Source: Streptomyces viridochromogenes DSM 40736 (lineage in GTDB: Bacteria > Actinomycetota > Actinomycetes > Streptomycetales > Streptomycetaceae). Taken from it: 64,000 nt of DNA. The notes beneath the pieces were generated by a model, which was not told where the DNA came from, did no database searches, and saw only the letters and a program-made list of their open reading frames with translations. The position numbers and the translations under genes are program-made. Location: contig NZ_GG657757.1 in assembly GCF_000158955.1 (NCBI RefSeq), forward strand, positions 3,789,391 to 3,853,390, in the 5' to 3' direction. Shown here piece by piece: positions 1 through 64,000 of this stretch; positions within the stretch are counted from its first letter, which is position 1, and each line of letters starts with the position of its first letter.

Positions 1-1
1 C

Positions 2-748
2 GGCGCGGTGCTGGCGAACACACCGTCGGTGCGCACGATGTCGGCCCTCGATCCGCTGACCGGCAAGGAGAAGTGGCGCCACACCTGGGACAAGGGCATC
101 GTGTGCCAGCGGGCGGTGCTGAGCGGCGCTCCCTACCTCCTGTGCACGCCGGACACCGAGAAGCCGGACGACACGGACGTCTTCCGTCTCGACCCCGCCA
201 CCGGAAACGCCAGGAAGGTCACGACCGTCCCGGGCAGGGCGGAGCTCATCGGGACCTCGGAGGGGCGGATGGTCCTGATGGCTGCGAAGGGCGCGGCCGG
301 CAAGGACCTTGAGCTGATGACCATCAACGGCTCCGGGCAGCGGACCTCGCACCCCTATCGGAGCGAGGGTGCGGTGGCCGCGTCGCAGATCGCCGGCGAC
401 CGTCTGATCTCCGTGTCCCGGCAGGGGAAGGCCTCGGCCTACTCGCTGACCACGGGGAAGACCCTGTGGACCCGCCCGGTGGGCGTCAAGGTGCCCGGGC
501 AGAACACGATGCAGAGCATGGCGTCTCCCGCGGTGTCGGAGGGACAAGGGGTCGTGTACTTCTTCAGCCCGACCGGCGACCTGTCCGGACTCGATCTGCG
601 TACGGGTGAGCAGGTCTGGCGCGGTCATGTCGACACCGGCAAGCCGAGGCCCGGCTTCGGGGGCCAGCCCCAACTCCTGCTCTACGAGGACGTGCTGGTA
701 GCCCGGGACGGAGGCAAGGTCTTCTCCCTGCTGCCGCGGGTCGGCTGA
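2..748 (+). CDS. PQQ-binding-like beta-propeller protein (5' end missing)
   Basis: The reading frame is open at the window edge, so only the C-terminal part is present. The protein has repeated blades of the PQQ/quinoprotein propeller type: phrases such as ALDPLTGKEKWRH, SLTTGKTLWTRPV and DLRTGEQVWRG recur about every 40-60 residues. Such propellers in Streptomyces are often the extracytoplasmic part of membrane proteins or Ser/Thr kinases, but the missing N-terminus leaves that open. No quinone ligand or enzyme activity can be shown from this part; many family members are only protein-binding scaffolds. A strong terminator follows 32 bases after the stop, so this is the last gene of its transcript. 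Confidence 0.8.
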   Translation, partial: GAVLANTPSVRTMSALDPLTGKEKWRHTWDKGIVCQRAVLSGAPYLLCTPDTEKPDDTDVFRLDPATGNARKVTTVPGRAELIGTSEGRMVLMAAKGAAGKDLELMTINGSGQRTSHPYRSEGAVAASQIAGDRLISVSRQGKASAYSLTTGKTLWTRPVGVKVPGQNTMQSMASPAVSEGQGVVYFFSPTGDLSGLDLRTGEQVWRGHVDTGKPRPGFGGQPQLLLYEDVLVARDGGKVFSLLPRVG

Positions 749-780
749 GCTGACCCGACCTGACCCGACCCGACCGACGG

Positions 781-814
781 AAAGGCCCCGGACCGATCAA
801 GGTCCGGGGCCTTT
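781..814 (+). terminator. Rho-independent type terminator, 14-bp perfect stem
   Basis: The 14-base arm AAAGGCCCCGGACC (781-794) pairs perfectly with 801-814 around a six-base loop. It follows the propeller gene and separates it from the polyketide synthase gene. The stem ends in TTT but has no long U-tract, as is usual in Streptomyces. Confidence 0.85.
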
Positions 815-951
815 GCGGTGTGTGTGCCGATTCACGCACCCAAAGTCGCCCCAAGTTGCCCAGGTCACAGCGGAAATGTCCTTTTGTTGGCCATGCTCGG
901 ACCGCACGCCGGGGCGCCCGAAGTGGAGCGCACCGGCATCGACTTGGTGCG

Positions 952-1018
952 CCCCTCTTCTCCCCCTCTTCTCCCCGCTTCTCCCCCCCTCTTCCCTCCC
1001 TCTCCCCCTTGCTCCCGC
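952..1018 (+). promoter_or_regulatory. Homopyrimidine leader before the type III PKS gene
   Basis: Of 67 bases, 64 are C or T; the only purines are at 977, 1011 and 1017. The tract ends 15 bases before the ATG, so it occupies the place of the leader and ribosome-binding region. A second, longer tract of the same kind precedes the AbgT gene at 8059. Function is unknown; it could form unusual DNA structure or an unstructured, C-rich mRNA leader. Confidence 0.5.
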
Positions 1019-1033
1019 AGAAAGGTGCCAACC

Positions 1034-2215
1034 ATGGCCGCTTACCTGTGCCCCCCTGCCGTGATACACGGCAGGCACACCGTGAAGACCAGCCAGATCG
1101 TGGCGGAAGTGCGCGAGCGGCACCCGCACGCGCCGTGGGCGCCGCGGATCGACGGCATCGCCGCCAGTACGGGCATCGAGAACCGCGGGTGGATGCTGCC
1201 GCTGGAGACCGCCGTCGCGCCCGGCGAGGGGAGCGGTCTGGCGGCCGGGGCCCGGGCTGCCCGAGAGGCGCTGGCCCGTGACGGGTTCGCCGAGCCGGAC
1301 GTGGACCGCGTGATCGCCTCGCTCGAGGCGATACCGGTGCCGCAGACCGTCCAGGAGCGCACCGCGCCGGCCTGGGCGGCCGTGCGGTCCTACGGGGAGC
1401 AAGCGGCGCGCGGGGCTCTGCAGATCGCCGGGCTGGACCCCGCGGACGTCGACTGCCTGATCACCAGCAACTCCACCACCCCGGCGCTGCCGGGCCTGGA
1501 CGTCGCCCTGGCCGACAGACTCCCGCTCCGCCAGGACGTGCTGCTGCTGCCGGCCACGCAGTGGGCCTGCATCGCCGGGACCCGCTCCCTCGCGCTGGCG
1601 GCGGATCTCGTGGCCGCGGACCCCGACCGGGTGGTGCTGGTCGTGATCGCGGAGGCACTGAGCACGACGTACCAGCCCGCGGACGACACGCTGGAGTCGT
1701 TGATCGTCCGGTTGCTGTTCGCGGACACCGCGGTCGCCGCGGTGGTCACGGGCCGCCCGAGGCCCGAGTCGGTGCTGCGGCTGGACGCCGCCTGGCACCA
1801 CACCCTGCCCGGCACCCAGGACCTGCACCGCCTGGAGACACGGGCGGACGGCACCCACTTCGTGATGGACCGGCGCGGGCCGCGTGCCGTGCAGGAGACG
1901 GTCACCGCCATGTGGGAGTGGCTGCGCACCCGGCACCAGGACGATCCCGGCTCCTGGCACCCCGACGTGCTGCTCGCGCACCCCGGCGGGACCCGGGTGC
2001 TGGAGTACATGGAGCAGACGATGCCCGACGGGTGGCCGTCGGGGCTGCTCGACCACAGCCGGGACAGCTACACCAGCGGCAACCGCGGAGGTGCCGCCGT
2101 GTTCGACATCCTGCGCAGGGCGCACGACAGGGGGCTGGAGCCGGGCAGTCGTGCCGTCCTGTACGCGGCGGCCCCGGGGCTCACGGCCACCGCCCTGGAA
2201 GGGGAATGGCTGTAG
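1034..2215 (+). CDS. Type III polyketide synthase (chalcone synthase-like)
   Basis: A 393-residue ketosynthase of the chalcone/stilbene synthase superfamily, which condenses malonyl-CoA units on an acyl-CoA starter as a homodimer without an acyl carrier protein. The catalytic triad is visible: Cys179 in WACIAGT, His316 in LLAHPGG and Asn350 in SGNRGG, with spacing close to plant chalcone synthase. The C-terminal AAAPGLTATAL corresponds to the conserved GFGPGLT loop but is altered. ATG 1034 was chosen because family similarity begins there, although the frame is open further upstream. There is no cytochrome P450, methyltransferase or other tailoring gene next to it, so the product cannot be predicted. 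Starter specificity and whether it is a germicidin-, resorcinol- or other-type enzyme are not readable here. Confidence 0.85.
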   Translation: MAAYLCPPAVIHGRHTVKTSQIVAEVRERHPHAPWAPRIDGIAASTGIENRGWMLPLETAVAPGEGSGLAAGARAAREALARDGFAEPDVDRVIASLEAIPVPQTVQERTAPAWAAVRSYGEQAARGALQIAGLDPADVDCLITSNSTTPALPGLDVALADRLPLRQDVLLLPATQWACIAGTRSLALAADLVAADPDRVVLVVIAEALSTTYQPADDTLESLIVRLLFADTAVAAVVTGRPRPESVLRLDAAWHHTLPGTQDLHRLETRADGTHFVMDRRGPRAVQETVTAMWEWLRTRHQDDPGSWHPDVLLAHPGGTRVLEYMEQTMPDGWPSGLLDHSRDSYTSGNRGGAAVFDILRRAHDRGLEPGSRAVLYAAAPGLTATALEGEWL

Positions 2216-2316
2216 CGCGTATCAGCGGCCGGGCCGAAGGGCGATGGCTGGTAGCCCGCATCACCGGCCGGGCCGAAGCGCGGTGGCTGTAGCCGGCGTC
2301 AGCGGTCGGGCCGACC
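2206..2316. repeat. Three degenerate tandem repeats of about 38 bp
   Basis: Units at 2206-2243, 2244-2282 and 2283-2316 share the core ATGGCTG-TAGC-CG-ATCA-CGGCCGGGCCGAAG. The stop codon of the polyketide synthase gene lies in the first unit, so the repeat arose at or across the gene end. It lies between convergent genes. No terminator hairpin is obvious in it. Confidence 0.75.
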
Positions 2317-2336
2317 GGCCCGGCTTCGCGGCCGCG

Positions 2337-4514
2337 TCACCTCGCGACCGCCGCCCAGACCACCTTGCCGGTGTCCGTCCACCGCACCCCCCACCGGGTG
2401 GTGAGTCGATGCACGACGTGCAGGCCACGGCCGGCGTCGTCGAGGAGCGCGCCCGGGCCCAGCCGGGGCCTGCCGTTGCCGGTGTCGCCCACCTCGCACA
2501 GCAGCCCGTGACCGGTTCGGATCAGCCGTACCGTGATGGGGCCGCGGGCGAAGCGGACCGCGTTGGTGACCAGCTCGTCGACCACCAGCAGCACGCTGTC
2601 CCGGGTGTCGTCCCTGGTCCGCCACTGCCTCAGCAGCGCGGAGACCAGCGTGCGGGCCCGGGCGGCCGCGTCGTCGCGGGCGGGCAGACGCCAGGTCGCG
2701 GTGTCCTCCTTGCGGTAGCCGATCATGCGCGCGAGCAGCAGGGTCACGTCGTCGCGCCGCCGCACGGGCGCCAGCTCGGAGACCACGTGCCGGGCGGCCT
2801 GCTGCAGGGCGTCCCAGGGGTGCACCGCGGCCACGGCGTCCGCCAGCCTTCCGATGCCCTCGTCGATCGACACGGCGGGGTCCTCCACCAGGCCGTCGGT
2901 GTAGAGGGCGAGCAGCGAGCCCGGGGGCGCGGCGAACGCGTGCACGCCGAACGGCTCCCGCAGCGCGAACTCGGCGCCCAGGCCGGGGTGGGGACGGACG
3001 GCGACCGGGCCGGCCGGTCCGTCCGGGGGCACCAGGACCGGTGGGAGGTGGCCGGCGCTGGAGAGCGCGACGCGGTGGCTGACCGGGTCGTAGACGGCGA
3101 TGCAGCAGGTCGACCCGAGGGCGCTGTAGCCGGCCGCCAGCCCGGACTCGGCGTCGTCCAGCAGCGACACGGTCTCGTCCAAGTGCTCCAGCACCTCGTC
3201 GGGCGCCAGCCCAGCGGAGAGCAGTGCCCGGGCCTCCATGCTCAGCTGTCCCATGGTCGCCGCGGCCCCCAGGGCCGTGCCCGACGACGTCTCCGACCAC
3301 CAGCGCGGGTACGGCCGTCCGGCAACGGGGAAGCTGTTCACCCAGTCACCGCCGACGCCCGCTCTGTCGGGGGTCGCGGGCTGGTAGACGCTGGCGGTCT
3401 CGATGGTGTCGCCGCTGGTCCGCGGGAGGAGACGGCGCTGCAGGGCCAGCACCTGCGTGTGCTCGCGCTGGTGCCGGCGGGCCAGGTCGACGTGGTGGGA
3501 GGTCCTGGCCACCAGTTCCTGGAGGTCGAGCAGCTCGCCGTCGCCGAAGGGGCGGTCCTCCCGCCGCCAGATCTCCGCCAGGCCCAGCACGACGGGTGGC
3601 GTGCCGTCCAGGATCAGCGGTATGCACGCCACACCCGCCGCCCGGTCGCTGGGCACCAGCGCGCGTACCAGGCGCGGGCTGCCGAGGACCCGCTCGATCG
3701 CCGCCCGGTCGGGTATGACGAGGGCCTGCGCGGCATCGTCACGGCGTATCGCCTGCGACAGCAGGCGGCTCGCGTCGCGGGGAAGGTCCTCACCCGGAGT
3801 CACGTAGCCCTCGGGCCACACCCGGTCCGGCACCAGGGCCGCCCGTCGCAGCCGGATGCGTCCCTGCGGCCGCTCGGCGACCCCCTCGCCCGTCCAGACG
3901 GCGAAGTCGAGGTCGACGGCGGCCACGTCTCCCCAGGCCAGCAGGGACTCCGCGAGCGACTGGGCCGTCTCGCCGATGTCCAAGGAGGTGCCGATCGCGG
4001 TCTCGGCGGCGTACAGGTGCAGCCTCCTGGCCATGGCGATCAGGGAGACGGTCAGGCCCTCATGGGGTGCCGCGGCGGCCAGGATGCTCATCGAGACCAC
4101 CATCTCCGACCCGTCGGCGCGGCGCAGGCGCTGGACGCGGGCGACGTGCGGCTCACCGGTGTCGAGGACCTGCCGCAGGCGCCGGGTGACCGTCGGTACG
4201 TCCCCGGACGGCAGGAGGTCGACGAAAGGGCTTCCGGTCACGGCGTCCAGCCCCTCGAAAACGGGGGCGTCCAGGTTGCAGCCGGTGATTCTCAGGTCGT
4301 GGTCCAGGTTGACCGCGCCGAGGATCTGCTCCTGGGGGCCCGAGGCGGGGTCGGAGGTCAGGCGTCGGCGGGCGGGGCGGTCGGGCCGCGGGCCGGCGGA
4401 ATCGGTGGCGGCTGCCGCTCCGCCGCGCGGGATGTACCGCCCCAGGGCGCTGCTGACCGTTTCGAACGGTGACGAGGACGAAGGGGGAGGGGAGGGAGAG
4501 GGTGTGGAGTCCAT
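2337..4514 (-). CDS. PAS/GAF/SpoIIE phosphatase/HATPase regulator with scrambled PP2C motif
   Basis: A 725-residue cytoplasmic regulator of the kind that controls anti-sigma factor antagonists. Order: disordered proline/serine-rich N-terminus, PAS-like segment (about 60-160), GAF-like segment (about 165-345), SpoIIE/PP2C phosphatase (about 375-590), and a GHKL ATPase like RsbW anti-sigma kinases (about 610-725, with the N-box VVDELVTNAV). The first metal motif GGDW is present. The expected second motif GDVVGHG is missing: residues about 400-415 read PYPRWWSETSSGTALG, while the neighbouring frame over the same bases reads VPALVVGDVVGHGPG. A one-base loss near 3313-3317 followed by one extra G in the run 3266-3270 explains this exactly. 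As written the phosphatase should be inactive; a sequencing error pair is the alternative. Confidence 0.85.
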   Translation of the reverse strand: MDSTPSPSPPPSSSSPFETVSSALGRYIPRGGAAAATDSAGPRPDRPARRRLTSDPASGPQEQILGAVNLDHDLRITGCNLDAPVFEGLDAVTGSPFVDLLPSGDVPTVTRRLRQVLDTGEPHVARVQRLRRADGSEMVVSMSILAAAAPHEGLTVSLIAMARRLHLYAAETAIGTSLDIGETAQSLAESLLAWGDVAAVDLDFAVWTGEGVAERPQGRIRLRRAALVPDRVWPEGYVTPGEDLPRDASRLLSQAIRRDDAAQALVIPDRAAIERVLGSPRLVRALVPSDRAAGVACIPLILDGTPPVVLGLAEIWRREDRPFGDGELLDLQELVARTSHHVDLARRHQREHTQVLALQRRLLPRTSGDTIETASVYQPATPDRAGVGGDWVNSFPVAGRPYPRWWSETSSGTALGAAATMGQLSMEARALLSAGLAPDEVLEHLDETVSLLDDAESGLAAGYSALGSTCCIAVYDPVSHRVALSSAGHLPPVLVPPDGPAGPVAVRPHPGLGAEFALREPFGVHAFAAPPGSLLALYTDGLVEDPAVSIDEGIGRLADAVAAVHPWDALQQAARHVVSELAPVRRRDDVTLLLARMIGYRKEDTATWRLPARDDAAARARTLVSALLRQWRTRDDTRDSVLLVVDELVTNAVRFARGPITVRLIRTGHGLLCEVGDTGNGRPRLGPGALLDDAGRGLHVVHRLTTRWGVRWTDTGKVVWAAVAR

Positions 4515-4776
4515 GCGGCTCTCTCAAGCTCGCTCGCCAACCCCGGCGCCGTGCCGGGGCCGTACCAGAACCCGTGTGCCAGGGGCCCGAGACTCCTGAC
4601 CGCACATTTCATTCAATAACACCCGGGGCCGCTTCGCCTACACCAGCGGGTCGGGGCGTCGGACGCGCAGTGACGGGTCGCGACGGTCGGTGACGGTGTC
4701 GCAGCGGTGGCATGCGGCTTCGGCAGCGCCACGGCCGACCCTTGACCCCGCCGATCCCGGCTGATCAGCTGTGCCC

Positions 4777-5040
4777 ATGGCCAGCGAGCCCAGCGAGCCC
4801 AGCGAGCCCAGCGCGTACGAGAAGGCAGTGCCGGTCGTGGCCGCCAACCTTGCCAAGCTGGAACGAGCGGTCGGCCGGACTCGCGCTTCCCACGCCGGGC
4901 AGTCCTACGCCGAAGTCCACCGGGCACTTATCGAGGCACTGGTACAGGAAGGCGTCCGACATGTCGTCCCCTCTCAGGTCGTCGAGGAATGGGCACGGCG
5001 GGTCTCCGGGACCGGAGGTACCGGAGACGGAGCTGACTGA
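4777..5040 (+). CDS. Small hypothetical protein with N-terminal SEP repeats
   Basis: An 87-residue protein of unknown function with good streptomycete codon bias. It begins with three copies of Ser-Glu-Pro encoded by a 9-bp tandem repeat (about 4783-4809), followed by a helical segment rich in Ala, Glu and Val and a Gly/Thr-rich tail. There is no signal peptide or membrane segment, so it is probably cytoplasmic. GTG 4771 lies two codons upstream in the same frame; ATG 4777 is preferred because it is an ATG, although no clear ribosome-binding site marks either. It lies between the divergent SpoIIE-type gene and a secreted protein gene and has no obvious operon partner. Confidence 0.6.
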   Translation: MASEPSEPSEPSAYEKAVPVVAANLAKLERAVGRTRASHAGQSYAEVHRALIEALVQEGVRHVVPSQVVEEWARRVSGTGGTGDGAD

Positions 5041-5238
5041 CGGGGAACGCTCCGCTATCCCTCCTCGGTGAGCCGGTCAAGCGGATTCGGGGCGTACAGC
5101 CGATATCCAGTCAAGTCATTGCCGGTTCTTGTGCGGGCACGTTTGCGTATGTGAGGCTCTTGATCGCCAACCGGGGGATGTGTCGACCGCACGCGTTTAT
5201 CGCCCCTCGGGAAATCACATCGGTTCGAGGGGGACGAA

Positions 5239-5724
5239 TTGAACGTCAAGCTGCGCGGAATCTTTCTGAAATCAGCCCTGTGCGCCGGTGCGGCCCTGGT
5301 CGCCGCACCGGCCGTCTCAGGAGGATCGGCGGCGGCCACCACCGGTGGTGCGGCGGCAGCTCCCGTGGCGTGGTCCGCGACGCACGGAACCGCCACCGCG
5401 GCCGGTACGCGGTGGACCGAGGCGAGTGACAGCGGATCACCCTTCTCAGCCCTCGTGATCGAGGGAGAGCTGCGCAACAGCGGATCCGAGTGCTACTCGG
5501 TGTGGGTGCGGTGGATGCGTGACCTCGTCCCGGGGCCCTACACGAAACAGGTAACGCAGTGCGGCACCGGCTCGACGCCCGTGAACATCCGGCTGGGCGC
5601 TTACTTGCCGACGACCACGGGCGACCTGAAGGTGTGCCGCGGAAACCAGGACACCAAGGACTGCGGGGATCCGGTGTCCCTCACATCCTGGCCGGTCACC
5701 GGCACCTCCCGGACGACGGGCTGA
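5239..5724 (+). CDS. Secreted hypothetical protein
   Basis: A 161-residue protein with a clear Sec signal peptide: positive start (NVKLR, LK), hydrophobic core (ALCAGAALVAAPAV) and small-residue cleavage region near residue 35. The mature part has a beta-rich look (SALVIEGELRNSGSECYSVWVRWM) and four cysteines (in SECYS, TQCGT, KVCRG, KDCGD), which suggests two disulfides. The TTG start at 5239 is supported by GAGGGGG seven bases upstream. I do not recognise the family; small secreted proteins of this sort are common in Streptomyces. It is single-gene: a terminator follows directly. Confidence 0.7.
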   Translation: MNVKLRGIFLKSALCAGAALVAAPAVSGGSAAATTGGAAAAPVAWSATHGTATAAGTRWTEASDSGSPFSALVIEGELRNSGSECYSVWVRWMRDLVPGPYTKQVTQCGTGSTPVNIRLGAYLPTTTGDLKVCRGNQDTKDCGDPVSLTSWPVTGTSRTTG

Positions 5725-5747
5725 CCGCAGAGAAGAACGCCGCGTAA

Positions 5748-5781
5748 GAAGGCCGCCCACGTGTCTGTGCGGGCGGCCTTC
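5748..5781 (+). terminator. Terminator hairpin after secreted protein gene
   Basis: GAAGGCCGCCC (5748-5758) pairs with GGGCGGCCTTC (5771-5781) around a 12-base loop. It lies between convergent genes (5239-5724 plus and 5891-7864 minus) and can serve both. Confidence 0.8.
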
Positions 5782-5890
5782 GTCATCCCAGCCTCAACTC
5801 CTGCGAATGCGTGACGCCGGGGACGAGCGAAGACTCGTCATGTGCAGTGGCGGCGACGCGCGCGGTCGCTGATCGCGGTGCGTTGTCCGG

Positions 5891-7864
5891 TCATCGAAGC
5901 GCCGCCGCTCCTCCTTCCAGCCACACCCGCAGGTGGGAGGGTCGCTCCGCGTCCATGTGGACCGTGTTCGTCGCTGTCCTGGTGCGGCGGGCCGTTGCCT
6001 CTGGTTCGCCCGTGTTGGTGTTGACGTCGAAGCGGGGGAAGTTGCTGGAGGAGATGTCCAGGCGGATGCGGTGGCCGGCGGCGAAGAGGTTGGCCGTGTC
6101 GGGGGCCGTCACCTCGATCTCGTAGATCCTGCCGGGGACGAGCGGCTCCGGTTGTTCCCAGGAGCGGTGGAAGCGGCAGCGGACTATGCCGTCCGTGAGG
6201 TTCATGGCGAAGCCGTGGGGATAGTCGGCGTTGGGCGGGTGGACGTCGACCAGTTTGATGGTGAAGTCGGTGTCCGAGGTCGAGGTCGAGATGTGGAGTC
6301 TTGCCGAGACCGGGCCGGCCAGGACCACGTCCCGTTTAAGTGGTGGTGTGGTCAGGCTGATCACGTCCGGGCGGGAGTCCAGGGGGAGGTAGGGCTCGCG
6401 GGCTCCGTGGACCCGGGCGTCCGGGGCGTTCTGGTCGTACGCTCCGCCCGCCATCACCGGTTCGCCCGAGGTGACTTGGCCTCCCATGGTGGGGACCGGG
6501 TGGCGGGGGTCGAAGTCGTAGGTGACGGATGCGACGGGGGCGGTGGGCGGGGTGGTGGACAGGGCGCCGTCGGTGGTGAGGTACAGGTTCACCGGGGACG
6601 TCGACTCCGGGGGCCACTGCGTGTCCGTGCGCCAGGTGCCGCCGTGGCGCATCCGGCCTGCCGCGTCGCGTCTGCCGTCGCCTCCGCCCATGAGGAAGTA
6701 CTGGACCGCCGGGAGGTCGTCGCCGGTCTCCGCTTCCCGGCCCAGTGCCCTGTCGAACCAGCGGCGGCGGAACTCCAGGTACGAGGGTGCCAGGTTGCCG
6801 TCGAGGGTCGAGCGGGGGCCGAAGTCCACGTCCCCGGCGTGCGTCTCGCACCGGTGGCCGTGTGTCCACGGGCCCATGACCAGGTAGGAGGGGGCCGACT
6901 TCAGCTTCCGCAGGGCGGTGAAGTTCTCGATCGTGGAGCGGACGTAGGGGTCGTACCAGCTGCCCATGTGCAGGCTCGGCGCGTCCGGGAAGAGGTCGTA
7001 GAAACCCCGGCCGTAGATGGCCGGGGTGCGGTAGTAGTCGCCGAACGTGTCCTGGCGCCACTGTTCCAGCAGGTAGTCCTCGTACGCGGGGAGGTGGCGC
7101 AGCGGGGTGCAGCCGGGGCGCCAGGGAAGGGCCCCGAACCAGCCCGCCACGTCCACCCGCAGCAACGCCTCCGACAGCACCGGGTCCGCCGCCGCCTCCG
7201 GGCTGCTCAGCGCCTGCCGCAAGGCCCAGGTCACCTGCTTCAGTTCGAAGGCGCCGCCCATGCGCAGCCCCGCGTCGTACGCCGAGGAGAAGCCGCCCGA
7301 GTCCTGGAACATGGCCGCCGGGCCCGAGGTGCCCTCGGCGGCCGCGGCGGCCTGGCAGTGCGCCGAGTAGGAGACGCCCGTCATCACGACCCGGCCGTCG
7401 CACCACGGCTGTTCCTTGATCCAGGCGATCGTGTCCGCGCCGTCCGGGCCCTCGCCCAGGTACTTCACGAAGGTCCCCTCGGAGTCGCCTCGGCCCCGGC
7501 AGTCCTGTCGTACGACGTGGTAGCCGGCGTCGGTGAAGTGGCGGGCGATCTCCTCCGGCCTCGGGAGCGGCGCGTCGGCGCGGTCCTGGTCCGAGCCTCG
7601 CTGGGCCCGCCGGCCGTAGGGGGTGCGCTCCAGGAGCACCGGGAGCGCGGTCGCCTCCGGTGCGGGTGAGGCCGAGTACAGGTCGGCGGCGAGGGCGACG
7701 CCGTCCCGCATCGGGACGTGGAGCGTGCGGCGCCACAGGGCGCCGTCCTGGAGGGGTTCCGGTCGGCCGGTGCGGGTGGTGGCGGTGGCATGGGGTGCGT
7801 CGTACGAGGTCACGCTCGTGACGCTAGGCAGTCGCCCGGGGCGGGGGCGATCACTTGACGTCAT
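5891..7864 (-). CDS. CocE/NonD family serine hydrolase (X-Pro dipeptidyl-peptidase type)
   Basis: A 657-residue alpha/beta hydrolase of the peptidase S15/cocaine esterase family, which cleaves esters or amides; the substrate is unknown. The N-terminal half is the catalytic domain, starting with LHVPMRDGVALAADLY and ERTPYGRR, with nucleophile Ser165 in TGVSYSAHCQ and the paired QDCRGRGDSEG. The C-terminal third (from about 430) is the jelly-roll domain seen in PepX enzymes (GPVSARLHISTSTSDTDF, AGHRIRLDISSSNFPRFDVN). There is no signal peptide. The ATG at 7864 lies inside a divergent spacer shared with the AbgT transporter gene, so the transporter and hydrolase might be co-regulated and act on related substrates; this is only contextual. 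Confidence 0.88.
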   Translation of the reverse strand: MTSSDRPRPGRLPSVTSVTSYDAPHATATTRTGRPEPLQDGALWRRTLHVPMRDGVALAADLYSASPAPEATALPVLLERTPYGRRAQRGSDQDRADAPLPRPEEIARHFTDAGYHVVRQDCRGRGDSEGTFVKYLGEGPDGADTIAWIKEQPWCDGRVVMTGVSYSAHCQAAAAAEGTSGPAAMFQDSGGFSSAYDAGLRMGGAFELKQVTWALRQALSSPEAAADPVLSEALLRVDVAGWFGALPWRPGCTPLRHLPAYEDYLLEQWRQDTFGDYYRTPAIYGRGFYDLFPDAPSLHMGSWYDPYVRSTIENFTALRKLKSAPSYLVMGPWTHGHRCETHAGDVDFGPRSTLDGNLAPSYLEFRRRWFDRALGREAETGDDLPAVQYFLMGGGDGRRDAAGRMRHGGTWRTDTQWPPESTSPVNLYLTTDGALSTTPPTAPVASVTYDFDPRHPVPTMGGQVTSGEPVMAGGAYDQNAPDARVHGAREPYLPLDSRPDVISLTTPPLKRDVVLAGPVSARLHISTSTSDTDFTIKLVDVHPPNADYPHGFAMNLTDGIVRCRFHRSWEQPEPLVPGRIYEIEVTAPDTANLFAAGHRIRLDISSSNFPRFDVNTNTGEPEATARRTRTATNTVHMDAERPSHLRVWLEGGAAALR

Positions 7865-7943
7865 GAGGTCAACTGTGGCGCCGGACGGTGACGGGAGCCG
7901 ACACGGGTCCTACTGTGCAGCGCAAGCAGGACTACCGTCCCGA

Positions 7944-8045
7944 TTTCTCCCTTTCCTCCCCCTCCCCCTTTTCTCCCCCCTCGCCTCTGCCCTTCGTCCC
8001 CCCTTCCTTCCCTTCCCGCCTCCCTTCCCTGTCCTCCCCGTTCCC
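7944..8045 (+). promoter_or_regulatory. Long homopyrimidine leader before AbgT gene
   Basis: Of 102 bases, 96 are C or T, with purines only at 7983, 7989, 7996, 8018, 8031 and 8040; 7944-7982 is uninterrupted. It ends just before the AGGAG ribosome-binding site of the gene at 8059. The same arrangement is seen at 952-1018. Confidence 0.55.
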
Positions 8046-8058
8046 ACAGGAGCCCGCC

Positions 8059-9633
8059 ATGAGCACACCCGTCCACCGCACCCCGGAGGTGCGGGACCCC
8101 GAGCCCGGCGAGGAGGGGCGGGGCTCCCGGCTCCTCGACCTGGTCGAGCGCGCGGGAAACGCGCTGCCTCATCCGTTCTGGCTGTTCTGGATCCTGGGCG
8201 GGGCCGTCGCCCTCGTCAGCTGGGTGCTGAACGTGTCCGGGCTCCGGGTCGAGGATCCGTCTTCGGGTGATCTGGTGGGCGTGCGCAGCGCGCTGTCGGC
8301 GGACGCCGTGCGGGACCTGGTCACCGGTGCCGAGGAGTCGTTCGTGACCTTCGGCCCGCTCGGCATCGTGCTGATGGTGATGCTCGGTGTGGCGGTCGCC
8401 GAGCGTTCGGGGCTCTTCGAGGCGCTGGCCCGCCGGACGCTGTCGGGTCTGTCGCCGCGGTCGGTGGTGCTGGGGGTGGCTCTGGGCGGCGTGCTGGGGA
8501 AGTTCCTGTCGGACTCCGCGTACGTGGTCCTCATACCGCTGGGGGCGGTGGCGTTCCGGGCCGTGGGGCGCTCCCCCATGCTCGGCATGATCGTCGCGTT
8601 CGTCTCGATCAACGCGGCGGGCGACGCCAACCCGCTGATCGCGCCCGGTGACGCGCTGTTCGCGTCCGTGGCCACGGAGTCGGCGCAGCTCGTCGACAAG
8701 GACGTGGTGGTCCGCGCGACGGACAACATGTACTTCACCACCGTCTCGGCGTTCGTGCTGGCCGGGACCATCGCATTGGTCGTCGACAAGATCCTCGCCA
8801 AGCGCGAGCACCGCCTGGCTCCCGACCCGGACCTGGAGGAGGCGGCGGCCCGGCAGGTGGTCGCGGCCGGGGTCGACGACGCCACCGAGATGCGCGCCCT
8901 GAAGCTGACCGGAGTGGCCGTGCTCGGCTACGCCGCGCTGATCGTGCTGGCGTTGGTGCCCGGCTCGTCGCCGCTGCGCGGCGAGGGGGGCGCCATCGTG
9001 GAGTCCCCCTTCATGGACGCCATCGCCGTCTTCCTCACCGCCTTCTTCCTGCTCATCGGCACGGTCTACGGGCGGCTCACCGGGCGGATCAGAGGCAGTC
9101 GCGCGATACCGGAGTTCATGGCGGACGGGGTGCGTTCCATCGCCCCGCTGCTGGTGCTCTTCTTCGCCGTGTCCCAGTTCCTCGCCCTGTTCAAGTGGAC
9201 CAACATCTCCACGGTCGTCGCGGTCGAGGGCGCGGACTTCCTGAAGCGGCTGGGCGCGCCCACGCTGCTGCTGTTCACGCTGCTGATCGTCGTGGTCGCG
9301 CTGATGAACCTGCTCATCACCTCCGGCTCCGCCCTGTGGACCCTGGTCGCCCCGGCGCTGGTGCCGATGCTGATGCTGCTCGGCACGCAGCCGGCCACCA
9401 CCATGGCGCTCTACCGGATCGCCGACTCCTGCACGAACTCCATCACCCCGATGAGCACCTCGTTCATGCTCTGCGTCGGCTATCTGCAGACCCTGCGCCG
9501 CAAGGCCGGCATCGGCACCCTGGTCTCCTTCACCCTGCCGGTCGCCATGATCATGCTGGGGGTGTGGGTGCTGCTGTTCTTCGCCTGGTACCTGCTGGGC
9601 ATCCCGCTCGGCCCGGGGACGCCGGTGCGGTGA
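8059..9633 (+). CDS. AbgT family transporter
   Basis: A 524-residue polytopic membrane protein of the AbgT family, whose members import p-aminobenzoyl-glutamate or export antimetabolites such as sulfonamides. It has about 11-13 hydrophobic segments. Family motifs are present: NALPHPFWLFW near the N-terminus, GVLGKFLSDSAYVVLIPL, INAAGDANPLIAPGDALF, and the C-terminal NSITPMSTSFMLCVGYLQ and ITSGSALWTLVAPALVPMLMLLG. ATG 8059 is chosen for AGGAG seven bases upstream. The AbgA/AbgB amidohydrolase partners of E. coli are absent, but a CocE hydrolase is divergent. The regulator gene starting 21 bases downstream may be cotranscribed. Confidence 0.9.
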   Translation: MSTPVHRTPEVRDPEPGEEGRGSRLLDLVERAGNALPHPFWLFWILGGAVALVSWVLNVSGLRVEDPSSGDLVGVRSALSADAVRDLVTGAEESFVTFGPLGIVLMVMLGVAVAERSGLFEALARRTLSGLSPRSVVLGVALGGVLGKFLSDSAYVVLIPLGAVAFRAVGRSPMLGMIVAFVSINAAGDANPLIAPGDALFASVATESAQLVDKDVVVRATDNMYFTTVSAFVLAGTIALVVDKILAKREHRLAPDPDLEEAAARQVVAAGVDDATEMRALKLTGVAVLGYAALIVLALVPGSSPLRGEGGAIVESPFMDAIAVFLTAFFLLIGTVYGRLTGRIRGSRAIPEFMADGVRSIAPLLVLFFAVSQFLALFKWTNISTVVAVEGADFLKRLGAPTLLLFTLLIVVVALMNLLITSGSALWTLVAPALVPMLMLLGTQPATTMALYRIADSCTNSITPMSTSFMLCVGYLQTLRRKAGIGTLVSFTLPVAMIMLGVWVLLFFAWYLLGIPLGPGTPVR

Positions 9634-9654
9634 GTTCCGCCGTACGGTGACAGC

Positions 9655-10746
9655 GTGAGCATCGTCCTCGACCTCGGAGGACTCGGCCCGGCGGATCTCG
9701 TGGCCGGGCCCTGCGCCCTGTCGGAACTGATGGCGAGCCTGCATGTGCTCGCCGAACCGGAGCACCACCCGGAGGCCGCCGGCTGGGCGGCCCGCGCGGC
9801 CGCGGCGGACCCCGAGCTGGGTGACGAGCTGTTCTTCTTCGCCCCTCTCTGGGCCCGCTTCCGCTGCCGCCTGTTCTTTCCCCGGACCGTGCCGCTCGCG
9901 GCGGGCCTGGACGAGGAGCTGGCGGCGGTCGCGGCGCTGCGGGCCGAGGAGTTCCTGGAGCTGGTGGCGCCCGGGGTCCTCGGCACCACGGCGATGCCCG
10001 TGCCGCCGGCTCGCGAGCTGCGCCCCGGCAGTGCCGCCGCGGAGGAGTACGCGCGCCGCTGCCTGCGCCGCTCCTACGCCCGCGGTGAGCTGGCGCGACA
10101 GCTGGTGGCTTCACCTCTGGAGCTGCGGGACCGGCTGCTGGCGGTGCTGCTCGCCGCCGACGCGGCCTTCTTCGCCGAGGACTGGCGGGCGCTGCGGCCG
10201 GTCCTGGAGGAGCACGCGCGGGAGGTGCGCCGCCGGCTCGCGACCCGGTCGCCCGCGGACGTTCTCGCCGAGCTGCTGCCGACGGCGGAGCGGGTCGGTC
10301 CGGGGGAACGGGTGCGGCTGGACAAGCTGCAGATCGACGAGGTGAAGGTGGCCCCGCGTCCCCTCGTGCTCGTGCCGTCCGCCCGGGTGTGGCCGCATCT
10401 CACGGTCAAGCACGAACACCCCTCGTGCGTGGCGGTGCAGTACCCGGTGGCGGCCACCGCCCCGGGCGGGCAGCTGACCGTGCGGGATCTGCAGGACCGG
10501 CTGATGGCGCTGACCTCGCCCGCCCGGATGGAGCTGTGCCGCCATCTGCTCGGCGAGCCGATCACCACCTCCGAGCTCGCCGCCCGGCTCGGCTCCAGCG
10601 AGCCACAGGTCTCCCGCGCCCTCAGGACGCTGCGCGAGGCGGGCCTCGTGCGGTCGGCGCGGGAGGGCAAGCTGGTGCGTCACCGGCTGGCCACGGATGT
10701 CATCCGGCGGCTTGGCCACGATGTTCTCGCAACCGTGGCCCGGTGA
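9655..10746 (+). CDS. ArsR-type HTH regulator with long N-terminal domain (DUF5937-like)
   Basis: A 363-residue protein. Residues 1-270 form an alpha/beta-mixed domain found in actinobacterial regulators (DUF5937-like), and the last 85 residues are a winged helix of the ArsR/SmtB class: LTSPARMELCRHLLGEPITTSELAARLGSSEPQVSRALRTLREAGLVRSAREGKLVRHRLA. No metal-binding CxC motif is visible, so the inducer is probably not a metal. The start is GTG 9655, 21 bases after the AbgT stop, so the two genes probably form one transcript and it may control the transporter. A second protein with the same general architecture is encoded at 34046-35038. Confidence 0.8.
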   Translation: MSIVLDLGGLGPADLVAGPCALSELMASLHVLAEPEHHPEAAGWAARAAAADPELGDELFFFAPLWARFRCRLFFPRTVPLAAGLDEELAAVAALRAEEFLELVAPGVLGTTAMPVPPARELRPGSAAAEEYARRCLRRSYARGELARQLVASPLELRDRLLAVLLAADAAFFAEDWRALRPVLEEHAREVRRRLATRSPADVLAELLPTAERVGPGERVRLDKLQIDEVKVAPRPLVLVPSARVWPHLTVKHEHPSCVAVQYPVAATAPGGQLTVRDLQDRLMALTSPARMELCRHLLGEPITTSELAARLGSSEPQVSRALRTLREAGLVRSAREGKLVRHRLATDVIRRLGHDVLATVAR

Positions 10747-10816
10747 GGCCGCGCTGCCGCCGCCGAGCGGGACCAGGCCGCGACCAGGCTTCGATCACAC
10801 CGCGATCACGCCGCGA

Positions 10817-11227
10817 TCAGGTCTTGGCGGTCCGCTTCCCGGTTGTGCTCCCGCTGGTGGTGGTCGTGCCGCCGCGAGCGGGCTTGGCGGTCTGGTTCTT
10901 CCGCTTCGTGGAGGTCGCCGCGCCCGAGGCCGTCAGCGACGGTGCGGCCCGGGTCGAGGCGGCCCGGGTCGAGGCGGCCCGGGTCGGGGCGGTCCGGGTC
11001 GGGGTGGCAGGCCACTTGAACTCGATCTCGAGTTCGATCTCCCCCTCACCGATCTCGACCTCGATCTCGCTGCGGAGGTCGTCCGGGATGCGCAGGCTCA
11101 GCGTTCCGGGACCGAGTTCCAGTTCGGCGTCCTCGCCTTCCCGCAGCGCGGCTGCGAGTGCCGTGAGCTGGTCAGCCGCCTCGCGGCGGGTCAGTGAGCG
11201 CTTCTGCTCGAATTTGAGGTCCGCCAT
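10817..11227 (-). CDS. Amphi-Trp domain protein with basic repeat tail
   Basis: A 136-residue protein. Residues 1-73 match the amphi-Trp domain (MADLKFEQKRSLTRREAADQL, then alternating charged beta strands SEIEVEIGEGEIELEIEFKWP); its biochemical role is not known. Residues 75-136 form a Thr/Ala/Arg/Lys-rich tail with repeats of TRAAS encoded by a 15-bp tandem repeat, resembling histone-H1-like DNA-binding tails. It could therefore bind nucleic acid, but this is inference. ATG 11227 is used because homology begins there. It is convergent with the preceding regulator gene and downstream of the TetR gene on the same strand. Confidence 0.75.
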   Translation of the reverse strand: MADLKFEQKRSLTRREAADQLTALAAALREGEDAELELGPGTLSLRIPDDLRSEIEVEIGEGEIELEIEFKWPATPTRTAPTRAASTRAASTRAAPSLTASGAATSTKRKNQTAKPARGGTTTTSGSTTGKRTAKT

Positions 11228-11349
11228 GGGTGCCTCCGATCCGCCGCCACGAAAGACAGGAACGACAGGAGAGAACTGGGTGACTCCATTCTGGTGCCAA
11301 GTCCGGGACGGGGCCTCCCCGTGGCGGCGCCCGCCGCATCCCCCGCGGG

Positions 11350-12129
11350 TCAGTCGGTGCCGAGGCCGTCGATCAGGCGGTTGAGGAAGCGGGTGAAGGT
11401 GGCGTCGGGGGTGAGGGTGCGGGCGGGGGCCGCGAGGGCTTCGGCCAGTTCCGGGTGGTGGCCGTCGGCGGCGACCGTCGCGAGGTAGCGGGCTTCGGCC
11501 GCGGCCCGGTCGGGGGACCGGACGGCTGCCGCCTGCATGACCTCGTGGGCGACGTGCCCGGCGACGAACGCGGTGAGCTGGGCGAAGACCTCCAGCTTCG
11601 CCGCGCCGTCCAGGCCGGTGGGCCGCAGGGCGGCGAGGGCGTGTTCCAGGAACGCCAGGGTGTTGGGGCCGAGGCTGCGGCGGGTGGAGAGGGCGGCGGG
11701 CAGCCAGGGGTGGCGGAGCATGAGGTCGCGCTGGTGGTGGGCGACGGCCTTGAGGTCGGTGCGCCAGTCGCCGGTGAGAGCGGCCGACGCCGGCAGTTCG
11801 CCGCTGACGTGATCGACCATCAGCTCCAGCAGCGTCTCCTTGTCGGCGGCGTAGCTGTAGAGCGACATGACCGCCGCACCGACCTCCGCGGCCACCCGGC
11901 GCATCGTGACCGCGTCGAGCCCCTCCGCGTCCGCCAGGGCCACCGCGGCCGCCGTGATCGCCTCGCGGCTGAAGGCGGGCCTGCGGCCTCTGCGGGGCTG
12001 ACCGGGGCTCAGCCACAGCTGTTCGGGATCCACACCAGTGGCGCCGGATCCGCCGTCACGCGTCACGGGCTCCGCACTCCTTCCGCCGATCGCCTGGGCC
12101 CGATCACCGCGGGCCACTGTGGAGCTCAT
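11350..12129 (-). CDS. TetR/AcrR family repressor
   Basis: A 259-residue transcription regulator. After a 50-residue disordered leader, the HTH lies at about residues 52-98 (FSREAITAAAVALADAEGLDAVTMRRVAAEVGAAVMSLYSYAADKETLLELMVD). The rest is helical and resembles the TetR C-terminal ligand-binding class. It is divergent from the CocE hydrolase at 12181, and the 51-base spacer contains a perfect CGTACA-C-TGTACG palindrome, so it most likely represses both itself and the hydrolase-exporter pair. The ligand is unknown; a drug exporter (13956-15599) downstream suggests a xenobiotic or antibiotic. Confidence 0.88.
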   Translation of the reverse strand: MSSTVARGDRAQAIGGRSAEPVTRDGGSGATGVDPEQLWLSPGQPRRGRRPAFSREAITAAAVALADAEGLDAVTMRRVAAEVGAAVMSLYSYAADKETLLELMVDHVSGELPASAALTGDWRTDLKAVAHHQRDLMLRHPWLPAALSTRRSLGPNTLAFLEHALAALRPTGLDGAAKLEVFAQLTAFVAGHVAHEVMQAAAVRSPDRAAAEARYLATVAADGHHPELAEALAAPARTLTPDATFTRFLNRLIDGLGTD

Positions 12130-12147
12130 CCAAGCATCCCCTATTCT

Positions 12148-12160
12148 CGTACACTGTACG
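12148..12160. promoter_or_regulatory. Palindromic operator between TetR and CocE genes
   Basis: CGTACACTGTACG is a perfect 6-1-6 inverted repeat centred in the 51-base divergent spacer, 20 bases before the hydrolase start. Position and symmetry fit a binding site for the TetR protein encoded at 11350-12129. Confidence 0.6.
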
Positions 12161-12180
12161 TAAAAACGAGGAGGGGAACC

Positions 12181-13929
12181 ATGGCATCACGCACCCACGA
12201 CGCCGCGGCGAGGCCGGCCTGGGCACCGTCCGCCCGGAAGCCGCCGCTGTCCTCACGGATGATGAGGGCGATCTGGCGCGGCCTCCCGGCCAAGCGGTAC
12301 GACGTCGGGTGGGAGCCGGGGCTGGTGGTGCCGGCCGGCGACGGCAGCCCGCTCGTCACGGACCACTACTTCCCCCGCGCGGACGGCGACTTCCCGACCC
12401 TGCTCGTGCGCTCGCCCTACGGCCGGGGCCTGCCCTGGTCCCCCCAGTACGGCGTGCTCTTCGCCGAACAGGGCTTCCACGTGGTCCTGCAGAGCTGCCG
12501 CGGCACCGGCGGCTCCGGCGGCGCGTTCGACTACTGGCGCAACGAGCCCGCGGACGGCCTCGCCACCGTGTCCTGGCTGCGTGACCAGCCCTGGTTCGAC
12601 GGCACCCTCGGGACGGTCGGCCCCAGCTACCTGGGATACGTGCAGTGGGCGCTCGCCCTGGACCCGCCGCCGGAGCTGAAGGCGATGGTGGTGCAGGTGG
12701 GGCTGCACGACCCGCACGCCCTGTTCCACTCGGGCCGTGCCCTCCGGCTGGAGAACGCCCTCCTCGTCGGTGTCGGCGTGGCGCACCAGCACCGGGGGGT
12801 CGTGCCCTTCGCCCAGGCCGCGCTGCGGCTGCAGCGCCGTATGCGCGACATCGTCGGCGCGCGGCCGCTGCGCGGGGCGTACGCGTCCGCCCTCGGGGAC
12901 GTGCCGTGGCTGGACGACGTGATGACGCATCCGGACGCCGGCGACCCGTACTGGGACGGCGCGTCCCTGGCGCGGGCGGCCGAGGGGCTGAGCGTCCCCA
13001 CGAGTCTGGTCACCGGGTGGCACGACGCCCTGGCCGACCAGACGTTCGAGCAGTACGCCCGGCTGCGCCGGACCGGGGGCGAGACCGCCCTGCTCGTGGG
13101 CCCCTGGACCCACACCTCCGCGCTCCAGCAGGGCTGGCCCGAGGTCTTCGCGGAGAGCCTCGCCTGGCTGCGCGCGCACCTGTGCGGCGATCGCTCCGGG
13201 CTGCGCCCCACCCGCGTGCGCGTGCACGTCGGCGGCGAGGACGCCTGGCGGGACCTCGACGACTGGCCGCCGTCCGCCCCGCCGTCCCCCGACGCCACAG
13301 ACGCCACAGACGCCACAGACGCCACAGACCCGTGGTTCCCCACGCCGGACGGACACCTGACCCGGAGCGACCCCGCAGCCCCCGCGGCCCCCGCGGGCCC
13401 CTCGCCCGTGACGCCCCCGGCGCTCGCGTCCTTCCGCTACGACCCGGCCGACCCGACCCCCTCCGTCGGCGGCGCCCTGCTCTCCCGCACGGCCGGTCCC
13501 CGCGACAACAGCGACCTGGAGGCCCGGGAGGACGTCCTGACGTTCACCGGCCCTGCGCTGACCGAACCCGTGGAGATACTCGGCCCGGTCTCCGCGCGGC
13601 TGTCCGTCTCCACGGACACCGGGTACGCCGACGTCTTCACCCGCCTGTGCGACGTGGACGAGCGAGGCCGCTCCACCAACGTCTGCGACGGGTTCGCCCA
13701 GCTGGAGACCGCGGGGGAGGCACCCTCGGAGGCCATCGTGCCGATGAGTTCCACCGCCCACCGCTTCCCGGCCGGGCACCGCGTCCGCTGGCAGATCAGC
13801 GGCGGTGCCCATCCGCGCTACGCCCCCAACCCCGGCACCGGAGAGCCCCCGATGGACGCCGTCGGCCTCGAACCGACCCGCATCACGCTCCACACCGGCT
13901 GCGCGCTGCTGCTCCCCCATGACGGGTGA
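12181..13929 (+). CDS. CocE/NonD family serine hydrolase
   Basis: A 582-residue hydrolase of the same family as the one at 5891-7864 but clearly a different subgroup. Catalytic domain: RSPYGRGLPWS, LQSCRGTGGSGG and nucleophile Ser149 in VGPSYLGYVQW; the Asp and His are likely in TGWHDALADQ and GPWTHTS. The C-terminal jelly-roll follows (GPVSARLSVSTDTGYADVF, PAGHRVRWQISGGAHPRY). Between the two domains a linker contains four Asp-Ala-Thr repeats (bases 13291-13326). ATG 12181 has GAGGAGGGG just upstream. It probably forms an operon with the MFS exporter that starts where it ends, both under the divergent TetR gene. Confidence 0.88.
   Translation: MASRTHDAAARPAWAPSARKPPLSSRMMRAIWRGLPAKRYDVGWEPGLVVPAGDGSPLVTDHYFPRADGDFPTLLVRSPYGRGLPWSPQYGVLFAEQGFHVVLQSCRGTGGSGGAFDYWRNEPADGLATVSWLRDQPWFDGTLGTVGPSYLGYVQWALALDPPPELKAMVVQVGLHDPHALFHSGRALRLENALLVGVGVAHQHRGVVPFAQAALRLQRRMRDIVGARPLRGAYASALGDVPWLDDVMTHPDAGDPYWDGASLARAAEGLSVPTSLVTGWHDALADQTFEQYARLRRTGGETALLVGPWTHTSALQQGWPEVFAESLAWLRAHLCGDRSGLRPTRVRVHVGGEDAWRDLDDWPPSAPPSPDATDATDATDATDPWFPTPDGHLTRSDPAAPAAPAGPSPVTPPALASFRYDPADPTPSVGGALLSRTAGPRDNSDLEAREDVLTFTGPALTEPVEILGPVSARLSVSTDTGYADVFTRLCDVDERGRSTNVCDGFAQLETAGEAPSEAIVPMSSTAHRFPAGHRVRWQISGGAHPRYAPNPGTGEPPMDAVGLEPTRITLHTGCALLLPHDG
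13291..13329 (+). repeat. In-frame 9-bp tandem repeat (DAT)n
   Basis: Four copies of GACGCCACA followed by GAC encode Asp-Ala-Thr repeats in the interdomain linker of the hydrolase gene. Such repeats can expand or shrink without changing frame. Confidence 0.9.
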
Positions 13930-13955
13930 GGCGGAAACGCCGGGCATCGGATGCC

Positions 13956-15599
13956 ATGGACTCCGTGACACGCTGGCGTGCGCTGATCGTCCTCGGTACC
14001 GCCCAGTTCCTGATGGTCCTGGACACCTCCGTCATGAACGTCTCCATCAGTCAGCTGGTGGAGGACTTCGACACCGAGGTCACCGCCATTCAGGGCGTCA
14101 TCACGCTGTACGCGCTGGTCATGGCCGCGTTCATGATCATCGGCGGCAGGCTCGGGGACATCTTGGGGCGGCGCCGCGTGTTCCTGCTCGGGCTGGTCGT
14201 CTACGCCACGGGCTCGGCCGTCACCGCCGTGGCACCTGCCCTGTGGGTCCTCGCGCTCGGCTGGTCCGTCGTCGAGGGACTCGGCGCCGCCCTGGTGCTG
14301 CCGGCCATGGCCGCCCTCGTCGCTGAGTCGTACCGGGGTCGCGACCGGGCCGTCGCCTACGGGGTCATCGGTGGTCTGGCCGGTGCGGGGATCGCCGTCG
14401 GACCGCTGCTGGGCGGCTGGGTGACGACGTACCTCACCTGGCGGCTGGTGTTCGCCGGCGAGGTCGTGGTCGTCGTGGCCGTGCTGTGCGCGCACCGGGT
14501 GATCCCGCGGACCGACCGGACGGGGCCGCGTCCCCGGCTGGACGGCGTAGGAGCCGCGCTCTCCGCGGCCGGGCTGGGGCTCGGGGTGCTCGGCGTGCTG
14601 CAGAGCAGCACCTGGGGGTGGGTGCGGCCGCGCAACCCTCCCTTCACGGTCCTGGGCTTCGCGCCGACGCTGTTCGTGGTCGGGGCGGGGATCGTGGTGC
14701 TGGGCGTCTTCCGGTACTGGGAGCGGCGGCGGGCGGAGCGGGGCGCCGATCCGCTCGTGCACATGGCGCTGCTGGGCAGGCCCCCGCTGCGTGCCGGGCT
14801 GCTGACGCTGCTGAGCCAGAACCTCATCCTGCTCGGGCTGTTCTTCGCCATCCCGCTGTACCTCCAGGTGGTGCAGGGGTTCGACGCCTTCGAGACCGGG
14901 CTGCGGCTGCTCCCGGTGTCGGCCGCCATGCTGGTGGTGTCGCTGTGCGGGTCCTCGCTGGGGCGGGTGGCGGGGCCGCGCAGGGTGGTGCGGCTGGGTC
15001 TGGTGACCTTGACCGCGGCGGTCGTGTGGCTGCTCGCGACCATCGATCCCGTCATCGACGACGCGCAGTTCGCCGGTGCCATGGCGCTGCTGGGTGTGGG
15101 CATCGGCCTGCTGGCCTCGCAGCTGGGCAACGTCGTGCAGTCCAGCGCGGGCGAGGACGAACGCAGTGAGGTCGGGGGGCTCCAGTTCACGGCGCAGAAC
15201 CTCGGCTCCGCGCTGGGCACCGCGCTCATCGGGTCGATCCTCGTCGGCGCGCTGGCCCACGCCTTCACCTCCCAGGTCGCGGACGACCCGCGGCTGTCCG
15301 AGGAGACCCGGCAGCAGACCGGTGTCGCGCTCGAAGCGGGGATCACCTTCGTCTCCACCGGCCAGGTGCGCTCGGCGGCCGAGCGGGCCGGGCTTCCGCC
15401 GTCCGAGGTCGAGGCCGTCACCGACTCCTACGCCTCGGCGCAGCTCGACGGTCTCAAGGCGGCGATCCTCGCCACCGGCGGCATCGCGCTCGTGAGCTTC
15501 ACCGTCACGCGGCATCTGCCGGCCGGTCCTTCCCGGAAGCCGACCGGAGCCGGGGCCGGGTCCGGGGCTCCGGTGGGGGCCGCCGGACCGACACCCTGA
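13956..15599 (+). CDS. MFS drug exporter, DHA2 (14-TM) type
   Basis: A 547-residue major facilitator with about 14 hydrophobic segments. Diagnostic motifs: FLMVLDTSVMNVSISQL in TM1 (motif D1), GGRLGDILGRRRVFLLGL (motif A, between TM2 and TM3) and GLAGAGIAVGPLLGGWVT (motif C, antiporter signature in TM5). These point to proton-driven efflux of drugs or toxic metabolites. GTG 13926, which overlaps the hydrolase stop, is an alternative start ten codons earlier; ATG 13956 gives the usual family N-terminus. It follows the CocE gene immediately and is probably cotranscribed and TetR-controlled. Confidence 0.88.
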   Translation: MDSVTRWRALIVLGTAQFLMVLDTSVMNVSISQLVEDFDTEVTAIQGVITLYALVMAAFMIIGGRLGDILGRRRVFLLGLVVYATGSAVTAVAPALWVLALGWSVVEGLGAALVLPAMAALVAESYRGRDRAVAYGVIGGLAGAGIAVGPLLGGWVTTYLTWRLVFAGEVVVVVAVLCAHRVIPRTDRTGPRPRLDGVGAALSAAGLGLGVLGVLQSSTWGWVRPRNPPFTVLGFAPTLFVVGAGIVVLGVFRYWERRRAERGADPLVHMALLGRPPLRAGLLTLLSQNLILLGLFFAIPLYLQVVQGFDAFETGLRLLPVSAAMLVVSLCGSSLGRVAGPRRVVRLGLVTLTAAVVWLLATIDPVIDDAQFAGAMALLGVGIGLLASQLGNVVQSSAGEDERSEVGGLQFTAQNLGSALGTALIGSILVGALAHAFTSQVADDPRLSEETRQQTGVALEAGITFVSTGQVRSAAERAGLPPSEVEAVTDSYASAQLDGLKAAILATGGIALVSFTVTRHLPAGPSRKPTGAGAGSGAPVGAAGPTP

Positions 15600-15644
15600 G
15601 CATCGACGCGCCGAGCAGCGGGGCGCCGACCGGAGGAGGCAGAG

Positions 15645-16163
15645 GTGCGCAGGACCGAACCCGCGGCGGCCGCTGCCGCCCGTGCCGAGCGCCGGGCCCG
15701 GGCGGACTACACGGGCGGTGTCTACGGTTCCCTGCTCGCCGCCTCCGTGGTGGTCGGCGCCGGCACACTGGGCGACTTCCCGCGTGCCGAGCTGGTGGCG
15801 CTGCTGTTGCTCACCGGCCTGGTGTTCTGGGTCGCGCACGTGCACGCCCAGTTGTTCGGGGCTCGTCTGGCCGAGCAGAACCTGGACCGCCGGACCGTGC
15901 TGCACGTGTGCCGCGACGAGTGGCCGATCGTCAAGGCCGCCGTCCCGCCCGCCGTCGCCGTGGCGGTCAGTCCGCTGCTGGGCCTGGACGTGCAGGGCGC
16001 GGGCTGGCTGGCGGTCTCCGTGGCCGTGGCCGGGCAGGTCGGCTGGTCCGTGGCGGCGGCACGGCGGGCCGGGGCACCGTGGGGGCTCGTGTACGGGACG
16101 GCCTCGGTCAACCTGGTCCTCGGGTTGCTGATCATCGGCTTCAAGCTGGCGCTGAAGCACTGA
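15645..16163 (+). CDS. Four-TM membrane protein, unknown function
   Basis: A 172-residue protein with an Arg/Ala-rich cytoplasmic N-terminus (residues 1-25) and four hydrophobic segments at about 27-45, 49-68, 95-112 and 118-165 (the last possibly two). A conserved-looking polar stretch, HVHAQLFGARLAEQNLDRRTVLHVCRDEW, lies between TM2 and TM3. GTG 15645 is supported by GGAGGAGG six bases upstream. I do not recognise a named family. It heads a run of small membrane-protein genes on the same strand up to 19875. Confidence 0.7.
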   Translation: MRRTEPAAAAAARAERRARADYTGGVYGSLLAASVVVGAGTLGDFPRAELVALLLLTGLVFWVAHVHAQLFGARLAEQNLDRRTVLHVCRDEWPIVKAAVPPAVAVAVSPLLGLDVQGAGWLAVSVAVAGQVGWSVAAARRAGAPWGLVYGTASVNLVLGLLIIGFKLALKH

Positions 16164-16266
16164 GGTCACCTCCGCCGGGTGAAGCGGCCGCCGACGCGGG
16201 GGCCGACCATCGGGGCTAGGGACTCCGGTCTCCTCTCCCCTACGGCCACCCGCGGGAGAACAGCTC

Positions 16267-16467
16267 ATGCGCTACGAGATCCGCGTAGAGGGACACATGT
16301 CGGAAACGCTGACGAAGGCGTTCCCCGAGCTGGGTCACGTGACGATGTCCGGCCAGACCGTCCTGTACGGCCCCGTCGTCGACGAGGCGCACCTGTACGG
16401 GCTGCTGGCCCGCTTCCAGTCGCTGGGCCTGCGCGTCGTGGAGATGCGGCAGCTGCCCGAGCTCTGA
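16267..16467 (+). CDS. Small conserved-looking protein, 66 aa
   Basis: A 66-residue soluble protein (RYEIRVEGHMSETLTKAFPEL ... LYGLLARFQSLGLRVVEMRQLPEL) with predicted beta-alpha-beta-alpha character and good codon usage. It begins with ATG 16267 after GGGAG. The layout (RVEG at the start; a pair of helices; a C-terminal strand VVEMRQL) resembles small ferredoxin-like or ACT-like folds; this is an impression, not an assignment. It lies between two membrane-protein genes. Confidence 0.65.
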   Translation: MRYEIRVEGHMSETLTKAFPELGHVTMSGQTVLYGPVVDEAHLYGLLARFQSLGLRVVEMRQLPEL

Positions 16468-16612
16468 CCCGGGGCCGCGCGGGTATCACCCGTCAGGGGT
16501 GACCCGGCCGACGCGGAAGCGCCGGACGCTGAGCTTGTCAGGTTCCCGTACACCGCCCGCCGGCGGCCCGGGGACGACCGGCTCGACCGCGAGACGAACG
16601 CGAGGAGGAGCC

Positions 16613-17278
16613 ATGACCTCGTCGTCCGGCCCGGCACCGCGTACGGGCCCCGAAGCCGGGGCCGACGACACGGGTTTCCCTCCTGCGGCCGACCCCGCGG
16701 CCCTGCTGGCGCGCCTGGGCCGTTCCTGGGCCTGGATCATGGGTTCGGCCGTCGCCACCCTGGTACCGGGCATCCTGATGCTGGTCTGGCCGGATGCGAC
16801 CCTGCACGTCCTGGCGGTCCTCCTCGGCCTGTACCTGCTGGTCACCGGCGTGTTCCGGTTCGTGGCCGTGTTCGCCCGGGAGGAGCACGGCGAGCGGTTC
16901 CCGGAACTGCTGCTGGCCGTGCTGTACATCCTGGCCGGGGTGCTGTGCCTGCGGCACCCGTTGCAGACCATCGCCGCGCTCTCGTTGATCGTCGGCGTCG
17001 TCTGGCTCGTGTCCGGCGTCCTCACCCTCTACACGGCCGTCGTCGCCAGGGACCTGCCGCACCGCGGCATCCTCCTGGGCGTCGCGGTGATCGGGATCGT
17101 CGCGGGGATCGTGGTCCTCGCCCTGCCCACCGAGTCGGCCCGGGTCCTGACCCGGCTGCTCGGCCTGTGGCTGGTCCTGCTGGGCCTGGCGGAGGTGGCG
17201 GTCGCCCTCACGTGGCGGGCCGCGCTGCACCGGGCGGGCGTCAGGGGCGGGCGAGACGGTCCGGCCGACATGGCCTGA
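16613..17278 (+). CDS. HdeD family (DUF308) membrane protein
   Basis: A 221-residue protein with six hydrophobic segments from residue 37 onward, matching the HdeD/DUF308 pattern of three helix pairs (GSAVATLVPGILMLVWPDATLHVLAVLLGLYLLVTGVFR repeated twice in degenerate form). HdeD is linked to acid resistance in E. coli; in actinobacteria the role is not established. ATG 16613 follows GAGGAGGAG directly. Upstream, GGGTATCACCC and GGGGTGACCC (16481-16504) form an imperfect inverted repeat that could be a terminator of the previous gene or an operator. Confidence 0.85.
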   Translation: MTSSSGPAPRTGPEAGADDTGFPPAADPAALLARLGRSWAWIMGSAVATLVPGILMLVWPDATLHVLAVLLGLYLLVTGVFRFVAVFAREEHGERFPELLLAVLYILAGVLCLRHPLQTIAALSLIVGVVWLVSGVLTLYTAVVARDLPHRGILLGVAVIGIVAGIVVLALPTESARVLTRLLGLWLVLLGLAEVAVALTWRAALHRAGVRGGRDGPADMA

Positions 17279-17319
17279 CACGGAAGTGGCCGGGGGCGCT
17301 CACGACGAGGGGAGCACCC

Positions 17320-18792
17320 ATGGACCCCGAGGCGACCTCGGCATCACCGGACCCCGGAGGGGCGGGACAAGACGGTGACGACGGCCGTGCGTTGTCCGCC
17401 GAGCAGCACGCGGAGTACGTACGGCTGCGCCGGGCCGCGGCCGTACGCCACCGGGGGCTGCGCCGCGTCGGCGCCTCGCTCCTCCTGCTGGCGGCCCTGC
17501 TCCTCGCTCCCCTGGCCGTCGTCGCGGACTGGGTCGACGACACGGTCTCCGACACCGGCCGGTACGTGAAGACCGTCGCGCCGCTCGCCTCCGACCCGGC
17601 CGTGCAGGACGTCCTGATCGACCGGCTCACCGACCGCGTCGTGCGGAACGTGGACGTGGCGGCGGTGACGGCGGCGCTCGGCAGGCAGCTCCAGGAGGCG
17701 GGGGCGTCGCCCCGGGTCGTGGCGGGCGCCGACGCGCTCACGGAGCCGCTGCGTTCCGCGGTCAGGAGCACCGTCGACCGCACCGTCACCGGCGTGATCA
17801 CCAGCGAGGCCTTCCAGCAGGCGTGGGAGGGGGCCAACCGGGGAGCCCACGCCGCGGTGGTGCAGGTGCTCACCGGTGAGGGCGGTGGGGCGGTGCGGGC
17901 GGAGGGCGCGAACGTCCAGCTGGACGTGGGGGTGGTCGTGGACCAGGTTCAGCAGCGGCTCGTCGACGCGGGCTTCGACAAGGCCGCCGCCATCCCGGAC
18001 AGCGACCGGACGATCACGCTGTTCCGGGCGGAGGAGCTGAGCCGGGCCCAGGACGCGATGCGGGTGCTGGACGTCGTCGGCCTCTGGGTGCCCGTGCTGA
18101 CCGTGCTGCTCGCCGCGCTGGCCGTGTGGACCGCGCCGTCGCACCGCCTGATGCTGATGATCACGGCCACGGGTACCGGCGTGATGATGGTGCTGCTGCT
18201 GGTCGCGCTGGCCGTCGCACGCCGGGTCTACCTGGATTCGGTGCCGCCGTCGGTGCTGCCTCCCGACGCGGCCGCGACGATCTACGACACCTTCGTGCGC
18301 TTCCTGCACAACAGAGCGGTCACCCTGCTGGTCGCGTCCGTGATCACGGCGCTGACGGCGTACCTGTACGGTCCGGGGCGCCTCGCGCGCGCTGTGCGCG
18401 GGACCTCGGAGCGGGCCACGCGTGCCGCCGGTGGCGCGCTGGTGCGAGCCGGAGTGCGTACCGGGGCCCCCGGACGCCGGCTGGCCCGCCACCCGGTGTG
18501 GACGACCGCCGCGGTCGTCACGGCCGGCGTCCTGGCGCTGCTGCTCTGGAACGACCCCACGGCCGGCGCGGTGGCCCTCGTCCTCTGCCTCATGCTCGCG
18601 GTCCTCATCGCCCTGGCGGTGCTCGCCGCTGCCGCGGGTCCGGCAGCCGGGGAGGCCCCGGCGACCGGGCAGGCCCCGGGGACCGGGCAGGCCCCGGGGA
18701 CCGGGCAGGCCCCGGGAGCCGGGCCGGGCGGCGAGCCTCCGGAGGGCGGGCCCGGGAAACCTCCGGACAGCGAACCGGGGAAGCAGACGTGA
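17320..18792 (+). CDS. Large integral membrane protein with extracellular loop
   Basis: A 490-residue membrane protein. TM1 (about 50-70, ASLLLLAALLLAPLAVVADWV) is followed by a soluble domain of roughly 170 residues, likely outside the cell (DTVSDTGRYVKTVAPLASDPAVQDVLIDRLTDRVVRNVDV), then TM helices around 250-270, 285-305, 325-345 and two more near 390-440. The C-terminal tail carries TGQAPG repeats encoded by an 18-bp tandem repeat (about 18658-18723) and is Gly/Pro-rich. Similar proteins are widespread in actinobacteria without known function. ATG 17320 is supported by GAGGGGAG; it is 42 bases after the HdeD gene and probably in the same operon. Confidence 0.75.
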   Translation: MDPEATSASPDPGGAGQDGDDGRALSAEQHAEYVRLRRAAAVRHRGLRRVGASLLLLAALLLAPLAVVADWVDDTVSDTGRYVKTVAPLASDPAVQDVLIDRLTDRVVRNVDVAAVTAALGRQLQEAGASPRVVAGADALTEPLRSAVRSTVDRTVTGVITSEAFQQAWEGANRGAHAAVVQVLTGEGGGAVRAEGANVQLDVGVVVDQVQQRLVDAGFDKAAAIPDSDRTITLFRAEELSRAQDAMRVLDVVGLWVPVLTVLLAALAVWTAPSHRLMLMITATGTGVMMVLLLVALAVARRVYLDSVPPSVLPPDAAATIYDTFVRFLHNRAVTLLVASVITALTAYLYGPGRLARAVRGTSERATRAAGGALVRAGVRTGAPGRRLARHPVWTTAAVVTAGVLALLLWNDPTAGAVALVLCLMLAVLIALAVLAAAAGPAAGEAPATGQAPGTGQAPGTGQAPGAGPGGEPPEGGPGKPPDSEPGKQT

Positions 18793-18903
18793 GCCGCACC
18801 GCAGGCTCACCCCCGGCGGGTGAGGCCGGGAGGGACTTGCCGTGGGCACGCTGAGTGTCGGCGCGGCAATGCTGCCGCCGGGCGCTCGGAACGGAGGACG
18901 GAC

Positions 18904-19425
18904 ATGAGCGCGCAGACCTACCTGGCGTACGACTTCCCCCTGTTGAGCGCCTTCTGGACCATGCTCTGGTTCTTCCTGTGGATCGTGTGGTTCGTCCTGC
19001 TCTTCCGCGTCGTCCTGGACATCTTCCGCGACGACGACCTGGGCGGCTGGGCGAAGGCCGGCTGGCTGGTCTTCTGCATCGTGCTGCCCTTCCTGGGCGT
19101 GTTCGTCTACGTGATCGCCCGCGGCAGGAACATGGGCCGCCGGGAGGTCGCGCAGGCACGGGCGCAGCAGGAGGAGTTCCAGGCCTACGTCAAGGAGACC
19201 GCGGCCGGCGGCCGGACCAGCAGCGTCGACGAACTCTCCAGGCTGTCCGAGCTCCGCGCCCGCGGCGACATGACCGACGAGGAGTTCCGCCGGGCCAAGG
19301 AACTCGTCCTGACCGGCCCCGGCCAAGCGCAGGGTCCCGGCCCCGGCCAGGCGCAGGGACCGGACCGGGGCCATGACCCCGCGGGCCACGCGGGGTCCCC
19401 CACCGTCCCCTCCTCTGGTCGCTGA
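18904..19425 (+). CDS. SHOCT domain protein with PLDc_N-like membrane part
   Basis: A 173-residue membrane protein. Two hydrophobic segments (about 15-40 and 55-75) with FRDDDLGGWAKAGWLVFCIVLPFLGVFVYVIARG resemble the N-terminal domain of cardiolipin synthases (PLDc_N). After a short coiled region comes a SHOCT motif (SVDELSRLSELRARGDMTDEEFRRAKELVL), a small helical hairpin common at protein ends. The tail has GPGQAQ repeats. ATG 18904 follows GGAGGAC. It sits in the run of small membrane genes here. A 7-bp hairpin (18789-18795 with 18804-18810) overlaps the stop of the gene before it. Confidence 0.82.
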   Translation: MSAQTYLAYDFPLLSAFWTMLWFFLWIVWFVLLFRVVLDIFRDDDLGGWAKAGWLVFCIVLPFLGVFVYVIARGRNMGRREVAQARAQQEEFQAYVKETAAGGRTSSVDELSRLSELRARGDMTDEEFRRAKELVLTGPGQAQGPGPGQAQGPDRGHDPAGHAGSPTVPSSGR

Positions 19426-19455
19426 CCCTCCGGACAACACGAAACGAGGTGCGCC

Positions 19456-19875
19456 ATGACCGCGACTCACACTCGGCCGGCTCACACGGCCAAACGGGAA
19501 TGGGCGACCGGCATGACCGTGTTCGGCGCCGTGATGCTCTTCCTCGTCGGCCTGCTCGACATCTTCAGGGGCGTCATGGGGATCGCCGAGGACGACGTCT
19601 TCGTCACCACGCCCAACTACGTGTTCGCGTACGACCTGACCGGCTGGGGCTGGATCCACCTCATCATCGGCGCGGTCGCCGTGATCGTCAGCCTCGGACT
19701 GTTCCAGGCCGCGACGTGGGCACGGGTCCTCGGCGTGGGCATCGCCGCCCTCGCCATCATCACCAACTTCCTCTCGCTGCCGCAGTACCCCGTCTGGTCC
19801 GTCGTGATGATCGCGATCTCGAGCTTCGTCATCTGGGCCCTGTGCACGGTGCGGCGCGACAGCCTCGCCCGGTGA
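19456..19875 (+). CDS. DUF7144-like four-TM membrane protein
   Basis: A 139-residue protein with four hydrophobic helices (about 20-40, 66-86, 92-110 and 113-133). The phrases WATGMTVFGAVMLFLVGLLDIFRGVMGI, TGWGWIHLIIGAVAVIVSLGLF and ATWARVLGVGIAALAIITNFLSLPQYPVWSVV are typical of the small actinobacterial DUF7144 family. Function is unknown. It lies 30 bases after the SHOCT gene and is probably last in that operon. Confidence 0.82.
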   Translation: MTATHTRPAHTAKREWATGMTVFGAVMLFLVGLLDIFRGVMGIAEDDVFVTTPNYVFAYDLTGWGWIHLIIGAVAVIVSLGLFQAATWARVLGVGIAALAIITNFLSLPQYPVWSVVMIAISSFVIWALCTVRRDSLAR

Positions 19876-20076
19876 GCGTGCGGCGCGGTCGGTGAGGGGC
19901 TGGGCCGACGGTTGGGACGAGACGGCGGGCACACCCGGGAAGGAAACCCCGGGCGGGCCCGCCTCGCACTGCTCTAGATGATGTGAGCACCTCGTGGGTG
20001 GATTCCCCCACCCGGGGCACGAACAACGGGCAGGATTCAAGGGCTCGTGGTTCGCCGTCGGCCGGGGGAGGCTGCC

Positions 20077-20775
20077 ATGGTGTACAGCTCCGCGGAGTGG
20101 CCTACGCGCAGTCTGCTCGGGGTCGTGGCGCCCGAGGCGCGGGGGGAGTTGCTCGAGCTGGGGGTGCCGGCGCGGTTCGAGGCGGGGAAGGTGCTGCTGA
20201 CCGAGGGCGCCCGCACGCGGCACATGCTGGTGCTGCTGTCCGGCTTCGCCAAGGTGACGGCACGCGTGGAGAACGGGGAGGAGTCCCTGCTGGCGGTCCG
20301 GGTGGGCGGGGACAGTGTCGGTGAGATGGCCGCCCTGGACGGGTCGCCGCGCTCGGCCACGGTGACGGCGTGCGGCCCGCTGTCCGCGATGGTCGTGCAG
20401 CCGGCCGCCCTGCACGCCCTGCTGGCCCGCCGCCCGGAGGTGCACCTGGCGCTGACCCGGATCCTCGCCGACCGGTTGCGCTGGGCCAACCGGCGGCGGC
20501 TGGACTTCAAGGGCTATCCGGCGAAGGTGCGGCTGGCCCGGCTGCTGGTGGAGCTCGCCACCCGGTACGGGCGCCCGGTCGGGGACGGCACCGTGCTGGG
20601 CTGCCGGCTGACCCAGCCCGAACTGGCCGCGCTCACCGGCGCGGCCGAGACGACGATCCACAAAGGGCTGCGCGAACTGCGCCGGGAAGGCCTGCTGGAG
20701 ACGGGGTACGGGTCGACCCTGATCCGCGACCTCGACCGGCTCAGGGAGATCGGCGACCTCGCGCCCGAGGACTGA
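20077..20775 (+). CDS. Crp/Fnr family transcription regulator
   Basis: A 232-residue protein with an N-terminal cyclic-nucleotide-binding-type beta-roll (residues about 20-130: ARFEAGKVLLTEGARTRHMLVLLSGFAKVTARVENGEESLLAVRVGGDSVGEMAALDGSPRSATV) and a C-terminal winged helix (about 160-220, LTQPELAALTGAAETTIHKGLRELRREGLLETG). The phosphate-binding cassette GDSVGEMAALDGSPRSATV retains the Gly-Glu and Arg-Ser-Ala pattern that binds cyclic nucleotides in CRP, so it could bind one. ATG 20077 is preferred to the upstream 20047 because GGGGGAGG precedes it. It is convergent with the Pycsar-like membrane protein gene 35 bases away. Confidence 0.85.
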   Translation: MVYSSAEWPTRSLLGVVAPEARGELLELGVPARFEAGKVLLTEGARTRHMLVLLSGFAKVTARVENGEESLLAVRVGGDSVGEMAALDGSPRSATVTACGPLSAMVVQPAALHALLARRPEVHLALTRILADRLRWANRRRLDFKGYPAKVRLARLLVELATRYGRPVGDGTVLGCRLTQPELAALTGAAETTIHKGLRELRREGLLETGYGSTLIRDLDRLREIGDLAPED

Positions 20776-20810
20776 TCACCGGTGGACCCCCGCTCGTCCC
20801 GCCGCGCGCG

Positions 20811-21350
20811 TCACTCCAGCACCGGCCGCAGCACCACCAGCAGCCCGGCGCTCGCCCCCATGAACGCCGTACACACCACCGCCGCCGTCACACACCGGTA
20901 CTTGCGCACGGCCACCTGGGACAGGAACCGGATCGTCTGGGACAGTTCGCCGCGCTCCCGGTCCGGGGCGCCGTCGGCGGCGTCGGCGGCGTCGGCGTTC
21001 CGGGCGGGCAGTATGTCGGGGCCCGAGGCGAGGTGGACGAAGCTGTAGCGGTTGGCTCCGGTGGGCCTGAGGACCCGGGGACGCAGGGTGGCCGCCAGGA
21101 AGCCCGCGCCGCCGAACATCGTGCCGAGGAACAGGGCGAGCAGCAGTCCGGCGAGGACGCCCGACGGGCCGCCCTCCGAGGCGGCGCGCAGTGCCGGGGC
21201 GCTCCAGTAGCCGGCCGTGCCCACGAGCGCGGCCTGGGCCGCGGCGAGGATCCCGGCCTTGGTGTCGGCGTGCTGGTGGGTGGTCTGCAGGGCGGTGAAC
21301 ATGAACTGCGCGGGACGGCTGTCGGGGCGGGCGCCGGTGGACGACGGCAT
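20811..21350 (-). CDS. Pycsar-type membrane effector-like protein (DUF5706/PycTM family)
   Basis: A 179-residue membrane protein with a helix rich in charged residues followed by three hydrophobic segments (about 37-55, 67-95 and 150-178). The pattern TALQTTHQHADTKAGILAAAQAALV, a first TM pair ending in LRPR, then NRYSFVHLA and finally LSQVAVRKYRCVTAAVV corresponds to the Pycsar effector family, in which members kill infected cells by membrane damage when a phage-induced cyclic nucleotide is sensed. Between TM2 and TM3 are NADAADAADGA repeats from a 9-bp tandem repeat. ATG 21350 has AGGAGGAG upstream. It is divergent from a cyclase-like gene at 21678. The assignment rests on sequence pattern only. 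Confidence 0.72.
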   Translation of the reverse strand: MPSSTGARPDSRPAQFMFTALQTTHQHADTKAGILAAAQAALVGTAGYWSAPALRAASEGGPSGVLAGLLLALFLGTMFGGAGFLAATLRPRVLRPTGANRYSFVHLASGPDILPARNADAADAADGAPDRERGELSQTIRFLSQVAVRKYRCVTAAVVCTAFMGASAGLLVVLRPVLE

Positions 21351-21677
21351 GCTGCTCCTCCTGGGGCCGGTGGGCTGTCCGGGTCTCCAGTACGCCCCGA
21401 AACCGGCCACGGAACCTGGGATTTCTGCGGGATTCCGGCCGCCGATCAGTCACGTTTCACGCCAACTTGCCGAACTCGTCCGTAACTTGCGGCTACCGCT
21501 GTATGTTTCCGCACCTTTCCGCATCCCGTATTTCGACGGGGTTCGCGGCGGACGGCGCGTGTAGGACTGGCCTACCGGCGTCCGCGTGTGGGGGGAGCGG
21601 ACGCCGGTGTCTGCCGGAGTGCGCCCCCGGCCCAGATCCCGGGGTGCGGCTCCATTTCAGTGAGCGGGGAGTCAGGC
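21351..21677. promoter_or_regulatory. Divergent spacer with strong hairpin in the cyclase leader
   Basis: This 327-base gap without a gene separates the PycTM-like gene from the cyclase-like gene. It holds a perfect 12-bp inverted repeat, ACCGGCGTCCGC at 21574-21585 and its complement at 21597-21608, 70 bases before the cyclase ATG. It also holds GTAGG-ACTGG-CCTAC (21561-21575) just before it, and two AACTTGC copies 20 bases apart (21464 and 21484). The hairpin has no T-tract. I could not identify -35/-10 boxes with confidence. The region may contain both divergent promoters and an operator or attenuator. Confidence 0.5.
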
Positions 21678-22424
21678 ATGGGAACGTTCGGTCGCAGACT
21701 GCTGCTGGCGGTCGACGCGAAGGGATACGGCGGCGTCGACGTGGTGACGCAGCGCGAGTGGCAGGAGGCGATCCGGCGGCTCCTCGAGGAGGCGGCCGGT
21801 GCGGCGGGGCTCGACTGGGAGCAGTGGGCGACGCAGGTCGGCGGGGACTCGGTGTTCGCGGTGCTGCCGCAGGGGGCGTCCGAGCCCTGCCTCGTCGATC
21901 CGTTCACGCGGCATCTGGAGGCCGGTCTGCGCACCTTCAACCGCAACCGGCGCGACGAGGCCCGGCTGCGGCTGCGGGCCGCCGTGCACTTCGGCACGGC
22001 CTCGCCCGCGGCCAACGGCTTCGAGGGCCGGGCCCCGGTCGAGATCGGCCGGCTGCTGGACAGCCGGGTGCTGAAGGCGGCGCTGGCCGCGGCACCGGAC
22101 GCACCGCTCGCGCTCGCGGTCTCCGCGACCGTCTTCAACGACGTGATCGGCGAGGCGTACACGACGATCCGGCCGCAGGAGTTCCGTGAGGTGCGGATCG
22201 CGGAGAAGGAGTACGCCGGGCGGGCGTGGATCCGGGTGCCGGGGTACGACGTGAACGCCCTGGACCTCGGGGACACCGATCCCGGCGCGCAAGGGGGCGC
22301 AGGGGGCGCGGCAGCTGCCGATGTGCGCCCCTCGGGCGCCCCAACTGCCCCCGGCGACACAGTAGTTCAGGTGATCAACGGAACCGTGCACGCCCAGGGT
22401 GCCGTCTTCGGGATCTCCAAGTGA
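21678..22424 (+). CDS. Class III nucleotidyl cyclase-like protein with C-terminal adaptor motif
   Basis: A 248-residue protein. Residues 6-190 follow the class III cyclase fold: beta1 with LLLAVDAKGYG (Asp13), beta2-beta3 with WATQVGGDSVFAVLP (Asp57), then RLRLRAAVHFGTAS, and the region after it (EGRAPVEIGRLLDSR) where cyclases have VN-x-A-x-R. Both metal-binding Asp positions are kept; the Asn that stabilises the transition state seems replaced, so activity is uncertain. Residues 195-229 are a linker. Residues 230-246 (VQVINGTVHAQGAVFGI plus flank) match a segment in the next protein. ATG 21678 has GGGGAG upstream. First gene of a four-gene operon; divergent from a Pycsar effector-like gene. 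Confidence 0.68.
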   Translation: MGTFGRRLLLAVDAKGYGGVDVVTQREWQEAIRRLLEEAAGAAGLDWEQWATQVGGDSVFAVLPQGASEPCLVDPFTRHLEAGLRTFNRNRRDEARLRLRAAVHFGTASPAANGFEGRAPVEIGRLLDSRVLKAALAAAPDAPLALAVSATVFNDVIGEAYTTIRPQEFREVRIAEKEYAGRAWIRVPGYDVNALDLGDTDPGAQGGAGGAAAADVRPSGAPTAPGDTVVQVINGTVHAQGAVFGISK

Positions 22425-22442
22425 CCTGAGCGACGGCCGAGG

Positions 22443-24647
22443 ATGAACGAGGAACACGAGGAACACAGCGAGCAGAGCGCTGCGCCCCAGGGTGAACCGG
22501 AGGCGCAACCCTCGCAGGATGTGCCGGACACCCCGGCCCAAGCGGAATCGCCGGCAGAGCCGGAAGCGGAGCCGGAACCGGAATCGGAACCGGAACCGCG
22601 GAGGACCGGCGAGTCCGAACCCCAGCAACAGGACCGACCCGAGAAGGCGGACCCACCGGCCCAGGCAACCCCGGCCACCCCTTCGGAGCAGGTCCACCAC
22701 AACAGCGTCAACCAGTACTTCTACGGCGAACTCAGCGCCTCCGGTGCCCAGTTCGGCATCGGCACGGCCGCCTCCGACAACGCGCGGCGCCGGGCCGTGG
22801 GCCGTCTCGACGCGGGCGAGGCGGACGCGATCCTCGCGCCGTACGTCAAGCCCGCGTGCTTCGAGCGGGCCGCGCTCGCCCTGGAGCAGGACGGGGTCGT
22901 GGTCCTGGTCGGGCCTCCGGGCACGGGCAAGCGGTCCGGGGCGGTGGCGCTGGTCGACGCGCTCGCGGACGGGTCGGAGTACGTCGTGCTGTCGCCGGGC
23001 CGCAGCCTGGACGACCTCGCGAGCGGCCGGGTCGCCTTCGAGAAGGGCGTCGGCTACGTCCTGCTCGACCGGATGAGCGACGACACCTCCCAGACGGCGG
23101 ACTTCGACTGGCGGCGGGTCCGGGACACGGTCCGCGAGCACGACGCCCGTCTGGTCGTCACCACCGTGCACGCCGTCGACGGCGGCGTCGTCGAGTCCGT
23201 GCGGCACGTGTCCTGGGAGCTGCCGGACCTCACGGCCGTCCTGCGGGTGCGGCTGGTGCGGGAGGGGTGTGCGCGGGACACCGTGGAGCGGGCCGTGACG
23301 CGGATGCCCGACGGCTGCCGGATCGCCGAGGTCGCGGCGGCCGCCGAGCGGATCGCCCGCGGGGCCGCGCCGGACGAGGTCTGGCGGGACTACGGCAGCA
23401 GCGCGGCCCAGCCCGTGCGTGACTGGTTCGCCCAGGACCGTACGCCGCAGGAGTGGGCCGAGGTCACCACGCTGGCCTTCGTCAACGGGGCCGGCTACCG
23501 CGACTTCGAGACCTGTCAGGAGCGGCTGGAGTCCTGGGTGCGACCGGCGTTCGCGGCTCCCGTCACCGAGGAGGAGCAGGCCGCCGCGGCCCGGCGGGCC
23601 GTCAACCGCAGGCAGTCGCTGTCCCACAACGAGCTCGTCGCCGTGGAGCAGCGCAAGAACGGCCCCCTCACCCGCACCGCGCTGGTCTTCCCCCACCCCC
23701 AGTACCGGCAGTGGGCGCTGGAGGAGCTGTGGACCCGGCTCTCCACCCCGTACTGGAACGGCGTACGGGACTGGCTCACCGAACTCGTCGCCGCCCAGCC
23801 GGGACTGGGGCTCCAGCTGTCCGTCGCGCAGGGGCTCGCGCTGCTCACCCGGCCCGCCTTCGACGAGGTCGCCGACAACTACCTGCACCCCTGGGCGGGC
23901 GGCGCCGCCGGTCCCGCCGGACAGTCGACGGCCACACTGGTGCTGCAGTGCATGTGCCTGGACGAGAGCCTGGCGGCCACCGCGCTGGGTCTGGCCCGCG
24001 GCTGGGCCCGTTCCTACGACCCGGTGCTGCGGTCGACCGCGGCGGCGGCGTTCAGCGGGGCGCTGGGCGTGCGCTTCCCGACGGACGCCGTCACCATCCT
24101 GCTGAAGATGATCGTCCGGCGCGGCGGCCTCCCCGTGGACGCGGCGTTCGCGCTGGCCGGTCTGGTCGCGGTGCTCGCCGAGTGCGGGCAGGACACGGGG
24201 GCGGTGTTCCGGCCGCTGGCGTACCGGCTGCGGGCGCAGCGCGAGACGCTGACCGGGCAGTACAAGGAGAACCTCCTGGGTGCCGCCCTGACCGTGCTGC
24301 GGGCCCGCGACGCCAGGACCGGGCGGCTGGTGTGCGCGTCGCTGCTGGAGCGGGACGTCCGCCGGACCGCCACCATCGGCGAGCTGTGGGCGGGTGTGCT
24401 GGACAACCTGCCGCGCCGGGGCCGGACCCTGGCGGCCCTGTACGCCACCCTGCGCGAGCTGCCGGCCGTCTCGGAACGGCCCGAGCAGGTGGCCGAACGA
24501 TTCGGCGGGGCCGTGGGCGAGGCCCTGCCGCCGGACGACGGTCCGCCGCTGGCCGCGGCCCTGCGGCAGGTCGCCGCCCGCGCCGACGAGCAGACCACCG
24601 CGGTGGTCGACATCTTCCTTACCGCCGTACTGAGCACGGAGGGCTGA
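22443..24647 (+). CDS. P-loop NTPase with acidic N-terminus and adaptor motif (STAND-like)
   Basis: A 734-residue protein. Residues 1-85 are disordered and rich in Glu/Pro/Ala. Residues 90-106 (NQYFYGELSASGAQFGI) match the C-terminal motif of the cyclase-like protein. The NTPase core has Walker A GPPGTGKR (157-164) and a Walker B-like GYVLLDR with Asp209, followed by a helical region; from about residue 430 the sequence looks like alpha-solenoid repeats. No effector domain (TIR, nuclease, protease) is visible, so it may act as a sensor or ATP-driven switch rather than killer. It begins 18 bases after the cyclase-like gene and ends five bases before the next gene, so it is cotranscribed. Confidence 0.75.
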   Translation: MNEEHEEHSEQSAAPQGEPEAQPSQDVPDTPAQAESPAEPEAEPEPESEPEPRRTGESEPQQQDRPEKADPPAQATPATPSEQVHHNSVNQYFYGELSASGAQFGIGTAASDNARRRAVGRLDAGEADAILAPYVKPACFERAALALEQDGVVVLVGPPGTGKRSGAVALVDALADGSEYVVLSPGRSLDDLASGRVAFEKGVGYVLLDRMSDDTSQTADFDWRRVRDTVREHDARLVVTTVHAVDGGVVESVRHVSWELPDLTAVLRVRLVREGCARDTVERAVTRMPDGCRIAEVAAAAERIARGAAPDEVWRDYGSSAAQPVRDWFAQDRTPQEWAEVTTLAFVNGAGYRDFETCQERLESWVRPAFAAPVTEEEQAAAARRAVNRRQSLSHNELVAVEQRKNGPLTRTALVFPHPQYRQWALEELWTRLSTPYWNGVRDWLTELVAAQPGLGLQLSVAQGLALLTRPAFDEVADNYLHPWAGGAAGPAGQSTATLVLQCMCLDESLAATALGLARGWARSYDPVLRSTAAAAFSGALGVRFPTDAVTILLKMIVRRGGLPVDAAFALAGLVAVLAECGQDTGAVFRPLAYRLRAQRETLTGQYKENLLGAALTVLRARDARTGRLVCASLLERDVRRTATIGELWAGVLDNLPRRGRTLAALYATLRELPAVSERPEQVAERFGGAVGEALPPDDGPPLAAALRQVAARADEQTTAVVDIFLTAVLSTEG

Positions 24648-24652
24648 CAGGC

Positions 24653-26170
24653 ATGGCTGAGAAATACCCGCTCGTCGAGCAGCGGGAGTACGGGCGGCCG
24701 GAGAGGCGCGGCAGCATCTGGCGCAAGCGGATGACGCGCGCCGACGAGGAGCTGCCCCGGGTCGCCGCCCACCACGTGCGCGTCTTCCGGGTCGGCGAGG
24801 AGTACGTCGAGGACCACGGGCAGCTGCGCGCCGACGACCCGGTGGTGGTGGACGCCAGCTCGGTCACGGTCGTGGACCGGCGGATCGAGGTGCCCGTCGT
24901 CGTGGAGACCCGCATCCCCTCGGCCGAGGCGGGCGACTTCACCGTCCGGGCCTGCTTCCACTGCACGGTCACCGACCCGTGCGCGGTCGTGCGCGACGGT
25001 GTCACCGACGTGGAGGCGCTGCTCCTCGCCCATCTGCGCGAGGTGCCGGGGCTCACCGAGGACGGCAGCGACCTGCCCATCGTCGACACCGCGGCCGTAC
25101 GGGCCCGGATCGACGCCCGGCTGACCGCGTACCACGAGATGCGGCCCTCCGTGGTGTCGGGGATCCGCGCCCGGCACGGGGTGATCGAGGTCCTCACCCC
25201 CGAGGAGATGTCCGCGTACGTCGCGGAGATGGAGAGGACCCGCCGGGAGCGCGAACGCGACCGCCAGCGGGAGGAGATGGAGCAGCAGGCGGCGCTGGAC
25301 CGGGCGCTGCGCGAGGCCGAACTGGAGCTGAAGCGCGAGGAGATCCGCAACCTCCAGGCGGTGCGCAAGGAGCGCAACCGGCAGGAGGAGGAGACGCTGC
25401 GCACGGGCTACGAGCGCGGCGCCGGTGTGGACCAGCAGGACTACGAGCTGGCCATCGAGCGGCGGCGCAACCGTTTCACCCGGGCCGAGATCGAGGACGA
25501 CCTCCAGCTGATCGGTTCCGACCCCATCTCCGCCGACTTCCTGGCCTGGCGGGGCGGCGACATCAGCGCCGACGAGCTGTCCAAGCGGCTGCACGCGGCC
25601 GAGGAGCGCCAGGACGCCCGCCAGGACGACCGGCTGCGGCTCGACCGCGACTACGAGTTCCAGCGCCACGGCCTGGACCGGGACGACCAGCGCTGGCAGA
25701 TCGAACGCGACGACCGGCGTCAGGAGCTGACCCGCAAGGAGGAGCAGGACGAGACGGCCGCCCAGCGTCACGAGGACGCCCGGCGCTGGGACCTGGAGCA
25801 CGAGGACCGGCTGCGCCGGCGCCAGGAGGAACGCACGGACGCCAAGGAGCTCCAGCGCGACCAGCGCGAGTGGGCGAAGGAGCAGCTCAGCGTGCGGGCG
25901 ACGCTGGGCAAACAGGCCATCGACCGCGGCCTGTTCGACAGCACCATGTACGACGCGGGCGCCTTCATCAACAGCGTCGGCGACGTCCCCTACAACCAGT
26001 CCCCGGCGCAGGGCGGCGGCCCGGAGATGCCCAAGGCGGAGCTGAAGGGCGAGGTCAAGGGCGAGTTGCGCCGGGGGCCCCGGGCCGCCGAGACCGAGCC
26101 CGCCACCGACGACATGGACGAAGCCGACGACTTCGATCCCGCGAACCAGGAGGGGCGCCTTGGCAACTGA
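24653..26170 (+). CDS. SPFH/band 7-like protein with long charged coiled coil
   Basis: A 505-residue protein. Residues about 30-190 resemble an SPFH (prohibitin/stomatin) domain: VVVDASSVTVVDRRIEVPVVVETRIPSAEAGDFTVRACFHCTVTDPCAVVRDGVTDVEALLLAHLREV. Residues about 195-430 are a long, extremely charged helix (Arg, Glu, Asp, Gln), probably a coiled coil, and the tail is acidic. There is no hydrophobic N-terminal hairpin, so it is probably peripheral and recruited to the membrane by partners. ATG 24653 follows GGAGGG. The next gene starts inside its end, which implies translational coupling and a physical partnership with the DUF4407 protein. SPFH proteins make oligomeric membrane scaffolds; the role here is inferred. 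Confidence 0.65.
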   Translation: MAEKYPLVEQREYGRPERRGSIWRKRMTRADEELPRVAAHHVRVFRVGEEYVEDHGQLRADDPVVVDASSVTVVDRRIEVPVVVETRIPSAEAGDFTVRACFHCTVTDPCAVVRDGVTDVEALLLAHLREVPGLTEDGSDLPIVDTAAVRARIDARLTAYHEMRPSVVSGIRARHGVIEVLTPEEMSAYVAEMERTRRERERDRQREEMEQQAALDRALREAELELKREEIRNLQAVRKERNRQEEETLRTGYERGAGVDQQDYELAIERRRNRFTRAEIEDDLQLIGSDPISADFLAWRGGDISADELSKRLHAAEERQDARQDDRLRLDRDYEFQRHGLDRDDQRWQIERDDRRQELTRKEEQDETAAQRHEDARRWDLEHEDRLRRRQEERTDAKELQRDQREWAKEQLSVRATLGKQAIDRGLFDSTMYDAGAFINSVGDVPYNQSPAQGGGPEMPKAELKGEVKGELRRGPRAAETEPATDDMDEADDFDPANQEGRLGN

Positions 26171-27521
26171 CACCCCGCTCCGTCCGGCCGACAGCGCCGC
26201 CTTCGACGACGACCGGAGCAGCCAGTCCCGCCCCGCGCCGCCGGCGTCCGGTGTGGCGCCCCGGCTGCGCCGCCTGATCGGCATCGACGAGGGGCTGCTG
26301 GCCTGGGTGCCGGAGGAACGCCCCCGCTACACCTGGTACGGCGCGCTCGTCGTCAACACGGCGCTGCTGGGCGCGGTCTCCATGGTGCTGGCGCTGTCCA
26401 GCTTCCGCTCCGACCTGCCGCTGGCGGCGGTGCTGGTGGTCGCCGTGCTCTGGTTCTGGGTGATCCTGGCCCTGGACAGCTGGCTGGTCTCCAGCACCCA
26501 CGGCACGGGGGTGCGCAAGTGGACCCTGCTCGTGCGGTTCTTCCTGTCGGTGCTGCTCGGTCTGTTCATCGCCGAGCCGATCCTCTTCCAGATCTTCGAC
26601 AAGGAGATCCGCCAGGAGATAGCCGTCGGCAACGAGCAGAAGGTCGCCGACTACCGGGGCATGCTCGTCTCCTGCAACCCGACCGACGGCGCCTCCACCA
26701 CCGGACGTCCCGAGTGCGCCCGCTACCAGCTGAAGGTCGCGGGCTCCCCCGCCGAACTGGCCCGCCAGATCAAGAGCAACGGCGAGCGCGCGGCGGCCCT
26801 GCGGACCCAGGTCGCCGACATCAACAAGACGCTGAACGACAAGCTCGACACCGAACAGCGCCTGTGCGGCCCGAAGTATTGGGTCGTCCGGGGCGGCGTC
26901 CGGGACGTCACCATCACCTGCGAGCGGGCCCGAAAGGCCACCTCGGAGTACGAGGACAACAGCAAGCTCAAGACGTACGAGGAGCAGCTCAAGGGCCTGG
27001 TCGCCAAGGGTCAGCAGCTGTCCGCCCGGAAGGACGAGGCCGCCGACCAGTACCAGCCCCTGCTGCAGAAGGCCGTCGACGACAAGACCCGGCGGCGGGC
27101 GGCCGACCTGGACACCGACGGCATCCTCACCCGCGCCCACGGCCTGAAGGAGGTCGCCGAGTCGGACGGCTTCGCGCTGTTCCTGACGATCGTGCTGCAC
27201 CTGCTGCTGCTCTGCCTGGACGCGATGCCCGTCCTGGCCAAGGTCCTCAGCGGCGCCACCTCGTACGACAACCTCCTCGGAGCCCGCCGCCGCACGAGCC
27301 GGAGGCTGTACGCCGAGGAGCTGGAGGTCCAGCACACCTGCGCCCGCATGGAACACGACGTCCGGCGCCACCGCGTCCAGCTGGACACGGCCTACCGCAT
27401 GGGCCGTCTGGACCAGGAGCACCAGCGGGCCCAGGCGGAGCGCGCGGCGGCGGAGCGGGCGGAACTGGAGGAGAGGATGGAGCGGATCATGCGGACGCGA
27501 GGTGCGAAGACCCCGCTTTGA
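26160..27521 (+). CDS. DUF4407 domain membrane protein
   Basis: A 453-residue membrane protein of the DUF4407 family. Three hydrophobic segments lie near residues 60-80, 88-110 and 122-145 with the family phrase VILALDSWLVSS. A long, presumably extracytoplasmic or coiled domain follows (150-335) with cysteines at CNPTDG, ECARY, LCGPK and CERAR that could form disulfides. A fourth TM lies near 340-365 (FALFLTIVLHLLLLCLDAMPVL), then a charged cytoplasmic helix. The TTG start at 26160 overlaps the previous gene by 11 bases and is supported by AGGAGGGG at 26148. It ends the four-gene operon; a terminator follows. Function of the family is unknown. Confidence 0.82.
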   Translation: MATDTPLRPADSAAFDDDRSSQSRPAPPASGVAPRLRRLIGIDEGLLAWVPEERPRYTWYGALVVNTALLGAVSMVLALSSFRSDLPLAAVLVVAVLWFWVILALDSWLVSSTHGTGVRKWTLLVRFFLSVLLGLFIAEPILFQIFDKEIRQEIAVGNEQKVADYRGMLVSCNPTDGASTTGRPECARYQLKVAGSPAELARQIKSNGERAAALRTQVADINKTLNDKLDTEQRLCGPKYWVVRGGVRDVTITCERARKATSEYEDNSKLKTYEEQLKGLVAKGQQLSARKDEAADQYQPLLQKAVDDKTRRRAADLDTDGILTRAHGLKEVAESDGFALFLTIVLHLLLLCLDAMPVLAKVLSGATSYDNLLGARRRTSRRLYAEELEVQHTCARMEHDVRRHRVQLDTAYRMGRLDQEHQRAQAERAAAERAELEERMERIMRTRGAKTPL

Positions 27522-27534
27522 TCCGGAAAGCCAA

Positions 27535-27713
27535 CGAAACATTCGATGACCGGAACCCTGCCCTCCGCACCAGGTGGGCAGGGTTCTCCTCGTCATCGAC
27601 GCTCAACCACCCACCGAACAGCACAAATCCACCCTCGGGCATACGGGATCGGCGACGAATATTTCGCAACAGCTGCCGAAACCATTGACAGTTGACAGGG
27701 CCAGACCAACACT
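27535..27713 (+). promoter_or_regulatory. Xylanase promoter with two CGAA-N3-TTCG palindromes
   Basis: CGAAACATTCG lies at 27535-27545 and CGAATATTTCG at 27656-27666; both have CGAA and TTCG arms three bases apart. Similar CGAAA-containing palindromes are known upstream of Streptomyces xylanase genes as repressor sites. A likely promoter follows: TTGACA at 27685-27690, 17-base spacer, AACACT at 27708-27713. A second TTGACA is at 27692-27697. Confidence 0.6.
27553..27586 (+). terminator. Terminator of the cyclase-DUF4407 operon
   Basis: GAACCCTGCCC (27553-27563) pairs with GGGCAGGGTTC (27576-27586), an 11-bp stem with a 12-base loop, 31 bases after the DUF4407 stop. The following sequence is TCCTCGTC, not a T-run. 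Confidence 0.8.
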
Positions 27714-27768
27714 CCCGGGTGACAGAACGCCTCCGTCGACCCCACGCACACGAGGAGGAAGCACCCCC

Positions 27769-28443
27769 ATGACCCACGCCCTCAGCCGCTTACGGCTGCT
27801 GCTCAGCAGCACCGTCACCCTGCTGCTCGTCGCCGTCGCCGCCCTCGCCCTGCCGGGCACCGCCCACGCGGACACGGTCGTCACCACGAACCAGACCGGC
27901 ACCAACAACGGCTACTACTACTCGTTCTGGACGGACGCGCCGGGCACGGTCTCCATGACCCTCTCCTCCGGCGGCAGTTACAGCACCTCATGGCGCAACA
28001 CCGGGAACTTCGTCGCCGGCAAGGGCTGGAGCACCGGCGCACGCCGCACCGTGACCTACTCGGGCACGTTCAACCCGTCCGGCAACGCCTACCTGACCCT
28101 GTACGGCTGGACCGCGAACCCGCTCATCGAGTACTACATCGTCGACAACTGGGGCACGTACCGGCCCACGGGTACCTACAAGGGCACCGTCACCAGTGAC
28201 GGCGGCACGTACGACATCTACAAGACGACGCGCTACAACGCCCCGTCCGTGGAGGGCAACAAGACCTTCGACCAGTACTGGAGCGTGCGGCAGTCGAAAC
28301 GGACGGGCGGCACCATCACCGCCGGCAACCACTTCGACGCGTGGGCCCGCGCGGGCATGCCCCTCGGCAACTTCAAGTACTACATGATCATGGCGACCGA
28401 GGGTTACCAGAGCAGCGGCAGCTCCAACATCACGGTGCGCTGA
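27769..28443 (+). CDS. Secreted endo-1,4-beta-xylanase, GH11
   Basis: A 224-residue secreted enzyme that cleaves beta-1,4-xylan inside the chain. A signal peptide spans about residues 1-35 ([18 protein letters not shown]). The mature part is a GH11 beta-jelly roll with nucleophile Glu121 in [12 protein letters not shown] and acid/base Glu211 in [10 protein letters not shown], and other family motifs ([19 protein letters not shown]). It has no carbohydrate-binding module. ATG 27769 follows GAGGAGG. Leu8 in the signal peptide is a TTA codon (27790-27792), so translation should need the bldA tRNA. The acetyl xylan esterase gene follows two bases after the stop, as in known Streptomyces xylanase-esterase operons. 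Confidence 0.95.
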
Positions 28444-28445
28444 CG

Positions 28446-29147
28446 ATGAGGACCCGCACACGCTCCTCACGACGCGCCCTGGTCACGACGCTGACAGCCC
28501 TCGCGACGGCCGCGGCGGCCACCCTCACGACCGCCACCACCGCCGCCGCCGTCCCGGACCGGGCCGCGGCCTGCAACGGCTACGTCGGGCTCACCTTCGA
28601 CGACGGGCCGTCCGGCAACACGACGAAGCTGCTGGACGCACTCCGCCGGAACGGCCTACGGGCCACGATGTTCAACCAGGGCCAGTACGCCGCGGCCAAC
28701 CCGTCCCTGGTCCGGGCCCAGGTGGCCGCCGGCATGTGGGTCGCCAACCACAGCTACACCCACCCGCACCTGACCCAGCTGAGCCAGGCACAGATCGACT
28801 CCGAGATCTCCCGGACCCAGCAGGCCCTCGCGAACGCCGGCGGCGGCTCACCGAAGCTCTTCCGCCCGCCGTACGGCGAGACCAACGCGACGGTCAAGTC
28901 GGTCGCGGCCCGGTACGGCCTGACCGAGATCATCTGGAACGTCGACTCCCAGGACTGGAACGGCGCGAGCACCGACGCCATCGTCCAGTCCGTCGGCCGG
29001 CTGACCAACGGCCAGGTCATCCTCATGCACGACTGGCCCGCCAACACCCTCGCGGCCGTCCCCCGCATCGCCCAGTCCCTGACGGCCCGCGGTCTGTGCG
29101 CGGGGATGATCTCCCCGCAGACGGGCCGGGCCGTCGCCCCCGGCTGA
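28446..29147 (+). CDS. Secreted acetyl xylan esterase / polysaccharide deacetylase, CE4
   Basis: A 233-residue secreted NodB-homology enzyme that removes acetyl groups from xylan, helping the xylanase upstream. Signal peptide about 1-40 (Ala/Thr-rich, ending AAAVPDRAAA). CE4 motifs in order: TFDDGPSGNT (motif 1 with the metal/catalytic Asp pair), HSYTHPHL (motif 2, metal His), RPPYGETN (motif 3), WNVDSQDW (motif 4) and ILMHD (motif 5). It lacks the cellulose-binding domain found in the S. lividans enzyme. It starts two bases after the xylanase stop and is surely cotranscribed. A terminator hairpin follows. Confidence 0.93.
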   Translation: MRTRTRSSRRALVTTLTALATAAAATLTTATTAAAVPDRAAACNGYVGLTFDDGPSGNTTKLLDALRRNGLRATMFNQGQYAAANPSLVRAQVAAGMWVANHSYTHPHLTQLSQAQIDSEISRTQQALANAGGGSPKLFRPPYGETNATVKSVAARYGLTEIIWNVDSQDWNGASTDAIVQSVGRLTNGQVILMHDWPANTLAAVPRIAQSLTARGLCAGMISPQTGRAVAPG

Positions 29148-29153
29148 CCGAAC

Positions 29154-29183
29154 GGCGCGACGGCATCCGCGAGCCGTCGCGCC
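29154..29183 (+). terminator. Terminator of the xylanase-esterase operon
   Basis: GGCGCGACGGC (29154-29164) pairs with GCCGTCGCGCC (29173-29183): an 11-bp stem with an eight-base loop, six bases after the stop codon. Confidence 0.8.
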
Positions 29184-29229
29184 ACCCGGCAGAACGGCGG
29201 ACGACCGACTGTCAGTGGTCCCTTCTACG

Positions 29230-29799
29230 ATGCGTCGCATGCCTGAATGGATGCACGTCACCGACCCTGTCCTGGACTCGGGTCGGCACGACGAGGTGAA
29301 CCTGGTCTTCGGCCGCGGCATGGGGCTCGACGCGCTCGCCGAAGGGCTGCGCGGGGTGCACCGGGAACCCCTGGTCACCGGGGAGGGGAACGGATGGGCG
29401 TGGGCGGTGCACGACATGCTCAACGCCGAGATCGAGGACTTCGACCCGGTCTCCTACGGGCCGCTCAGCGCGGGCGCCGAGATCGTGGTGTTCGTGACCG
29501 AGCCGTGCAGCGCGAAGGCGCATCCGCCGCACTTCGAGTACTACCGGGACGGGCGGCTGATCACCTGGTTCAGCTTCGAGGACCTGACGCAGCGTCCGGG
29601 GGACAACCCTGACCACCTGTCCGCCGAGTTGCTGGCCGCGAAGCTGATCGGACCCGACGCCGAGTGCGAGAAGGCGGACGACAGCGGCCATGACTGCTTC
29701 GACCACCACTACGACGACCACAACCGCATCGTCCGGGCGGTCGCCGGCTTCTTCTCCCTGCCTTCGCCGCCGCTGTCCGCGGAGGTGACGGCCCCGTGA
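29230..29799 (+). CDS. DUF6461-like hypothetical protein
   Basis: A 189-residue soluble protein of unknown role. The order of features (a short N-terminal helix, EVNLVFGRGMGLDALAEGL, a central GNGWAWAVHD, and EIVVFVTEPCSAKAHPPHFEYYRDGRLITWFSFED) resembles DUF6461 proteins that are abundant in Streptomyces, but I assign it only loosely. The C-terminal part is acidic with a His/Asp cluster (DDSGHDCFDHHYDDHN) that could bind metal. ATG 29230, ATG 29239 and upstream GTG 29215 are all possible starts; 29230 is a compromise without a strong ribosome-binding site. Its stop overlaps the next start, so the two are translationally coupled. Confidence 0.6.
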   Translation: MRRMPEWMHVTDPVLDSGRHDEVNLVFGRGMGLDALAEGLRGVHREPLVTGEGNGWAWAVHDMLNAEIEDFDPVSYGPLSAGAEIVVFVTEPCSAKAHPPHFEYYRDGRLITWFSFEDLTQRPGDNPDHLSAELLAAKLIGPDAECEKADDSGHDCFDHHYDDHNRIVRAVAGFFSLPSPPLSAEVTAP

Positions 29800-30353
29800 C
29801 CTGGCTCGCCCCGGCCGGCTTCCGCACGTTCTGCCGGGGGATCCCCCTGGCCGACCTGAACGGCTTCTTCACCGAGGCCGGACTGCCCGCCGCCTCCGGT
29901 GCGTCGGAGGACGGCTGGGCCTGGCTCGCCCACCACGCCGAGACCAACCCGGACGGCGGAGCGATCCAGCAACTCGGCCAGTACATCACCGGCTTCCGCT
30001 ACGCGGACCGCGTCAGTGACCAGCACAACGTCCACATGGTCTTCCTGGCCTCCACCCCGGCCTGCGCCTGCGGCCATTCCTACGCGGTGCCGCACTGCGC
30101 CCAGCACCCCTGCCAGTTCGCCTACAGCCGCGGCGGCTTCGCCGTGTCGCTCTTCAACCTCGGCGAGCGCCGGGAGTCCCACCGCTTCGGCAGCCAGGCC
30201 GACCTCTTTATACGGCAGTTCCTGGAGGAGGGCCTCGTCGGGCGCACCACCCGCTACGACTCCGAACCCGGCTTCAACGCCGACGGCGCCGAAACCGTCC
30301 GGATCATCGCCGAGCACTTCGGACTTCCCGCCGGGCCACTCGGGCGGGACTGA
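29796..30353 (+). CDS. Hypothetical protein coupled to the DUF6461-like gene
   Basis: A 185-residue soluble protein. It starts with GTG 29796, overlapping the stop of the preceding gene in the arrangement GTGA. It contains a cluster of Cys and His (PACACGHSYAVPHCAQHPC, about residues 88-106) that looks like a metal site. The N-terminus (FRTFCRGIPLADLNGFF) and the WAWLAHH phrase echo the preceding protein (GWAWAVHD), so the pair may have arisen by duplication and divergence. It has no signal peptide or membrane helix. I do not recognise a named family. Confidence 0.6.
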   Translation: MTWLAPAGFRTFCRGIPLADLNGFFTEAGLPAASGASEDGWAWLAHHAETNPDGGAIQQLGQYITGFRYADRVSDQHNVHMVFLASTPACACGHSYAVPHCAQHPCQFAYSRGGFAVSLFNLGERRESHRFGSQADLFIRQFLEEGLVGRTTRYDSEPGFNADGAETVRIIAEHFGLPAGPLGRD

Positions 30354-30469
30354 TGGCCGAAACCCCACGGTGGGCAGGCAGCAGGGGCGGCCGAGGTCCG
30401 GGTCCGGCCGGGAATCTCACCTAGGTTGGTGGGCCGGTCCCCCCTACCCCCCGCCCCCAGGAGACCCGG

Positions 30470-31270
30470 ATGCCCGACGACAGCCTGCGCGCCCGTATCG
30501 ACACGTCCAAGCCGCACTCCGCGCGCTTCTGGAACTACTTCGTCGGGGGCAAGGACAACTACGAGGTCGACCGTGAGATCGGCGACCAGATCAAGTCGAT
30601 CTTTCCGGGCCTGGTCGACGTGGCGGTCACCAGCCGCCGCTTCCTGGGACGGGCCGTCCAGTACCTGGCCGGTGAGCAGGGAGTCCGGCAGTTCCTCGAC
30701 ATAGGGACCGGGCTGCCGACCGCCGACAACACGCACGAAGTCGCGCAGCGCGTCGCACCGGACGCCCGGATCGTCTACGTCGACAACGACCCCATCGTGC
30801 TGGCCCACGCCAACGCCCTCCTCACCAGCACCCCCGAGGGCCGGACCGCCTATCTGGACGCCGACCTCTACGACCCGGAGGCCGTCCTGGAGGCCGCCGC
30901 GGGCACGCTCGACCTCTCCCGGCCGGTGGGCCTGATGATCCTCAACACGCTCGGCCATGTCGCCGACCACGACCAGGCGCGTGAGCTGGTGCGGCGGCTC
31001 ATGGCCGGGTTGCCGTCGGGCAGCCACCTCGTGATCAGTGACAGCACGGCCACGAGTGAGGGGATGATCGCGGCGTCGGAGGCGTACAACGCGAGTGGGG
31101 CCGTGCCGTACTACGTCCGGAGTGTGGAGGAGATCGCCGGGTTCTTCGAGGGGCTGGAGTTGGTGGAGCCGGGGGTGGTGAGGGTGCCTGAGTGGCGGGC
31201 GGGGTCTGAGGGTGCTGGTGTTGGTGCCGGTGGCGTGGATGCGTTCTGTGGGGTGGGGCGCAAGCTGTAG
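30470..31270 (+). CDS. S-adenosyl methyltransferase, DUF574 family
   Basis: A 266-residue member of the actinobacterial SAM-dependent methyltransferase family PF04672 (DUF574). Hallmarks: the N-terminal IDTSKPHSARFWNYFVGGKDNYEVDRE, motif I FLDIGTGLPTADN (SAM binding), VYVDNDPIVLAHANALL (acidic residue binding the ribose) and LMILNTLGHV. Streptomycetes have many paralogs and their substrates are unknown; members are often near WhiJ-type genes. The C-terminal 25 residues are Gly-rich and probably unfolded. It is followed by a repeat element, not by an operon partner. Confidence 0.9.
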   Translation: MPDDSLRARIDTSKPHSARFWNYFVGGKDNYEVDREIGDQIKSIFPGLVDVAVTSRRFLGRAVQYLAGEQGVRQFLDIGTGLPTADNTHEVAQRVAPDARIVYVDNDPIVLAHANALLTSTPEGRTAYLDADLYDPEAVLEAAAGTLDLSRPVGLMILNTLGHVADHDQARELVRRLMAGLPSGSHLVISDSTATSEGMIAASEAYNASGAVPYYVRSVEEIAGFFEGLELVEPGVVRVPEWRAGSEGAGVGAGGVDAFCGVGRKL

Positions 31271-31316
31271 GGGGTGGTCGGGGTTGTGGCGCGGGTGCGG
31301 CGCCGTGGGGGCTGGT

Positions 31317-31394
31317 CGCGCAGTTCCCCGCGCCCCCAAGATCGCGCAGTTCCCCGCGCCCCCAAGATTGCGCGGTTGCCCGCGTGCCCGAAGG
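31317..31394. repeat. Three tandem 26-bp repeats of a GC-rich intergenic element
   Basis: Units at 31317-31342 and 31343-31368 are identical; the third, 31369-31394, is diverged. The unit contains CGCGCAGTTCCCCGCG, which together with the preceding GTGGGGGCTGGT resembles a short element scattered through Streptomyces intergenic regions. It fills the gap between the methyltransferase gene and the AbiEii-like gene. Confidence 0.75.
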
Positions 31395-31435
31395 TAAAGA
31401 AGGCGTCGCGGGCCGCGGGTCGGGATAATCAGGGC

Positions 31436-32119
31436 ATGGTCGCGCCGCCTCCCCCCGTCCCCGAGTCGGTTCGGCGGTTGATCGGGGATCTGGTTGATGT
31501 GGGTGGGGTGTACTCGCTCGTCCTCATGGGTGGGTACGCCGTGCTGGCGCACGGGCTCGTGGGGCGGGCCGGGCCGGACGTGGACGTCGCCACCGAGCAT
31601 CCCGCCGCGATGGACGGCATCGCCGACGCCGTCCGGGCCGGGCTGGTGGAGCGCGGGTGGCTGGTGCGGAGCCTGGAGACCGACCCGCTGTCCGCCCAGT
31701 TCCTCGTCACCGACCCGGCGACCGCCGAGGAGTACGGGGTCGGCGTCCACAAGGAGGTGCTGTGGCGTCCGCCCGTGGTGACGGAGCTCGGGCCGGCCCT
31801 CTCCCTCGACGACCTCGTCGGTACCCGCGTACGGGACCTGGCCGACCGCGGTCTCGCTCGTGACCTGGTCGACGTGCACGCCGCCTCGGCCCGCTGGAGC
31901 CACCCCGAACTGGAGGAACTCGGCCGCCGCCACTCCGACGCCTTCGACCTCAGCGACCTCCAGTCCCGGCTGACCGGCACGGACTGGCTGGACGACAGCG
32001 CGTTCACCGCCCGCGGCCTCGACGTCCGGGACGTCGCGGGGCTCCGCCGATGGGCCCAGGAGTGGGCCGACGACATCGCGGAACGGCTCATCGAGGGCGA
32101 GGCCCCCGACGAGGAGTGA
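31436..32119 (+). CDS. AbiEii/AbiGii-like nucleotidyltransferase
   Basis: A 227-residue protein with the nucleotidyltransferase-fold beginning typical of AbiEii toxins: SLVLMGGYAVLAHGLVGRAGPDVDVATEHP, where Gly-Gly is the nucleotide-binding motif and the Asp-x-Asp pair would bind metal. AbiEii toxins transfer nucleotides to tRNA and are partnered by AbiEi antitoxins. Here no AbiEi-like gene is adjacent: the upstream neighbour is a methyltransferase and the next gene is MarR. It is therefore a solitary member and may have a housekeeping role or an antitoxin elsewhere. ATG 31436 follows GGG weakly. Confidence 0.72.
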   Translation: MVAPPPPVPESVRRLIGDLVDVGGVYSLVLMGGYAVLAHGLVGRAGPDVDVATEHPAAMDGIADAVRAGLVERGWLVRSLETDPLSAQFLVTDPATAEEYGVGVHKEVLWRPPVVTELGPALSLDDLVGTRVRDLADRGLARDLVDVHAASARWSHPELEELGRRHSDAFDLSDLQSRLTGTDWLDDSAFTARGLDVRDVAGLRRWAQEWADDIAERLIEGEAPDEE

Positions 32120-32184
32120 CCCGGGCTAGGAGTGACCCGGCCGAGGAGTGACCGGTTGTCCGCCGTACTTCCCTGGGCCGGTCC

Positions 32185-32196
32185 TACCGGTCGGTA
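32185..32196. promoter_or_regulatory. Palindrome before the MarR gene
   Basis: TACCGGTCGGTA has 5-bp inverted arms (TACCG and CGGTA) two bases apart, 10 bases before the MarR start. Position suits autorepression. The short leader has no obvious ribosome-binding site, so transcription may begin very near the start codon. Confidence 0.4.
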
Positions 32197-32206
32197 CCCT
32201 GACCCG

Positions 32207-32695
32207 ATGGGCAAGGGGGCAGGCGGGCAGGTCGGGGTCGTCGCCGCGCTGGTGCGGGCGGCGTTCCTGGTGGACGGTGTGTACGCGGAGACCAGCCGGG
32301 CCTACGGGCTGACCCCGCAGCAGGGACAGCTGCTGTGCGTGCTCATGCCCCAGCCGTACGGCATGGGTGAGCTCGGGGAGACACTCGGGCTGGCGAAGTC
32401 GAGTCTGACCGGGCTGGTGGACCGGACGGCGCAGCGGGGGCTCGTGCGGCGGGAGGCCGACCCGCGCGACGGGCGGGCCGTGCGGGTCGGCCTGACCGAG
32501 GAGGGGGCGGCGCTCGCCGGGAGGTTCTACGCCGAGACGTGCCGCCGGATGGAGGCGCTGCCCTCCGGGCTCAGCGGCGCCGAGCGGGACCGCCTGGCCG
32601 TGCTGCTGTCACGGGTCGTGGTGGACAACGAGGTTCCTGAGGTGTTCGCGGAGACCGAGGCCGCCTCGGGCTCCGAGGAGCGGACGTACGGCTAG
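32207..32695 (+). CDS. MarR family regulator
   Basis: A 162-residue winged-helix regulator. Residues about 20-125 contain the MarR fold: AYGLTPQQGQLLCVLMPQPYGMGELGETLGLAKSSLTGLVDRTAQRGLVRREADPRDGRAVRVGLTEEG, where the last phrase is the wing with the conserved DxRxxxVxLT pattern. MarR proteins respond to phenolic compounds, oxidants or antibiotics. ATG 32207 is used because family similarity begins there. The convergent MFS gene is separated by a hairpin terminator, so its target is more likely itself or a distant gene. Confidence 0.88.
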   Translation: MGKGAGGQVGVVAALVRAAFLVDGVYAETSRAYGLTPQQGQLLCVLMPQPYGMGELGETLGLAKSSLTGLVDRTAQRGLVRREADPRDGRAVRVGLTEEGAALAGRFYAETCRRMEALPSGLSGAERDRLAVLLSRVVVDNEVPEVFAETEAASGSEERTYG

Positions 32696-32722
32696 TGCCC
32701 CGACAGGCAACGTTCGGGGCAC
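32695..32722. terminator. Hairpin terminator after the MarR gene
   Basis: GTGCCCCGA (32695-32703) pairs with TCGGGGCAC (32714-32722) in a 9-bp stem with a 10-base loop overlapping the MarR stop codon. It can also serve the convergent MFS gene. Confidence 0.65.
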
Positions 32723-32779
32723 CCCCACTCGCCGCGCCGGACGCCGCTCCTTGACGGGCACACGTTGGCTGCCGCGGCA

Positions 32780-33973
32780 CTAGGAGAGCCGTTCCGGCAC
32801 CGTCGCCGGTGCGCGTTCTGTGCGCCTCGCCGCCGCCATCAGCAGCAGCGTCACCGCCACCGAGCCCGTGGCCGTCGCCGTCATGGCCGAGGCCGGTGAC
32901 GTCAGTTGGGCCACCGACCCCGCGAGTGCCGCCGCCGCACCCTGCATCGTGAGTCTGCCCGCCGAGTCCAGCCCCAGGGCCTGCCCCGCCAGCGTGTCGG
33001 GTGTCAGGGCCATCAGCCGCTCCTGCTGCACGAGGCTCGCCCCGAAGCCGACCGACGCCAGCGTGACGGCGACCGCCGCGAGCGGAAGCGGTGGACGCAG
33101 GACGAACGGTACGTACGGGACGGCCAGGATCAGCAGGAGCGGGAAGCCCAGGCGCGGCCGCAGACGGGGTGGGAGCAGGCGGCCCACCAGCACGTCCCCG
33201 GCCAGCATGCCCAGCGCGGCACAGGCGAACAGGGTGCCGGCGGAGTCGGGCGCGTAGGAGACGTAGAGGGATTCGCAGCCCACCACCAGGCCGTTGGGGA
33301 TCCAGAGGGCCAGATAGACCTGGCGGCGGGGCGCGGAGGACCACAGCAGCACGTTGGCGCGCCAGGTCGCCGTCACCGAGGGGCGGCCCGTCGTGCGCGG
33401 CGGGCGGCGGGTCAGGCCGAGGCGGACGACCACCGCGCCCAGGACGTACAGGGCGGCGGCCACCATCAGGGACACCCTCGGGGACAGCAGCGCCACCAGG
33501 GCGCCACCGGTCGCGTAGCCGGTGATCTGCATGAGGCCGGTCATCATGTTGAAGACCGAGCGGCCCAGCAGATAACCGACCTTGGAGAGGATCTCGTTCA
33601 GCAGGCCCCAGCGCACTCCCCCGCCCACCGACTCCACCAGCCCCTTGGCCAGGACGATCGCGAGGATCCCCCAGACCGGCAGTCCGGGCAGGGCCAGGGC
33701 GGCCGTGGCCGCGGCGAAGAGGAGGTGCAGGGTGGTCAGGGCCGCACGAGGGGGGAGCCGGTCGGCGGCCGAGAGCAGGAACGTCGCGCCCAGCACCTGC
33801 ACGAGCGACGAGCCGAACATGCTCACCGCGGACAGCAGCGGCGACTCGGTCGCCCGGTACACGAGAGTGCCCAGGGCCAGTCCGCTCATCGTCCGGGCGA
33901 TCGTCTGCACCGAGCCGGACAGGAAGAACGGGGTGAACTCCGGTGTGCGGAACAGTTCGCGGTAACTGCGCAT
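32780..33973 (-). CDS. MFS transporter, 12-TM
   Basis: A 397-residue major facilitator with about 12 hydrophobic segments. The N-terminus RSYRELFRTPEFTPFFLSGSVQTIARTMSGLALGTLVYRATESPLLSAVSMFGSSLVQ is typical of streptomycete exporters of the enterobactin/macrolide-type MFS group. Its substrate is unknown. It is divergent from an ArsR-type regulator gene (34046), and the spacer holds a 20-bp palindrome overlapping the likely promoter, so it is probably repressed by that regulator. ATG 33973 is used. Confidence 0.87.
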   Translation of the reverse strand: MRSYRELFRTPEFTPFFLSGSVQTIARTMSGLALGTLVYRATESPLLSAVSMFGSSLVQVLGATFLLSAADRLPPRAALTTLHLLFAAATAALALPGLPVWGILAIVLAKGLVESVGGGVRWGLLNEILSKVGYLLGRSVFNMMTGLMQITGYATGGALVALLSPRVSLMVAAALYVLGAVVVRLGLTRRPPRTTGRPSVTATWRANVLLWSSAPRRQVYLALWIPNGLVVGCESLYVSYAPDSAGTLFACAALGMLAGDVLVGRLLPPRLRPRLGFPLLLILAVPYVPFVLRPPLPLAAVAVTLASVGFGASLVQQERLMALTPDTLAGQALGLDSAGRLTMQGAAAALAGSVAQLTSPASAMTATATGSVAVTLLLMAAARRTERAPATVPERLS

Positions 33974-34011
33974 GTGACGGAGTCTGTGGCGCCGCGGATC
34001 GCAGGGTTATC

Positions 34012-34031
34012 GTTTCGCGCACATGCGAAAC
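34012..34031. promoter_or_regulatory. 20-bp palindrome between MFS and ArsR genes
   Basis: GTTTCGCGCACATGCGAAAC has 7-bp perfect arms six bases apart. It lies in the 72-base divergent spacer, 14 bases before the ArsR start. It is a strong candidate operator for that regulator. Confidence 0.65.
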
Positions 34032-34045
34032 ATCGGGGGTCTTCC

Positions 34046-35038
34046 ATGGGCTGGTGGCAGATCAACGCCGACACCCTGGCCGGCAGCCGGTTCCTGATCT
34101 CGCCGTTCGCGGAGGCCTTCGGGAGCCTGCGGCTGCTGCACGGGGCCGTGGCCGCGCATCCCGGCGAGCGCGGCTGGCTGGACGCCCATCTGCCCGACTA
34201 CCGGCGGCGGTTGGCGCGGGATCCGGTGACCGCGCTGCTCGTCAGCGCCGGGATCGGGCGGGACTGGACGGCCGACTTCCTCTCCCCCACCCCGCGCGAC
34301 GGGGAGACCTTCGAGGAGGGCGTCGCGAAGGTGCGGGCGGCCGACCCGGCGGCGGCCCGCTCCGATCTCACCCTCTCCCTGCGCGGCCCGGTCCCGGCCC
34401 GGCTGCACCGGGACGACCTGCCGGAGCGCGCGGCGGACCTGCTGACGTACGTCTGGGCCACGGCCGTACGACCGTACTGGCCGCACCGGCGGCGCATCCT
34501 GGAGGCCGATGTGGTCGCGCGGACCGCGCAGGTCAGCAGGGGTGGCTGGGCGTCGGCGCTGGGCGCGCTGCGGCCGGGGACCCGGTGGCTCGGCGAGAAC
34601 CGGCTCCAGGTCAACGCGCGCGACTATCCGCCGCGCGAGATCTCCGGCGCGGAGCTCGTGTTCGTGCCGATCACCACGCAGCGCATCGGCTGGGTGTCCT
34701 GGGAGGGCACGGACCGGTACGCGCTGGTCTACCCGTGTGCGGGTGCCCTCGCCGACCCCGATGCCAGGACCGCTCCCGCCGGCCTCGGCGCGCTGCTCGG
34801 AGCCGCCCGCGCCGGTGTGCTGGTCCGGCTCGGTTCCCCGCTCAGCACCAGCCAGCTGGTCGCCGTGACCGGCCAGGGCCTCGGGTCGGTCGGGCGGCAT
34901 CTGCGGGTGCTGCTGGACGCCGGGCTGGTGGAGCGGCGGCGGGCGGGCAGGTCGGTGCTGTACTCGCGGACGGCGGCGGGGCAGGTACTGGTGGATGCCG
35001 CCGAGGCCCGCAGCCGGCACGGCACCCGGCGGAGCTAG
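34046..35038 (+). CDS. ArsR-type HTH regulator with DUF5937-like N-terminus
   Basis: A 330-residue regulator. Residues 1-240 form the same class of long N-terminal domain as the protein at 9655 (WWQINADTLAGSRFLISPFAEAFGSLRLLHGAVAAHPGERGWLDAHLPDYRRRLARDPVTALL). The C-terminal 75 residues are a winged helix: VLVRLGSPLSTSQLVAVTGQGLGSVGRHLRVLLDAGLVERRRAGRSVLYSRT. No CxC metal motif is seen. ATG 34046 is chosen because the domain begins there; the frame stays open far upstream. It is divergent from an MFS exporter with a 20-bp palindrome between, and the glutathione peroxidase gene starts 9 bases downstream, so it may control both sides. Confidence 0.85.
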   Translation: MGWWQINADTLAGSRFLISPFAEAFGSLRLLHGAVAAHPGERGWLDAHLPDYRRRLARDPVTALLVSAGIGRDWTADFLSPTPRDGETFEEGVAKVRAADPAAARSDLTLSLRGPVPARLHRDDLPERAADLLTYVWATAVRPYWPHRRRILEADVVARTAQVSRGGWASALGALRPGTRWLGENRLQVNARDYPPREISGAELVFVPITTQRIGWVSWEGTDRYALVYPCAGALADPDARTAPAGLGALLGAARAGVLVRLGSPLSTSQLVAVTGQGLGSVGRHLRVLLDAGLVERRRAGRSVLYSRTAAGQVLVDAAEARSRHGTRRS

Positions 35039-35047
35039 GCTCCCGGC

Positions 35048-35551
35048 ATGACGAATACCAACGGTTCCTCTCCCCTCGACGTCGAGATCGGTGCGCTGCA
35101 GGGCGGTTCCGCCGCCCTGTCCCAGTACGCGGGCAAGGCGGTGCTCGTGGTGAACGTCGCCTCCAAGTGCGGCCTGACCCCGCAGTACACGGGTCTGGAG
35201 AAGCTCCAGGAGCAGTACGCGGAGCGCGGGTTCACCGTCCTCGGCGTGCCCTGCAACCAGTTCCTCGGTCAGGAGCCCGGCAGCGCCGAGGAGATCGCCG
35301 AGTTCTGCTCGGCGACGTACGGCGTGACCTTCCCGCTGACCGAGAAGGTCGAGGTCAACGGTGAGAACCGGCACCCGCTGTACGACCGCCTGACCGGCTT
35401 CGCCGACGCCGAGGGCCACAGCGGGGACATCCGCTGGAACTTCGAGAAGTTCCTGATCGGCCGGGACGGCCAGGTCGTCGCCCGCTTCTCGCCGCAGACC
35501 GAGCCGGAGTCGGCGGAGGTCGTGGCGGCGGTGGAGGCCCAGCTGGCCTGA
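35048..35551 (+). CDS. Glutathione peroxidase-family thiol peroxidase
   Basis: A 167-residue peroxidase of the GPx family, reducing hydrogen or organic peroxides; bacterial members of this type usually use thioredoxin, and actinobacteria lack glutathione. The peroxidatic residue is Cys41 in NVASKCGLTPQY. The other catalytic residues are in CNQFLGQEPG (Gln) and RWNFEKFLI (Trp, Asn). It is cytoplasmic. ATG 35048 lies nine bases after the ArsR stop, so the two genes are probably cotranscribed. Confidence 0.94.
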   Translation: MTNTNGSSPLDVEIGALQGGSAALSQYAGKAVLVVNVASKCGLTPQYTGLEKLQEQYAERGFTVLGVPCNQFLGQEPGSAEEIAEFCSATYGVTFPLTEKVEVNGENRHPLYDRLTGFADAEGHSGDIRWNFEKFLIGRDGQVVARFSPQTEPESAEVVAAVEAQLA

Positions 35552-35563
35552 GAACCGACCCGG

Positions 35564-35594
35564 TTGACCTTGCCCCTGGGGCAGGCCCGAGTGT
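35564..35594 (+). promoter_or_regulatory. MerR-type promoter with stretched spacer
   Basis: TTGACC (35564-35569) and GAGTGT (35589-35594) are 19 bases apart, and the dyad CCTTGCCCC-TGGGGCAGG (35568-35585) lies between them. A 19-base spacer with a central dyad is the hallmark of promoters activated by MerR proteins; the MerR gene itself follows at 35623. Confidence 0.65.
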
Positions 35595-35622
35595 CCTCGT
35601 CGTCGGGCGGAAGAGCCGCCCG

Positions 35623-36501
35623 ATGACGGAGGATGCCGTGGTGGACGTACCGGACCGGGACCTGCTCACCATCGGGGCGTTCGCCGCGCGCGCCCGGCTG
35701 TCGGCCAAGGCGCTGCGGCTGTACGACCGGCTGGGGCTGCTGTCACCGGCGCATGTCGACGAGACCACCGGCTACCGCTACTACCGCGCCGGCCAGGTCG
35801 AACGGGCCCGGCTGGTGGCGATGCTGCGGCAGCTGGACATGCCGCTCGCCCGGATCGCCGAGGTGGTCTCGGCGGGCGACGGGCCGGCGGCGGCCGAGCT
35901 GCTCGGCGCGTACTGGGCGAACGTCGAGGCGCGGGTGGCGGGGCAGCGGACGCTCGCCGAGTACCTCCGTGGACGGCTGTCGGGGAGGAGCTCCGAGATG
36001 TACGAGAAGTTCGCGGTGGAGACGGTGGACGTGCCCGGGCAGGTGGTGATCAGCGAGACCCGGCATCTCCTGGCGGGCGAGCTGCCCACGTGGATCGGGG
36101 CGTCGCTGGGCCGCCTGGAGTCGGCGGCACGGGAGTGCGGCGGCGTCGCGGCGGCGCCGTTCGTCGTCTACCACTCCGAGGTGTCGATGGAGAGCGACGG
36201 ACCGGCCGAGGCCTGCGTGCCGGTGGCCGACGAGGCGGCGGCCCGGGAGTGGGTCGAGCGGCACGGCCGGGCCCGTGGGACGACGGTACGGGTGGACCCC
36301 GCCCGGCGGCTGGCCTACACCCGGATCACCAAGGCGCAGGTGGCCCATCCTCAGATCATGGCGGCCTTCGAGGCGGTGGAGGAGTGGATCACCCGGGAGG
36401 GCCTGGAACAGGCGGGCCCGTGCCGGGAGGTGTACTTCGCGGACTGGGACGCGGCGGGAGCCGGGGACCCGGTGTGTGACGTGGCGTTCCCGGTGAGCTG
36501 A
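35623..36501 (+). CDS. MerR family regulator with GyrI-like effector domain
   Basis: A 292-residue regulator. The MerR winged helix covers about residues 15-85 (LTIGAFAARARLSAKALRLYDRLGLLSPAHVDETTGYRYYRAGQVERARLVAMLRQLDMPLARIAEVV), followed by a coiled-coil dimer helix and, from about 125, a GyrI/BltR-like ligand-binding domain (FAVETVDVPGQVVISETRHLLAGELPTWIGASLGRL). These sense lipophilic drugs. ATG 35623 is given; GTG 35638 or 35641 would fit the GGAGG at 35628 better, so the N-terminus could be 5-6 residues shorter. A promoter with a MerR dyad precedes it. Confidence 0.88.
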   Translation: MTEDAVVDVPDRDLLTIGAFAARARLSAKALRLYDRLGLLSPAHVDETTGYRYYRAGQVERARLVAMLRQLDMPLARIAEVVSAGDGPAAAELLGAYWANVEARVAGQRTLAEYLRGRLSGRSSEMYEKFAVETVDVPGQVVISETRHLLAGELPTWIGASLGRLESAARECGGVAAAPFVVYHSEVSMESDGPAEACVPVADEAAAREWVERHGRARGTTVRVDPARRLAYTRITKAQVAHPQIMAAFEAVEEWITREGLEQAGPCREVYFADWDAAGAGDPVCDVAFPVS

Positions 36502-36528
36502 CCCCTCTTCGGGGGCCGGGCACGAGCG

Positions 36529-36570
36529 GAGCCCTCTCGGCTAGGACGGCGATGCTGGTCGAGAGGGCTC
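36529..36570. terminator. Bidirectional terminator between MerR and DUF397 genes
   Basis: GAGCCCTCTCG (36529-36539) pairs with CGAGAGGGCTC (36560-36570), an 11-bp stem with a 20-base loop, between convergent genes. Confidence 0.75.
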
Positions 36571-36605
36571 TGTCGGTGGTGCTTGTGCTGTCGTCGTTCG
36601 GTGTC

Positions 36606-36797
36606 TCAGGACTTGACCGAGGCCACGAAGGCGTTCCACGCGTCGGCGGGGAACGCCAGCTTGGGGCCCTCGGGGATCTTGGTGTCACCGAGCTCCAGCG
36701 CCTGCTCGACGGTCGACCTGACCATCACACAGGCGCCGTTGTTGTTGGTGTAGGAGGACGTCGTCCACGTTTCCGTGGCGCCCAGACGAATTGCCAT
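36606..36797 (-). CDS. DUF397 small regulatory protein
   Basis: A 63-residue DUF397 protein. The family pattern is clear: TWTTSSYTNNNGACVMVRS in the first half (the usual W-xx-S-y-S-x-xx-x-CVEV) and LAFPADAWNAFVASVK at the end. These proteins work with XRE-DUF5753 regulators, probably as antitoxin-like or inhibitory partners in WhiJ/AbaA-type developmental control. Here the XRE gene lies upstream on the same strand but 194 bases away, much farther than in the overlapping pair at 51251-52254. ATG 36797 is used. Confidence 0.85.
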   Translation of the reverse strand: MAIRLGATETWTTSSYTNNNGACVMVRSTVEQALELGDTKIPEGPKLAFPADAWNAFVASVKS

Positions 36798-36991
36798 GTT
36801 CGCTCCGTAGCCAGTTGCGTTTACGCCAACCCGTGCTGGTGGTTGGCGTGATCGACGCTACTCGCCAACATCCTCTTTCGGAGCAGCCATTCACTCGACT
36901 GGATGGCATATTCCAGGGGAGACTTCCAGTCAGGCGTGTCAGGGGTGTAGCATCCCGCGCTTTGCCCGACGAAAGGTCACCCGACGGCTGG

Positions 36992-37852
36992 TCAGCCCCG
37001 CGCGTAGTCCTTCGCCAGGCGCTCGACGAGCTGCCGCGACTGGTCCACGTTCAGCGACTGGGCGCGCAGATGCTCGTACATCACCGTGTACTTCTGCACG
37101 TCGAGCGGCTTCTCCAGATACAGGTCGCTGGTCACGCCCTCGATGTACACCACGCTCGAGTCGGCCGCGTCGGCGAACTCCAGGATCGAGTACTGGCCGT
37201 TGATGCCGGCGTGCGCGCCGACCTCGAACGGCAGCACCTGCACGGTGATGTGGGGCAGTTGCGACATCTCGATGAGGTGCTCCAGCTGCTCGCGCATCAC
37301 CTGCCGGCTGCCGACGACCCGGTGCAGGGACGCCTCGTCCAGGACCACCCACAGCCGCAGCGGATCGGTCTCGGCGGTGATACGGCCCTGCCGGCGCAGC
37401 CGGACCTCGACGCGCTTGTCGTTGTCCGCCTCCGAGGCCTCGGGCGAGCCGCCCCGGATGATGGCCTCGGCGTACGCACGCGTCTGCAGCAGGCCGGTGA
37501 TGATCTGCGGTTCGTAGACCCGCAGCGACTCGGCGTCCGTCTCCAGGCCGATGTAGACGCTGTACGGGATGTCCCCGAAGGCGTGCCACCAGCCCTGCTG
37601 CCGGGAGTCCTTGGCCATCTGCATCAGCGAGTCGACGATCCGCTGGTCCTCGACCTCGTAGACCCCGCACAGGTCGCGGACGTCCCGCTGGCTGATGCTG
37701 CGCCGGCCGTTCTCCAGCCGGCTGATCTTCGACTGCGACACCAGCAGCCGCTCGGCGACCTCTTCGGCCGTCATGCCCTTGAGCTCACGGAGCCTGCGCA
37801 GCTCCTGGCCGAGCCGGCGGCGCCTGACGGTGGGATTGACATTGGACGCCAC
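36992..37852 (-). CDS. XRE regulator with DUF5753 domain (WhiJ-like)
   Basis: A 286-residue regulator. The HTH lies at about residues 12-70 (LGQELRRLRELKGMTAEEVAERLLVSQSKISRLENGRRSISQRDVRDLCGVYEV). DUF5753 covers about 100-280 with its typical phrases (YEPQIITGLLQTRAYAEAII, LWVVLDEASLHRVVGSRQVMREQLEHLIEMSQLPHITVQVLPFEVGAHAG, VVYIEG). Such proteins control development and antibiotic production in Streptomyces with DUF397 partners. ATG 37852 is used. No GHKL ATPase gene sits next to it, unlike the second copy at 51251. Confidence 0.9.
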   Translation of the reverse strand: MASNVNPTVRRRRLGQELRRLRELKGMTAEEVAERLLVSQSKISRLENGRRSISQRDVRDLCGVYEVEDQRIVDSLMQMAKDSRQQGWWHAFGDIPYSVYIGLETDAESLRVYEPQIITGLLQTRAYAEAIIRGGSPEASEADNDKRVEVRLRRQGRITAETDPLRLWVVLDEASLHRVVGSRQVMREQLEHLIEMSQLPHITVQVLPFEVGAHAGINGQYSILEFADAADSSVVYIEGVTSDLYLEKPLDVQKYTVMYEHLRAQSLNVDQSRQLVERLAKDYARG

Positions 37853-37983
37853 GGGACGTGCACCTCCGGCTGCGTGCCTCTACTTTGCGTATCTGCTGCT
37901 GAGCAGACTGCCACCAAGGCGCTTACTACCGCTGGGAAACGGTGGATATGCGGCGGGTACCCGCCAGTTCGGACACGGGCACG

Positions 37984-38027
37984 CCGAGCGGGGCGGGGAG
38001 AGTGTGTGCTCTCCCCGCCCCGCTCGG
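37984..38027 (-). terminator. Perfect 19-bp hairpin terminator
   Basis: CCGAGCGGGGCGGGGAGAG (37984-38002) pairs without mismatch with 38009-38027 around TGTGTG. It follows the GPP34 gene on the minus strand and insulates it from the XRE gene. It is the longest perfect stem seen in the window. Confidence 0.85.
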
Positions 38028-38085
38028 ACAGCGGCTCCCGTGACCGGGCTCTGGGTGCGGCGTGGTGTTCGTGGTGCGGCGCGGC

Positions 38086-38841
38086 TCAGTGGGCCGCGGC
38101 ACGCGCCATGGTTCCGTGGCGCGGTTGCATCGGAACACCGCGGGCGGGTTCCGGTGCGGGCCTGGCTCCGCCGGCGGCCTGACGGCCGGACGGGGCCGGG
38201 CTGCGGCGCGGCTGGGCCGCCACGCCGTTCTGGACGTCCATCACGGCGTGCGCGACGAGACCGCCCATGGGGTCGTGCCTGATCAGGTCCCGCAGCCGGG
38301 AGCGAGAGGAGCGTCCCTCGTTGCCCGGGTACAGGTGCTTGCCGAGGCCGACCGCGTGTGCCAGGGCGGCGAGCGCGGCGGTCCGCGGGTCCGGCGGTAC
38401 GCCGGTGCGGATCGCCGAGTCCAGCCGGGCCCTGATCTCCCGGCTGATTTCGGTGTCCGTCGCCTGGTAGCGAGTCGTCGGCAGCACTCCGCACATCTGG
38501 CCCGCCACGGCATGCACCATGCCGCACCGCTCCAGATGCGAGAGGTAGGTCTGGCGAAGCCCGAGACGCGGCCCGCCAATCCAGTTCACTGCCCGCACGG
38601 GAGCGCCGCGCCTACGCAGCAACTCCAACGCGCAGTCCAACGTTGGGTCTCCAGTCGGCCGTGGGGCTACCACGGCGATACGATCCCCGTCTGGGGCTAT
38701 CCGTCCGGCCAGCGCCAGCTCTACTAGCTGTGCTCCGGCCAGACCGAGGTCGAGCGACTGCGGCTGCGCAGTGGTACCCGTGGCCGGGTCCAATGCCAGC
38801 AGCAGAAGCTCCTCCGGAAGTGTTCTGCGGCTCCTGCCCAT
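38086..38841 (-). CDS. GPP34 family protein (GOLPH3/VPS74-like)
   Basis: A 251-residue protein matching the GPP34 family: LPEELLLLALDPATG at the N-terminus, LGLAGAQLVELALAGRIAPDGDRIAVV, DPTLDCALELLR and a C-terminal RDLIRHDPMGGLVAHAVMDV. Eukaryotic homologs bind phosphatidylinositol-4-phosphate at the Golgi. Actinobacteria have many copies with unknown function, possibly membrane or phospholipid sensing. It is cytoplasmic with an Ala/Pro/Arg-rich unfolded tail (about 210-251). ATG 38841 follows GGGGAGG on the minus strand. It is divergent from the carboxypeptidase gene at 39078. Confidence 0.88.
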   Translation of the reverse strand: MGRSRRTLPEELLLLALDPATGTTAQPQSLDLGLAGAQLVELALAGRIAPDGDRIAVVAPRPTGDPTLDCALELLRRRGAPVRAVNWIGGPRLGLRQTYLSHLERCGMVHAVAGQMCGVLPTTRYQATDTEISREIRARLDSAIRTGVPPDPRTAALAALAHAVGLGKHLYPGNEGRSSRSRLRDLIRHDPMGGLVAHAVMDVQNGVAAQPRRSPAPSGRQAAGGARPAPEPARGVPMQPRHGTMARAAAH

Positions 38842-39077
38842 CCATGCCTCCCCGCGTGGATGAAAGACAGGGTGACCCCTCTCACATTGGTCTGTCGAGG
38901 GTGCGTGACCGGTTCGTAGTGGAACCAGTAGGTATGTCGTTCTCGTCTACCGGGTGGGTTCAGTGCGCGCACAGGACACTGGTACATGGTTCGGACAGCG
39001 CGGGAAAGCGGTGTCAGGGCGGCGGTTCACGGTTCGGTACGCGCACGCGGGGAGTGCGGCGCGAGGAGGAGGCATCG

Positions 39078-41870
39078 GTGGCGGGCGAGTCCCCCGACAG
39101 GTCGAAGCAGCGCGAGTCGTCGGCAGAACGGACGTCGGGGAGCGCGAGTCCGGTTCCCGAGGCCAGGAGCGAGTCCGCCGATCCGCGGCTCGCGATGGCC
39201 AGGGAGGCGAAGAGGTCCTCGACACGCGGAGGCGTCGACACGGCGACCCGTGTGCTGTCCGTGCGGACGGACGAGGGGCCGGAGGACGAGGACACGGAGC
39301 AGGGCGAGAGCGACTCCGGCGCCGAGGACGCGGGCGCGGACGCCGAGAAGGACGAGGGCACCGGAGAGTCCTCCGGCTCGGGTGAGCGGAGCGAGGGCGA
39401 CTCCGACTCCGCCTCCGGTGACGGCCGGTTGCGGGACGCCGTCGCCGCGTGGGTCGCGTCGGCGGACGAGGACGAGGACGAGGACGGGAAGCCTGCCGGT
39501 ACGGAGGCCCAGGACGCGGACTCCGAGGACGCCGGAAAGGATTCCGCGGACGACGGGAAGGCCGGTAAGGCCGGGAACGCCGGGAAGGCTGACGCCGAGA
39601 ACGCGGACGACCCGGCCGGGGAGACCGAGGAGACCGAGGAGACCGGGGAGACCGGGGCGGCGGGAAGCGGGAACGACTCCGCCGAGGCCGAACCGGACAC
39701 CGAGGCCGACCAGGAGGCCGAGGACGACGCGGCCGAGAACGCGGACAAGCCCGCCGCCGCGGCCGGCAAGCACGCCGAGGACGACGACGAGGCCGAGAGT
39801 TCGGGCGAAGCCGAGAGTTCGGGCGAGCCCGCCGCCGAGACCGGCAAGCACGCCGAGGACGACGACGAGGCGGAGAACGCGGACAAGCCCGCCGCCGCAG
39901 CCGAGAAGGTCACCGAGGACGACCATGAGGCGAGTGACAGCGCCGAAGAGCCCGCGGACGCCCCGGAAGGCGGCCAGAAGGCCGTAGAGGCGGCGTCTGA
40001 GGCCTCTCAGAGCCACGAGGCCGACGGGGCCGACGAGGAGGCCGAAGAGCGAGAGGCGGACCGTTCCGCCACGGACACCGACGCCGCCGACGACAAGGCC
40101 GAGGCCGAGGCCGCACCCAAGGCCGACACGGACACGGACGACACCACCGACTCCGACCCCGACCCCGACTCCGACGCGGACTCCGACGCCGACGGCACCG
40201 ACAAGGCCCCCAAGGCGGACGACGACGAGGACGACGGCGACAAGGCCACCCCCGAACCCCCGGTCGACCAGCCCACCGCCGTCTTCAAGGCCCCGCGGCC
40301 GCCGGTCGACCAGCCGACCACCATGCTGAAGCTCGGCGGGGTCGCGAAGGACGTCAAGGGCGCCAAGGGCGTCAAGGACGTGCCCGAGAAGGAGTCCGAG
40401 CGGACCAGCAAGTTCGTCGCGCTCAAGCCGCTGGACGACCCGTCGACGCGCAAGCCGGCGTCCACCGGACAAACCGCACCGACGGCACCGACCGCAGCGC
40501 CCGCAGCGCCCAAACAGGCCGCCCCCGCCGACGCCACGGCCCCCGTACCCACCGTCAGCCCCGAGCGGACCACGCAGCAGCCGCTGCCGCCCAAGCCTCC
40601 GCTGGACCTGCTCGCGGAGCTGACCAACACCCCGCCGCCGCCGGACACCCCGCTGCGGACGGCCGTACGGCGGGTGAAGATCTGGACGCCGCTGGCGCTG
40701 CTGCTGGTGGTCCTCCTCGGGGTCGTGCAGAGCGTGCGCCCGCTGCCGGCGCCCACCCTCGAGCTGACCGCGAAGGACAGCTACACCTTCGAGGGCGGCA
40801 AGCCCGACATCCCGTGGCCGGACAAGGGCCAGGCCGCTCTGGACGTGCAGGGGATCGGCACGTTCGGGTCGTCCGGTGAGCAGAAGCCCGTGCCGATCGC
40901 CAGTGTCGCCAAGGTCATGACCGCCTATCTGATCCTGCGCGAGCACCCGCTGAAGAGCGGCGCGCCCGGCCCGAAGATCGAGATCGACCAGGCCGCCGAG
41001 GACCAGTCCGACGCCGGCCAGGAGTCCACCGTCGACGTCACCAAGGGCGACAAGATCACCCAGCGGGAGGCTCTGGAGAGCATCCTGATCGCGTCCGCGA
41101 ACAACATCGCGCGCCTGCTGGCCCGCTGGGACGCCGGTTCCGAGAAGTCGTTCGTGCAGAAGATGAACGACGCCGCCAAGGACCTCGGCATGAAGAACAC
41201 GACGTACACCGACCCGTCGGGTCTGAACAACACCACCGTCTCCACGGCCGTGGACCAGGTGAAGCTCGCCAAGGCCGCCATGCAGCAGCCCGCCTTCCGC
41301 GAGGTCGCCGCGATGATGTCGTACGTCGACTACAAGGGCACCAAGCACGACAACTGGAACCGTCTGGTCGGCTACAACGACGTCACCGGCATCAAGACCG
41401 GCACCACCACCTCGGCCCTCGGCAACCTCGTCTTCGCCGCGAAGAAGGACGTCGACGGCGAGACCCGCCGGATCATCGGCGCCGTGGTGCGCCAGCCCGC
41501 CGGCGGCCCCGACAACACCATCCTGGGCGCCGCGCTCCACGAGGGCGACCAGCTGATCCGGGCCGCCCAGGGCGCGCTGGAGTCGGCGACGATCCTGAAG
41601 AAGGGCGATGTCGTCGGGTACGCGGACGACGGTCTCGGCGGCCGTACGCCGGTCGCCGTCACCGAGGACGTCACGGCCGTCGGCTGGGCGGGCCTGTCCG
41701 TGAAGCTGACGTTCGCCGCGGACGAGCTGCCGCACGTGGCGAAGGCCGGTACGAAGGTGGGCACGCTCACCGTCGGCGACGGCACCACCAGCGCGGTCAA
41801 GGTTCCGGTCGCCCTCCAGAAGGACCTCGTGGAGCCGGGCTTCGCGGACAAGCTGACGCGCCTCGGCTGA
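39078..41870 (+). CDS. D-alanyl-D-alanine carboxypeptidase with giant acidic cytoplasmic domain
   Basis: A 930-residue, membrane-anchored penicillin-binding protein of the S11 class, trimming D-Ala from peptidoglycan stem peptides. Active-site motifs: SVAK (Ser609, Lys612), SAN (Ser673-Asn675) and KTG (from Lys773). The TM helix lies near 534-552 (IWTPLALLLVVLLGVVQSV), so residues 1-530 would be cytoplasmic. That part is mostly Asp/Glu/Ala/Ser with internal repeats (GKHAEDDDEAE, ENADKPAAAA) and looks fully disordered, then a Pro/Ala/Thr-rich stretch. The start is GTG 39078 after GAGGAGGAG. Normal family members are about 400 residues. The disordered region could bind cytoplasmic division or growth factors. 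Confidence 0.88.
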   Translation: MAGESPDRSKQRESSAERTSGSASPVPEARSESADPRLAMAREAKRSSTRGGVDTATRVLSVRTDEGPEDEDTEQGESDSGAEDAGADAEKDEGTGESSGSGERSEGDSDSASGDGRLRDAVAAWVASADEDEDEDGKPAGTEAQDADSEDAGKDSADDGKAGKAGNAGKADAENADDPAGETEETEETGETGAAGSGNDSAEAEPDTEADQEAEDDAAENADKPAAAAGKHAEDDDEAESSGEAESSGEPAAETGKHAEDDDEAENADKPAAAAEKVTEDDHEASDSAEEPADAPEGGQKAVEAASEASQSHEADGADEEAEEREADRSATDTDAADDKAEAEAAPKADTDTDDTTDSDPDPDSDADSDADGTDKAPKADDDEDDGDKATPEPPVDQPTAVFKAPRPPVDQPTTMLKLGGVAKDVKGAKGVKDVPEKESERTSKFVALKPLDDPSTRKPASTGQTAPTAPTAAPAAPKQAAPADATAPVPTVSPERTTQQPLPPKPPLDLLAELTNTPPPPDTPLRTAVRRVKIWTPLALLLVVLLGVVQSVRPLPAPTLELTAKDSYTFEGGKPDIPWPDKGQAALDVQGIGTFGSSGEQKPVPIASVAKVMTAYLILREHPLKSGAPGPKIEIDQAAEDQSDAGQESTVDVTKGDKITQREALESILIASANNIARLLARWDAGSEKSFVQKMNDAAKDLGMKNTTYTDPSGLNNTTVSTAVDQVKLAKAAMQQPAFREVAAMMSYVDYKGTKHDNWNRLVGYNDVTGIKTGTTTSALGNLVFAAKKDVDGETRRIIGAVVRQPAGGPDNTILGAALHEGDQLIRAAQGALESATILKKGDVVGYADDGLGGRTPVAVTEDVTAVGWAGLSVKLTFAADELPHVAKAGTKVGTLTVGDGTTSAVKVPVALQKDLVEPGFADKLTRLG

Positions 41871-41895
41871 GCCGGGACCGCCCGCTCGCACCACC

Positions 41896-41942
41896 GCACC
41901 CCACCGGGTGAGCGCCCGTCCGGGCGCCGCCCGGTGGGGTGC
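41896..41942 (+). terminator. Double-stem terminator after the carboxypeptidase gene
   Basis: GCACCCCACCGGG (41896-41908) pairs perfectly with 41930-41942, and inside the loop GCGCCCG (41912-41918) pairs with CGGGCGC (41921-41927). It separates the gene from the next on the same strand. Confidence 0.85.
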
Positions 41943-42080
41943 GTGCTAGCGTCGCGAATCGGGCAGGACTCGGTTGCCTGCGGCACGGCCGTGAACCGCG
42001 GACCAACGGGACACGGCCGGGAGCGGAAGACGAGAACGAGACGTCGAGAACAGAAGACGGGACACGGGGAGTGCCTTCGA

Positions 42081-44129
42081 GTGGCCACTGCGGAGCCGAC
42101 ACGCGCCGACGACGCCGATCCGGGCCCGGTATCCGGCCCGCGAATACGCCTGTCCGCACCACGGGACACCGACCCGCGGGGCGCCGGCACCACGCGGGAG
42201 GCGGGCACGCGGGAGGCGGGCACGCGGGAAACGGGCACGCGCGATGCCGGGATGCGGGAAGCCGGCGCCCGGGAAGGCCGCGACGGCCCCGGCAGCCGTG
42301 ACGGCGACGTGCCCAGCACCCCTGGCGCCTCCGGCACCCGCGAAACCACCGGCGACCCCGGCACCCCCACCCCTGGCACCCCCGGCACCTCCGACTCCCG
42401 GATGCCGGGCGTCCTCCTGACCCTGCGTGAGCGCATGCTGCGCCACCCCGTCCTGTCCGTCACCGGTCTGGCCGGAGTGCTCCACGTCGTCTGGTTCTTC
42501 ACGTTCGCGAACAGCGGTGGCGATCTGGCCGCGCAGGACGCGTGGGCCGAGTTCGTCGGCCGGCACCCGGACTCGGCGTACAACCTCGCCTGGTACGGCG
42601 GGATGCACCCGGTCTCGTACAGCGTGGTGTCGCCGTACCTGATGTCCGTGCTCGGCGTGCGGACGACGATGATGATCGCGGGGACGGTCTCGGCCGGCCT
42701 GCTGACCCTGCTCCTCATGCGCAGCCGCTCGGTCCGCAACCCGCTCTGGGCTGCGCTGGCGGGCGTGTTCGGGCTGTTCTGCAACGCGGTGTCCGGGCGG
42801 GTCACGTTCGGCCTGGGCATGATGTTCGCGCTCGGCGCGGTCGCCGTCGTGTTCTGCTGGCCGTACCGCTGGCGCTACAAGCGCTGGGCGAAGGCCCTGT
42901 CCGCGGCGCCGCTGGCCGCGCTGGCCACCATGTCGTCGCCGGTCGCGGGCCTGTTCGTGGGCCTGGTGGCGGTGGCGCTGTTCCTGCAGAAGCGGCGGCC
43001 CGGCGCGTGGGCGCTGGGGCTGGCGCCGACCGCGGTGGTGGCGATGTCGGCGTGGCTGTTCCCGTTCTCGGGGACGCAGCCGATGACGTGGGCCTCGGTA
43101 CTCCTGCCGCTCGCGTTCTCCGTCCTGGTCTACGTCCTCGTGCCGGAGGAGTGGAAGACGGTCCGGCTGACGGCCGCCGTGTACGGACTGAGTGTCGTGC
43201 TGGTGTGGCTGATCAGCAGCCAGATCGGTTCGAACATCACGCGTCTGGCGATGCTGTTCGCCGGGGTCGCGCTGGTGGCCGCGCTGCCGTTCACGGTGCC
43301 GCGCAGCCGCGGCTGGTACGCGGTCGTCGTGGCGTTCGTCGGCTTCGTCGTGTGGATCGGCTTCAAGTCGGTCGACGACATCGTCCACACGGCCCCGGCG
43401 GCGAACTGGTCGCGCGAGCTGGCCCCGCTGGTCAACGAGTTGCAGGAGGTCGGCGCCGAGAAGGGCCGGGTGGAGGTCGTCCCCGCCCGTTCCCACCGCG
43501 AGGCCTCCGCCCTCGCCCCGTACGTCAACCTGGCCCGCGGCTGGAACCGGCAGGCCGACATGGAGCGCAACCCCCTCTTCTACGACGACACGCTCAACTC
43601 GGCGAACTACCACGAGTGGCTGAAGCGCTGGGCGGTGCACTACGTGGTGCTGCCGAAGGGCGAGCCGGACGGTGACGGGGGCCAGCGTGAGCGGGCGCTG
43701 GTGCGGCGCGGGCTGCCGTACCTCAACCAGGTCTGGGGTGACGCCACCTGGCAGTTGTTCGAGGTGACCGCCCCCACCCCGCTGGCCGAGCCGAACACGG
43801 TCGTCGACCGGGCCGAGCAGGGCGAGATGGTGCTCCAGGTGAAGAAGGCGGGCCGGATCCTGGTCCGGATCCCGTACTCGCCGTGGCTGAGCATCGTCGA
43901 CGAGGAGGGCAAGAGCCTGAAGCCGCCGCAGGAGACGCCGGCGTCCAGGAACCGTCCCGAGGGCGAGCCGAAGACGTACGTCAACGTCAACGGCTGTCTG
44001 ACCGAGACGGTGGAGGACGCGCAGGGCGACAAGTGGACGGAACTCCTCGCCCCGAAGGCGGGGACGTACCGCCTGGCGGCGCCTTACCAGCTGCCCCGGG
44101 GGACGCCGTGCCCGGAGGAACTGCGCTGA
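42081..44129 (+). CDS. Polytopic membrane protein, GT-C-like, with repeat-rich N-terminus
   Basis: A 682-residue membrane protein. Residues 1-115 are disordered and contain pentapeptide repeats (GTREA type). From about 120 to 440 there are around ten hydrophobic segments, and residues about 440-682 form a soluble domain, probably outside. The arrangement of an extracytoplasmic loop with an acidic pair after TM1 (SGGDLAAQDAWAEFVGRHPDSAYNLAWYGGMHP) resembles GT-C glycosyltransferases that use polyprenyl-phosphate sugars, and is common next to cell-wall genes; activity is not proven. The start is GTG 42081 after GGGGAG. It follows the DD-carboxypeptidase gene but a terminator lies between. Confidence 0.75.
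   Translation: MATAEPTRADDADPGPVSGPRIRLSAPRDTDPRGAGTTREAGTREAGTRETGTRDAGMREAGAREGRDGPGSRDGDVPSTPGASGTRETTGDPGTPTPGTPGTSDSRMPGVLLTLRERMLRHPVLSVTGLAGVLHVVWFFTFANSGGDLAAQDAWAEFVGRHPDSAYNLAWYGGMHPVSYSVVSPYLMSVLGVRTTMMIAGTVSAGLLTLLLMRSRSVRNPLWAALAGVFGLFCNAVSGRVTFGLGMMFALGAVAVVFCWPYRWRYKRWAKALSAAPLAALATMSSPVAGLFVGLVAVALFLQKRRPGAWALGLAPTAVVAMSAWLFPFSGTQPMTWASVLLPLAFSVLVYVLVPEEWKTVRLTAAVYGLSVVLVWLISSQIGSNITRLAMLFAGVALVAALPFTVPRSRGWYAVVVAFVGFVVWIGFKSVDDIVHTAPAANWSRELAPLVNELQEVGAEKGRVEVVPARSHREASALAPYVNLARGWNRQADMERNPLFYDDTLNSANYHEWLKRWAVHYVVLPKGEPDGDGGQRERALVRRGLPYLNQVWGDATWQLFEVTAPTPLAEPNTVVDRAEQGEMVLQVKKAGRILVRIPYSPWLSIVDEEGKSLKPPQETPASRNRPEGEPKTYVNVNGCLTETVEDAQGDKWTELLAPKAGTYRLAAPYQLPRGTPCPEELR
42186..42278 (+). 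repeat. In-frame 15-bp tandem repeat, GTREA pentapeptides
   Basis: Six degenerate units of about 15 bp encode GTTREA, GTREA, GTRET, GTRDA, GMREA and GAREG near the N-terminus of the membrane protein gene. Length polymorphism between strains is likely. Confidence 0.9.
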
Positions 44130-44164
44130 CCGGGGTGGGTCCGGCGCGCGATAGGTTGCCCGCC

Positions 44165-44713
44165 ATGACCGAGTTAGGACCCGTCGCCTGGCCCCCTGCC
44201 CCGATACGGACCGAACGGCTCGTGCTCCGCGAGTCCGAGGCCCGCGACCGTGCGGCGTTCGTCGAGCTGTTCGCGTCGCCGGAGGTGCACGCCTATCTCG
44301 GTGGTCCCCGGCCGCGTGACGAGCTCGACCGCGCGATGCCCGAGGCGCCCGGGCGGCGCCCCGGCCTGTTCGTGATCGATCTCGACGGAGCGATGATCGG
44401 CCTGGTCACGCTTGACCGGCGCGAGGCGGAGCGTCCGGGTCATATCCGTGCGGACGGCGGGGAGGTCGAGCTCGGTTACACGTTCCTGCCGCAGGCGTGG
44501 GGACGCGGGTACGCCGCCGAGGCGTGCGGGGCGGCGCTCGGCTGGTGCGCCGACGCGCTGCCCGGCGAGCCGGTGGTCCTCTGCACCCAGACCGCCAACG
44601 CCCGCTCGATGCGCCTCGCGGCGAGGCTGGGGTTCACCGAGGTGGAGCGGTTCGAGGAGTTCGGCGCCGAGCAGTGGTTCGGCGTGCGGTCCCCGGTCGC
44701 GCCGTCCGGTTGA
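44165..44713 (+). CDS. GNAT family N-acetyltransferase
   Basis: A 182-residue acetyltransferase of the RimJ/RimL-type GNAT group. Motifs: IRTERLVLRESEARDRAAFVELFASPEVHAYLGG at the start, VELGYTFLPQAWGRGYAAEACGAAL (acetyl-CoA-binding motif A, QxxGxG/A type) and NARSMRLAARLGFTEVERFEEFG. It acetylates an amino group on an unknown protein or small molecule. The fourth codon is TTA (44174-44176), the rarest codon in Streptomyces, so its translation should depend on bldA. ATG 44165 is used. Confidence 0.9.
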   Translation: MTELGPVAWPPAPIRTERLVLRESEARDRAAFVELFASPEVHAYLGGPRPRDELDRAMPEAPGRRPGLFVIDLDGAMIGLVTLDRREAERPGHIRADGGEVELGYTFLPQAWGRGYAAEACGAALGWCADALPGEPVVLCTQTANARSMRLAARLGFTEVERFEEFGAEQWFGVRSPVAPSG

Positions 44714-44743
44714 GCCCGGCGAGCCCGGCCTGGCGCCTTCCTG

Positions 44744-45583
44744 TCAGCGCAGCCGGTCCACGTACGTGTCCGTGCCGGGCACCGTCGGGACGAACGGCGC
44801 CACCAGCTCCACCCTGCCCAGTCCCGACTCCGCCACGGCCGTGTCCAGGCCGGTGAAGTGCGCTTCCCAGCACTCCCTCGGGTCCGTCCGCAGGAACCAC
44901 AGCAGGGTCAGCCGGGTGTCCACGCCCTCGACCTGCTTGACGTAGGTCATGCGGTCGCCGGGGAGCGGGGTGGGCCGGAAGACGGTCACCATCGCCGCCG
45001 GTGAGCCCGCGAGGCGCCCCGGCAGGTGGCGGGTGCGCAGCCACTCCAGCAGTGCGGTGCGCTGCTCCGCGGTGTCCGACTCGACGACCTGGAGGACCAG
45101 GCCCGCGTAGGGGTGGTCGAGGGCGTGGACGTCGCGTGGCCCCGCCGCGCCGTCCCGGTACACCGTCGCCTCGTGGTCCTGGAAGGCGGTGAGGACGTGC
45201 GTGCGGTCGTGGTAGACGCGGGCGTCGCGGCCCAGGCGCTTGTTGATGGCGACCGTCCAGCGCATGTGGTCGTCGTAGCGGCCGGCGGTGATCCAGTACG
45301 TGGAGAGGTAGCAGCCGGCGGTGACCGGCTGGGCGACGGCCGACTTCTCCGGGTAGCGCAGGAGTTGCAGGTCCCGGGTCGCCACCCAGCGGCGGCCGGC
45401 GTACATCCAGGGCATCGCCATCGCACCGGCGTAGTAGTGGTCGTCCTCGTACCAGCGGTTGTAGGCGTACTCGTGGCCCGGGTGCGGTTCGACCATGGTG
45501 ATGAGGGCGTGGCCGGGGTGGGTGCCGTAGGGGCCGACGGCGGCCAGTTCGGCGTACAGCTCGCTGCGGGTGTCCTCGCTCAT
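44744..45583 (-). CDS. Hypothetical protein with dimeric alpha/beta-barrel-like features
   Basis: A 279-residue soluble protein. The phrase ALITMVEPHPGHEYAYNRWYEDDHYYAGAMAMPWMYAGRRWVA resembles EthD/ABM-type ferredoxin-like barrel proteins, which have NxWY...H near the active site; the second half (TLLWFLRTDPRECWEAHFTGLDTAV) could be a second copy. The family is not one I can name. ATG 45583 is preferred to ATG 45613 because GGGGAAGGG lies just before it. It is divergent from an SDR gene with a 17-bp palindrome between them, which suggests that they act in one small catabolic or biosynthetic step. Confidence 0.6.
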   Translation of the reverse strand: MSEDTRSELYAELAAVGPYGTHPGHALITMVEPHPGHEYAYNRWYEDDHYYAGAMAMPWMYAGRRWVATRDLQLLRYPEKSAVAQPVTAGCYLSTYWITAGRYDDHMRWTVAINKRLGRDARVYHDRTHVLTAFQDHEATVYRDGAAGPRDVHALDHPYAGLVLQVVESDTAEQRTALLEWLRTRHLPGRLAGSPAAMVTVFRPTPLPGDRMTYVKQVEGVDTRLTLLWFLRTDPRECWEAHFTGLDTAVAESGLGRVELVAPFVPTVPGTDTYVDRLR

Positions 45584-45615
45584 GCCCTTCCCCTTCTTCG
45601 GCGGCTGACCCATAC

Positions 45616-45632
45616 TCTGACGCTCCGTCAGA
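45616..45632. promoter_or_regulatory. 17-bp perfect palindrome between divergent genes
   Basis: TCTGACGCTCCGTCAGA has 7-bp arms separated by three bases, 33 bases from one start and 31 from the other. This is the size and symmetry of a TetR-family operator. No TetR gene is adjacent, so the regulator must be encoded elsewhere. Confidence 0.7.
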
Positions 45633-45662
45633 TAATGCGCCAGGGTTCCGGGGAGGTCTGCG

Positions 45663-46451
45663 ATGTCGTTGCTCGCGGGGAAGACGGTCGTCGTGTCGGG
45701 GGTCGGGGCCGGGCTGGGGAGGCAGGTGGCCGCGGCCGTCGTACGGGACGGCGGCCGGGCCGTGCTCGGGGCCCGTACGGAGGCGAACCTGGCGAAGATC
45801 GCCGAGGAGGTCGATCCGGAGGGGGCACGTACGGCGTACCGCGCGGTCGACATCTGCGACGAGGCCCGGTGCGAGGCGCTGGCCGCTCTGGCGCGGGAGC
45901 GGTTCGGCGGGATCGACGCGGTGGTGCATGTGGCGGCCCTGGACAGTTACTTCGGAGGGCTGGAGGACGCGGACTTCGAGTCCTGGCGCTCGGTGCTGGA
46001 CGTCAACCTGCTGGGCACGCTGCGGATGACCCGGGCCTGCCTGCCGGCGCTGAAGGAGGGCGGGGGCGGATCGGTGGTGTTCGTCGGGACGCAGTCGGCG
46101 GTGGCGGCCCCGTCGCAGGTGCGGCAGGCGGCGTACGCGGCGTCGAAGGGGGCGCTGACGAGTGCGATGTACTCGCTGGCCCGGGAGCTGGGGCCGTACC
46201 GGATCCGGGTCAACACCGTGCTGCCGGGCTGGATGTGGGGGCCGCCGGTGCGGGCGTACGTGCGGTTCGCGGCCCAGTCGGAGGGCGTGTCCGAGGCGAC
46301 CGTCCTGGAACGGCTGACCGGGCGGATGGCGCTGCCCGATCTGGCGACGGACACGGACGTGGCCGACGCGGCGGTGTTCCTGGCGTCGGACCGGGCGCGG
46401 GCGATCACCGGACAGTCGTTGCTGGTCAACGCCGGGGAGTTGATGCGGTGA
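45663..46451 (+). CDS. SDR family NAD(P)-dependent oxidoreductase
   Basis: A 262-residue classical short-chain dehydrogenase. Cofactor motif GVGAGLGRQ near residues 13-21, an Asp in AVDICDE, catalytic serine in GTQSAVAAPS and the YxxxK motif in YAASKGAL. The C-terminal FLASDRARAITGQSLLVNAGE fits the family end. The substrate is unknown. ATG 45663 has GGGAGG seven bases upstream. It is divergent from the barrel-like protein gene at 45583 and shares the palindrome with it. Confidence 0.93.
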   Translation: MSLLAGKTVVVSGVGAGLGRQVAAAVVRDGGRAVLGARTEANLAKIAEEVDPEGARTAYRAVDICDEARCEALAALARERFGGIDAVVHVAALDSYFGGLEDADFESWRSVLDVNLLGTLRMTRACLPALKEGGGGSVVFVGTQSAVAAPSQVRQAAYAASKGALTSAMYSLARELGPYRIRVNTVLPGWMWGPPVRAYVRFAAQSEGVSEATVLERLTGRMALPDLATDTDVADAAVFLASDRARAITGQSLLVNAGELMR

Positions 46452-46577
46452 GTTCATGTAGGTGAACCAAGGCCATCACGTCGAACATTTTTACCTCCCT
46501 TTGACCCGACGGTCACTTGTCGTGTTCACGTGACAGTGCCCACGATGAGCGCCGGGCTGATCCCTGGGAGGGCGCAC

Positions 46578-48149
46578 ATGAACGGTCTCGACTGGGCCGT
46601 GCTCATCGGCTACTTCGCCGTGATGGTCGCGATCGGCGTCTGGTCGCACAAACGCGTGGACAACGTCAGCGACTTCTTCACCGCCGGCGGCAAGATGCCG
46701 TGGTGGCTCTCCGGCATCTCCCACCACATGTCGGGCTACAGCGCGGTGATGTTCACCGGGTACGCGGGCATCGCCTACACCTACGGCGTCACGTCCTTCG
46801 TCACCTGGTCCTTCCCGATCGCCCTCGGCATCGCCATCGGGTCGAAGTTATTCGCGCCGCGCATCAACCGCCTGCGCTCACGCCTCCATGTGGCCTCCCC
46901 GCTGGAGTACCTGAAGAACCGTTACGACCTGAAGACGCAGCAGGCGCTGGCCTGGTCCGGCATGCTGCTGAAGATCGTGGACGTCGGCGCGAAGTGGGCT
47001 GCGATCGCCACGCTGCTGTCGGTCTTCACCGGGATCTCCCTGAACCAGGGCATCCTCATCACCGGCGCCATCACGGCGGTCTACTGCACCATCGGCGGCC
47101 TGTGGGCCGACGCGCTGACCGAACTGGGCCAGTTCATCATCCAGTTGCTGGCCGGCGTCGCCATGTTCATCGCCGTCGCCGTACGGCTCGACAACCACGG
47201 AGGCTTCTTCGGCGTCTGGGACTCCCCCGAACTCCAGGGCCACGAGAAACCGCTGGTCGGCCCGTACGGCACGGTGTTCCTGCTCGCCTTCCTCTTCATC
47301 AAGCTCTTCGAGTACAACGGCGGCATGCTCAACCAGGCCCAGCGCTACATGGCCACGCGCAACGCGTACCAGGCCGAGCGGTCGGCGAGGCTGTCGGCGA
47401 TCCTGTGGCTGGTCTGGCCGCTGGTGCTGTTCTTCCCGATGTGGATGTCACCGCTGCTGGTCGAGTCCCAGAAGCCCGACGGCTCCGACTCCTACGCCCT
47501 GATGACCGAACAGCTCCTCCCACACGGCCTGCTGGGCCTGGTCATCGTCGGCTTCTTCTCCCACACGATGGCCATGTGCTCCTCGGACGCCAACGCCATC
47601 GCGGCGGTGTTCACCCGGGACTGCGCGCCGGTGATCTGGGCCAGGGCACGAACCTGGTCCCAGGGCCAGGGCCTGCGGGTGGCCCGGATCGCGACCGTCG
47701 TCTTCCTCGGCCTGTCGATGGCGGCGGCCACCCAGGTCAACTCCCCGGCGTTCAAGGACATCATCACGGTCGTCATCAAGTGGGTGGCCGGCCTGATGGG
47801 CCCGATGGCGATCCCGATGATGCTGGGCCTGCTGCGGACGTTCCGCCGGTCCGGTCCGACGGCGGCCCTCGTCAGCTGGTCGATGGGCCTGCTCGCCTTC
47901 TGGCTGGTGAACTACCCGATCAACTGGAACGTCGAGGGCGGCGTGCCGCTCCAGTACCAGGTGTCGGTGCCGCTGGCGGTGTCCCTCGTCCTCTACGTCC
48001 TCGTCGGCTACATCAAGCCGGAGGACACCCCCGAGCGGCTGGCCCTCATCGAGAAGATCAACACCGACGGGGACGGAGCAGCGGCGGCCGCGATCCCGAC
48101 ACCGGCCGGTCCGGCGGACGGGGCGGTGCGGACGACCCTCAAGGAGTGA
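46578..48149 (+). CDS. Sodium/solute symporter family transporter (SSS)
   Basis: A 523-residue polytopic transporter with about 13 hydrophobic helices. SSS motifs: VDNVSDFFTAGGKMPWWLSGISHHMSGYSAVMFTGYAGIAYTYG near the N-terminus (as in sugar/sialic acid-type symporters), FEYNGGMLNQAQRYMATRN and SSDANAIAAVFTRD. It probably imports a sugar or related solute with Na+. ATG 46578 has GGGAGGG in front. Residue 91 is a TTA codon (46848-46850), so it should be bldA-dependent. There is no partner enzyme in the same operon; the ADP-ribosylglycohydrolase gene downstream is convergent. Confidence 0.9.
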   Translation: MNGLDWAVLIGYFAVMVAIGVWSHKRVDNVSDFFTAGGKMPWWLSGISHHMSGYSAVMFTGYAGIAYTYGVTSFVTWSFPIALGIAIGSKLFAPRINRLRSRLHVASPLEYLKNRYDLKTQQALAWSGMLLKIVDVGAKWAAIATLLSVFTGISLNQGILITGAITAVYCTIGGLWADALTELGQFIIQLLAGVAMFIAVAVRLDNHGGFFGVWDSPELQGHEKPLVGPYGTVFLLAFLFIKLFEYNGGMLNQAQRYMATRNAYQAERSARLSAILWLVWPLVLFFPMWMSPLLVESQKPDGSDSYALMTEQLLPHGLLGLVIVGFFSHTMAMCSSDANAIAAVFTRDCAPVIWARARTWSQGQGLRVARIATVVFLGLSMAAATQVNSPAFKDIITVVIKWVAGLMGPMAIPMMLGLLRTFRRSGPTAALVSWSMGLLAFWLVNYPINWNVEGGVPLQYQVSVPLAVSLVLYVLVGYIKPEDTPERLALIEKINTDGDGAAAAAIPTPAGPADGAVRTTLKE

Positions 48150-48165
48150 TCACGAGGTTCTGCTG

Positions 48166-49305
48166 TCAGGCACGGGGATAGCGGGCGAGCCACCCGGGCG
48201 ACGATCCGCCGGGCCCGTGCAGGGCGGGCCCCTGGGTCATCTCCATGGCGAAGTCGTCGGCCAGCTCCAGCATCGTGGGACGGCCCTCCAGCTCGGCCAG
48301 CCAGGCCGGGGGGAGGGCCGTCTCGCCGTGCAGGGCACCGAGCAGGCCGCCCGTCAGCGCACCGGTGGCGGCGGACGGGCCGTCGTGGTTGACCGCGAGA
48401 CACAGCCCGTGCCGGACGTCGGCGGCGACGAGGGCGCAGTACACGGCGGCGCCGACGAGGCTCTCCGCCGTACCGGCCCCGCACAGCTCGCTCACACGCT
48501 CGGGTCCGGGCATGCCCTGCCGTACGGCACCCAGCGCGTGCTGGAGCGCCTCCGACACGGGCTGGTGCCCGGGCCGGGCGGCGAGCAGCGCGAACGCCCG
48601 CTGCACGGCCCCGTCGAGACTCTCGCCGAGCGCCAGCGCGTGCACGATCACGGCGTACGCACCGGCCGCGAGACAGGCGGTGGGGTGCCCGTGGGTCTGT
48701 GCCGCGCACTCCACCGCGAGCTGGGCGACGAGCTGCGGCTCCCACCCCACGAGCAGCCCGAAGGGAGCGGACCGGGCAGCGGCCTCGGGCCCGAGCTCGC
48801 CGGGGTTCTTCGGCGCCTCGGGGGTTCCCATGGTCTCGTCACCGAGCCCGAGCAGCAGCGCCCCGCTGGGGTCCCGCCGCGCGTACAGCCACTCCTCCCG
48901 GGCGAGCCAGCCGTCGTCCTTGCGCCGCATGTCGGGCCCCCAGTCGCGCTGGGTGGCGGCCCAGCGGAGGTACGCCCGGTGCACGTCGGTGGGCGGATGC
49001 CAGGCGCCGGTGTCGCGCCGCACCTGCGCCCGTATCAGCCCGTCGACGGAGAACAGGCTGAGCTGGGTGAGATGCGTCACGGCCCCGCGTCTGCCGTAGG
49101 CGGGGGCGAGATCCACGAGCCCCTCCCCGCCGTGTGCCTCCCGTATCGCGTCGATCCCCAGCCCGTCGACGGGCGCGCCGAGCGCGTCGCCGACGGCGAC
49201 ACCGAGCAACGTCCCGCGCACCCGGCTACGAAAGTCCTGCTGCTCCGTACGCCCCCAGACGGCGCCGGCAGTCGCACCCACCTCGACCTCCCAGGGACCG
49301 TCCAT
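48166..49305 (-). CDS. ADP-ribosylglycohydrolase family protein
   Basis: A 379-residue all-helical protein of the DraG/ARH family, which removes ADP-ribose from proteins or small molecules. The N-terminal GTLLGVAVGDALGAPVDGLG is the family start; the usual metal-site motif of two acidic residues near there is only partly kept (GDALG without the adjacent TDDT: here AVTHLTQLSLFSVDGL), so activity is doubtful. The C-terminal GAVYCALVAADVRHGLCLAVNHDGPSAATGALTGGLLGAL carries the second metal-site phrase NHDGPSAATG. ATG 49305 is chosen; the frame extends 17 codons upstream. Confidence 0.85.
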   Translation of the reverse strand: MDGPWEVEVGATAGAVWGRTEQQDFRSRVRGTLLGVAVGDALGAPVDGLGIDAIREAHGGEGLVDLAPAYGRRGAVTHLTQLSLFSVDGLIRAQVRRDTGAWHPPTDVHRAYLRWAATQRDWGPDMRRKDDGWLAREEWLYARRDPSGALLLGLGDETMGTPEAPKNPGELGPEAAARSAPFGLLVGWEPQLVAQLAVECAAQTHGHPTACLAAGAYAVIVHALALGESLDGAVQRAFALLAARPGHQPVSEALQHALGAVRQGMPGPERVSELCGAGTAESLVGAAVYCALVAADVRHGLCLAVNHDGPSAATGALTGGLLGALHGETALPPAWLAELEGRPTMLELADDFAMEMTQGPALHGPGGSSPGWLARYPRA

Positions 49306-49352
49306 TCGTACGATGCCCAGCACTGTAATCGAATGGGGGCGGGGGGCTCCCT

Positions 49353-49688
49353 TCACGTCCGTCGCAGCCCTGCCTCTGCCTCTGCGGCCTCTCGGACGGC
49401 CCGGATCTCGGCGATGGCTTCAGAGGGGTCTTCCTCGCCCAGGTCCACGATCCGCTCCAGTTCGCGAAGGCGCTCGGCTCGCGCGGGGTGGCGCTCGATG
49501 GCGACGAAAACGGCCCAGGAGTGGATGAACGCACGCAGGGGCGCCAGGCTCTGGGTCTGCTGGGCGTTGGTCGTGGCCTCGAAGAGGTGCTGGGTGAGCA
49601 CCGGCAGCCGGCTGGGGGCGACCCGGGCGACGGCATCACGCAATGCGTTCGGAGTCAGGTCAGGGACCGCATGGCCCGTTCCCGGCAT
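49353..49688 (-). CDS. DUF6247-like small protein
   Basis: A 111-residue helical protein (NALRDAVARVAPSRLPVLTQHLFEATTNAQQTQSLAPLRAFIHSWAVFVAIERHPARAERLRELERIV) resembling DUF6247 proteins, which are often found beside DNA-binding or RelE-like small genes. It starts two bases after the stop of the upstream HTH gene, so it is in an operon with it and might be its partner. Charged, cytoplasmic, no membrane segment. A toxin-antitoxin role is possible but nothing in the sequence shows it. Confidence 0.65.
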   Translation of the reverse strand: MPGTGHAVPDLTPNALRDAVARVAPSRLPVLTQHLFEATTNAQQTQSLAPLRAFIHSWAVFVAIERHPARAERLRELERIVDLGEEDPSEAIAEIRAVREAAEAEAGLRRT

Positions 49689-49690
49689 CC

Positions 49691-50470
49691 TCAGGCCGCC
49701 GTCGGTTCGATGGTGCGGCAGTCGCGGCAGCGGCCGGGCTCCGAGGCCCGAAAGGCTCGGTCGCAGCCGTCGCAGGTCTGGAGGGGGTGCGGGCGCGGTG
49801 CGGGTTCGGGACGGGGCGGCGCCTCGGGGAGCGGCGGCGGGAGGAGGCTGGTCAGGCGGTGGGCCAGGAAGGCCGCCGGGTGGTGGATCGGGGTCTGGGG
49901 GAGGCCGGACGTCAAGGTGCGTGCCACGGCCGTGGCGGGGACGCCGCGCTCCAGCCAGGCCGAGACCGCCGGAGCCAGACGGTGTACGTCGCGTTCGCTG
50001 AGGAGGAGGCGGGAGTCCAGGGCTCGCAGGCCGGTGAGGAGGTCGGCGGCGGTTCCGCGCGACGGCGATGGCGCGGGTTCCTTCCGGGGTGCGGCGGATA
50101 CGAGGCGGCGGTCCGGGGTCGCCGTCTGAGGCTTGTTGTACGACACCGTGCGGGTTACGACTCGGCCCGATTGAAGACGCTCCCTGGGGCGCGCGAGGTA
50201 ACCGTGTGCCTCCAGCTCCCGCAGGGCCGCCGCGACGCGGATCTCACCCTCGGGGAACTTCGCCGCCAGCGCCTTGATGCCGACCGGCGTTCCGGCGGGC
50301 AGCGACTGGATGTGGACGGCCAGGCCGATGGCCGTCAGGGACAGGTCCGGGTGCTGGGCGAGGTGGTTGCCGACGACGGTGAAGTGGTCGTCGTGGCGTT
50401 CCGTCACGTGCTGGACACCGGAAGTGCCGGACTGCGCGCGTGCGGGCGCGCTAGGGTGCTGGTCAGTCAT
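49691..50470 (-). CDS. HTH protein with C-terminal zinc ribbon
   Basis: A 259-residue putative DNA-binding protein. A winged helix lies at about residues 30-100 (LSLTAIGLAVHIQSLPAGTPVGIKALAAKFPEGEIRVAAALRELEAHGYLARPRERLQSGR), of the kind found in streptomycete replication-initiator-like or regulator proteins. A Pro-rich linker leads to a C-terminal CDGCDRAFRASEPGRCRDC, a four-Cys zinc ribbon. ATG 50470 is used; the upstream extension has no typical start region. It is followed by the DUF6247-like gene in the same operon. Similar proteins are common in Streptomyces genomes and integrative elements, but no integrase or att site was seen. Confidence 0.7.
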   Translation of the reverse strand: MTDQHPSAPARAQSGTSGVQHVTERHDDHFTVVGNHLAQHPDLSLTAIGLAVHIQSLPAGTPVGIKALAAKFPEGEIRVAAALRELEAHGYLARPRERLQSGRVVTRTVSYNKPQTATPDRRLVSAAPRKEPAPSPSRGTAADLLTGLRALDSRLLLSERDVHRLAPAVSAWLERGVPATAVARTLTSGLPQTPIHHPAAFLAHRLTSLLPPPLPEAPPRPEPAPRPHPLQTCDGCDRAFRASEPGRCRDCRTIEPTAA

Positions 50471-50696
50471 CGGGAAGGGTCTCGCTTCCTTGGTGATCAG
50501 GCCCTCGCAGTGGGATGGCAGTCCCGGCGGGGGCCGTATTCGTTTGTGGGCTTGTCTGCGCTGACGCTGCACCATCGACTGCCCTCCATGCCAGCCGAGT
50601 TGGTGATGTTCACCCCTGCGGGTGAGCTGCGGGGGCGGTGGGGGCGGGTTGGTTCTTTCCCCGGTTCTTTGGTCTTTGGCGTCGTGAACGGCCGGG

Positions 50697-51137
50697 TCAT
50701 GACGGGCCGCGATCCGGCCCCAGGACCAGCTCTGCCCACACCGTCTTCGCGCCGGCCGGGGCCTCCGTCACCCCCCAGCACTCCGCGTACGCCTCGACGA
50801 TGCGCAGGCCCCTGCCTCCCTCCGCGTCCTGCTCCCCCGGGTCCGGGAGTCGCGGGACCCGGTCGCCCCGGGCGTCCGTGACCTCGATACGGAGCGTGCG
50901 GTCGGCGTGCAGCTTCAGGCGCAGCCGGAAGTCCCTGCCCAGGATGCGGCCGTGTCGTACGGCGTTGGACGCCAGCTCCGCCACGACCTGCGCGGCAGTT
51001 TCGTACGGCTCGCCCCACGCGTCGAGTTGGCGTTCGGTCAGCAGGCGGGCCAGTCGAGCACCTCTTCGAGTAGCGGACAGCTGCACAGCGAAGTGCCGGG
51101 TGTGGAGCGGGATTCGGGTGGGGGATTTCTGACTCAT
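50697..51137 (-). CDS. GHKL ATPase, RsbW-like anti-sigma factor type
   Basis: A 146-residue single-domain HATPase_c_2 protein. N-box VVAELASNAVRHG, G1 box IEVTDARGD and G2-like GGRGLRIVEAYAECWG are present. Such short ATPases act as anti-sigma kinases or as partners of WhiJ-like regulators in Streptomyces. It is divergent from an XRE-DUF5753 gene, which is followed by DUF397; together they form a complete WhiJ-type set. ATG 51137 is used. Confidence 0.9.
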   Translation of the reverse strand: MSQKSPTRIPLHTRHFAVQLSATRRGARLARLLTERQLDAWGEPYETAAQVVAELASNAVRHGRILGRDFRLRLKLHADRTLRIEVTDARGDRVPRLPDPGEQDAEGGRGLRIVEAYAECWGVTEAPAGAKTVWAELVLGPDRGPS

Positions 51138-51250
51138 GTCACCCAGCGTGGTCGTTCGTCCCTACCCTGAACAGCAATGACCTCGGTACGGAGGGTGACT
51201 GTCCGACTGCGTGGCGGGGTCGTACGGCTGGTACGTCAGGAGGGGAAGGC

Positions 51251-52063
51251 ATGGAGGACGAGGAAGCTGCGGCCGTGCTCAGGGCCGTCGGGCGGCAGAT
51301 CAAGATGTGGCGTGAGGCCGCCGGGTTGAAGCAGGCGGAGTTGGGGTCGGCCATCGGGTACGGGGAGGAGATGGTCTCGTCCGTCGAGCGGGCGCGACGG
51401 GTCCCCAAGCCGGACTTCCTCGACAAGGCCGATGAGGTGCTCGGCGCCGGCGGGAAGCTCTCCGCGATGAAGGAGGATGTGGAGAAGGCTCGGTATCCGA
51501 AAACCGTCCGCGACCTGACCAAGTTGGAGGACCAGGCGGTCGAGCTGGGGGCCTACTCCGCCCTGCACATCCATGGACTGCTGCAGACCCCTGACTACGC
51601 CCAGGCGTTGTACGAGATGCGGCGTCCCGCTTACACCGAGGACGAGATCGAGCGTCATGTGGCCGCACGCATGGCACGGAAGGCCGTCTTCGATCGGGTG
51701 CCGCGGCCTGTCATCACCTTTGTCCAGGAAGAGATGACGTTGCGGCGGCCACTCGGAGGCAGGATGGTGATGCGTCGCCAGCTCGAACACCTCCTGAAGG
51801 TAGCCGAGTTGCGGCATGTCGAGATCCAGGTGCTGCCTATGAACAGGGAGGACCACGCGGCCGTGATGGGCTCGTTCCGGCTGTTGAAGCTCCAGGGCGG
51901 CAAGGCGCTCGGTCACACGGAGAGCCAGCTGTACGACCGGGTGATCAGCGAGCCGAAGGACGTGCAGGTCCTCGATACGCGCTATGGCATGATCCGGGCG
52001 CAAGCCCTCTCGCCCCGCGAGTCGTTGGCCTTCATCGAAAAAGTGCTGGGAGACGAGACATGA
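51251..52063 (+). CDS. XRE regulator with DUF5753 domain (WhiJ-like)
   Basis: A 270-residue regulator homologous to the one at 36992-37852. HTH at about residues 10-65 (GRQIKMWREAAGLKQAELGSAIGYGEEMVSSVERARRVPKPDFLDKADEVLG) and DUF5753 from about 95 (YSALHIHGLLQTPDYAQALYE, ITFVQEEMTLRRPLGGRMVMRRQLEHLLKVAELRHVEIQVLPMNRE). ATG 51251 follows AGGGGAAGG. Its stop overlaps the DUF397 start (ATGA), so they are translationally coupled. The GHKL ATPase gene is divergent, which makes a classical three-gene set. Confidence 0.92.
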   Translation: MEDEEAAAVLRAVGRQIKMWREAAGLKQAELGSAIGYGEEMVSSVERARRVPKPDFLDKADEVLGAGGKLSAMKEDVEKARYPKTVRDLTKLEDQAVELGAYSALHIHGLLQTPDYAQALYEMRRPAYTEDEIERHVAARMARKAVFDRVPRPVITFVQEEMTLRRPLGGRMVMRRQLEHLLKVAELRHVEIQVLPMNREDHAAVMGSFRLLKLQGGKALGHTESQLYDRVISEPKDVQVLDTRYGMIRAQALSPRESLAFIEKVLGDET

Positions 52064-52254
52064 CCACCACTCCGCTGACGTGGTTCAAGAGCAGCTACAG
52101 CGGCAACGACGGCCCCGATTGCCTTGAGGCCGCCATATCCCCCACCCCTCATCCCACCGTCCACATCCGCGACTCCAAGAACAGGACCGGCTCCCGTCTG
52201 GCCTTCACCGACAGCGCCTGGTCCCAGTTCCTGGAGTTCGCGACGGGTCGCTAA
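52060..52254 (+). CDS. DUF397 small regulatory protein
   Basis: A 64-residue DUF397 protein (LTWFKSSYSGNDGPDCLEAAI ... HIRDSKNRTGSRLAFTDSAWSQFLEFA), the usual partner of the XRE-DUF5753 protein before it. It starts in the ATGA overlap with that gene. Its TAA stop overlaps the TAG stop of the convergent ABC permease gene, with only a CTAA tetranucleotide shared, so the two transcripts must overlap antisense. Confidence 0.92.
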   Translation: MTTTPLTWFKSSYSGNDGPDCLEAAISPTPHPTVHIRDSKNRTGSRLAFTDSAWSQFLEFATGR

Positions 52255-53102
52255 CCGACCCGCTGCATCGCCTTGCGGTGGCGTTCCGCCATCGCGGCCC
52301 CGGACTCGCGGCGGGCCATCCTGCGCAGGACGGACGGGGCGAGGAGCAGACCGGCGACCGTCCACGCACCCAGTGCGCCCGCTGTCTCCAGGTGCTGCCA
52401 GGACGCACCGATCTCGGCGGCTACCGCGTCGGCCGGCAGCAGCGCGGACCGGAGGCCGAGGCCGACCCAGTACACGGGGAAGATCTGCCCGACGGTCCGC
52501 AGCCACTCGGGCAGTTCCGACAGGGGGAAGTAGATCCCGGAGATCACGACGAGTCCCATCACCGGGAGCATCAGCAGCCCGATGGTGCGTGGACTGCTGA
52601 CGAGTGAGCCGATGACGGCGCCGATCGGCAGGGTCGCCAGGAGTCCCAGCGGGATCACCCACACCAGCGTCAGCAACGCTCCGCCGCCCTGCCGGGCGAC
52701 GCCGTCCACCAGGAACATGCCGACGGCGAAGGGGAGTGCCATGGAGGCCAAGGCCGTCCCCGAGACCATGATGATCTTGCCGACCAGGTGACCGACCATG
52801 CCGTGCGGCACCGCTTTGGCCCGCAGGAGTGTGCCGTCCTCGCGCTCGGTCGCGAGCAGTTGCGCCGTGGTCATCATCCCGGTGAACGCGAGCGTCATGC
52901 CCAGCATGCTCGGCAGCATGAACGCGCCGGTCGAGATGCCGGCGCCCTTCAGCGGATCGTCCTTGAGCAGGAACAGCGGCACCATGAGCAGCACGGTCCA
53001 GAGCACGTACCCGAACACGTCCTGGCCGGTGGTGAAGGTCTGCCGGAGTTCCGTCCAGCCGCGCCGGAGTCCTGCTCCCGCCGCGTGCCACACCGGGCTC
53101 AT
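52251..53102 (-). CDS. ABC-2 type transporter permease
   Basis: A 283-residue membrane protein with about six hydrophobic helices, of the ABC-2 (DrrB-like) type. The N-terminal GLRRGWTELRQTFTTGQDVFGYVLWTVLLMVP and the characteristic TMMTTAQLLATEREDGTLLRAKAVPHG and ISGIYFPLSELPEWLRTVGQIFPVYW match drug/lipid export permeases. It would pair with the ATPase encoded immediately upstream; the start overlaps that gene's stop by four bases. Substrate unknown; family members export antibiotics or lipids. Confidence 0.92.
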   Translation of the reverse strand: MSPVWHAAGAGLRRGWTELRQTFTTGQDVFGYVLWTVLLMVPLFLLKDDPLKGAGISTGAFMLPSMLGMTLAFTGMMTTAQLLATEREDGTLLRAKAVPHGMVGHLVGKIIMVSGTALASMALPFAVGMFLVDGVARQGGGALLTLVWVIPLGLLATLPIGAVIGSLVSSPRTIGLLMLPVMGLVVISGIYFPLSELPEWLRTVGQIFPVYWVGLGLRSALLPADAVAAEIGASWQHLETAGALGAWTVAGLLLAPSVLRRMARRESGAAMAERHRKAMQRVG

Positions 53103-54025
53103 CGCGCTGCCTCCAGCTCTCGCACCATCGTCAGGTAGGTGTCCTCCAGGCTCGCCCGGCGCACCTCGAGTCCGCCGACCGCGTCTCCGTGCTCCTCGAA
53201 CAGCCGGCGGACGAACGCGGTGGGCTCCGCGGTCGCCTCCTCGAAGGGGCGTCCGTCCAGCGTCCAGCGCACCGTGGCCTCGGCCGACGCCTGGCGGGAC
53301 AGTTCGTCGGCCGAGCCGTCGGCCACGATCCGGCCACCGGCGAGAATGAGGATCCGGTCGGCGAGCTTCTCCGCCTCGGCGAGGTCGTGGGTGGTCATCA
53401 GCACTGTCGTGTTCTCGTCGGCGAGCCCGCGTACCAGGCCGTGGAACTCGTTCCTGGCCTCCGGGTCCAGACCCGCCGTCGGCTCGTCCAGGAACAGCAG
53501 CTCGGGTCGGCCCACGATGCCGATGGCCACGTCGAGGCGCCTGCGCTGCCCGCCGGAGAGAGTCGCCACTCGCTTGTCCGCCTGCTCGGTCAGCCCTACC
53601 GCGGCGAGGAGCTCGCCGACGTCCCACGGGCGCGGCATATGGGCGGTGGAGTACGGCACGTAGTACGAGCCGAGATGGGCCAGCAGTTCGCGCACCCGCC
53701 ACTTGCCGTGGTCCCGCCAGGACTGCAACACGATGCCCAGCCGCGCACGCCAGTGTTCGTCCCCGCGGGCCGGATCGGTGCCGAGGACGGTCACGTCCCC
53801 GTCCGAGCGCATCCGGAAGCCTTCCAGGACCTCGATCGTGGTCGTCTTGCCGGCGCCGTTCGGGCCGAGCAGCACGAGGACCTCGCCGCGCCGGGCCGTG
53901 AAGCCGACGCCCTTCAGCACGTCCTGGCTGCGGTAGCGCATCCGCAGGTCGCGTACGTCGATGACCGTGTCGCCGTCCTGCGGCGGGCTGGTCCTCGCCC
54001 CGGATAAGGCGTGAGTGGTTGTCAA
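53099..54025 (-). CDS. ABC transporter ATP-binding protein (DrrA-like)
   Basis: A 308-residue ATPase. Walker A GPNGAGKTT, Q-loop VLQSWRDHGKW, signature LSGGQRRRLDVAIG, Walker B LLFLDEPTAGLDP and switch His in TTHDLAEAEKLAD. The C-terminal extra domain (about 225-308) is typical of the drug-export DrrA class. The start is TTG 54025 after GGGGGAA; Leu7 is a TTA codon (54005-54007, minus strand), so translation should depend on bldA. It forms a two-gene operon with the permease. Confidence 0.93.
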   Translation of the reverse strand: MTTTHALSGARTSPPQDGDTVIDVRDLRMRYRSQDVLKGVGFTARRGEVLVLLGPNGAGKTTTIEVLEGFRMRSDGDVTVLGTDPARGDEHWRARLGIVLQSWRDHGKWRVRELLAHLGSYYVPYSTAHMPRPWDVGELLAAVGLTEQADKRVATLSGGQRRRLDVAIGIVGRPELLFLDEPTAGLDPEARNEFHGLVRGLADENTTVLMTTHDLAEAEKLADRILILAGGRIVADGSADELSRQASAEATVRWTLDGRPFEEATAEPTAFVRRLFEEHGDAVGGLEVRRASLEDTYLTMVRELEAAR

Positions 54026-54118
54026 CGTTGTTCCCCCGTCTGGCGGCTGCCGTGAGCCCCTCCTGTGGCGAACACATTACCGAAGGGCTCAGGGCTCCGA
54101 TGGTTCCAGAAACGCCAC

Positions 54119-54145
54119 GAGCCGCCCCACCGACTGGGGCGGCTC
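54119..54145 (-). terminator. Terminator after the GlsB gene
   Basis: GAGCCGCCCC (54119-54128) pairs with GGGGCGGCTC (54136-54145) with a seven-base loop. It lies 22 bases after the GlsB-like gene on the minus strand. Confidence 0.78.
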
Positions 54146-54167
54146 CGACGAGCTGAACGTCAACCGG

Positions 54168-54446
54168 TCATGCGTGGCGGTGCGAGCGCCGGTTGCCGGT
54201 GACGGCGCGGTAGAGGGCGAGCAGGATCAGGGAGCCGACGATCGCGGCTATCCAGGTGGAGACTTCGAAGAACCCGTCGATGGAGTCGACGCCGAAGATG
54301 ACCTTGCCGAGCCAGCCGCCGAGCAGCCCACCGGCGACACCGATGAGCATGGTGATGATGATGCCCCCCGGGTCCTTGCCCGGCATCAGAGCCTTGGCGA
54401 TCGCTCCCGCGAGCAGCCCGATGATGATCCAAGCAATGATGCCCAT
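54168..54446 (-). CDS. GlsB/YeaQ/YmgE family stress membrane protein
   Basis: A 92-residue protein with three hydrophobic segments. The Gly-rich family motif IAWIIIGLLAGAIAKALMPGKDPGGIIITMLIGVAGGLLGGWLGKVIFG is clear. Members are induced by general stress in many bacteria; function is unknown. ATG 54446 is chosen because GGAGAGG precedes it; the frame extends seven codons upstream. Divergent from the DUF2165-like gene. Confidence 0.93.
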   Translation of the reverse strand: MGIIAWIIIGLLAGAIAKALMPGKDPGGIIITMLIGVAGGLLGGWLGKVIFGVDSIDGFFEVSTWIAAIVGSLILLALYRAVTGNRRSHRHA

Positions 54447-54593
54447 AACGCCTCTCCACTCCGTCATATAAGGATTTTGTTAGTTCTTCGAGTGCACCGA
54501 ATCTCCCCCTACAAACGTCCTCTTCGCGGTCGTCACTGTCGCTCGATGGTCACGGGGTACACCGGAGGGCCACACGCGGGGAGAATGATCGGC

Positions 54594-55106
54594 ATGGCCA
54601 CCTCCACAACTCCGCGCGGCAGGCTGTCCCTTGCCGCCATGCTGCTCACCGCCACCATCGCCCTCTACATGGCGCTGGTCGCCTTCGGGAACATCACCGA
54701 CTTCGGCACCAACCAGCAGTTCGTCCGGCACGTGCTGGCCATGGACACCACGTTCAAGGACGAGGACCTGATGTGGCGGGCCATAACGAGCACGGGACTT
54801 CAGGACACCGCCTACGTGCTGATCATCGCGTGGGAGACCGTCGCCGCACTCGTCCTCGTCTACGGGAGCTGGCTGTGGGCCAGGCACGATCAGGCGCGCG
54901 CCCGGCAGTTCTCCAGCTACGGGCTGCTGATGGTGATGCTGCTGTTCGGCGCCGGGTTCATCGCGATAGGCGGTGAGTGGTTCTCGATGTGGCAGTCGAA
55001 GAGCTGGAACGGGCTGGACGCCGCGACCCGGATCTTCCTGTTCAGCGGAGTCGTGCTGGTCGTCAACCAGCTGTCGGCCCCGCGTACGGAGACGCCCGCC
55101 ACCTGA
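54594..55106 (+). CDS. DUF2165-like small integral membrane protein
   Basis: A 170-residue membrane protein with four hydrophobic helices (about 12-32, 78-97, 110-130 and 148-165). The phrases LYMALVAFGNITDFGTNQQFVRHVLAMDTTF and SYGLLMVMLLFGAGFIAIGGEWFSMWQSKSWNG match DUF2165 proteins. Function is unknown. ATG 54594 follows GGGGAGA at a proper distance; ATG 54585 is too close to it. The stop is only nine bases from the convergent L,D-transpeptidase-like gene. Confidence 0.87.
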   Translation: MATSTTPRGRLSLAAMLLTATIALYMALVAFGNITDFGTNQQFVRHVLAMDTTFKDEDLMWRAITSTGLQDTAYVLIIAWETVAALVLVYGSWLWARHDQARARQFSSYGLLMVMLLFGAGFIAIGGEWFSMWQSKSWNGLDAATRIFLFSGVVLVVNQLSAPRTETPAT

Positions 55107-55115
55107 ACACCGGGT

Positions 55116-55682
55116 CTACTTGACCACGGCCACGGTCGTGCCGACCGTGCCGAACGCCCACAGTGCCGTGCCGTCCGCCTTCTTCATCCGGACCCCGCCC
55201 GTCCTGGCGCCGGAGTCGGCGGGCGGCGGTGAGGCGCCGTCGACCGCGTTGGAGAAGGCGACGGAGACGCCGTCCTTCGCGGCGAAGTACATGATGTGCT
55301 CGATCTGGACGCCGTCCGAGCCGGTGGCGGCCGCGTTGCGGGAGGACACCGTGTACGTGCCGGGGTCGGGGCTGACCGTGCCCGGCCACACGGTGAACGT
55401 ACGGCGCGCGGCCTCGCTCGCGTCGACCAGCCACACCCGCTTGGCACCGAGGGAGTAGACGACGCGCCGGCCGGTGCCGGAGCCGTCGGGCACCTTGGTC
55501 GGGGCGGACGCGGTGGGGGTGGGCCGCGCGCCCGCCGGGGCAGAGCTGCTCGGCTTGGCCGATGTGGCGGCGGGGTGCGGGCCCTGGTCCGCCTGCACGG
55601 CCAGGACGGTCACCGCGGCTATCGCTCCCACGGTCAGCCCGGTCACCCAGGCCCACGAAGGAAGTCGGGCAGGCACGGGCAC
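55116..55682 (-). CDS. Exported protein with a degenerate L,D-transpeptidase (YkuD-like) domain
   Basis: A 188-residue protein anchored or exported by an N-terminal hydrophobic helix (about 11-31). Residues 33-70 are a Pro/Ser/Ala/Thr-rich linker. From 73 to the end the layout follows YkuD: VVYSLGAKRVWLVDASEAARRTFTVWPGTVSPDPGTYTV, then EHIMYFAA, then ARTGGVRMKKADGTALWAFGTVGTTVAVV. In active enzymes the last stretch has HGCVRM; here the Cys is Gly163 (GGVRM), and the preceding His is missing. It is therefore probably a non-catalytic peptidoglycan-binding or structural relative. Start GTG 55682. Confidence 0.65.
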   Translation of the reverse strand: MPVPARLPSWAWVTGLTVGAIAAVTVLAVQADQGPHPAATSAKPSSSAPAGARPTPTASAPTKVPDGSGTGRRVVYSLGAKRVWLVDASEAARRTFTVWPGTVSPDPGTYTVSSRNAAATGSDGVQIEHIMYFAAKDGVSVAFSNAVDGASPPPADSGARTGGVRMKKADGTALWAFGTVGTTVAVVK

Positions 55683-55783
55683 GCATCTCCTCAGTCACGG
55701 GACCCCGCACGAACCGGGGTTCCGATCATCGTACTGCGCGCCCGCTGCTCTCCTGTGTTCTCCTGGCGGGTTCCCCCGGCGGC

Positions 55784-56815
55784 TCAGGGGCCGTCGGCGG
55801 CGGTCTTCCGGACCGGCACGGGACCGGCACCGGCGCCGTGGGCGGCGCGGCGCGGGGAGCGGACGGGAGCCGGGTAGGCGAGGTGCACGAGGCGGATCTG
55901 CTCCTGCCGCATGTGGGTGAGCGATTCGAGGATGTAGCCCACGAGCAGGACGAGCGCCGCGATCGTCATGATCGCGGCGGCGAGGATCGCCGTGGGGACG
56001 CGGGGCACGGTGCCGGTGCGGACGAAGTCGGCGATGACGGGGATGCCGAGGACGACCGAGACGAGGGCCAGGACGGCGGCGATCACGGTGTGGACGAGGG
56101 AGGGGCGCTCGCGTCTCGCCAGGTCGAGGATGACCCGCAGGATGCGCCAGCCGTCCCGGTAGGTGCGCAGTTTGCTCTCTCCGCCGGCCGGCCGCACCCG
56201 GTAGTCCATGGGGATCTCCGCCGTGGGGAGGCGGAGGTGCAGGGCGTGGATCGTCATCTCGGTCTCGGTCTCGAACTCGCGGGCCAGCGCCGGGAAGGAC
56301 TTCACGAAGCGCCGCGAGAAGACGCGGTAGCCGCTGAGCATGTCGGTCACGTCGTTGCCGAAGAGGGAGCGCACCGCCCCCGTGAGCAGCTTGTTGCCCA
56401 CCGCGTGTCCGGTCCGGTAGGCCCCGTCGTCCGTGACCCGGCGGGCGCCCACGACCTGGTCGTACGGGCCCTCGAAGAGCAGGTCGACCAGTTCCCGGGC
56501 CCGGGAGGCGTCGTAGGTGTCGTCGCCGTCGATGATGAGCAGCGCGTCGGCGTCGACGTCGGCGAAGGCGCGGCGGATGACGTTGCCCTTGCCCTTGCGG
56601 AGCTCCTCCCGGACGATCGCGCCCGCCTCACGGGCGACCTCCACCGTGCGGTCGGTGGAGGCGTTGTCGTACACGTAGACGACCGCCTCGGGGAGTGCCG
56701 TGCGCAGGTCGCGCACCACCTTGCCGACGGCCGCCTCCTCGTTGTGGCACGGCACGACACACGCGATCGTCGGTTCCACGGCCGCTCCCTCTCGGATCTC
56801 GGACCAATTGCTCAT
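55784..56815 (-). CDS. Glycosyltransferase family 2, polyprenyl-phosphate type, with C-terminal TMs
   Basis: A 343-residue membrane-anchored GT-A transferase. CVVPCHNEEAAVGKVVRDL, YVYDNASTDRTVEVAREAGA, and the DxD-like IIDGDDTYD at about residue 95 define the domain; ETETEMTIHALHLRLP and YRVRPAGGESKL resemble DPM1/GtrB enzymes that make polyprenyl-phosphate sugars on the cytoplasmic side. Two C-terminal helices lie at about 240-262 and 275-300. It is divergent from the GtrA-type gene at 56885, with which such enzymes usually work: GtrA flips the lipid-linked sugar, and a GT-C transfers it outside. A GT-C-like protein is next to it. Confidence 0.9.
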   Translation of the reverse strand: MSNWSEIREGAAVEPTIACVVPCHNEEAAVGKVVRDLRTALPEAVVYVYDNASTDRTVEVAREAGAIVREELRKGKGNVIRRAFADVDADALLIIDGDDTYDASRARELVDLLFEGPYDQVVGARRVTDDGAYRTGHAVGNKLLTGAVRSLFGNDVTDMLSGYRVFSRRFVKSFPALAREFETETEMTIHALHLRLPTAEIPMDYRVRPAGGESKLRTYRDGWRILRVILDLARRERPSLVHTVIAAVLALVSVVLGIPVIADFVRTGTVPRVPTAILAAAIMTIAALVLLVGYILESLTHMRQEQIRLVHLAYPAPVRSPRRAAHGAGAGPVPVRKTAADGP

Positions 56816-56884
56816 ACCGTATGAAATAGTGCGATATGAGCGTGGCTGAGCAGCGAGGGCGCGCCGGGTCGTTACTCTCGCCGT

Positions 56885-57355
56885 GTGCCGGTCCTCGCAT
56901 CTGTGACGCTGCGTGCGCGTGATGCCGTCAAGGGCATCTGGCGCGAGGCCGCCAAGTTCTCAGTCGTCGGGGCACTGGCCTTCGTCGTGGACAACGGCGG
57001 CTACAACCTGCTCGTCTTCGGCCTGCCCGGCGGCACTCGGGGCGGTCCGATGAGCACCTCCCCCGTCCAGGCGTCCGTCCTCGCGACCAGCGCCGCCGCG
57101 CTCTTCAGCTGGGCGGGGAACCGCTACTGGACCTACCGCCGTCAGCACCGCGAGAAGGTGACCCGCGAACTCGCCCTGTTCCTCGTGGCGAACGGGGTGG
57201 GACTCGCCATCACCGCGGGGACGGTCTTCGCCTCCCGGCACCTGCTCGGGCTCGACTCTCCGCTCAGCGACAACACCGCCCGCATCCTCGGCTGGGTGCT
57301 CGCGACGCTGTTCCGCTTCTACGCCTACCGGCGCTACGTCTTCGTCACACCCTGA
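56885..57355 (+). CDS. GtrA family membrane protein
   Basis: A 156-residue four-TM protein of the GtrA/DPMS3 family, thought to flip or carry polyprenyl-phosphate sugars. Landmarks: AAKFSVVGALAFVVDNGGYNLLVF (TM1), SWAGNRYWTYRR in the loop between TM2 and TM3, and RFYAYRRYVF at the end. The GTG start 56885 is used. It lies divergent from the GT2 gene and 18 bases before the GT-C-like gene, so all three fit one pathway for decorating an envelope glycan. Confidence 0.92.
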   Translation: MPVLASVTLRARDAVKGIWREAAKFSVVGALAFVVDNGGYNLLVFGLPGGTRGGPMSTSPVQASVLATSAAALFSWAGNRYWTYRRQHREKVTRELALFLVANGVGLAITAGTVFASRHLLGLDSPLSDNTARILGWVLATLFRFYAYRRYVFVTP

Positions 57356-57373
57356 GCCGCTAATATCCGGCTT

Positions 57374-58795
57374 ATGGGACAAATGGGATGGTTGCCGCGG
57401 GTGCAGCGCTGGGTGTGGGCGCTGGCCGCCGTCGCCGCGGTCTGCTGCCTGGGCACGATCCTCGTCTTCGCCCCCGGCTTTCTGAGTCCCGACAGCCTCG
57501 AACAGCTCAGGCAGGCCGAGGGCCGGACGCCCCTGACCGACTGGCATCCGCCCGTGCTGAGCCTGGTGTGGCGGGCGCTCATCGCCGTGACCGGCACCTT
57601 CGCCTCCATGGCCGTGCTCCAGTCCGTGGTCTTCTGGGGCGCGCTCTGGGTGCTGGCCTGGTGCGTCTGGGAGCTGACCGGGAGCCGCGGCGGTTCGCTC
57701 GCCGTGCTCGGGATCGGGCCGATGCCCTTCGTGCTGAACTTCGTCGGGGTGGTGTGGAAGGACGTCCACACCGCGTTCGCGCTGCTCGCCGCGTGCGCCG
57801 TCGCGTTCCTCGGGCTGCGGCTGCGGGACACCGACCCGCGTCCCGCCGTGCGGTGGGGCCTGCTCGCGCTGGGCGTGCTGTTCCTCGCGTACGCCATGCT
57901 GGTGCGCAAGAACGCCTTCTTCGCCGCGATCCCCGTCTTCATCATGCTCGTCCTGGCGCTGTGGCGCGCTCCCGGACGCCGTACGTGGGTGACGAGCACC
58001 GCGGCACTCGTGGCCGCCATCGTCGTACCGGCCGTCGCCATCTCCCTGTTCGCCCGGCCCATCGGGACGAAACAGGGCGCGCAGATCATGCTCGACGACC
58101 TGGTCCACGTGCTGACGGTGGACGAGCTCCGCTCGGCGGACGTGTCACCCGGCCTGCGGAACCGGCTCGTGGCCTCGGCGCGGGAGTGCGAGCGGGTCGG
58201 GGCCCTGTCGGACGCCTACTGGGCCTGCTACCAGCGCCCCGCCGACGGGCTGCGCGGGGACTCGGGCGAGATCACGTCGCTGTGGCTGCACGAGATGGGC
58301 GGGCACGTGCCGGGCTACCTCCAGTACCGGCTGCGGCTCTTCGCGACGCTGCTGTTCGAGACCGACTACGCGTACAAGGCGGGGATCACCCGCAACGACC
58401 TGGGCATCGAGGTGGCGCACCCCCGGCTGGAGGACATGCTCGGCACGTACGTGGGCGGCATGGTGACGGACGCGCGGTGGCTGTTCCGCGGCTGGTTCTG
58501 GCTCGCCGTCGCCCTGGTGCTGGCCGTCCGCCCGGGCCGGAGCATGTTCGCCATGCCGGTCCGGGCGCTGGGCGTCAGCTCGGCGGCCTACATCCTGGGC
58601 TATCTGCCGATCATGCCCGCGACGGACTTCCGCTACGTCTACTGGCCGGCGATCGCCTGCTCCCTGGGCGTGGTCCTGCTGTGGCTGGGCCGGGGCAGGC
58701 CCGCGCCACCGCCGAAGGCCCCCGGCGCCACGGCCGACCGTGCCGTGACAGCACATCAGCCGGCGGACGCCGGGGGCCAGTCACCCACACGGTAG
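57374..58795 (+). CDS. Polytopic membrane protein, probable GT-C-type glycosyltransferase
   Basis: A 473-residue membrane protein with about 10 hydrophobic helices. After TM1 the extracytoplasmic loop FLSPDSLEQLRQAEGRTPLTDWHPPVLSLVW has the acidic residues typical of GT-C enzymes; a central soluble loop (about 235-335) and the tail (440-473) follow. It lies 18 bases after the GtrA gene, and its role may be to transfer the sugar that the GT2 enzyme charged onto lipid. Substrate and acceptor are unknown. The gene ends next to a minisatellite. Confidence 0.78.
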   Translation: MGQMGWLPRVQRWVWALAAVAAVCCLGTILVFAPGFLSPDSLEQLRQAEGRTPLTDWHPPVLSLVWRALIAVTGTFASMAVLQSVVFWGALWVLAWCVWELTGSRGGSLAVLGIGPMPFVLNFVGVVWKDVHTAFALLAACAVAFLGLRLRDTDPRPAVRWGLLALGVLFLAYAMLVRKNAFFAAIPVFIMLVLALWRAPGRRTWVTSTAALVAAIVVPAVAISLFARPIGTKQGAQIMLDDLVHVLTVDELRSADVSPGLRNRLVASARECERVGALSDAYWACYQRPADGLRGDSGEITSLWLHEMGGHVPGYLQYRLRLFATLLFETDYAYKAGITRNDLGIEVAHPRLEDMLGTYVGGMVTDARWLFRGWFWLAVALVLAVRPGRSMFAMPVRALGVSSAAYILGYLPIMPATDFRYVYWPAIACSLGVVLLWLGRGRPAPPPKAPGATADRAVTAHQPADAGGQSPTR

Positions 58796-58885
58796 GGCGC
58801 CAGCCGGTTCGCCCGGCCCGGCGGAGAGCCGGCCCGGAGGAGGCCCCTCGGGCTGGGCCGGTCCGTTGGGCCCCGCCCCGGGACC

Positions 58886-59010
58886 GGCCGGGCGGAGGCC
58901 CATTCCCTCCCGGCCAGGCGGAAGCCCATTCCAGCCCCGGCCGGGCGGAAGCCCATCCCAGTCCCGGCCGGGCGGAAGCCCATTGCAGTCCCGGCCGGGC
59001 GGGCGGGAGG
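58886..59010. repeat. 27-bp tandem repeat (four units plus a partial) between convergent genes
   Basis: Units at 58886-58911, 58912-58938, 58939-58965 and 58966-58992 share GGCCGGGCGGAAGCCCAT followed by a variable CCAGTCCC. A partial fifth unit runs into a run of GGGC. It lies between the GT-C-like gene and fbiC, both ending here. Because 27 is a multiple of three, one strand reads as a 9-residue repeat, but there is no sign that it is translated. Confidence 0.85.
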
Positions 59011-59047
59011 GCGCCCGGTCCGGACCGGCCAGGTGACACTGGCCCGG

Positions 59048-61633
59048 TCAGTCGAGCACCGGCAGCAGCTCCGGCAGATGCCCGTCCGAAGCCTGGGCCG
59101 CCTGCTGCCGTTCCTCCGGGACCTCCGCGTAGAGCGTGTTGCGCGGCTTGGCCGGGCGTCCGGCCGCGTCCGCCACCGCGACGAGGTCCTTGACCGACTT
59201 GTACGAGCCGTACGACGAGCCCGCCATCCGGGAGATCGTCTCCTCCATGAGCGTGCCGCCGAGGTCGTTCGCGCCGGAGCGCAGCATCTCGGCCGCGCCC
59301 TCGGTGCCCAGCTTCACCCAGCTGGTCTGGATGTTGGGGATGTGCGGGTGCAGCAGCAGCCGGGCCATCGCGGTCACCGCGCGGTTGTCCCGCATGGTCG
59401 GGCCCGGGCGGGCGATCCCCGCCAGGTACACGGGCGCGTTGGTGTGCACGAACGGCAGCGTCACGAACTCGGTGAAGCCGCCGGTGCGCTGCTGGATGCC
59501 CGCGAGGGTGCGCAGGTGCCCGAGCCAGTGGCGGGGCTGGTCCACGTGCCCGTACATCATCGTCGAGCTCGACCGGATGCCCAGCTCGTGCGCCGTCGTG
59601 ACGACCTCGATCCAGTCCGCCGCGGGCAGCTTGCCCTTGGTCAGGATCCAGCGGACCTCGTCGTCGAGGATCTCGGCCGCCGTGCCGGGGATGGTGTCGA
59701 GTCCGGCCTCCTTGGCGGTGGTCAGCCACTCGCGGATCGACATGCCGGTGCGGCTCGCGCCGTTGACGACCTCCATCGGCGAGAAGGCGTGCACGTGCAT
59801 GCCCGGGACGCGTTCCTTCACCGCCCGCGCGATGTCGAAGTACGCGGTGCCGGGCAGGTCCGGGTGGATGCCGCCCTGCATGCAGACCTCCACCGCGCCC
59901 ACGTCCCAGGCCTGCTGCGCCCGGTCGGCGACCTGGTCGAGGGAGAGGGTGTAGGCGTCGGCGTCCGTGCGGCGCTGGGCGAAGGCGCAGAAGCGGCAGC
60001 CGGTGTAGCAGACGTTGGTGAAGTTGATGTTGCGGGTGACGATGTAGGTGACGTCGTCCCCGACGGCCGACTTCCGTACGTCGTCGGCGACCCGCGCGAG
60101 GGCGTCCAGGGCCGGGCCGTCCGCGTGCAGCAGGGCCAGCGCCTCGTCGTCGGTGAGCTTCGTGGGATCGTCGGCCGCCGTGCGCAGGGCCTGCCGTACG
60201 TCGGTGTCGATGCGCTCGGGTGTCATGCCCGGGGCGGCGGCCTCGCGCAGGGCGTCCCAGTCGCCGTACACCTCGTCGAAGTCGTCCCGGCGGTCCGAGG
60301 TGCGGCCCTCGGTGTCGATGGAGCTGTGCAGGTCGGTGCGGCCGGACGCCGTGAAGACCTCCTCCGGCTCCTGCCACGGCAGGCCCTGCGGCAGGGCGTC
60401 GGGGCGGGCCAGGCCGGTCTCCGGGTCGGCCAGCGCGGCCACGTGCGGACGCAGCCGCGGGTCCAGCCAGGGCTCGCCGCGCCGCACGAACTCCGGATAC
60501 ACGCACAGGCGCTCGCGCAGCTCGAAGCCGGCCGCCCGGGACTTCTCGGCGAGCTGCTCGATCTGCGGCCAGGGGCGCTCGGGGTTGACGTGGTCAATGG
60601 TCAGCGGGGAGACCCCGCCCCAGTCGTCGATGCCGGCCGCGATCAGCCGCTCGTACTCGTCGTCGACGAGGTTGGGCGGGGCCTGGATGCAACCCGACGG
60701 GCCCATGAGGAGGCGGGCGACGGCCACCGTGGCGACCAGTTCGTCCAGTTCCGCGTCCGGCATGCCGCGCATCGCGGTGTCCGGCTTGGCGCGGAAGTTC
60801 TGGATGATCAGCTCCTGGATGCCGTGGTAGGCCCGGGTCACCTTCCGCAGCGCGAACAGGGACTCGGCGCGCTCCTCGTAGGTCTCGCCGATACCTATCA
60901 GGACGCCCGAGGTGAAGGGGACGGAGGAGCGGCCCGCGTCCTCCAGGACGCGCAGCCGTACGGCGGGCTCCTTGTCGGGAGAGCCGTGGTGCGGGCCGCC
61001 CGGCTCGGACCAGAGGCGGGTCGCGGTCGTCTCCAGCATCATGCCCATGCTGGGCGCCACCGGCTTCAGGCGCTGGAAGTCGGTCCAGCTCATGACGCCC
61101 GGGTTGAGGTGGGGCAGCAGGCCCGTCTCCTCCAGGATGCGGATGGAGATGGCGCGGACGTAGGCGAGGGTGTCGTCGTAGCCGTGCGCGTCGAGCCACT
61201 CGCGCGCCTCGGGCCAGCGGTCCTCGGGCTTGTCGCCGAGGGTGATGAGGGCTTCCTTGCAGCCGAGGGCCGCGCCCTTGCGGGCGATGTCCAGGACCTC
61301 GTCCGGGGACATGAACATCCCGTGGCCCTCGCGGCGCAGCTTGCCGGGGACGGTGACGAACGTGCAGTAGTGGCATTTGTCCCGGCACAGCCGCGTCAGG
61401 GGGATGAAGACGCTCTTCGAGTACGTGATGACGCCGGGCCGGCCGGCCGCCTCGAGCCCGGCGTCCCGCACCCGGGCGGCCGAGGCCGACAGGTCCTCCA
61501 GCTGCTCCCCCCTGGCCTGGAGCAGCACCGCCGCCTCGGCGACGTCGAGCGACACGCCGTCCCTGGCCCGTTTCAGGGCGCGACGCATGGAGTTCTCGGT
61601 GGGGCCGGTTCCGGAGGTCGCGGAAGTCGTCAT
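59048..61633 (-). CDS. fbiC: Bifunctional FO synthase FbiC (CofG-CofH fusion)
   Basis: An 861-residue enzyme making FO, the chromophore of coenzyme F420, from a tyrosine-derived radical and the flavin precursor amino-ribitylaminouracil. It has two radical-SAM halves: the CofG-like half with CRDKCHYC (Cys83, 87, 90), and the CofH-like half with CYTGCRFC (Cys542, 546, 549), each in CxxxCxxC spacing for a 4Fe-4S cluster. Both halves retain the family's other motifs (for example [12 protein letters not shown] and [12 protein letters not shown]). Length is normal for actinobacterial FbiC. ATG 61633 is used. The F420-dependent LLM oxidoreductase gene nearby at 62075-62920 fits the pathway. Confidence 0.96.
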
Positions 61634-61676
61634 CCTTCGAGCATACGAGTGCGCTGATCAGAGCCGGGGAAGCCCC

Positions 61677-61733
61677 GTCGGTGGAGACCCGTCATCAGCG
61701 GAAGCCCGTCAGTGGAAGCCCGTCAGTGGAAGG
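61677..61733. repeat. Short degenerate tandem repeat of about 14 bp
   Basis: Two adjacent units CCGTCAGTGGAAG (61706-61732, 14-base period) are preceded by two diverged ones. The stop codon of the 73-residue membrane protein gene on the minus strand lies in the last unit. The region is upstream of fbiC. Confidence 0.7.
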
Positions 61734-61944
61734 CCAGCCACCCTGTGCCCAGGACGAAGGTGAGCCCGGCGGCGGCCACGGCGGCCGGTCGGTTGCGGTG
61801 CAGCGCGAACCAGACCAGCGCGGCGGTCACGAGGACGGCCAGCGTGCCGATCCCGGCGCGCAGCAGCCCCTGGCTGTAGCCGTACTCGTTGAAGTGACGC
61901 ACAAGCCAGGCGAACCAGGCAAGCCTCAAGACGCTCTCCCCCAC
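61723..61944 (-). CDS. Small two-TM membrane protein
   Basis: A 73-residue hydrophobic protein with two helices (about 26-46 and 52-72) after an amphipathic N-terminal part (VLRLAWFAWLVRHFNEYGYSQGLLRAG). I do not recognise it. The codon usage and a start at ATG 61944 look genuine. It lies on the same strand between the LLM oxidoreductase gene and fbiC, and its end overlaps a short tandem repeat. Confidence 0.6.
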   Translation of the reverse strand: MGESVLRLAWFAWLVRHFNEYGYSQGLLRAGIGTLAVLVTAALVWFALHRNRPAAVAAAGLTFVLGTGWLAFH

Positions 61945-62074
61945 GGTGACTGAGAGCCGGGCCCGTCACACCGTCCGGCGCGGTGGTCAGCCGCGCATCG
62001 GTGTGCACCCGACTCGGTTTGTTGACCCGCAGTTTAGTAGGGAGAGTCAACTGCCTTTGCAGGAAGCGTGGTTG

Positions 62075-62920
62075 TCAGAGACAGTCCGCGAGTCCGTCCA
62101 GCGCCTTCAGCACCTCCGCCTCCCCCGCCGGAGGCAGCTGCACCACGATCTCCTCGATGCCGAGCTCCGCGTAGTGGGCGAGCTTGCCCGGGGTGGGGTG
62201 GACGGCGTACGGGACGATCTGGAGGGCGTCCGGGTCCCGGCCCGCCTCCGCCCAGGCCGTCCGCAGCAGCGGCAGGGACTCGGACAGGCCGCGTCCGCCG
62301 ATGGGCAGCCAGCCGTCCGCGTACTCGCTGATGTGGGCGAACAGCTTGGGCCCGGCGGCCCCGCCGACGAGCGTGCGCGGACCGACGACCGGGCCACGCG
62401 CCTTCCGCACCGGCTTGGGGTGTGCCTGACTGGCCCGGACACCGCCGAACTCGCCCTCGTAGGCGACCGGTTCCTCCGACCACAGGGCCCGCATCAGCCC
62501 CATCCGGTCACGCACGAGCTCGCGCCGGGTGCGCCAGCGCACGCCGTGATCGGCGGCCTCCTCCACGTTCCAGCCGAAGCCGAGCCCGAGCGTGAACCGG
62601 CCGCCGGACAGGTGGTCCAGGGTCGCGATCTGCTTGGCCAGGACGATCGGGTCGTGCTGGGCGACGAGCGTGATGCCCGTGCCGAGCCCGAGCCGGCCGG
62701 TGACGGCGGCGGCCTGGCCGAGCGCCACGAACGGGTCGAGGGTACGGCCGTACTCGCGCGGCAGCTCACCGCCCGCCGGGTACGGCGTCGTCCGCTCGAC
62801 CGGGATGTGCGTGTGCTCGGGCAGGAACAGCCCGGCGAAACCGCGGTCCTCCAGCTCACGTGCGAGCCGGGTCGGGGTGATCGTCTCGTCGGTGAGGAAG
62901 ATCGTCACGGCGATGCGCAT
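62075..62920 (-). CDS. F420-dependent LLM class oxidoreductase
   Basis: A 281-residue TIM-barrel oxidoreductase of the luciferase-like monooxygenase family, F420-dependent subgroup. Family motifs: GFAGLFLPEHTHIP, LGTGITLVAQHDPIVLAKQIATLDHLSGGRFTLGLGFGWNVEE, and a C-terminal GIEEIVVQLP. The substrate is unknown. ATG 62920 is used. The nearby fbiC supplies the cofactor pathway. There is a divergent gene at 63119, separated by 198 bases with no obvious palindrome other than CCGACCAGTCGG. Confidence 0.92.
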   Translation of the reverse strand: MRIAVTIFLTDETITPTRLARELEDRGFAGLFLPEHTHIPVERTTPYPAGGELPREYGRTLDPFVALGQAAAVTGRLGLGTGITLVAQHDPIVLAKQIATLDHLSGGRFTLGLGFGWNVEEAADHGVRWRTRRELVRDRMGLMRALWSEEPVAYEGEFGGVRASQAHPKPVRKARGPVVGPRTLVGGAAGPKLFAHISEYADGWLPIGGRGLSESLPLLRTAWAEAGRDPDALQIVPYAVHPTPGKLAHYAELGIEEIVVQLPPAGEAEVLKALDGLADCL

Positions 62921-63118
62921 GAACCATATCTACCCGAGGCAGACACACCTGTCCATACCGACCAGTCGGGACTTTCGGGGGCCCGTGACCTGTTCCGCTG
63001 ATCCCCACCGGCGGATTCCCCTCCCTTGCACGCCGGTTAACGGCTGACTACAAGGGTTCCCACGCACCACCCCGCACCACCCATGCCACGTCACCGACGA
63101 CATCTTGGGAGCAGCTGC

Positions 63119-64000
63119 ATGTGCGAGGACAACCACGGCGGGCTCGGCCGGCGTGCCCTGTTCGTGACCGGAGCGGCCGCCGCGCTTACGTTGGGAAGCG
63201 TGAGCTTCGCTTCAGCGGCAGAGGGCAGCCGGGAGAGCAGAACGGTGCGCGGCACGCTGCCGCCCGGCTCCCCCGACTTCGTGTACGTGCCCGTCGAGGT
63301 CCCGGCCGGGGTCCGGGAGATCAAGGTCGCCTACACCTACGACCGGCCGTCCGTCCCGGCCGGCACCACGGGCAACGCCCTCGACATCGGCGTCTTCGAC
63401 GAGCGCGGCACCGAGCTCGGCGGCCGGGGCTTCCGCGGCTGGTCGGGCGGGGCGCGCACCGAGTTCTTCCTCCGCGCGGACGACGCGACGCCCGGCTACC
63501 TCCCGGGCCCGGTGCGCGAGGGCACCTGGCACATCGCGCTCGGCCCGTACACGGTCGCCCCGCAGGGGCTGGCGTACGAGATCACGATCACGCTGACCTA
63601 CGGGGAGCCGGGCGAGGCCGCCCGGCCGGTGTACCCGCCCGAGCGGGCCAAGGGCCGGGGCCGGGCCTGGTACCGGGGCGACTGCCACCTCCACTCCTGG
63701 CACTCCGACGGCCGCCGCACCCCCGCCGAGATCGGCGCCCTGGCGCGGGCGGCGGGCCTGGACTTCATCAACTCCTCCGAGCACAACACACACTCGGCGC
63801 ACGCCCACTGGGCCGATGTGGCCGGGGACGACCTGCTCGTCATGCTGGGCGAGGAGATCACCACCCGGAACGGTCACGTGGTGGCGCTGGGCACCGACCC
63901 GGGCACCTTCGTCGACTGGCGCTACCGGGCCCGCGACAACCGCTTCGGCCGCTTCGCCCGCCAGATCCGCCGCGCCGGCGGCCTCGTCGTCCCGGCCCAT
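63119..64000 (+). CDS. Tat-exported PHP-domain metallohydrolase (3' end missing)
   Basis: 294 residues are visible and the frame is open at the window end. The twin-arginine signal is LGRRALFVTGAAAALTLGSVSFASAAEG, implying folded export through Tat, perhaps with bound metals. A beta-rich N-terminal domain (about 42-160) precedes the PHP domain, which starts with YRGDCHLHSWHSDGRRTPAEIGALARAAGLDFINSSEHNTHS and VMLGEEITTRNGHVVALG, with metal-binding His and Asp. Such CehA/McbA-like proteins hydrolyse phosphoesters or carbamates. ATG 63119 has GGGAG seven bases upstream. It is divergent from the LLM oxidoreductase gene. Confidence 0.87.
   Translation, partial: MCEDNHGGLGRRALFVTGAAAALTLGSVSFASAAEGSRESRTVRGTLPPGSPDFVYVPVEVPAGVREIKVAYTYDRPSVPAGTTGNALDIGVFDERGTELGGRGFRGWSGGARTEFFLRADDATPGYLPGPVREGTWHIALGPYTVAPQGLAYEITITLTYGEPGEAARPVYPPERAKGRGRAWYRGDCHLHSWHSDGRRTPAEIGALARAAGLDFINSSEHNTHSAHAHWADVAGDDLLVMLGEEITTRNGHVVALGTDPGTFVDWRYRARDNRFGRFARQIRRAGGLVVPAH

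Follow-up and report, generated by a model that had tools for sequence, protein, structure and literature searches.

The window considered here is a stretch of 64,000 nucleotides from the chromosome of Streptomyces viridochromogenes DSM 40736 (contig NZ_GG657757.1, positions 3,789,391 to 3,853,390 of the forward strand), deposited as a single contig of 8,653,262 bases with a completeness of 99.99%. It carries an ordinary Streptomyces PAS-SpoIIE-HATPase regulator of 725 amino acids, the features of which are collected in Table 1. The regulator is adjoined by a chalcone/stilbene-synthase-like (type III polyketide synthase) gene at 818-2212 on the plus strand, the two being convergent. Elsewhere in the window (37977-38052) there is a strong terminator-like hairpin, which by eye sits between genes and which is conserved in genome G026.

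The regulator shares its domain order with S. djakartensis JCM 4957 (L155) and other Streptomyces PAS-SpoIIE-HATPase orthologues. Its locus is syntenic with that of G026, and the nearest orthologues are 84-86% identical to it at the protein level, though many of them lack about the first 16 residues. The ATPase half is the RsbW-like anti-sigma domain HATPase_c_2, matched at 55.7 bits (cut-off 27.4; 57.7 bits in a relative), and the score against the RsbA family NF041045 is 44.8 bits, below the NCBI subfamily cut-off of 210. The SpoIIE profile is matched at 118.2 bits (cut-off 25) with the alignment entering only at profile position 13, whereas the relative L009 reaches 153 bits and is aligned from profile position 1.

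Table 1. Features of the regulator gene and of its out-of-frame stretch (window coordinates)
Feature	Position	Strand	Basis or remark
PAS_4-SpoIIE-HATPase_c_2 regulator gene	2337..4514	-	725 codons + stop, open throughout; Pfam PF08448, PF07228, PF13581
Codon 384, Arg (AGA); Ser in orthologues (AGC in 130, AGT in 11 of 141)	3363..3365	-	Sole unprecedented residue at a near-invariant position outside the stretch
Stretch out of the orthologues' frame, about amino acids 396-414	3272..3330	-	Orthologue alignments
First extra base zone, coding-strand run of 4 C	3327..3330	-	3 C in L009, TTTCC in L007; 61/61 orthologues
Second extra base zone, coding-strand run of 3 C	3307..3309	-	2 C in L007 and L009; 61/61 orthologues
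GDVVGHG motif, encoded outside the gene's reading frame	3274..3294	-	In frame in 141/141 orthologue loci
Third extra base zone, coding-strand run of 3 C, main frame resumes	3272..3274	-	2 C in L007 and L009; 61/61 orthologues
Coding-strand run of 5 G, not an insertion	3266..3270	-	Equal length in L007 and L009

Where the GDVVGHG metal motif of the phosphatase should stand, the minus-strand translation of 2337-4514 reads GGDWVNSFPVAGRPYPRWWSETSSGTALGAAATMGQL, and the residues that follow GGDWVNSFP in the gene's frame are VAGRPYPRWWSETSSGTALGAAATMGQL. The GDVxGHG metal motif, a mark of membership in PF07228, is thus absent from the gene's own reading frame. The initial annotation had pointed out that GDVVGHG was missing from this frame and could be read in another, and translation of 3294-3274 bears this out. 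The other acidic metal-site motifs, GGDW, TDGL, and DDVTLL, are present in the translation, and GC3 in the gene's frame stays high to either side of the shifted stretch (0.93 and 0.95).

For orientation we take the phosphatase domain of Bacillus subtilis SpoIIE to belong to the same family, PF07228, and equate the GD of GDVVGHG with its Asp628-Gly629; on this assumption, it is the Asp628-Gly629 position that is replaced in the window translation. In the structure of the B. subtilis enzyme, manganese is held by Asp628, Asp746, and Asp795, while a second manganese could be bound by the suitably positioned Asp610, Asp628, and Gly629 (PMC3517971). The metal-site role of GGDW, TDGL, and DDVTLL is presumed here from that structure and from general background.

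Searching 295 genomes of the genus gave 61 orthologues, with short partial matches and weaker paralogue matches left out. Against every one of them, the window gene has gained three single bases and lost none, each gain being placed to a C run as a whole rather than to one base within it. The first gain throws translation into one wrong frame, the second into the other, and the third restores the original frame, all within about 60 bases (57 nt) and with a net change of +3. None of the 61 orthologues shares the extra base at any of the three sites. An earlier scheme, with the loss of a base near 3313-3317 and the gain of a G at 3266-3270, is therefore ruled out: three gains are found in 61/61 alignments, and the G run is just as long in L007 and L009, two near relatives, and so is ancestral. 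In that scheme the first shift, which puts about 3330-3309 in a third frame, was missed, and two steps of +1 were taken for one of -1.

A wider set adds 80 loci from named genomes to give 141 loci (the two sets share species; 119 distinct proteins). GDVVGHG is in frame in all 141, always 19 residues past GGDW, and a single open frame matches over more than 600 amino acids in 140, the exception (L059) being broken off by a contig end. All 141 loci are three bases shorter than the window gene across the stretch; the alignments around it resolve into exactly three single gains in 134 cases, and into four gains and one loss, again net three, in the remaining seven. A further search covered 392 genomes of the genus and overlapped the first; it brought up no relative nearer than G026 (93%) and G124 (92%) over about 300 bases, and the best-ranked orthologue matches spanned three bases fewer than the query, as read from match spans rather than letters.

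The initial annotation had reasoned that a related genome with an uninterrupted motif would turn the indels into an assembly error, and such a motif is carried by all 141 loci, every one from another species. Of the genomes examined, then, this one alone has the change. Taken by itself, that does not separate a mutation of recent date from an error of assembly.

The rest of the gene looks healthy. Masking codons 384-416 leaves a dN/dS of 0.27-0.33 against eight near relatives, within the 0.21-0.40 found among those relatives themselves, so general decay of the gene can be set aside; outside the shifted stretch the gene shows normal purifying selection. Of 340 near-invariant columns, three show a departure outside the stretch, and two of these use a residue found in some orthologue. 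The third, S384R, replaces a Ser that is present in 119/119 distinct orthologue proteins, and about 33 nt separate it from the first extra base. It uses AGA, a codon with a frequency of 1.46 per 1000 in the gene-like frames sampled and found in this gene only once more, at codon 75. All of the unprecedented changes are thereby confined to about 95 nt.

This confinement bears on the idea that the gene is a decaying pseudogene and that the shifts are its early decay. Several disabling-looking changes do occur together, as that idea would have it, and yet dN/dS outside the patch is like that of the relatives, the unprecedented changes keep to those 95 nt, there is no stop, and no further indel is found past the first 115 nt in comparison with the three nearest relatives. 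We consider decay very improbable.

Codon differences within the stretch were also counted against the 119 distinct DNA sequences. Read in the relatives' frame, 393 of 416 are synonymous, but in the window's frame only 14 of 387. In the flanks, the corresponding figures are 341/695 upstream, where S384R alone accounts for 119 non-synonymous differences, and 1043/1107 downstream. The stretch thus appears to have hardly evolved in its new frame; taken by itself this is weak evidence, because much of the pattern reflects how the relatives evolve.

How unusual such a stretch is within the chromosome was gauged in two sets, one of 384 kb aligned to the syntenic contig of G026 (271,703 bases covered) and another of 400 additional kb set against G009 (237,407 bases covered). 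A stop-to-stop split-frame screen supplied 227 gene-like pairs (85,191 codons), some of which may be wrong-frame shadows; what it otherwise returned was mostly adjacent genes, upstream regions, and such shadows, and those counts were not used. The stricter test asks for a compensated shift of at least 15 nt and for differences biased to codon position 3 on both flanks as a test of coding sequence; it requires at least five differences per flank, so that very similar genes can slip through. Only the stretch in the window gene passes (1 of 227 gene pairs, 1 of 54 out-of-frame segments); the out-of-frame segment at 37977 is, by eye, the terminator-like hairpin mentioned above.

A looser screen returned 14 events in the first set and 12 in the second. 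Besides the window gene, these include eight compensated groups in the first set (6-21 nt) and eight in the second; spans among the 16 are 4-25 nt, apart from two multi-indel stretches in the second set that measure 142 and 147 nt. By eye, we judged the 16 groups to be alignment ambiguity or non-coding. Small compensated shifts, or alignments that look like them, are therefore not rare. The nine net shifts of this screen comprise three isolated single bases (contig positions 3,500,174, 4,120,228, and 4,163,096) and six longer or multi-indel events. No similar cluster of isolated single-base gains was seen in the 237,407 bases compared with G009.

If independent events are assumed to occur once per 50-100 kb, the expected number of places in the genome with three of them inside 57 nt is 1e-5 to 1e-4. 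With so few independent clusters expected, the three gains probably share one local cause, either a poorly called patch or a single mutational burst. A bad patch needs nothing more than low local read quality. A burst must have placed three C in short runs with the frame closed again, and must have happened too recently for anything else to have drifted. Against a bad patch, it should be said that one of this severity is unusual for an assembly of one contig and 99.99% completeness in which only three isolated single-base coding indels, besides the cluster, were listed for about 509 kb aligned. Restoration of the frame also counts against error, as selection would favor closure and error gives it by chance in about one case in three.

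Weighing these points, we favor a sequence error over biology and put the probability at roughly 0.8 that a local patch of wrong bases overlies an intact phosphatase gene, the extra bases presumably being absent from the DNA of the cell. The initial annotation had left the choice between a phosphatase-dead regulator and two sequencing errors; the second option is the one favored, in amended form, with three gains in place of one gain and one loss. In what would be a short low-quality patch at about 3270-3365 on the plus strand, three C bases would have been overcalled, and S384R is probably one miscalled base in the same patch. Three overcalls together make up a whole codon, which closes the frame and keeps the gene open, and in this way an error could mimic a clean loss of the active site. 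The gene in the cell would then most likely encode an intact SpoIIE-type PP2C phosphatase together with a PAS domain and an RsbW-like ATPase, and its product, to judge from these families, an ordinary partner-switching regulator.

The alternative is that the sequence is correct and represents a very recent allele with three single-base insertions, perhaps made in one burst during error-prone synthesis. The strand and metal loop RTALVVGDVVGHG would have been swapped for unrelated residues, leaving a phosphatase-dead protein that keeps its PAS and ATPase domains and could still bind or phosphorylate an anti-sigma antagonist, but without the reversal. The sequence is open from end to end, the HATPase score is normal, GGDW, TDGL, and DDVTLL are intact, and the three gains close the frame, all of which is in keeping with such an allele. 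Its difficulties are that runs of only two or three C are, to our knowledge, no hotspots of slippage, that three events in 57 nt with no decay elsewhere demand a very recent event, and that one of the core strands of the phosphatase fold is presumably among the replaced residues, which makes misfolding likely. The synonymous pattern within the stretch fits a new frame that has barely evolved, but an error yields the same pattern. We regard a real allele as unlikely, and hold as improbable its fuller form, in which one clustered mutational event newly gave rise to a phosphatase-dead SpoIIE-HATPase protein, so that what had been a two-way partner switch now acts one way only, as an ATPase regulator, with its frame left open. 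Gene conversion was also considered as a source of the stretch. The protein in this genome that comes second in similarity is only 38% identical, and no donor copy was found among the DNA matches listed.

Sequence error as the preferred explanation can be set beside other frame breaks in the same assembly. At least four further genes contain a single-base break, and two of these are SpoIIE paralogues. At about 3,500,174 (G000:C1; locus L157, about 10,784) a base is missing and an isomerase-like gene is split into two frames; its match to phosphoglucose/phosphomannose isomerases is weak (49.1 bits, cut-off 295), and it is taken to have a SIS domain. Eleven of 12 other genus genomes have one unbroken match to it, and the twelfth, which is 79% complete, has none. 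At about 4,163,096 (L239), a SpoIIE paralogue has gained a base past its phosphatase part and ahead of its HATPase part; the counterpart of this gene in G009 forms one frame of about 600 amino acids, as do those presumed in G026 and G124. The second paralogue (L238, at about 1,125,2xx) shifts frame after AELDFPP, as judged from translation only, in a short G/C run downstream of an intact GDVVGHG.

The last case, at 4,120,228 (L204), is an extra base that splits a gene for DNA polymerase III alpha (dnaE) into two frames. A break in an essential gene would have been proof of assembly error, but this dnaE is accessory: only two of the 12 other same-genus genomes searched show a close homologue, and an uninterrupted homologue lies elsewhere in the genome (2,255,545). 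Hence it proves nothing. Real pseudogenes may underlie the other breaks, too; taken as a group, the breaks lend plausibility to residual indel errors. One SpoIIE match pair in G124 is likewise divided between frames near a contig end, which means that such splits are not unique to this assembly.

Because all three extra bases extend C runs, and because two SpoIIE paralogues of this genome also break frame within short G/C runs, one may think of programmed frameshifting or of phase variation as a means of restoring the enzyme in some molecules or cells. However, the sites occur in no orthologue examined, several separate shifts would be needed for each active site, and runs of three or four bases are, as far as we know, too short for phase variation as usually described. 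We give this idea almost no credence.

Among the literature matches listed (titles and abstract starts on SpoIIE-HATPase proteins, pseudophosphatases, and assembly indels), nothing concerned this gene. A parallel is offered by a study in which singleton frameshifts validated by BLASTp were expected to be sequencing errors and not genuine indels (PMC3711429). The present case resembles those singletons in that the change is found in one genome only and that homologues support the intact frame. It differs from them in that the three shifts compensate one another, to which a frameshift check based on stops is probably blind.

Should the sequence prove correct, loss of the GD site and of the preceding strand is predicted to abolish phosphatase activity and to leave the ATPase domain, and the strain would offer a natural experiment in which a partner-switching regulator has had its phosphatase half parted from its kinase half. 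As a probable error, the case calls for caution: overcalls that total a multiple of three keep an open gene of normal length and would escape stop-based checks, yet they delete an active site and can lead to a false pseudophosphatase call.
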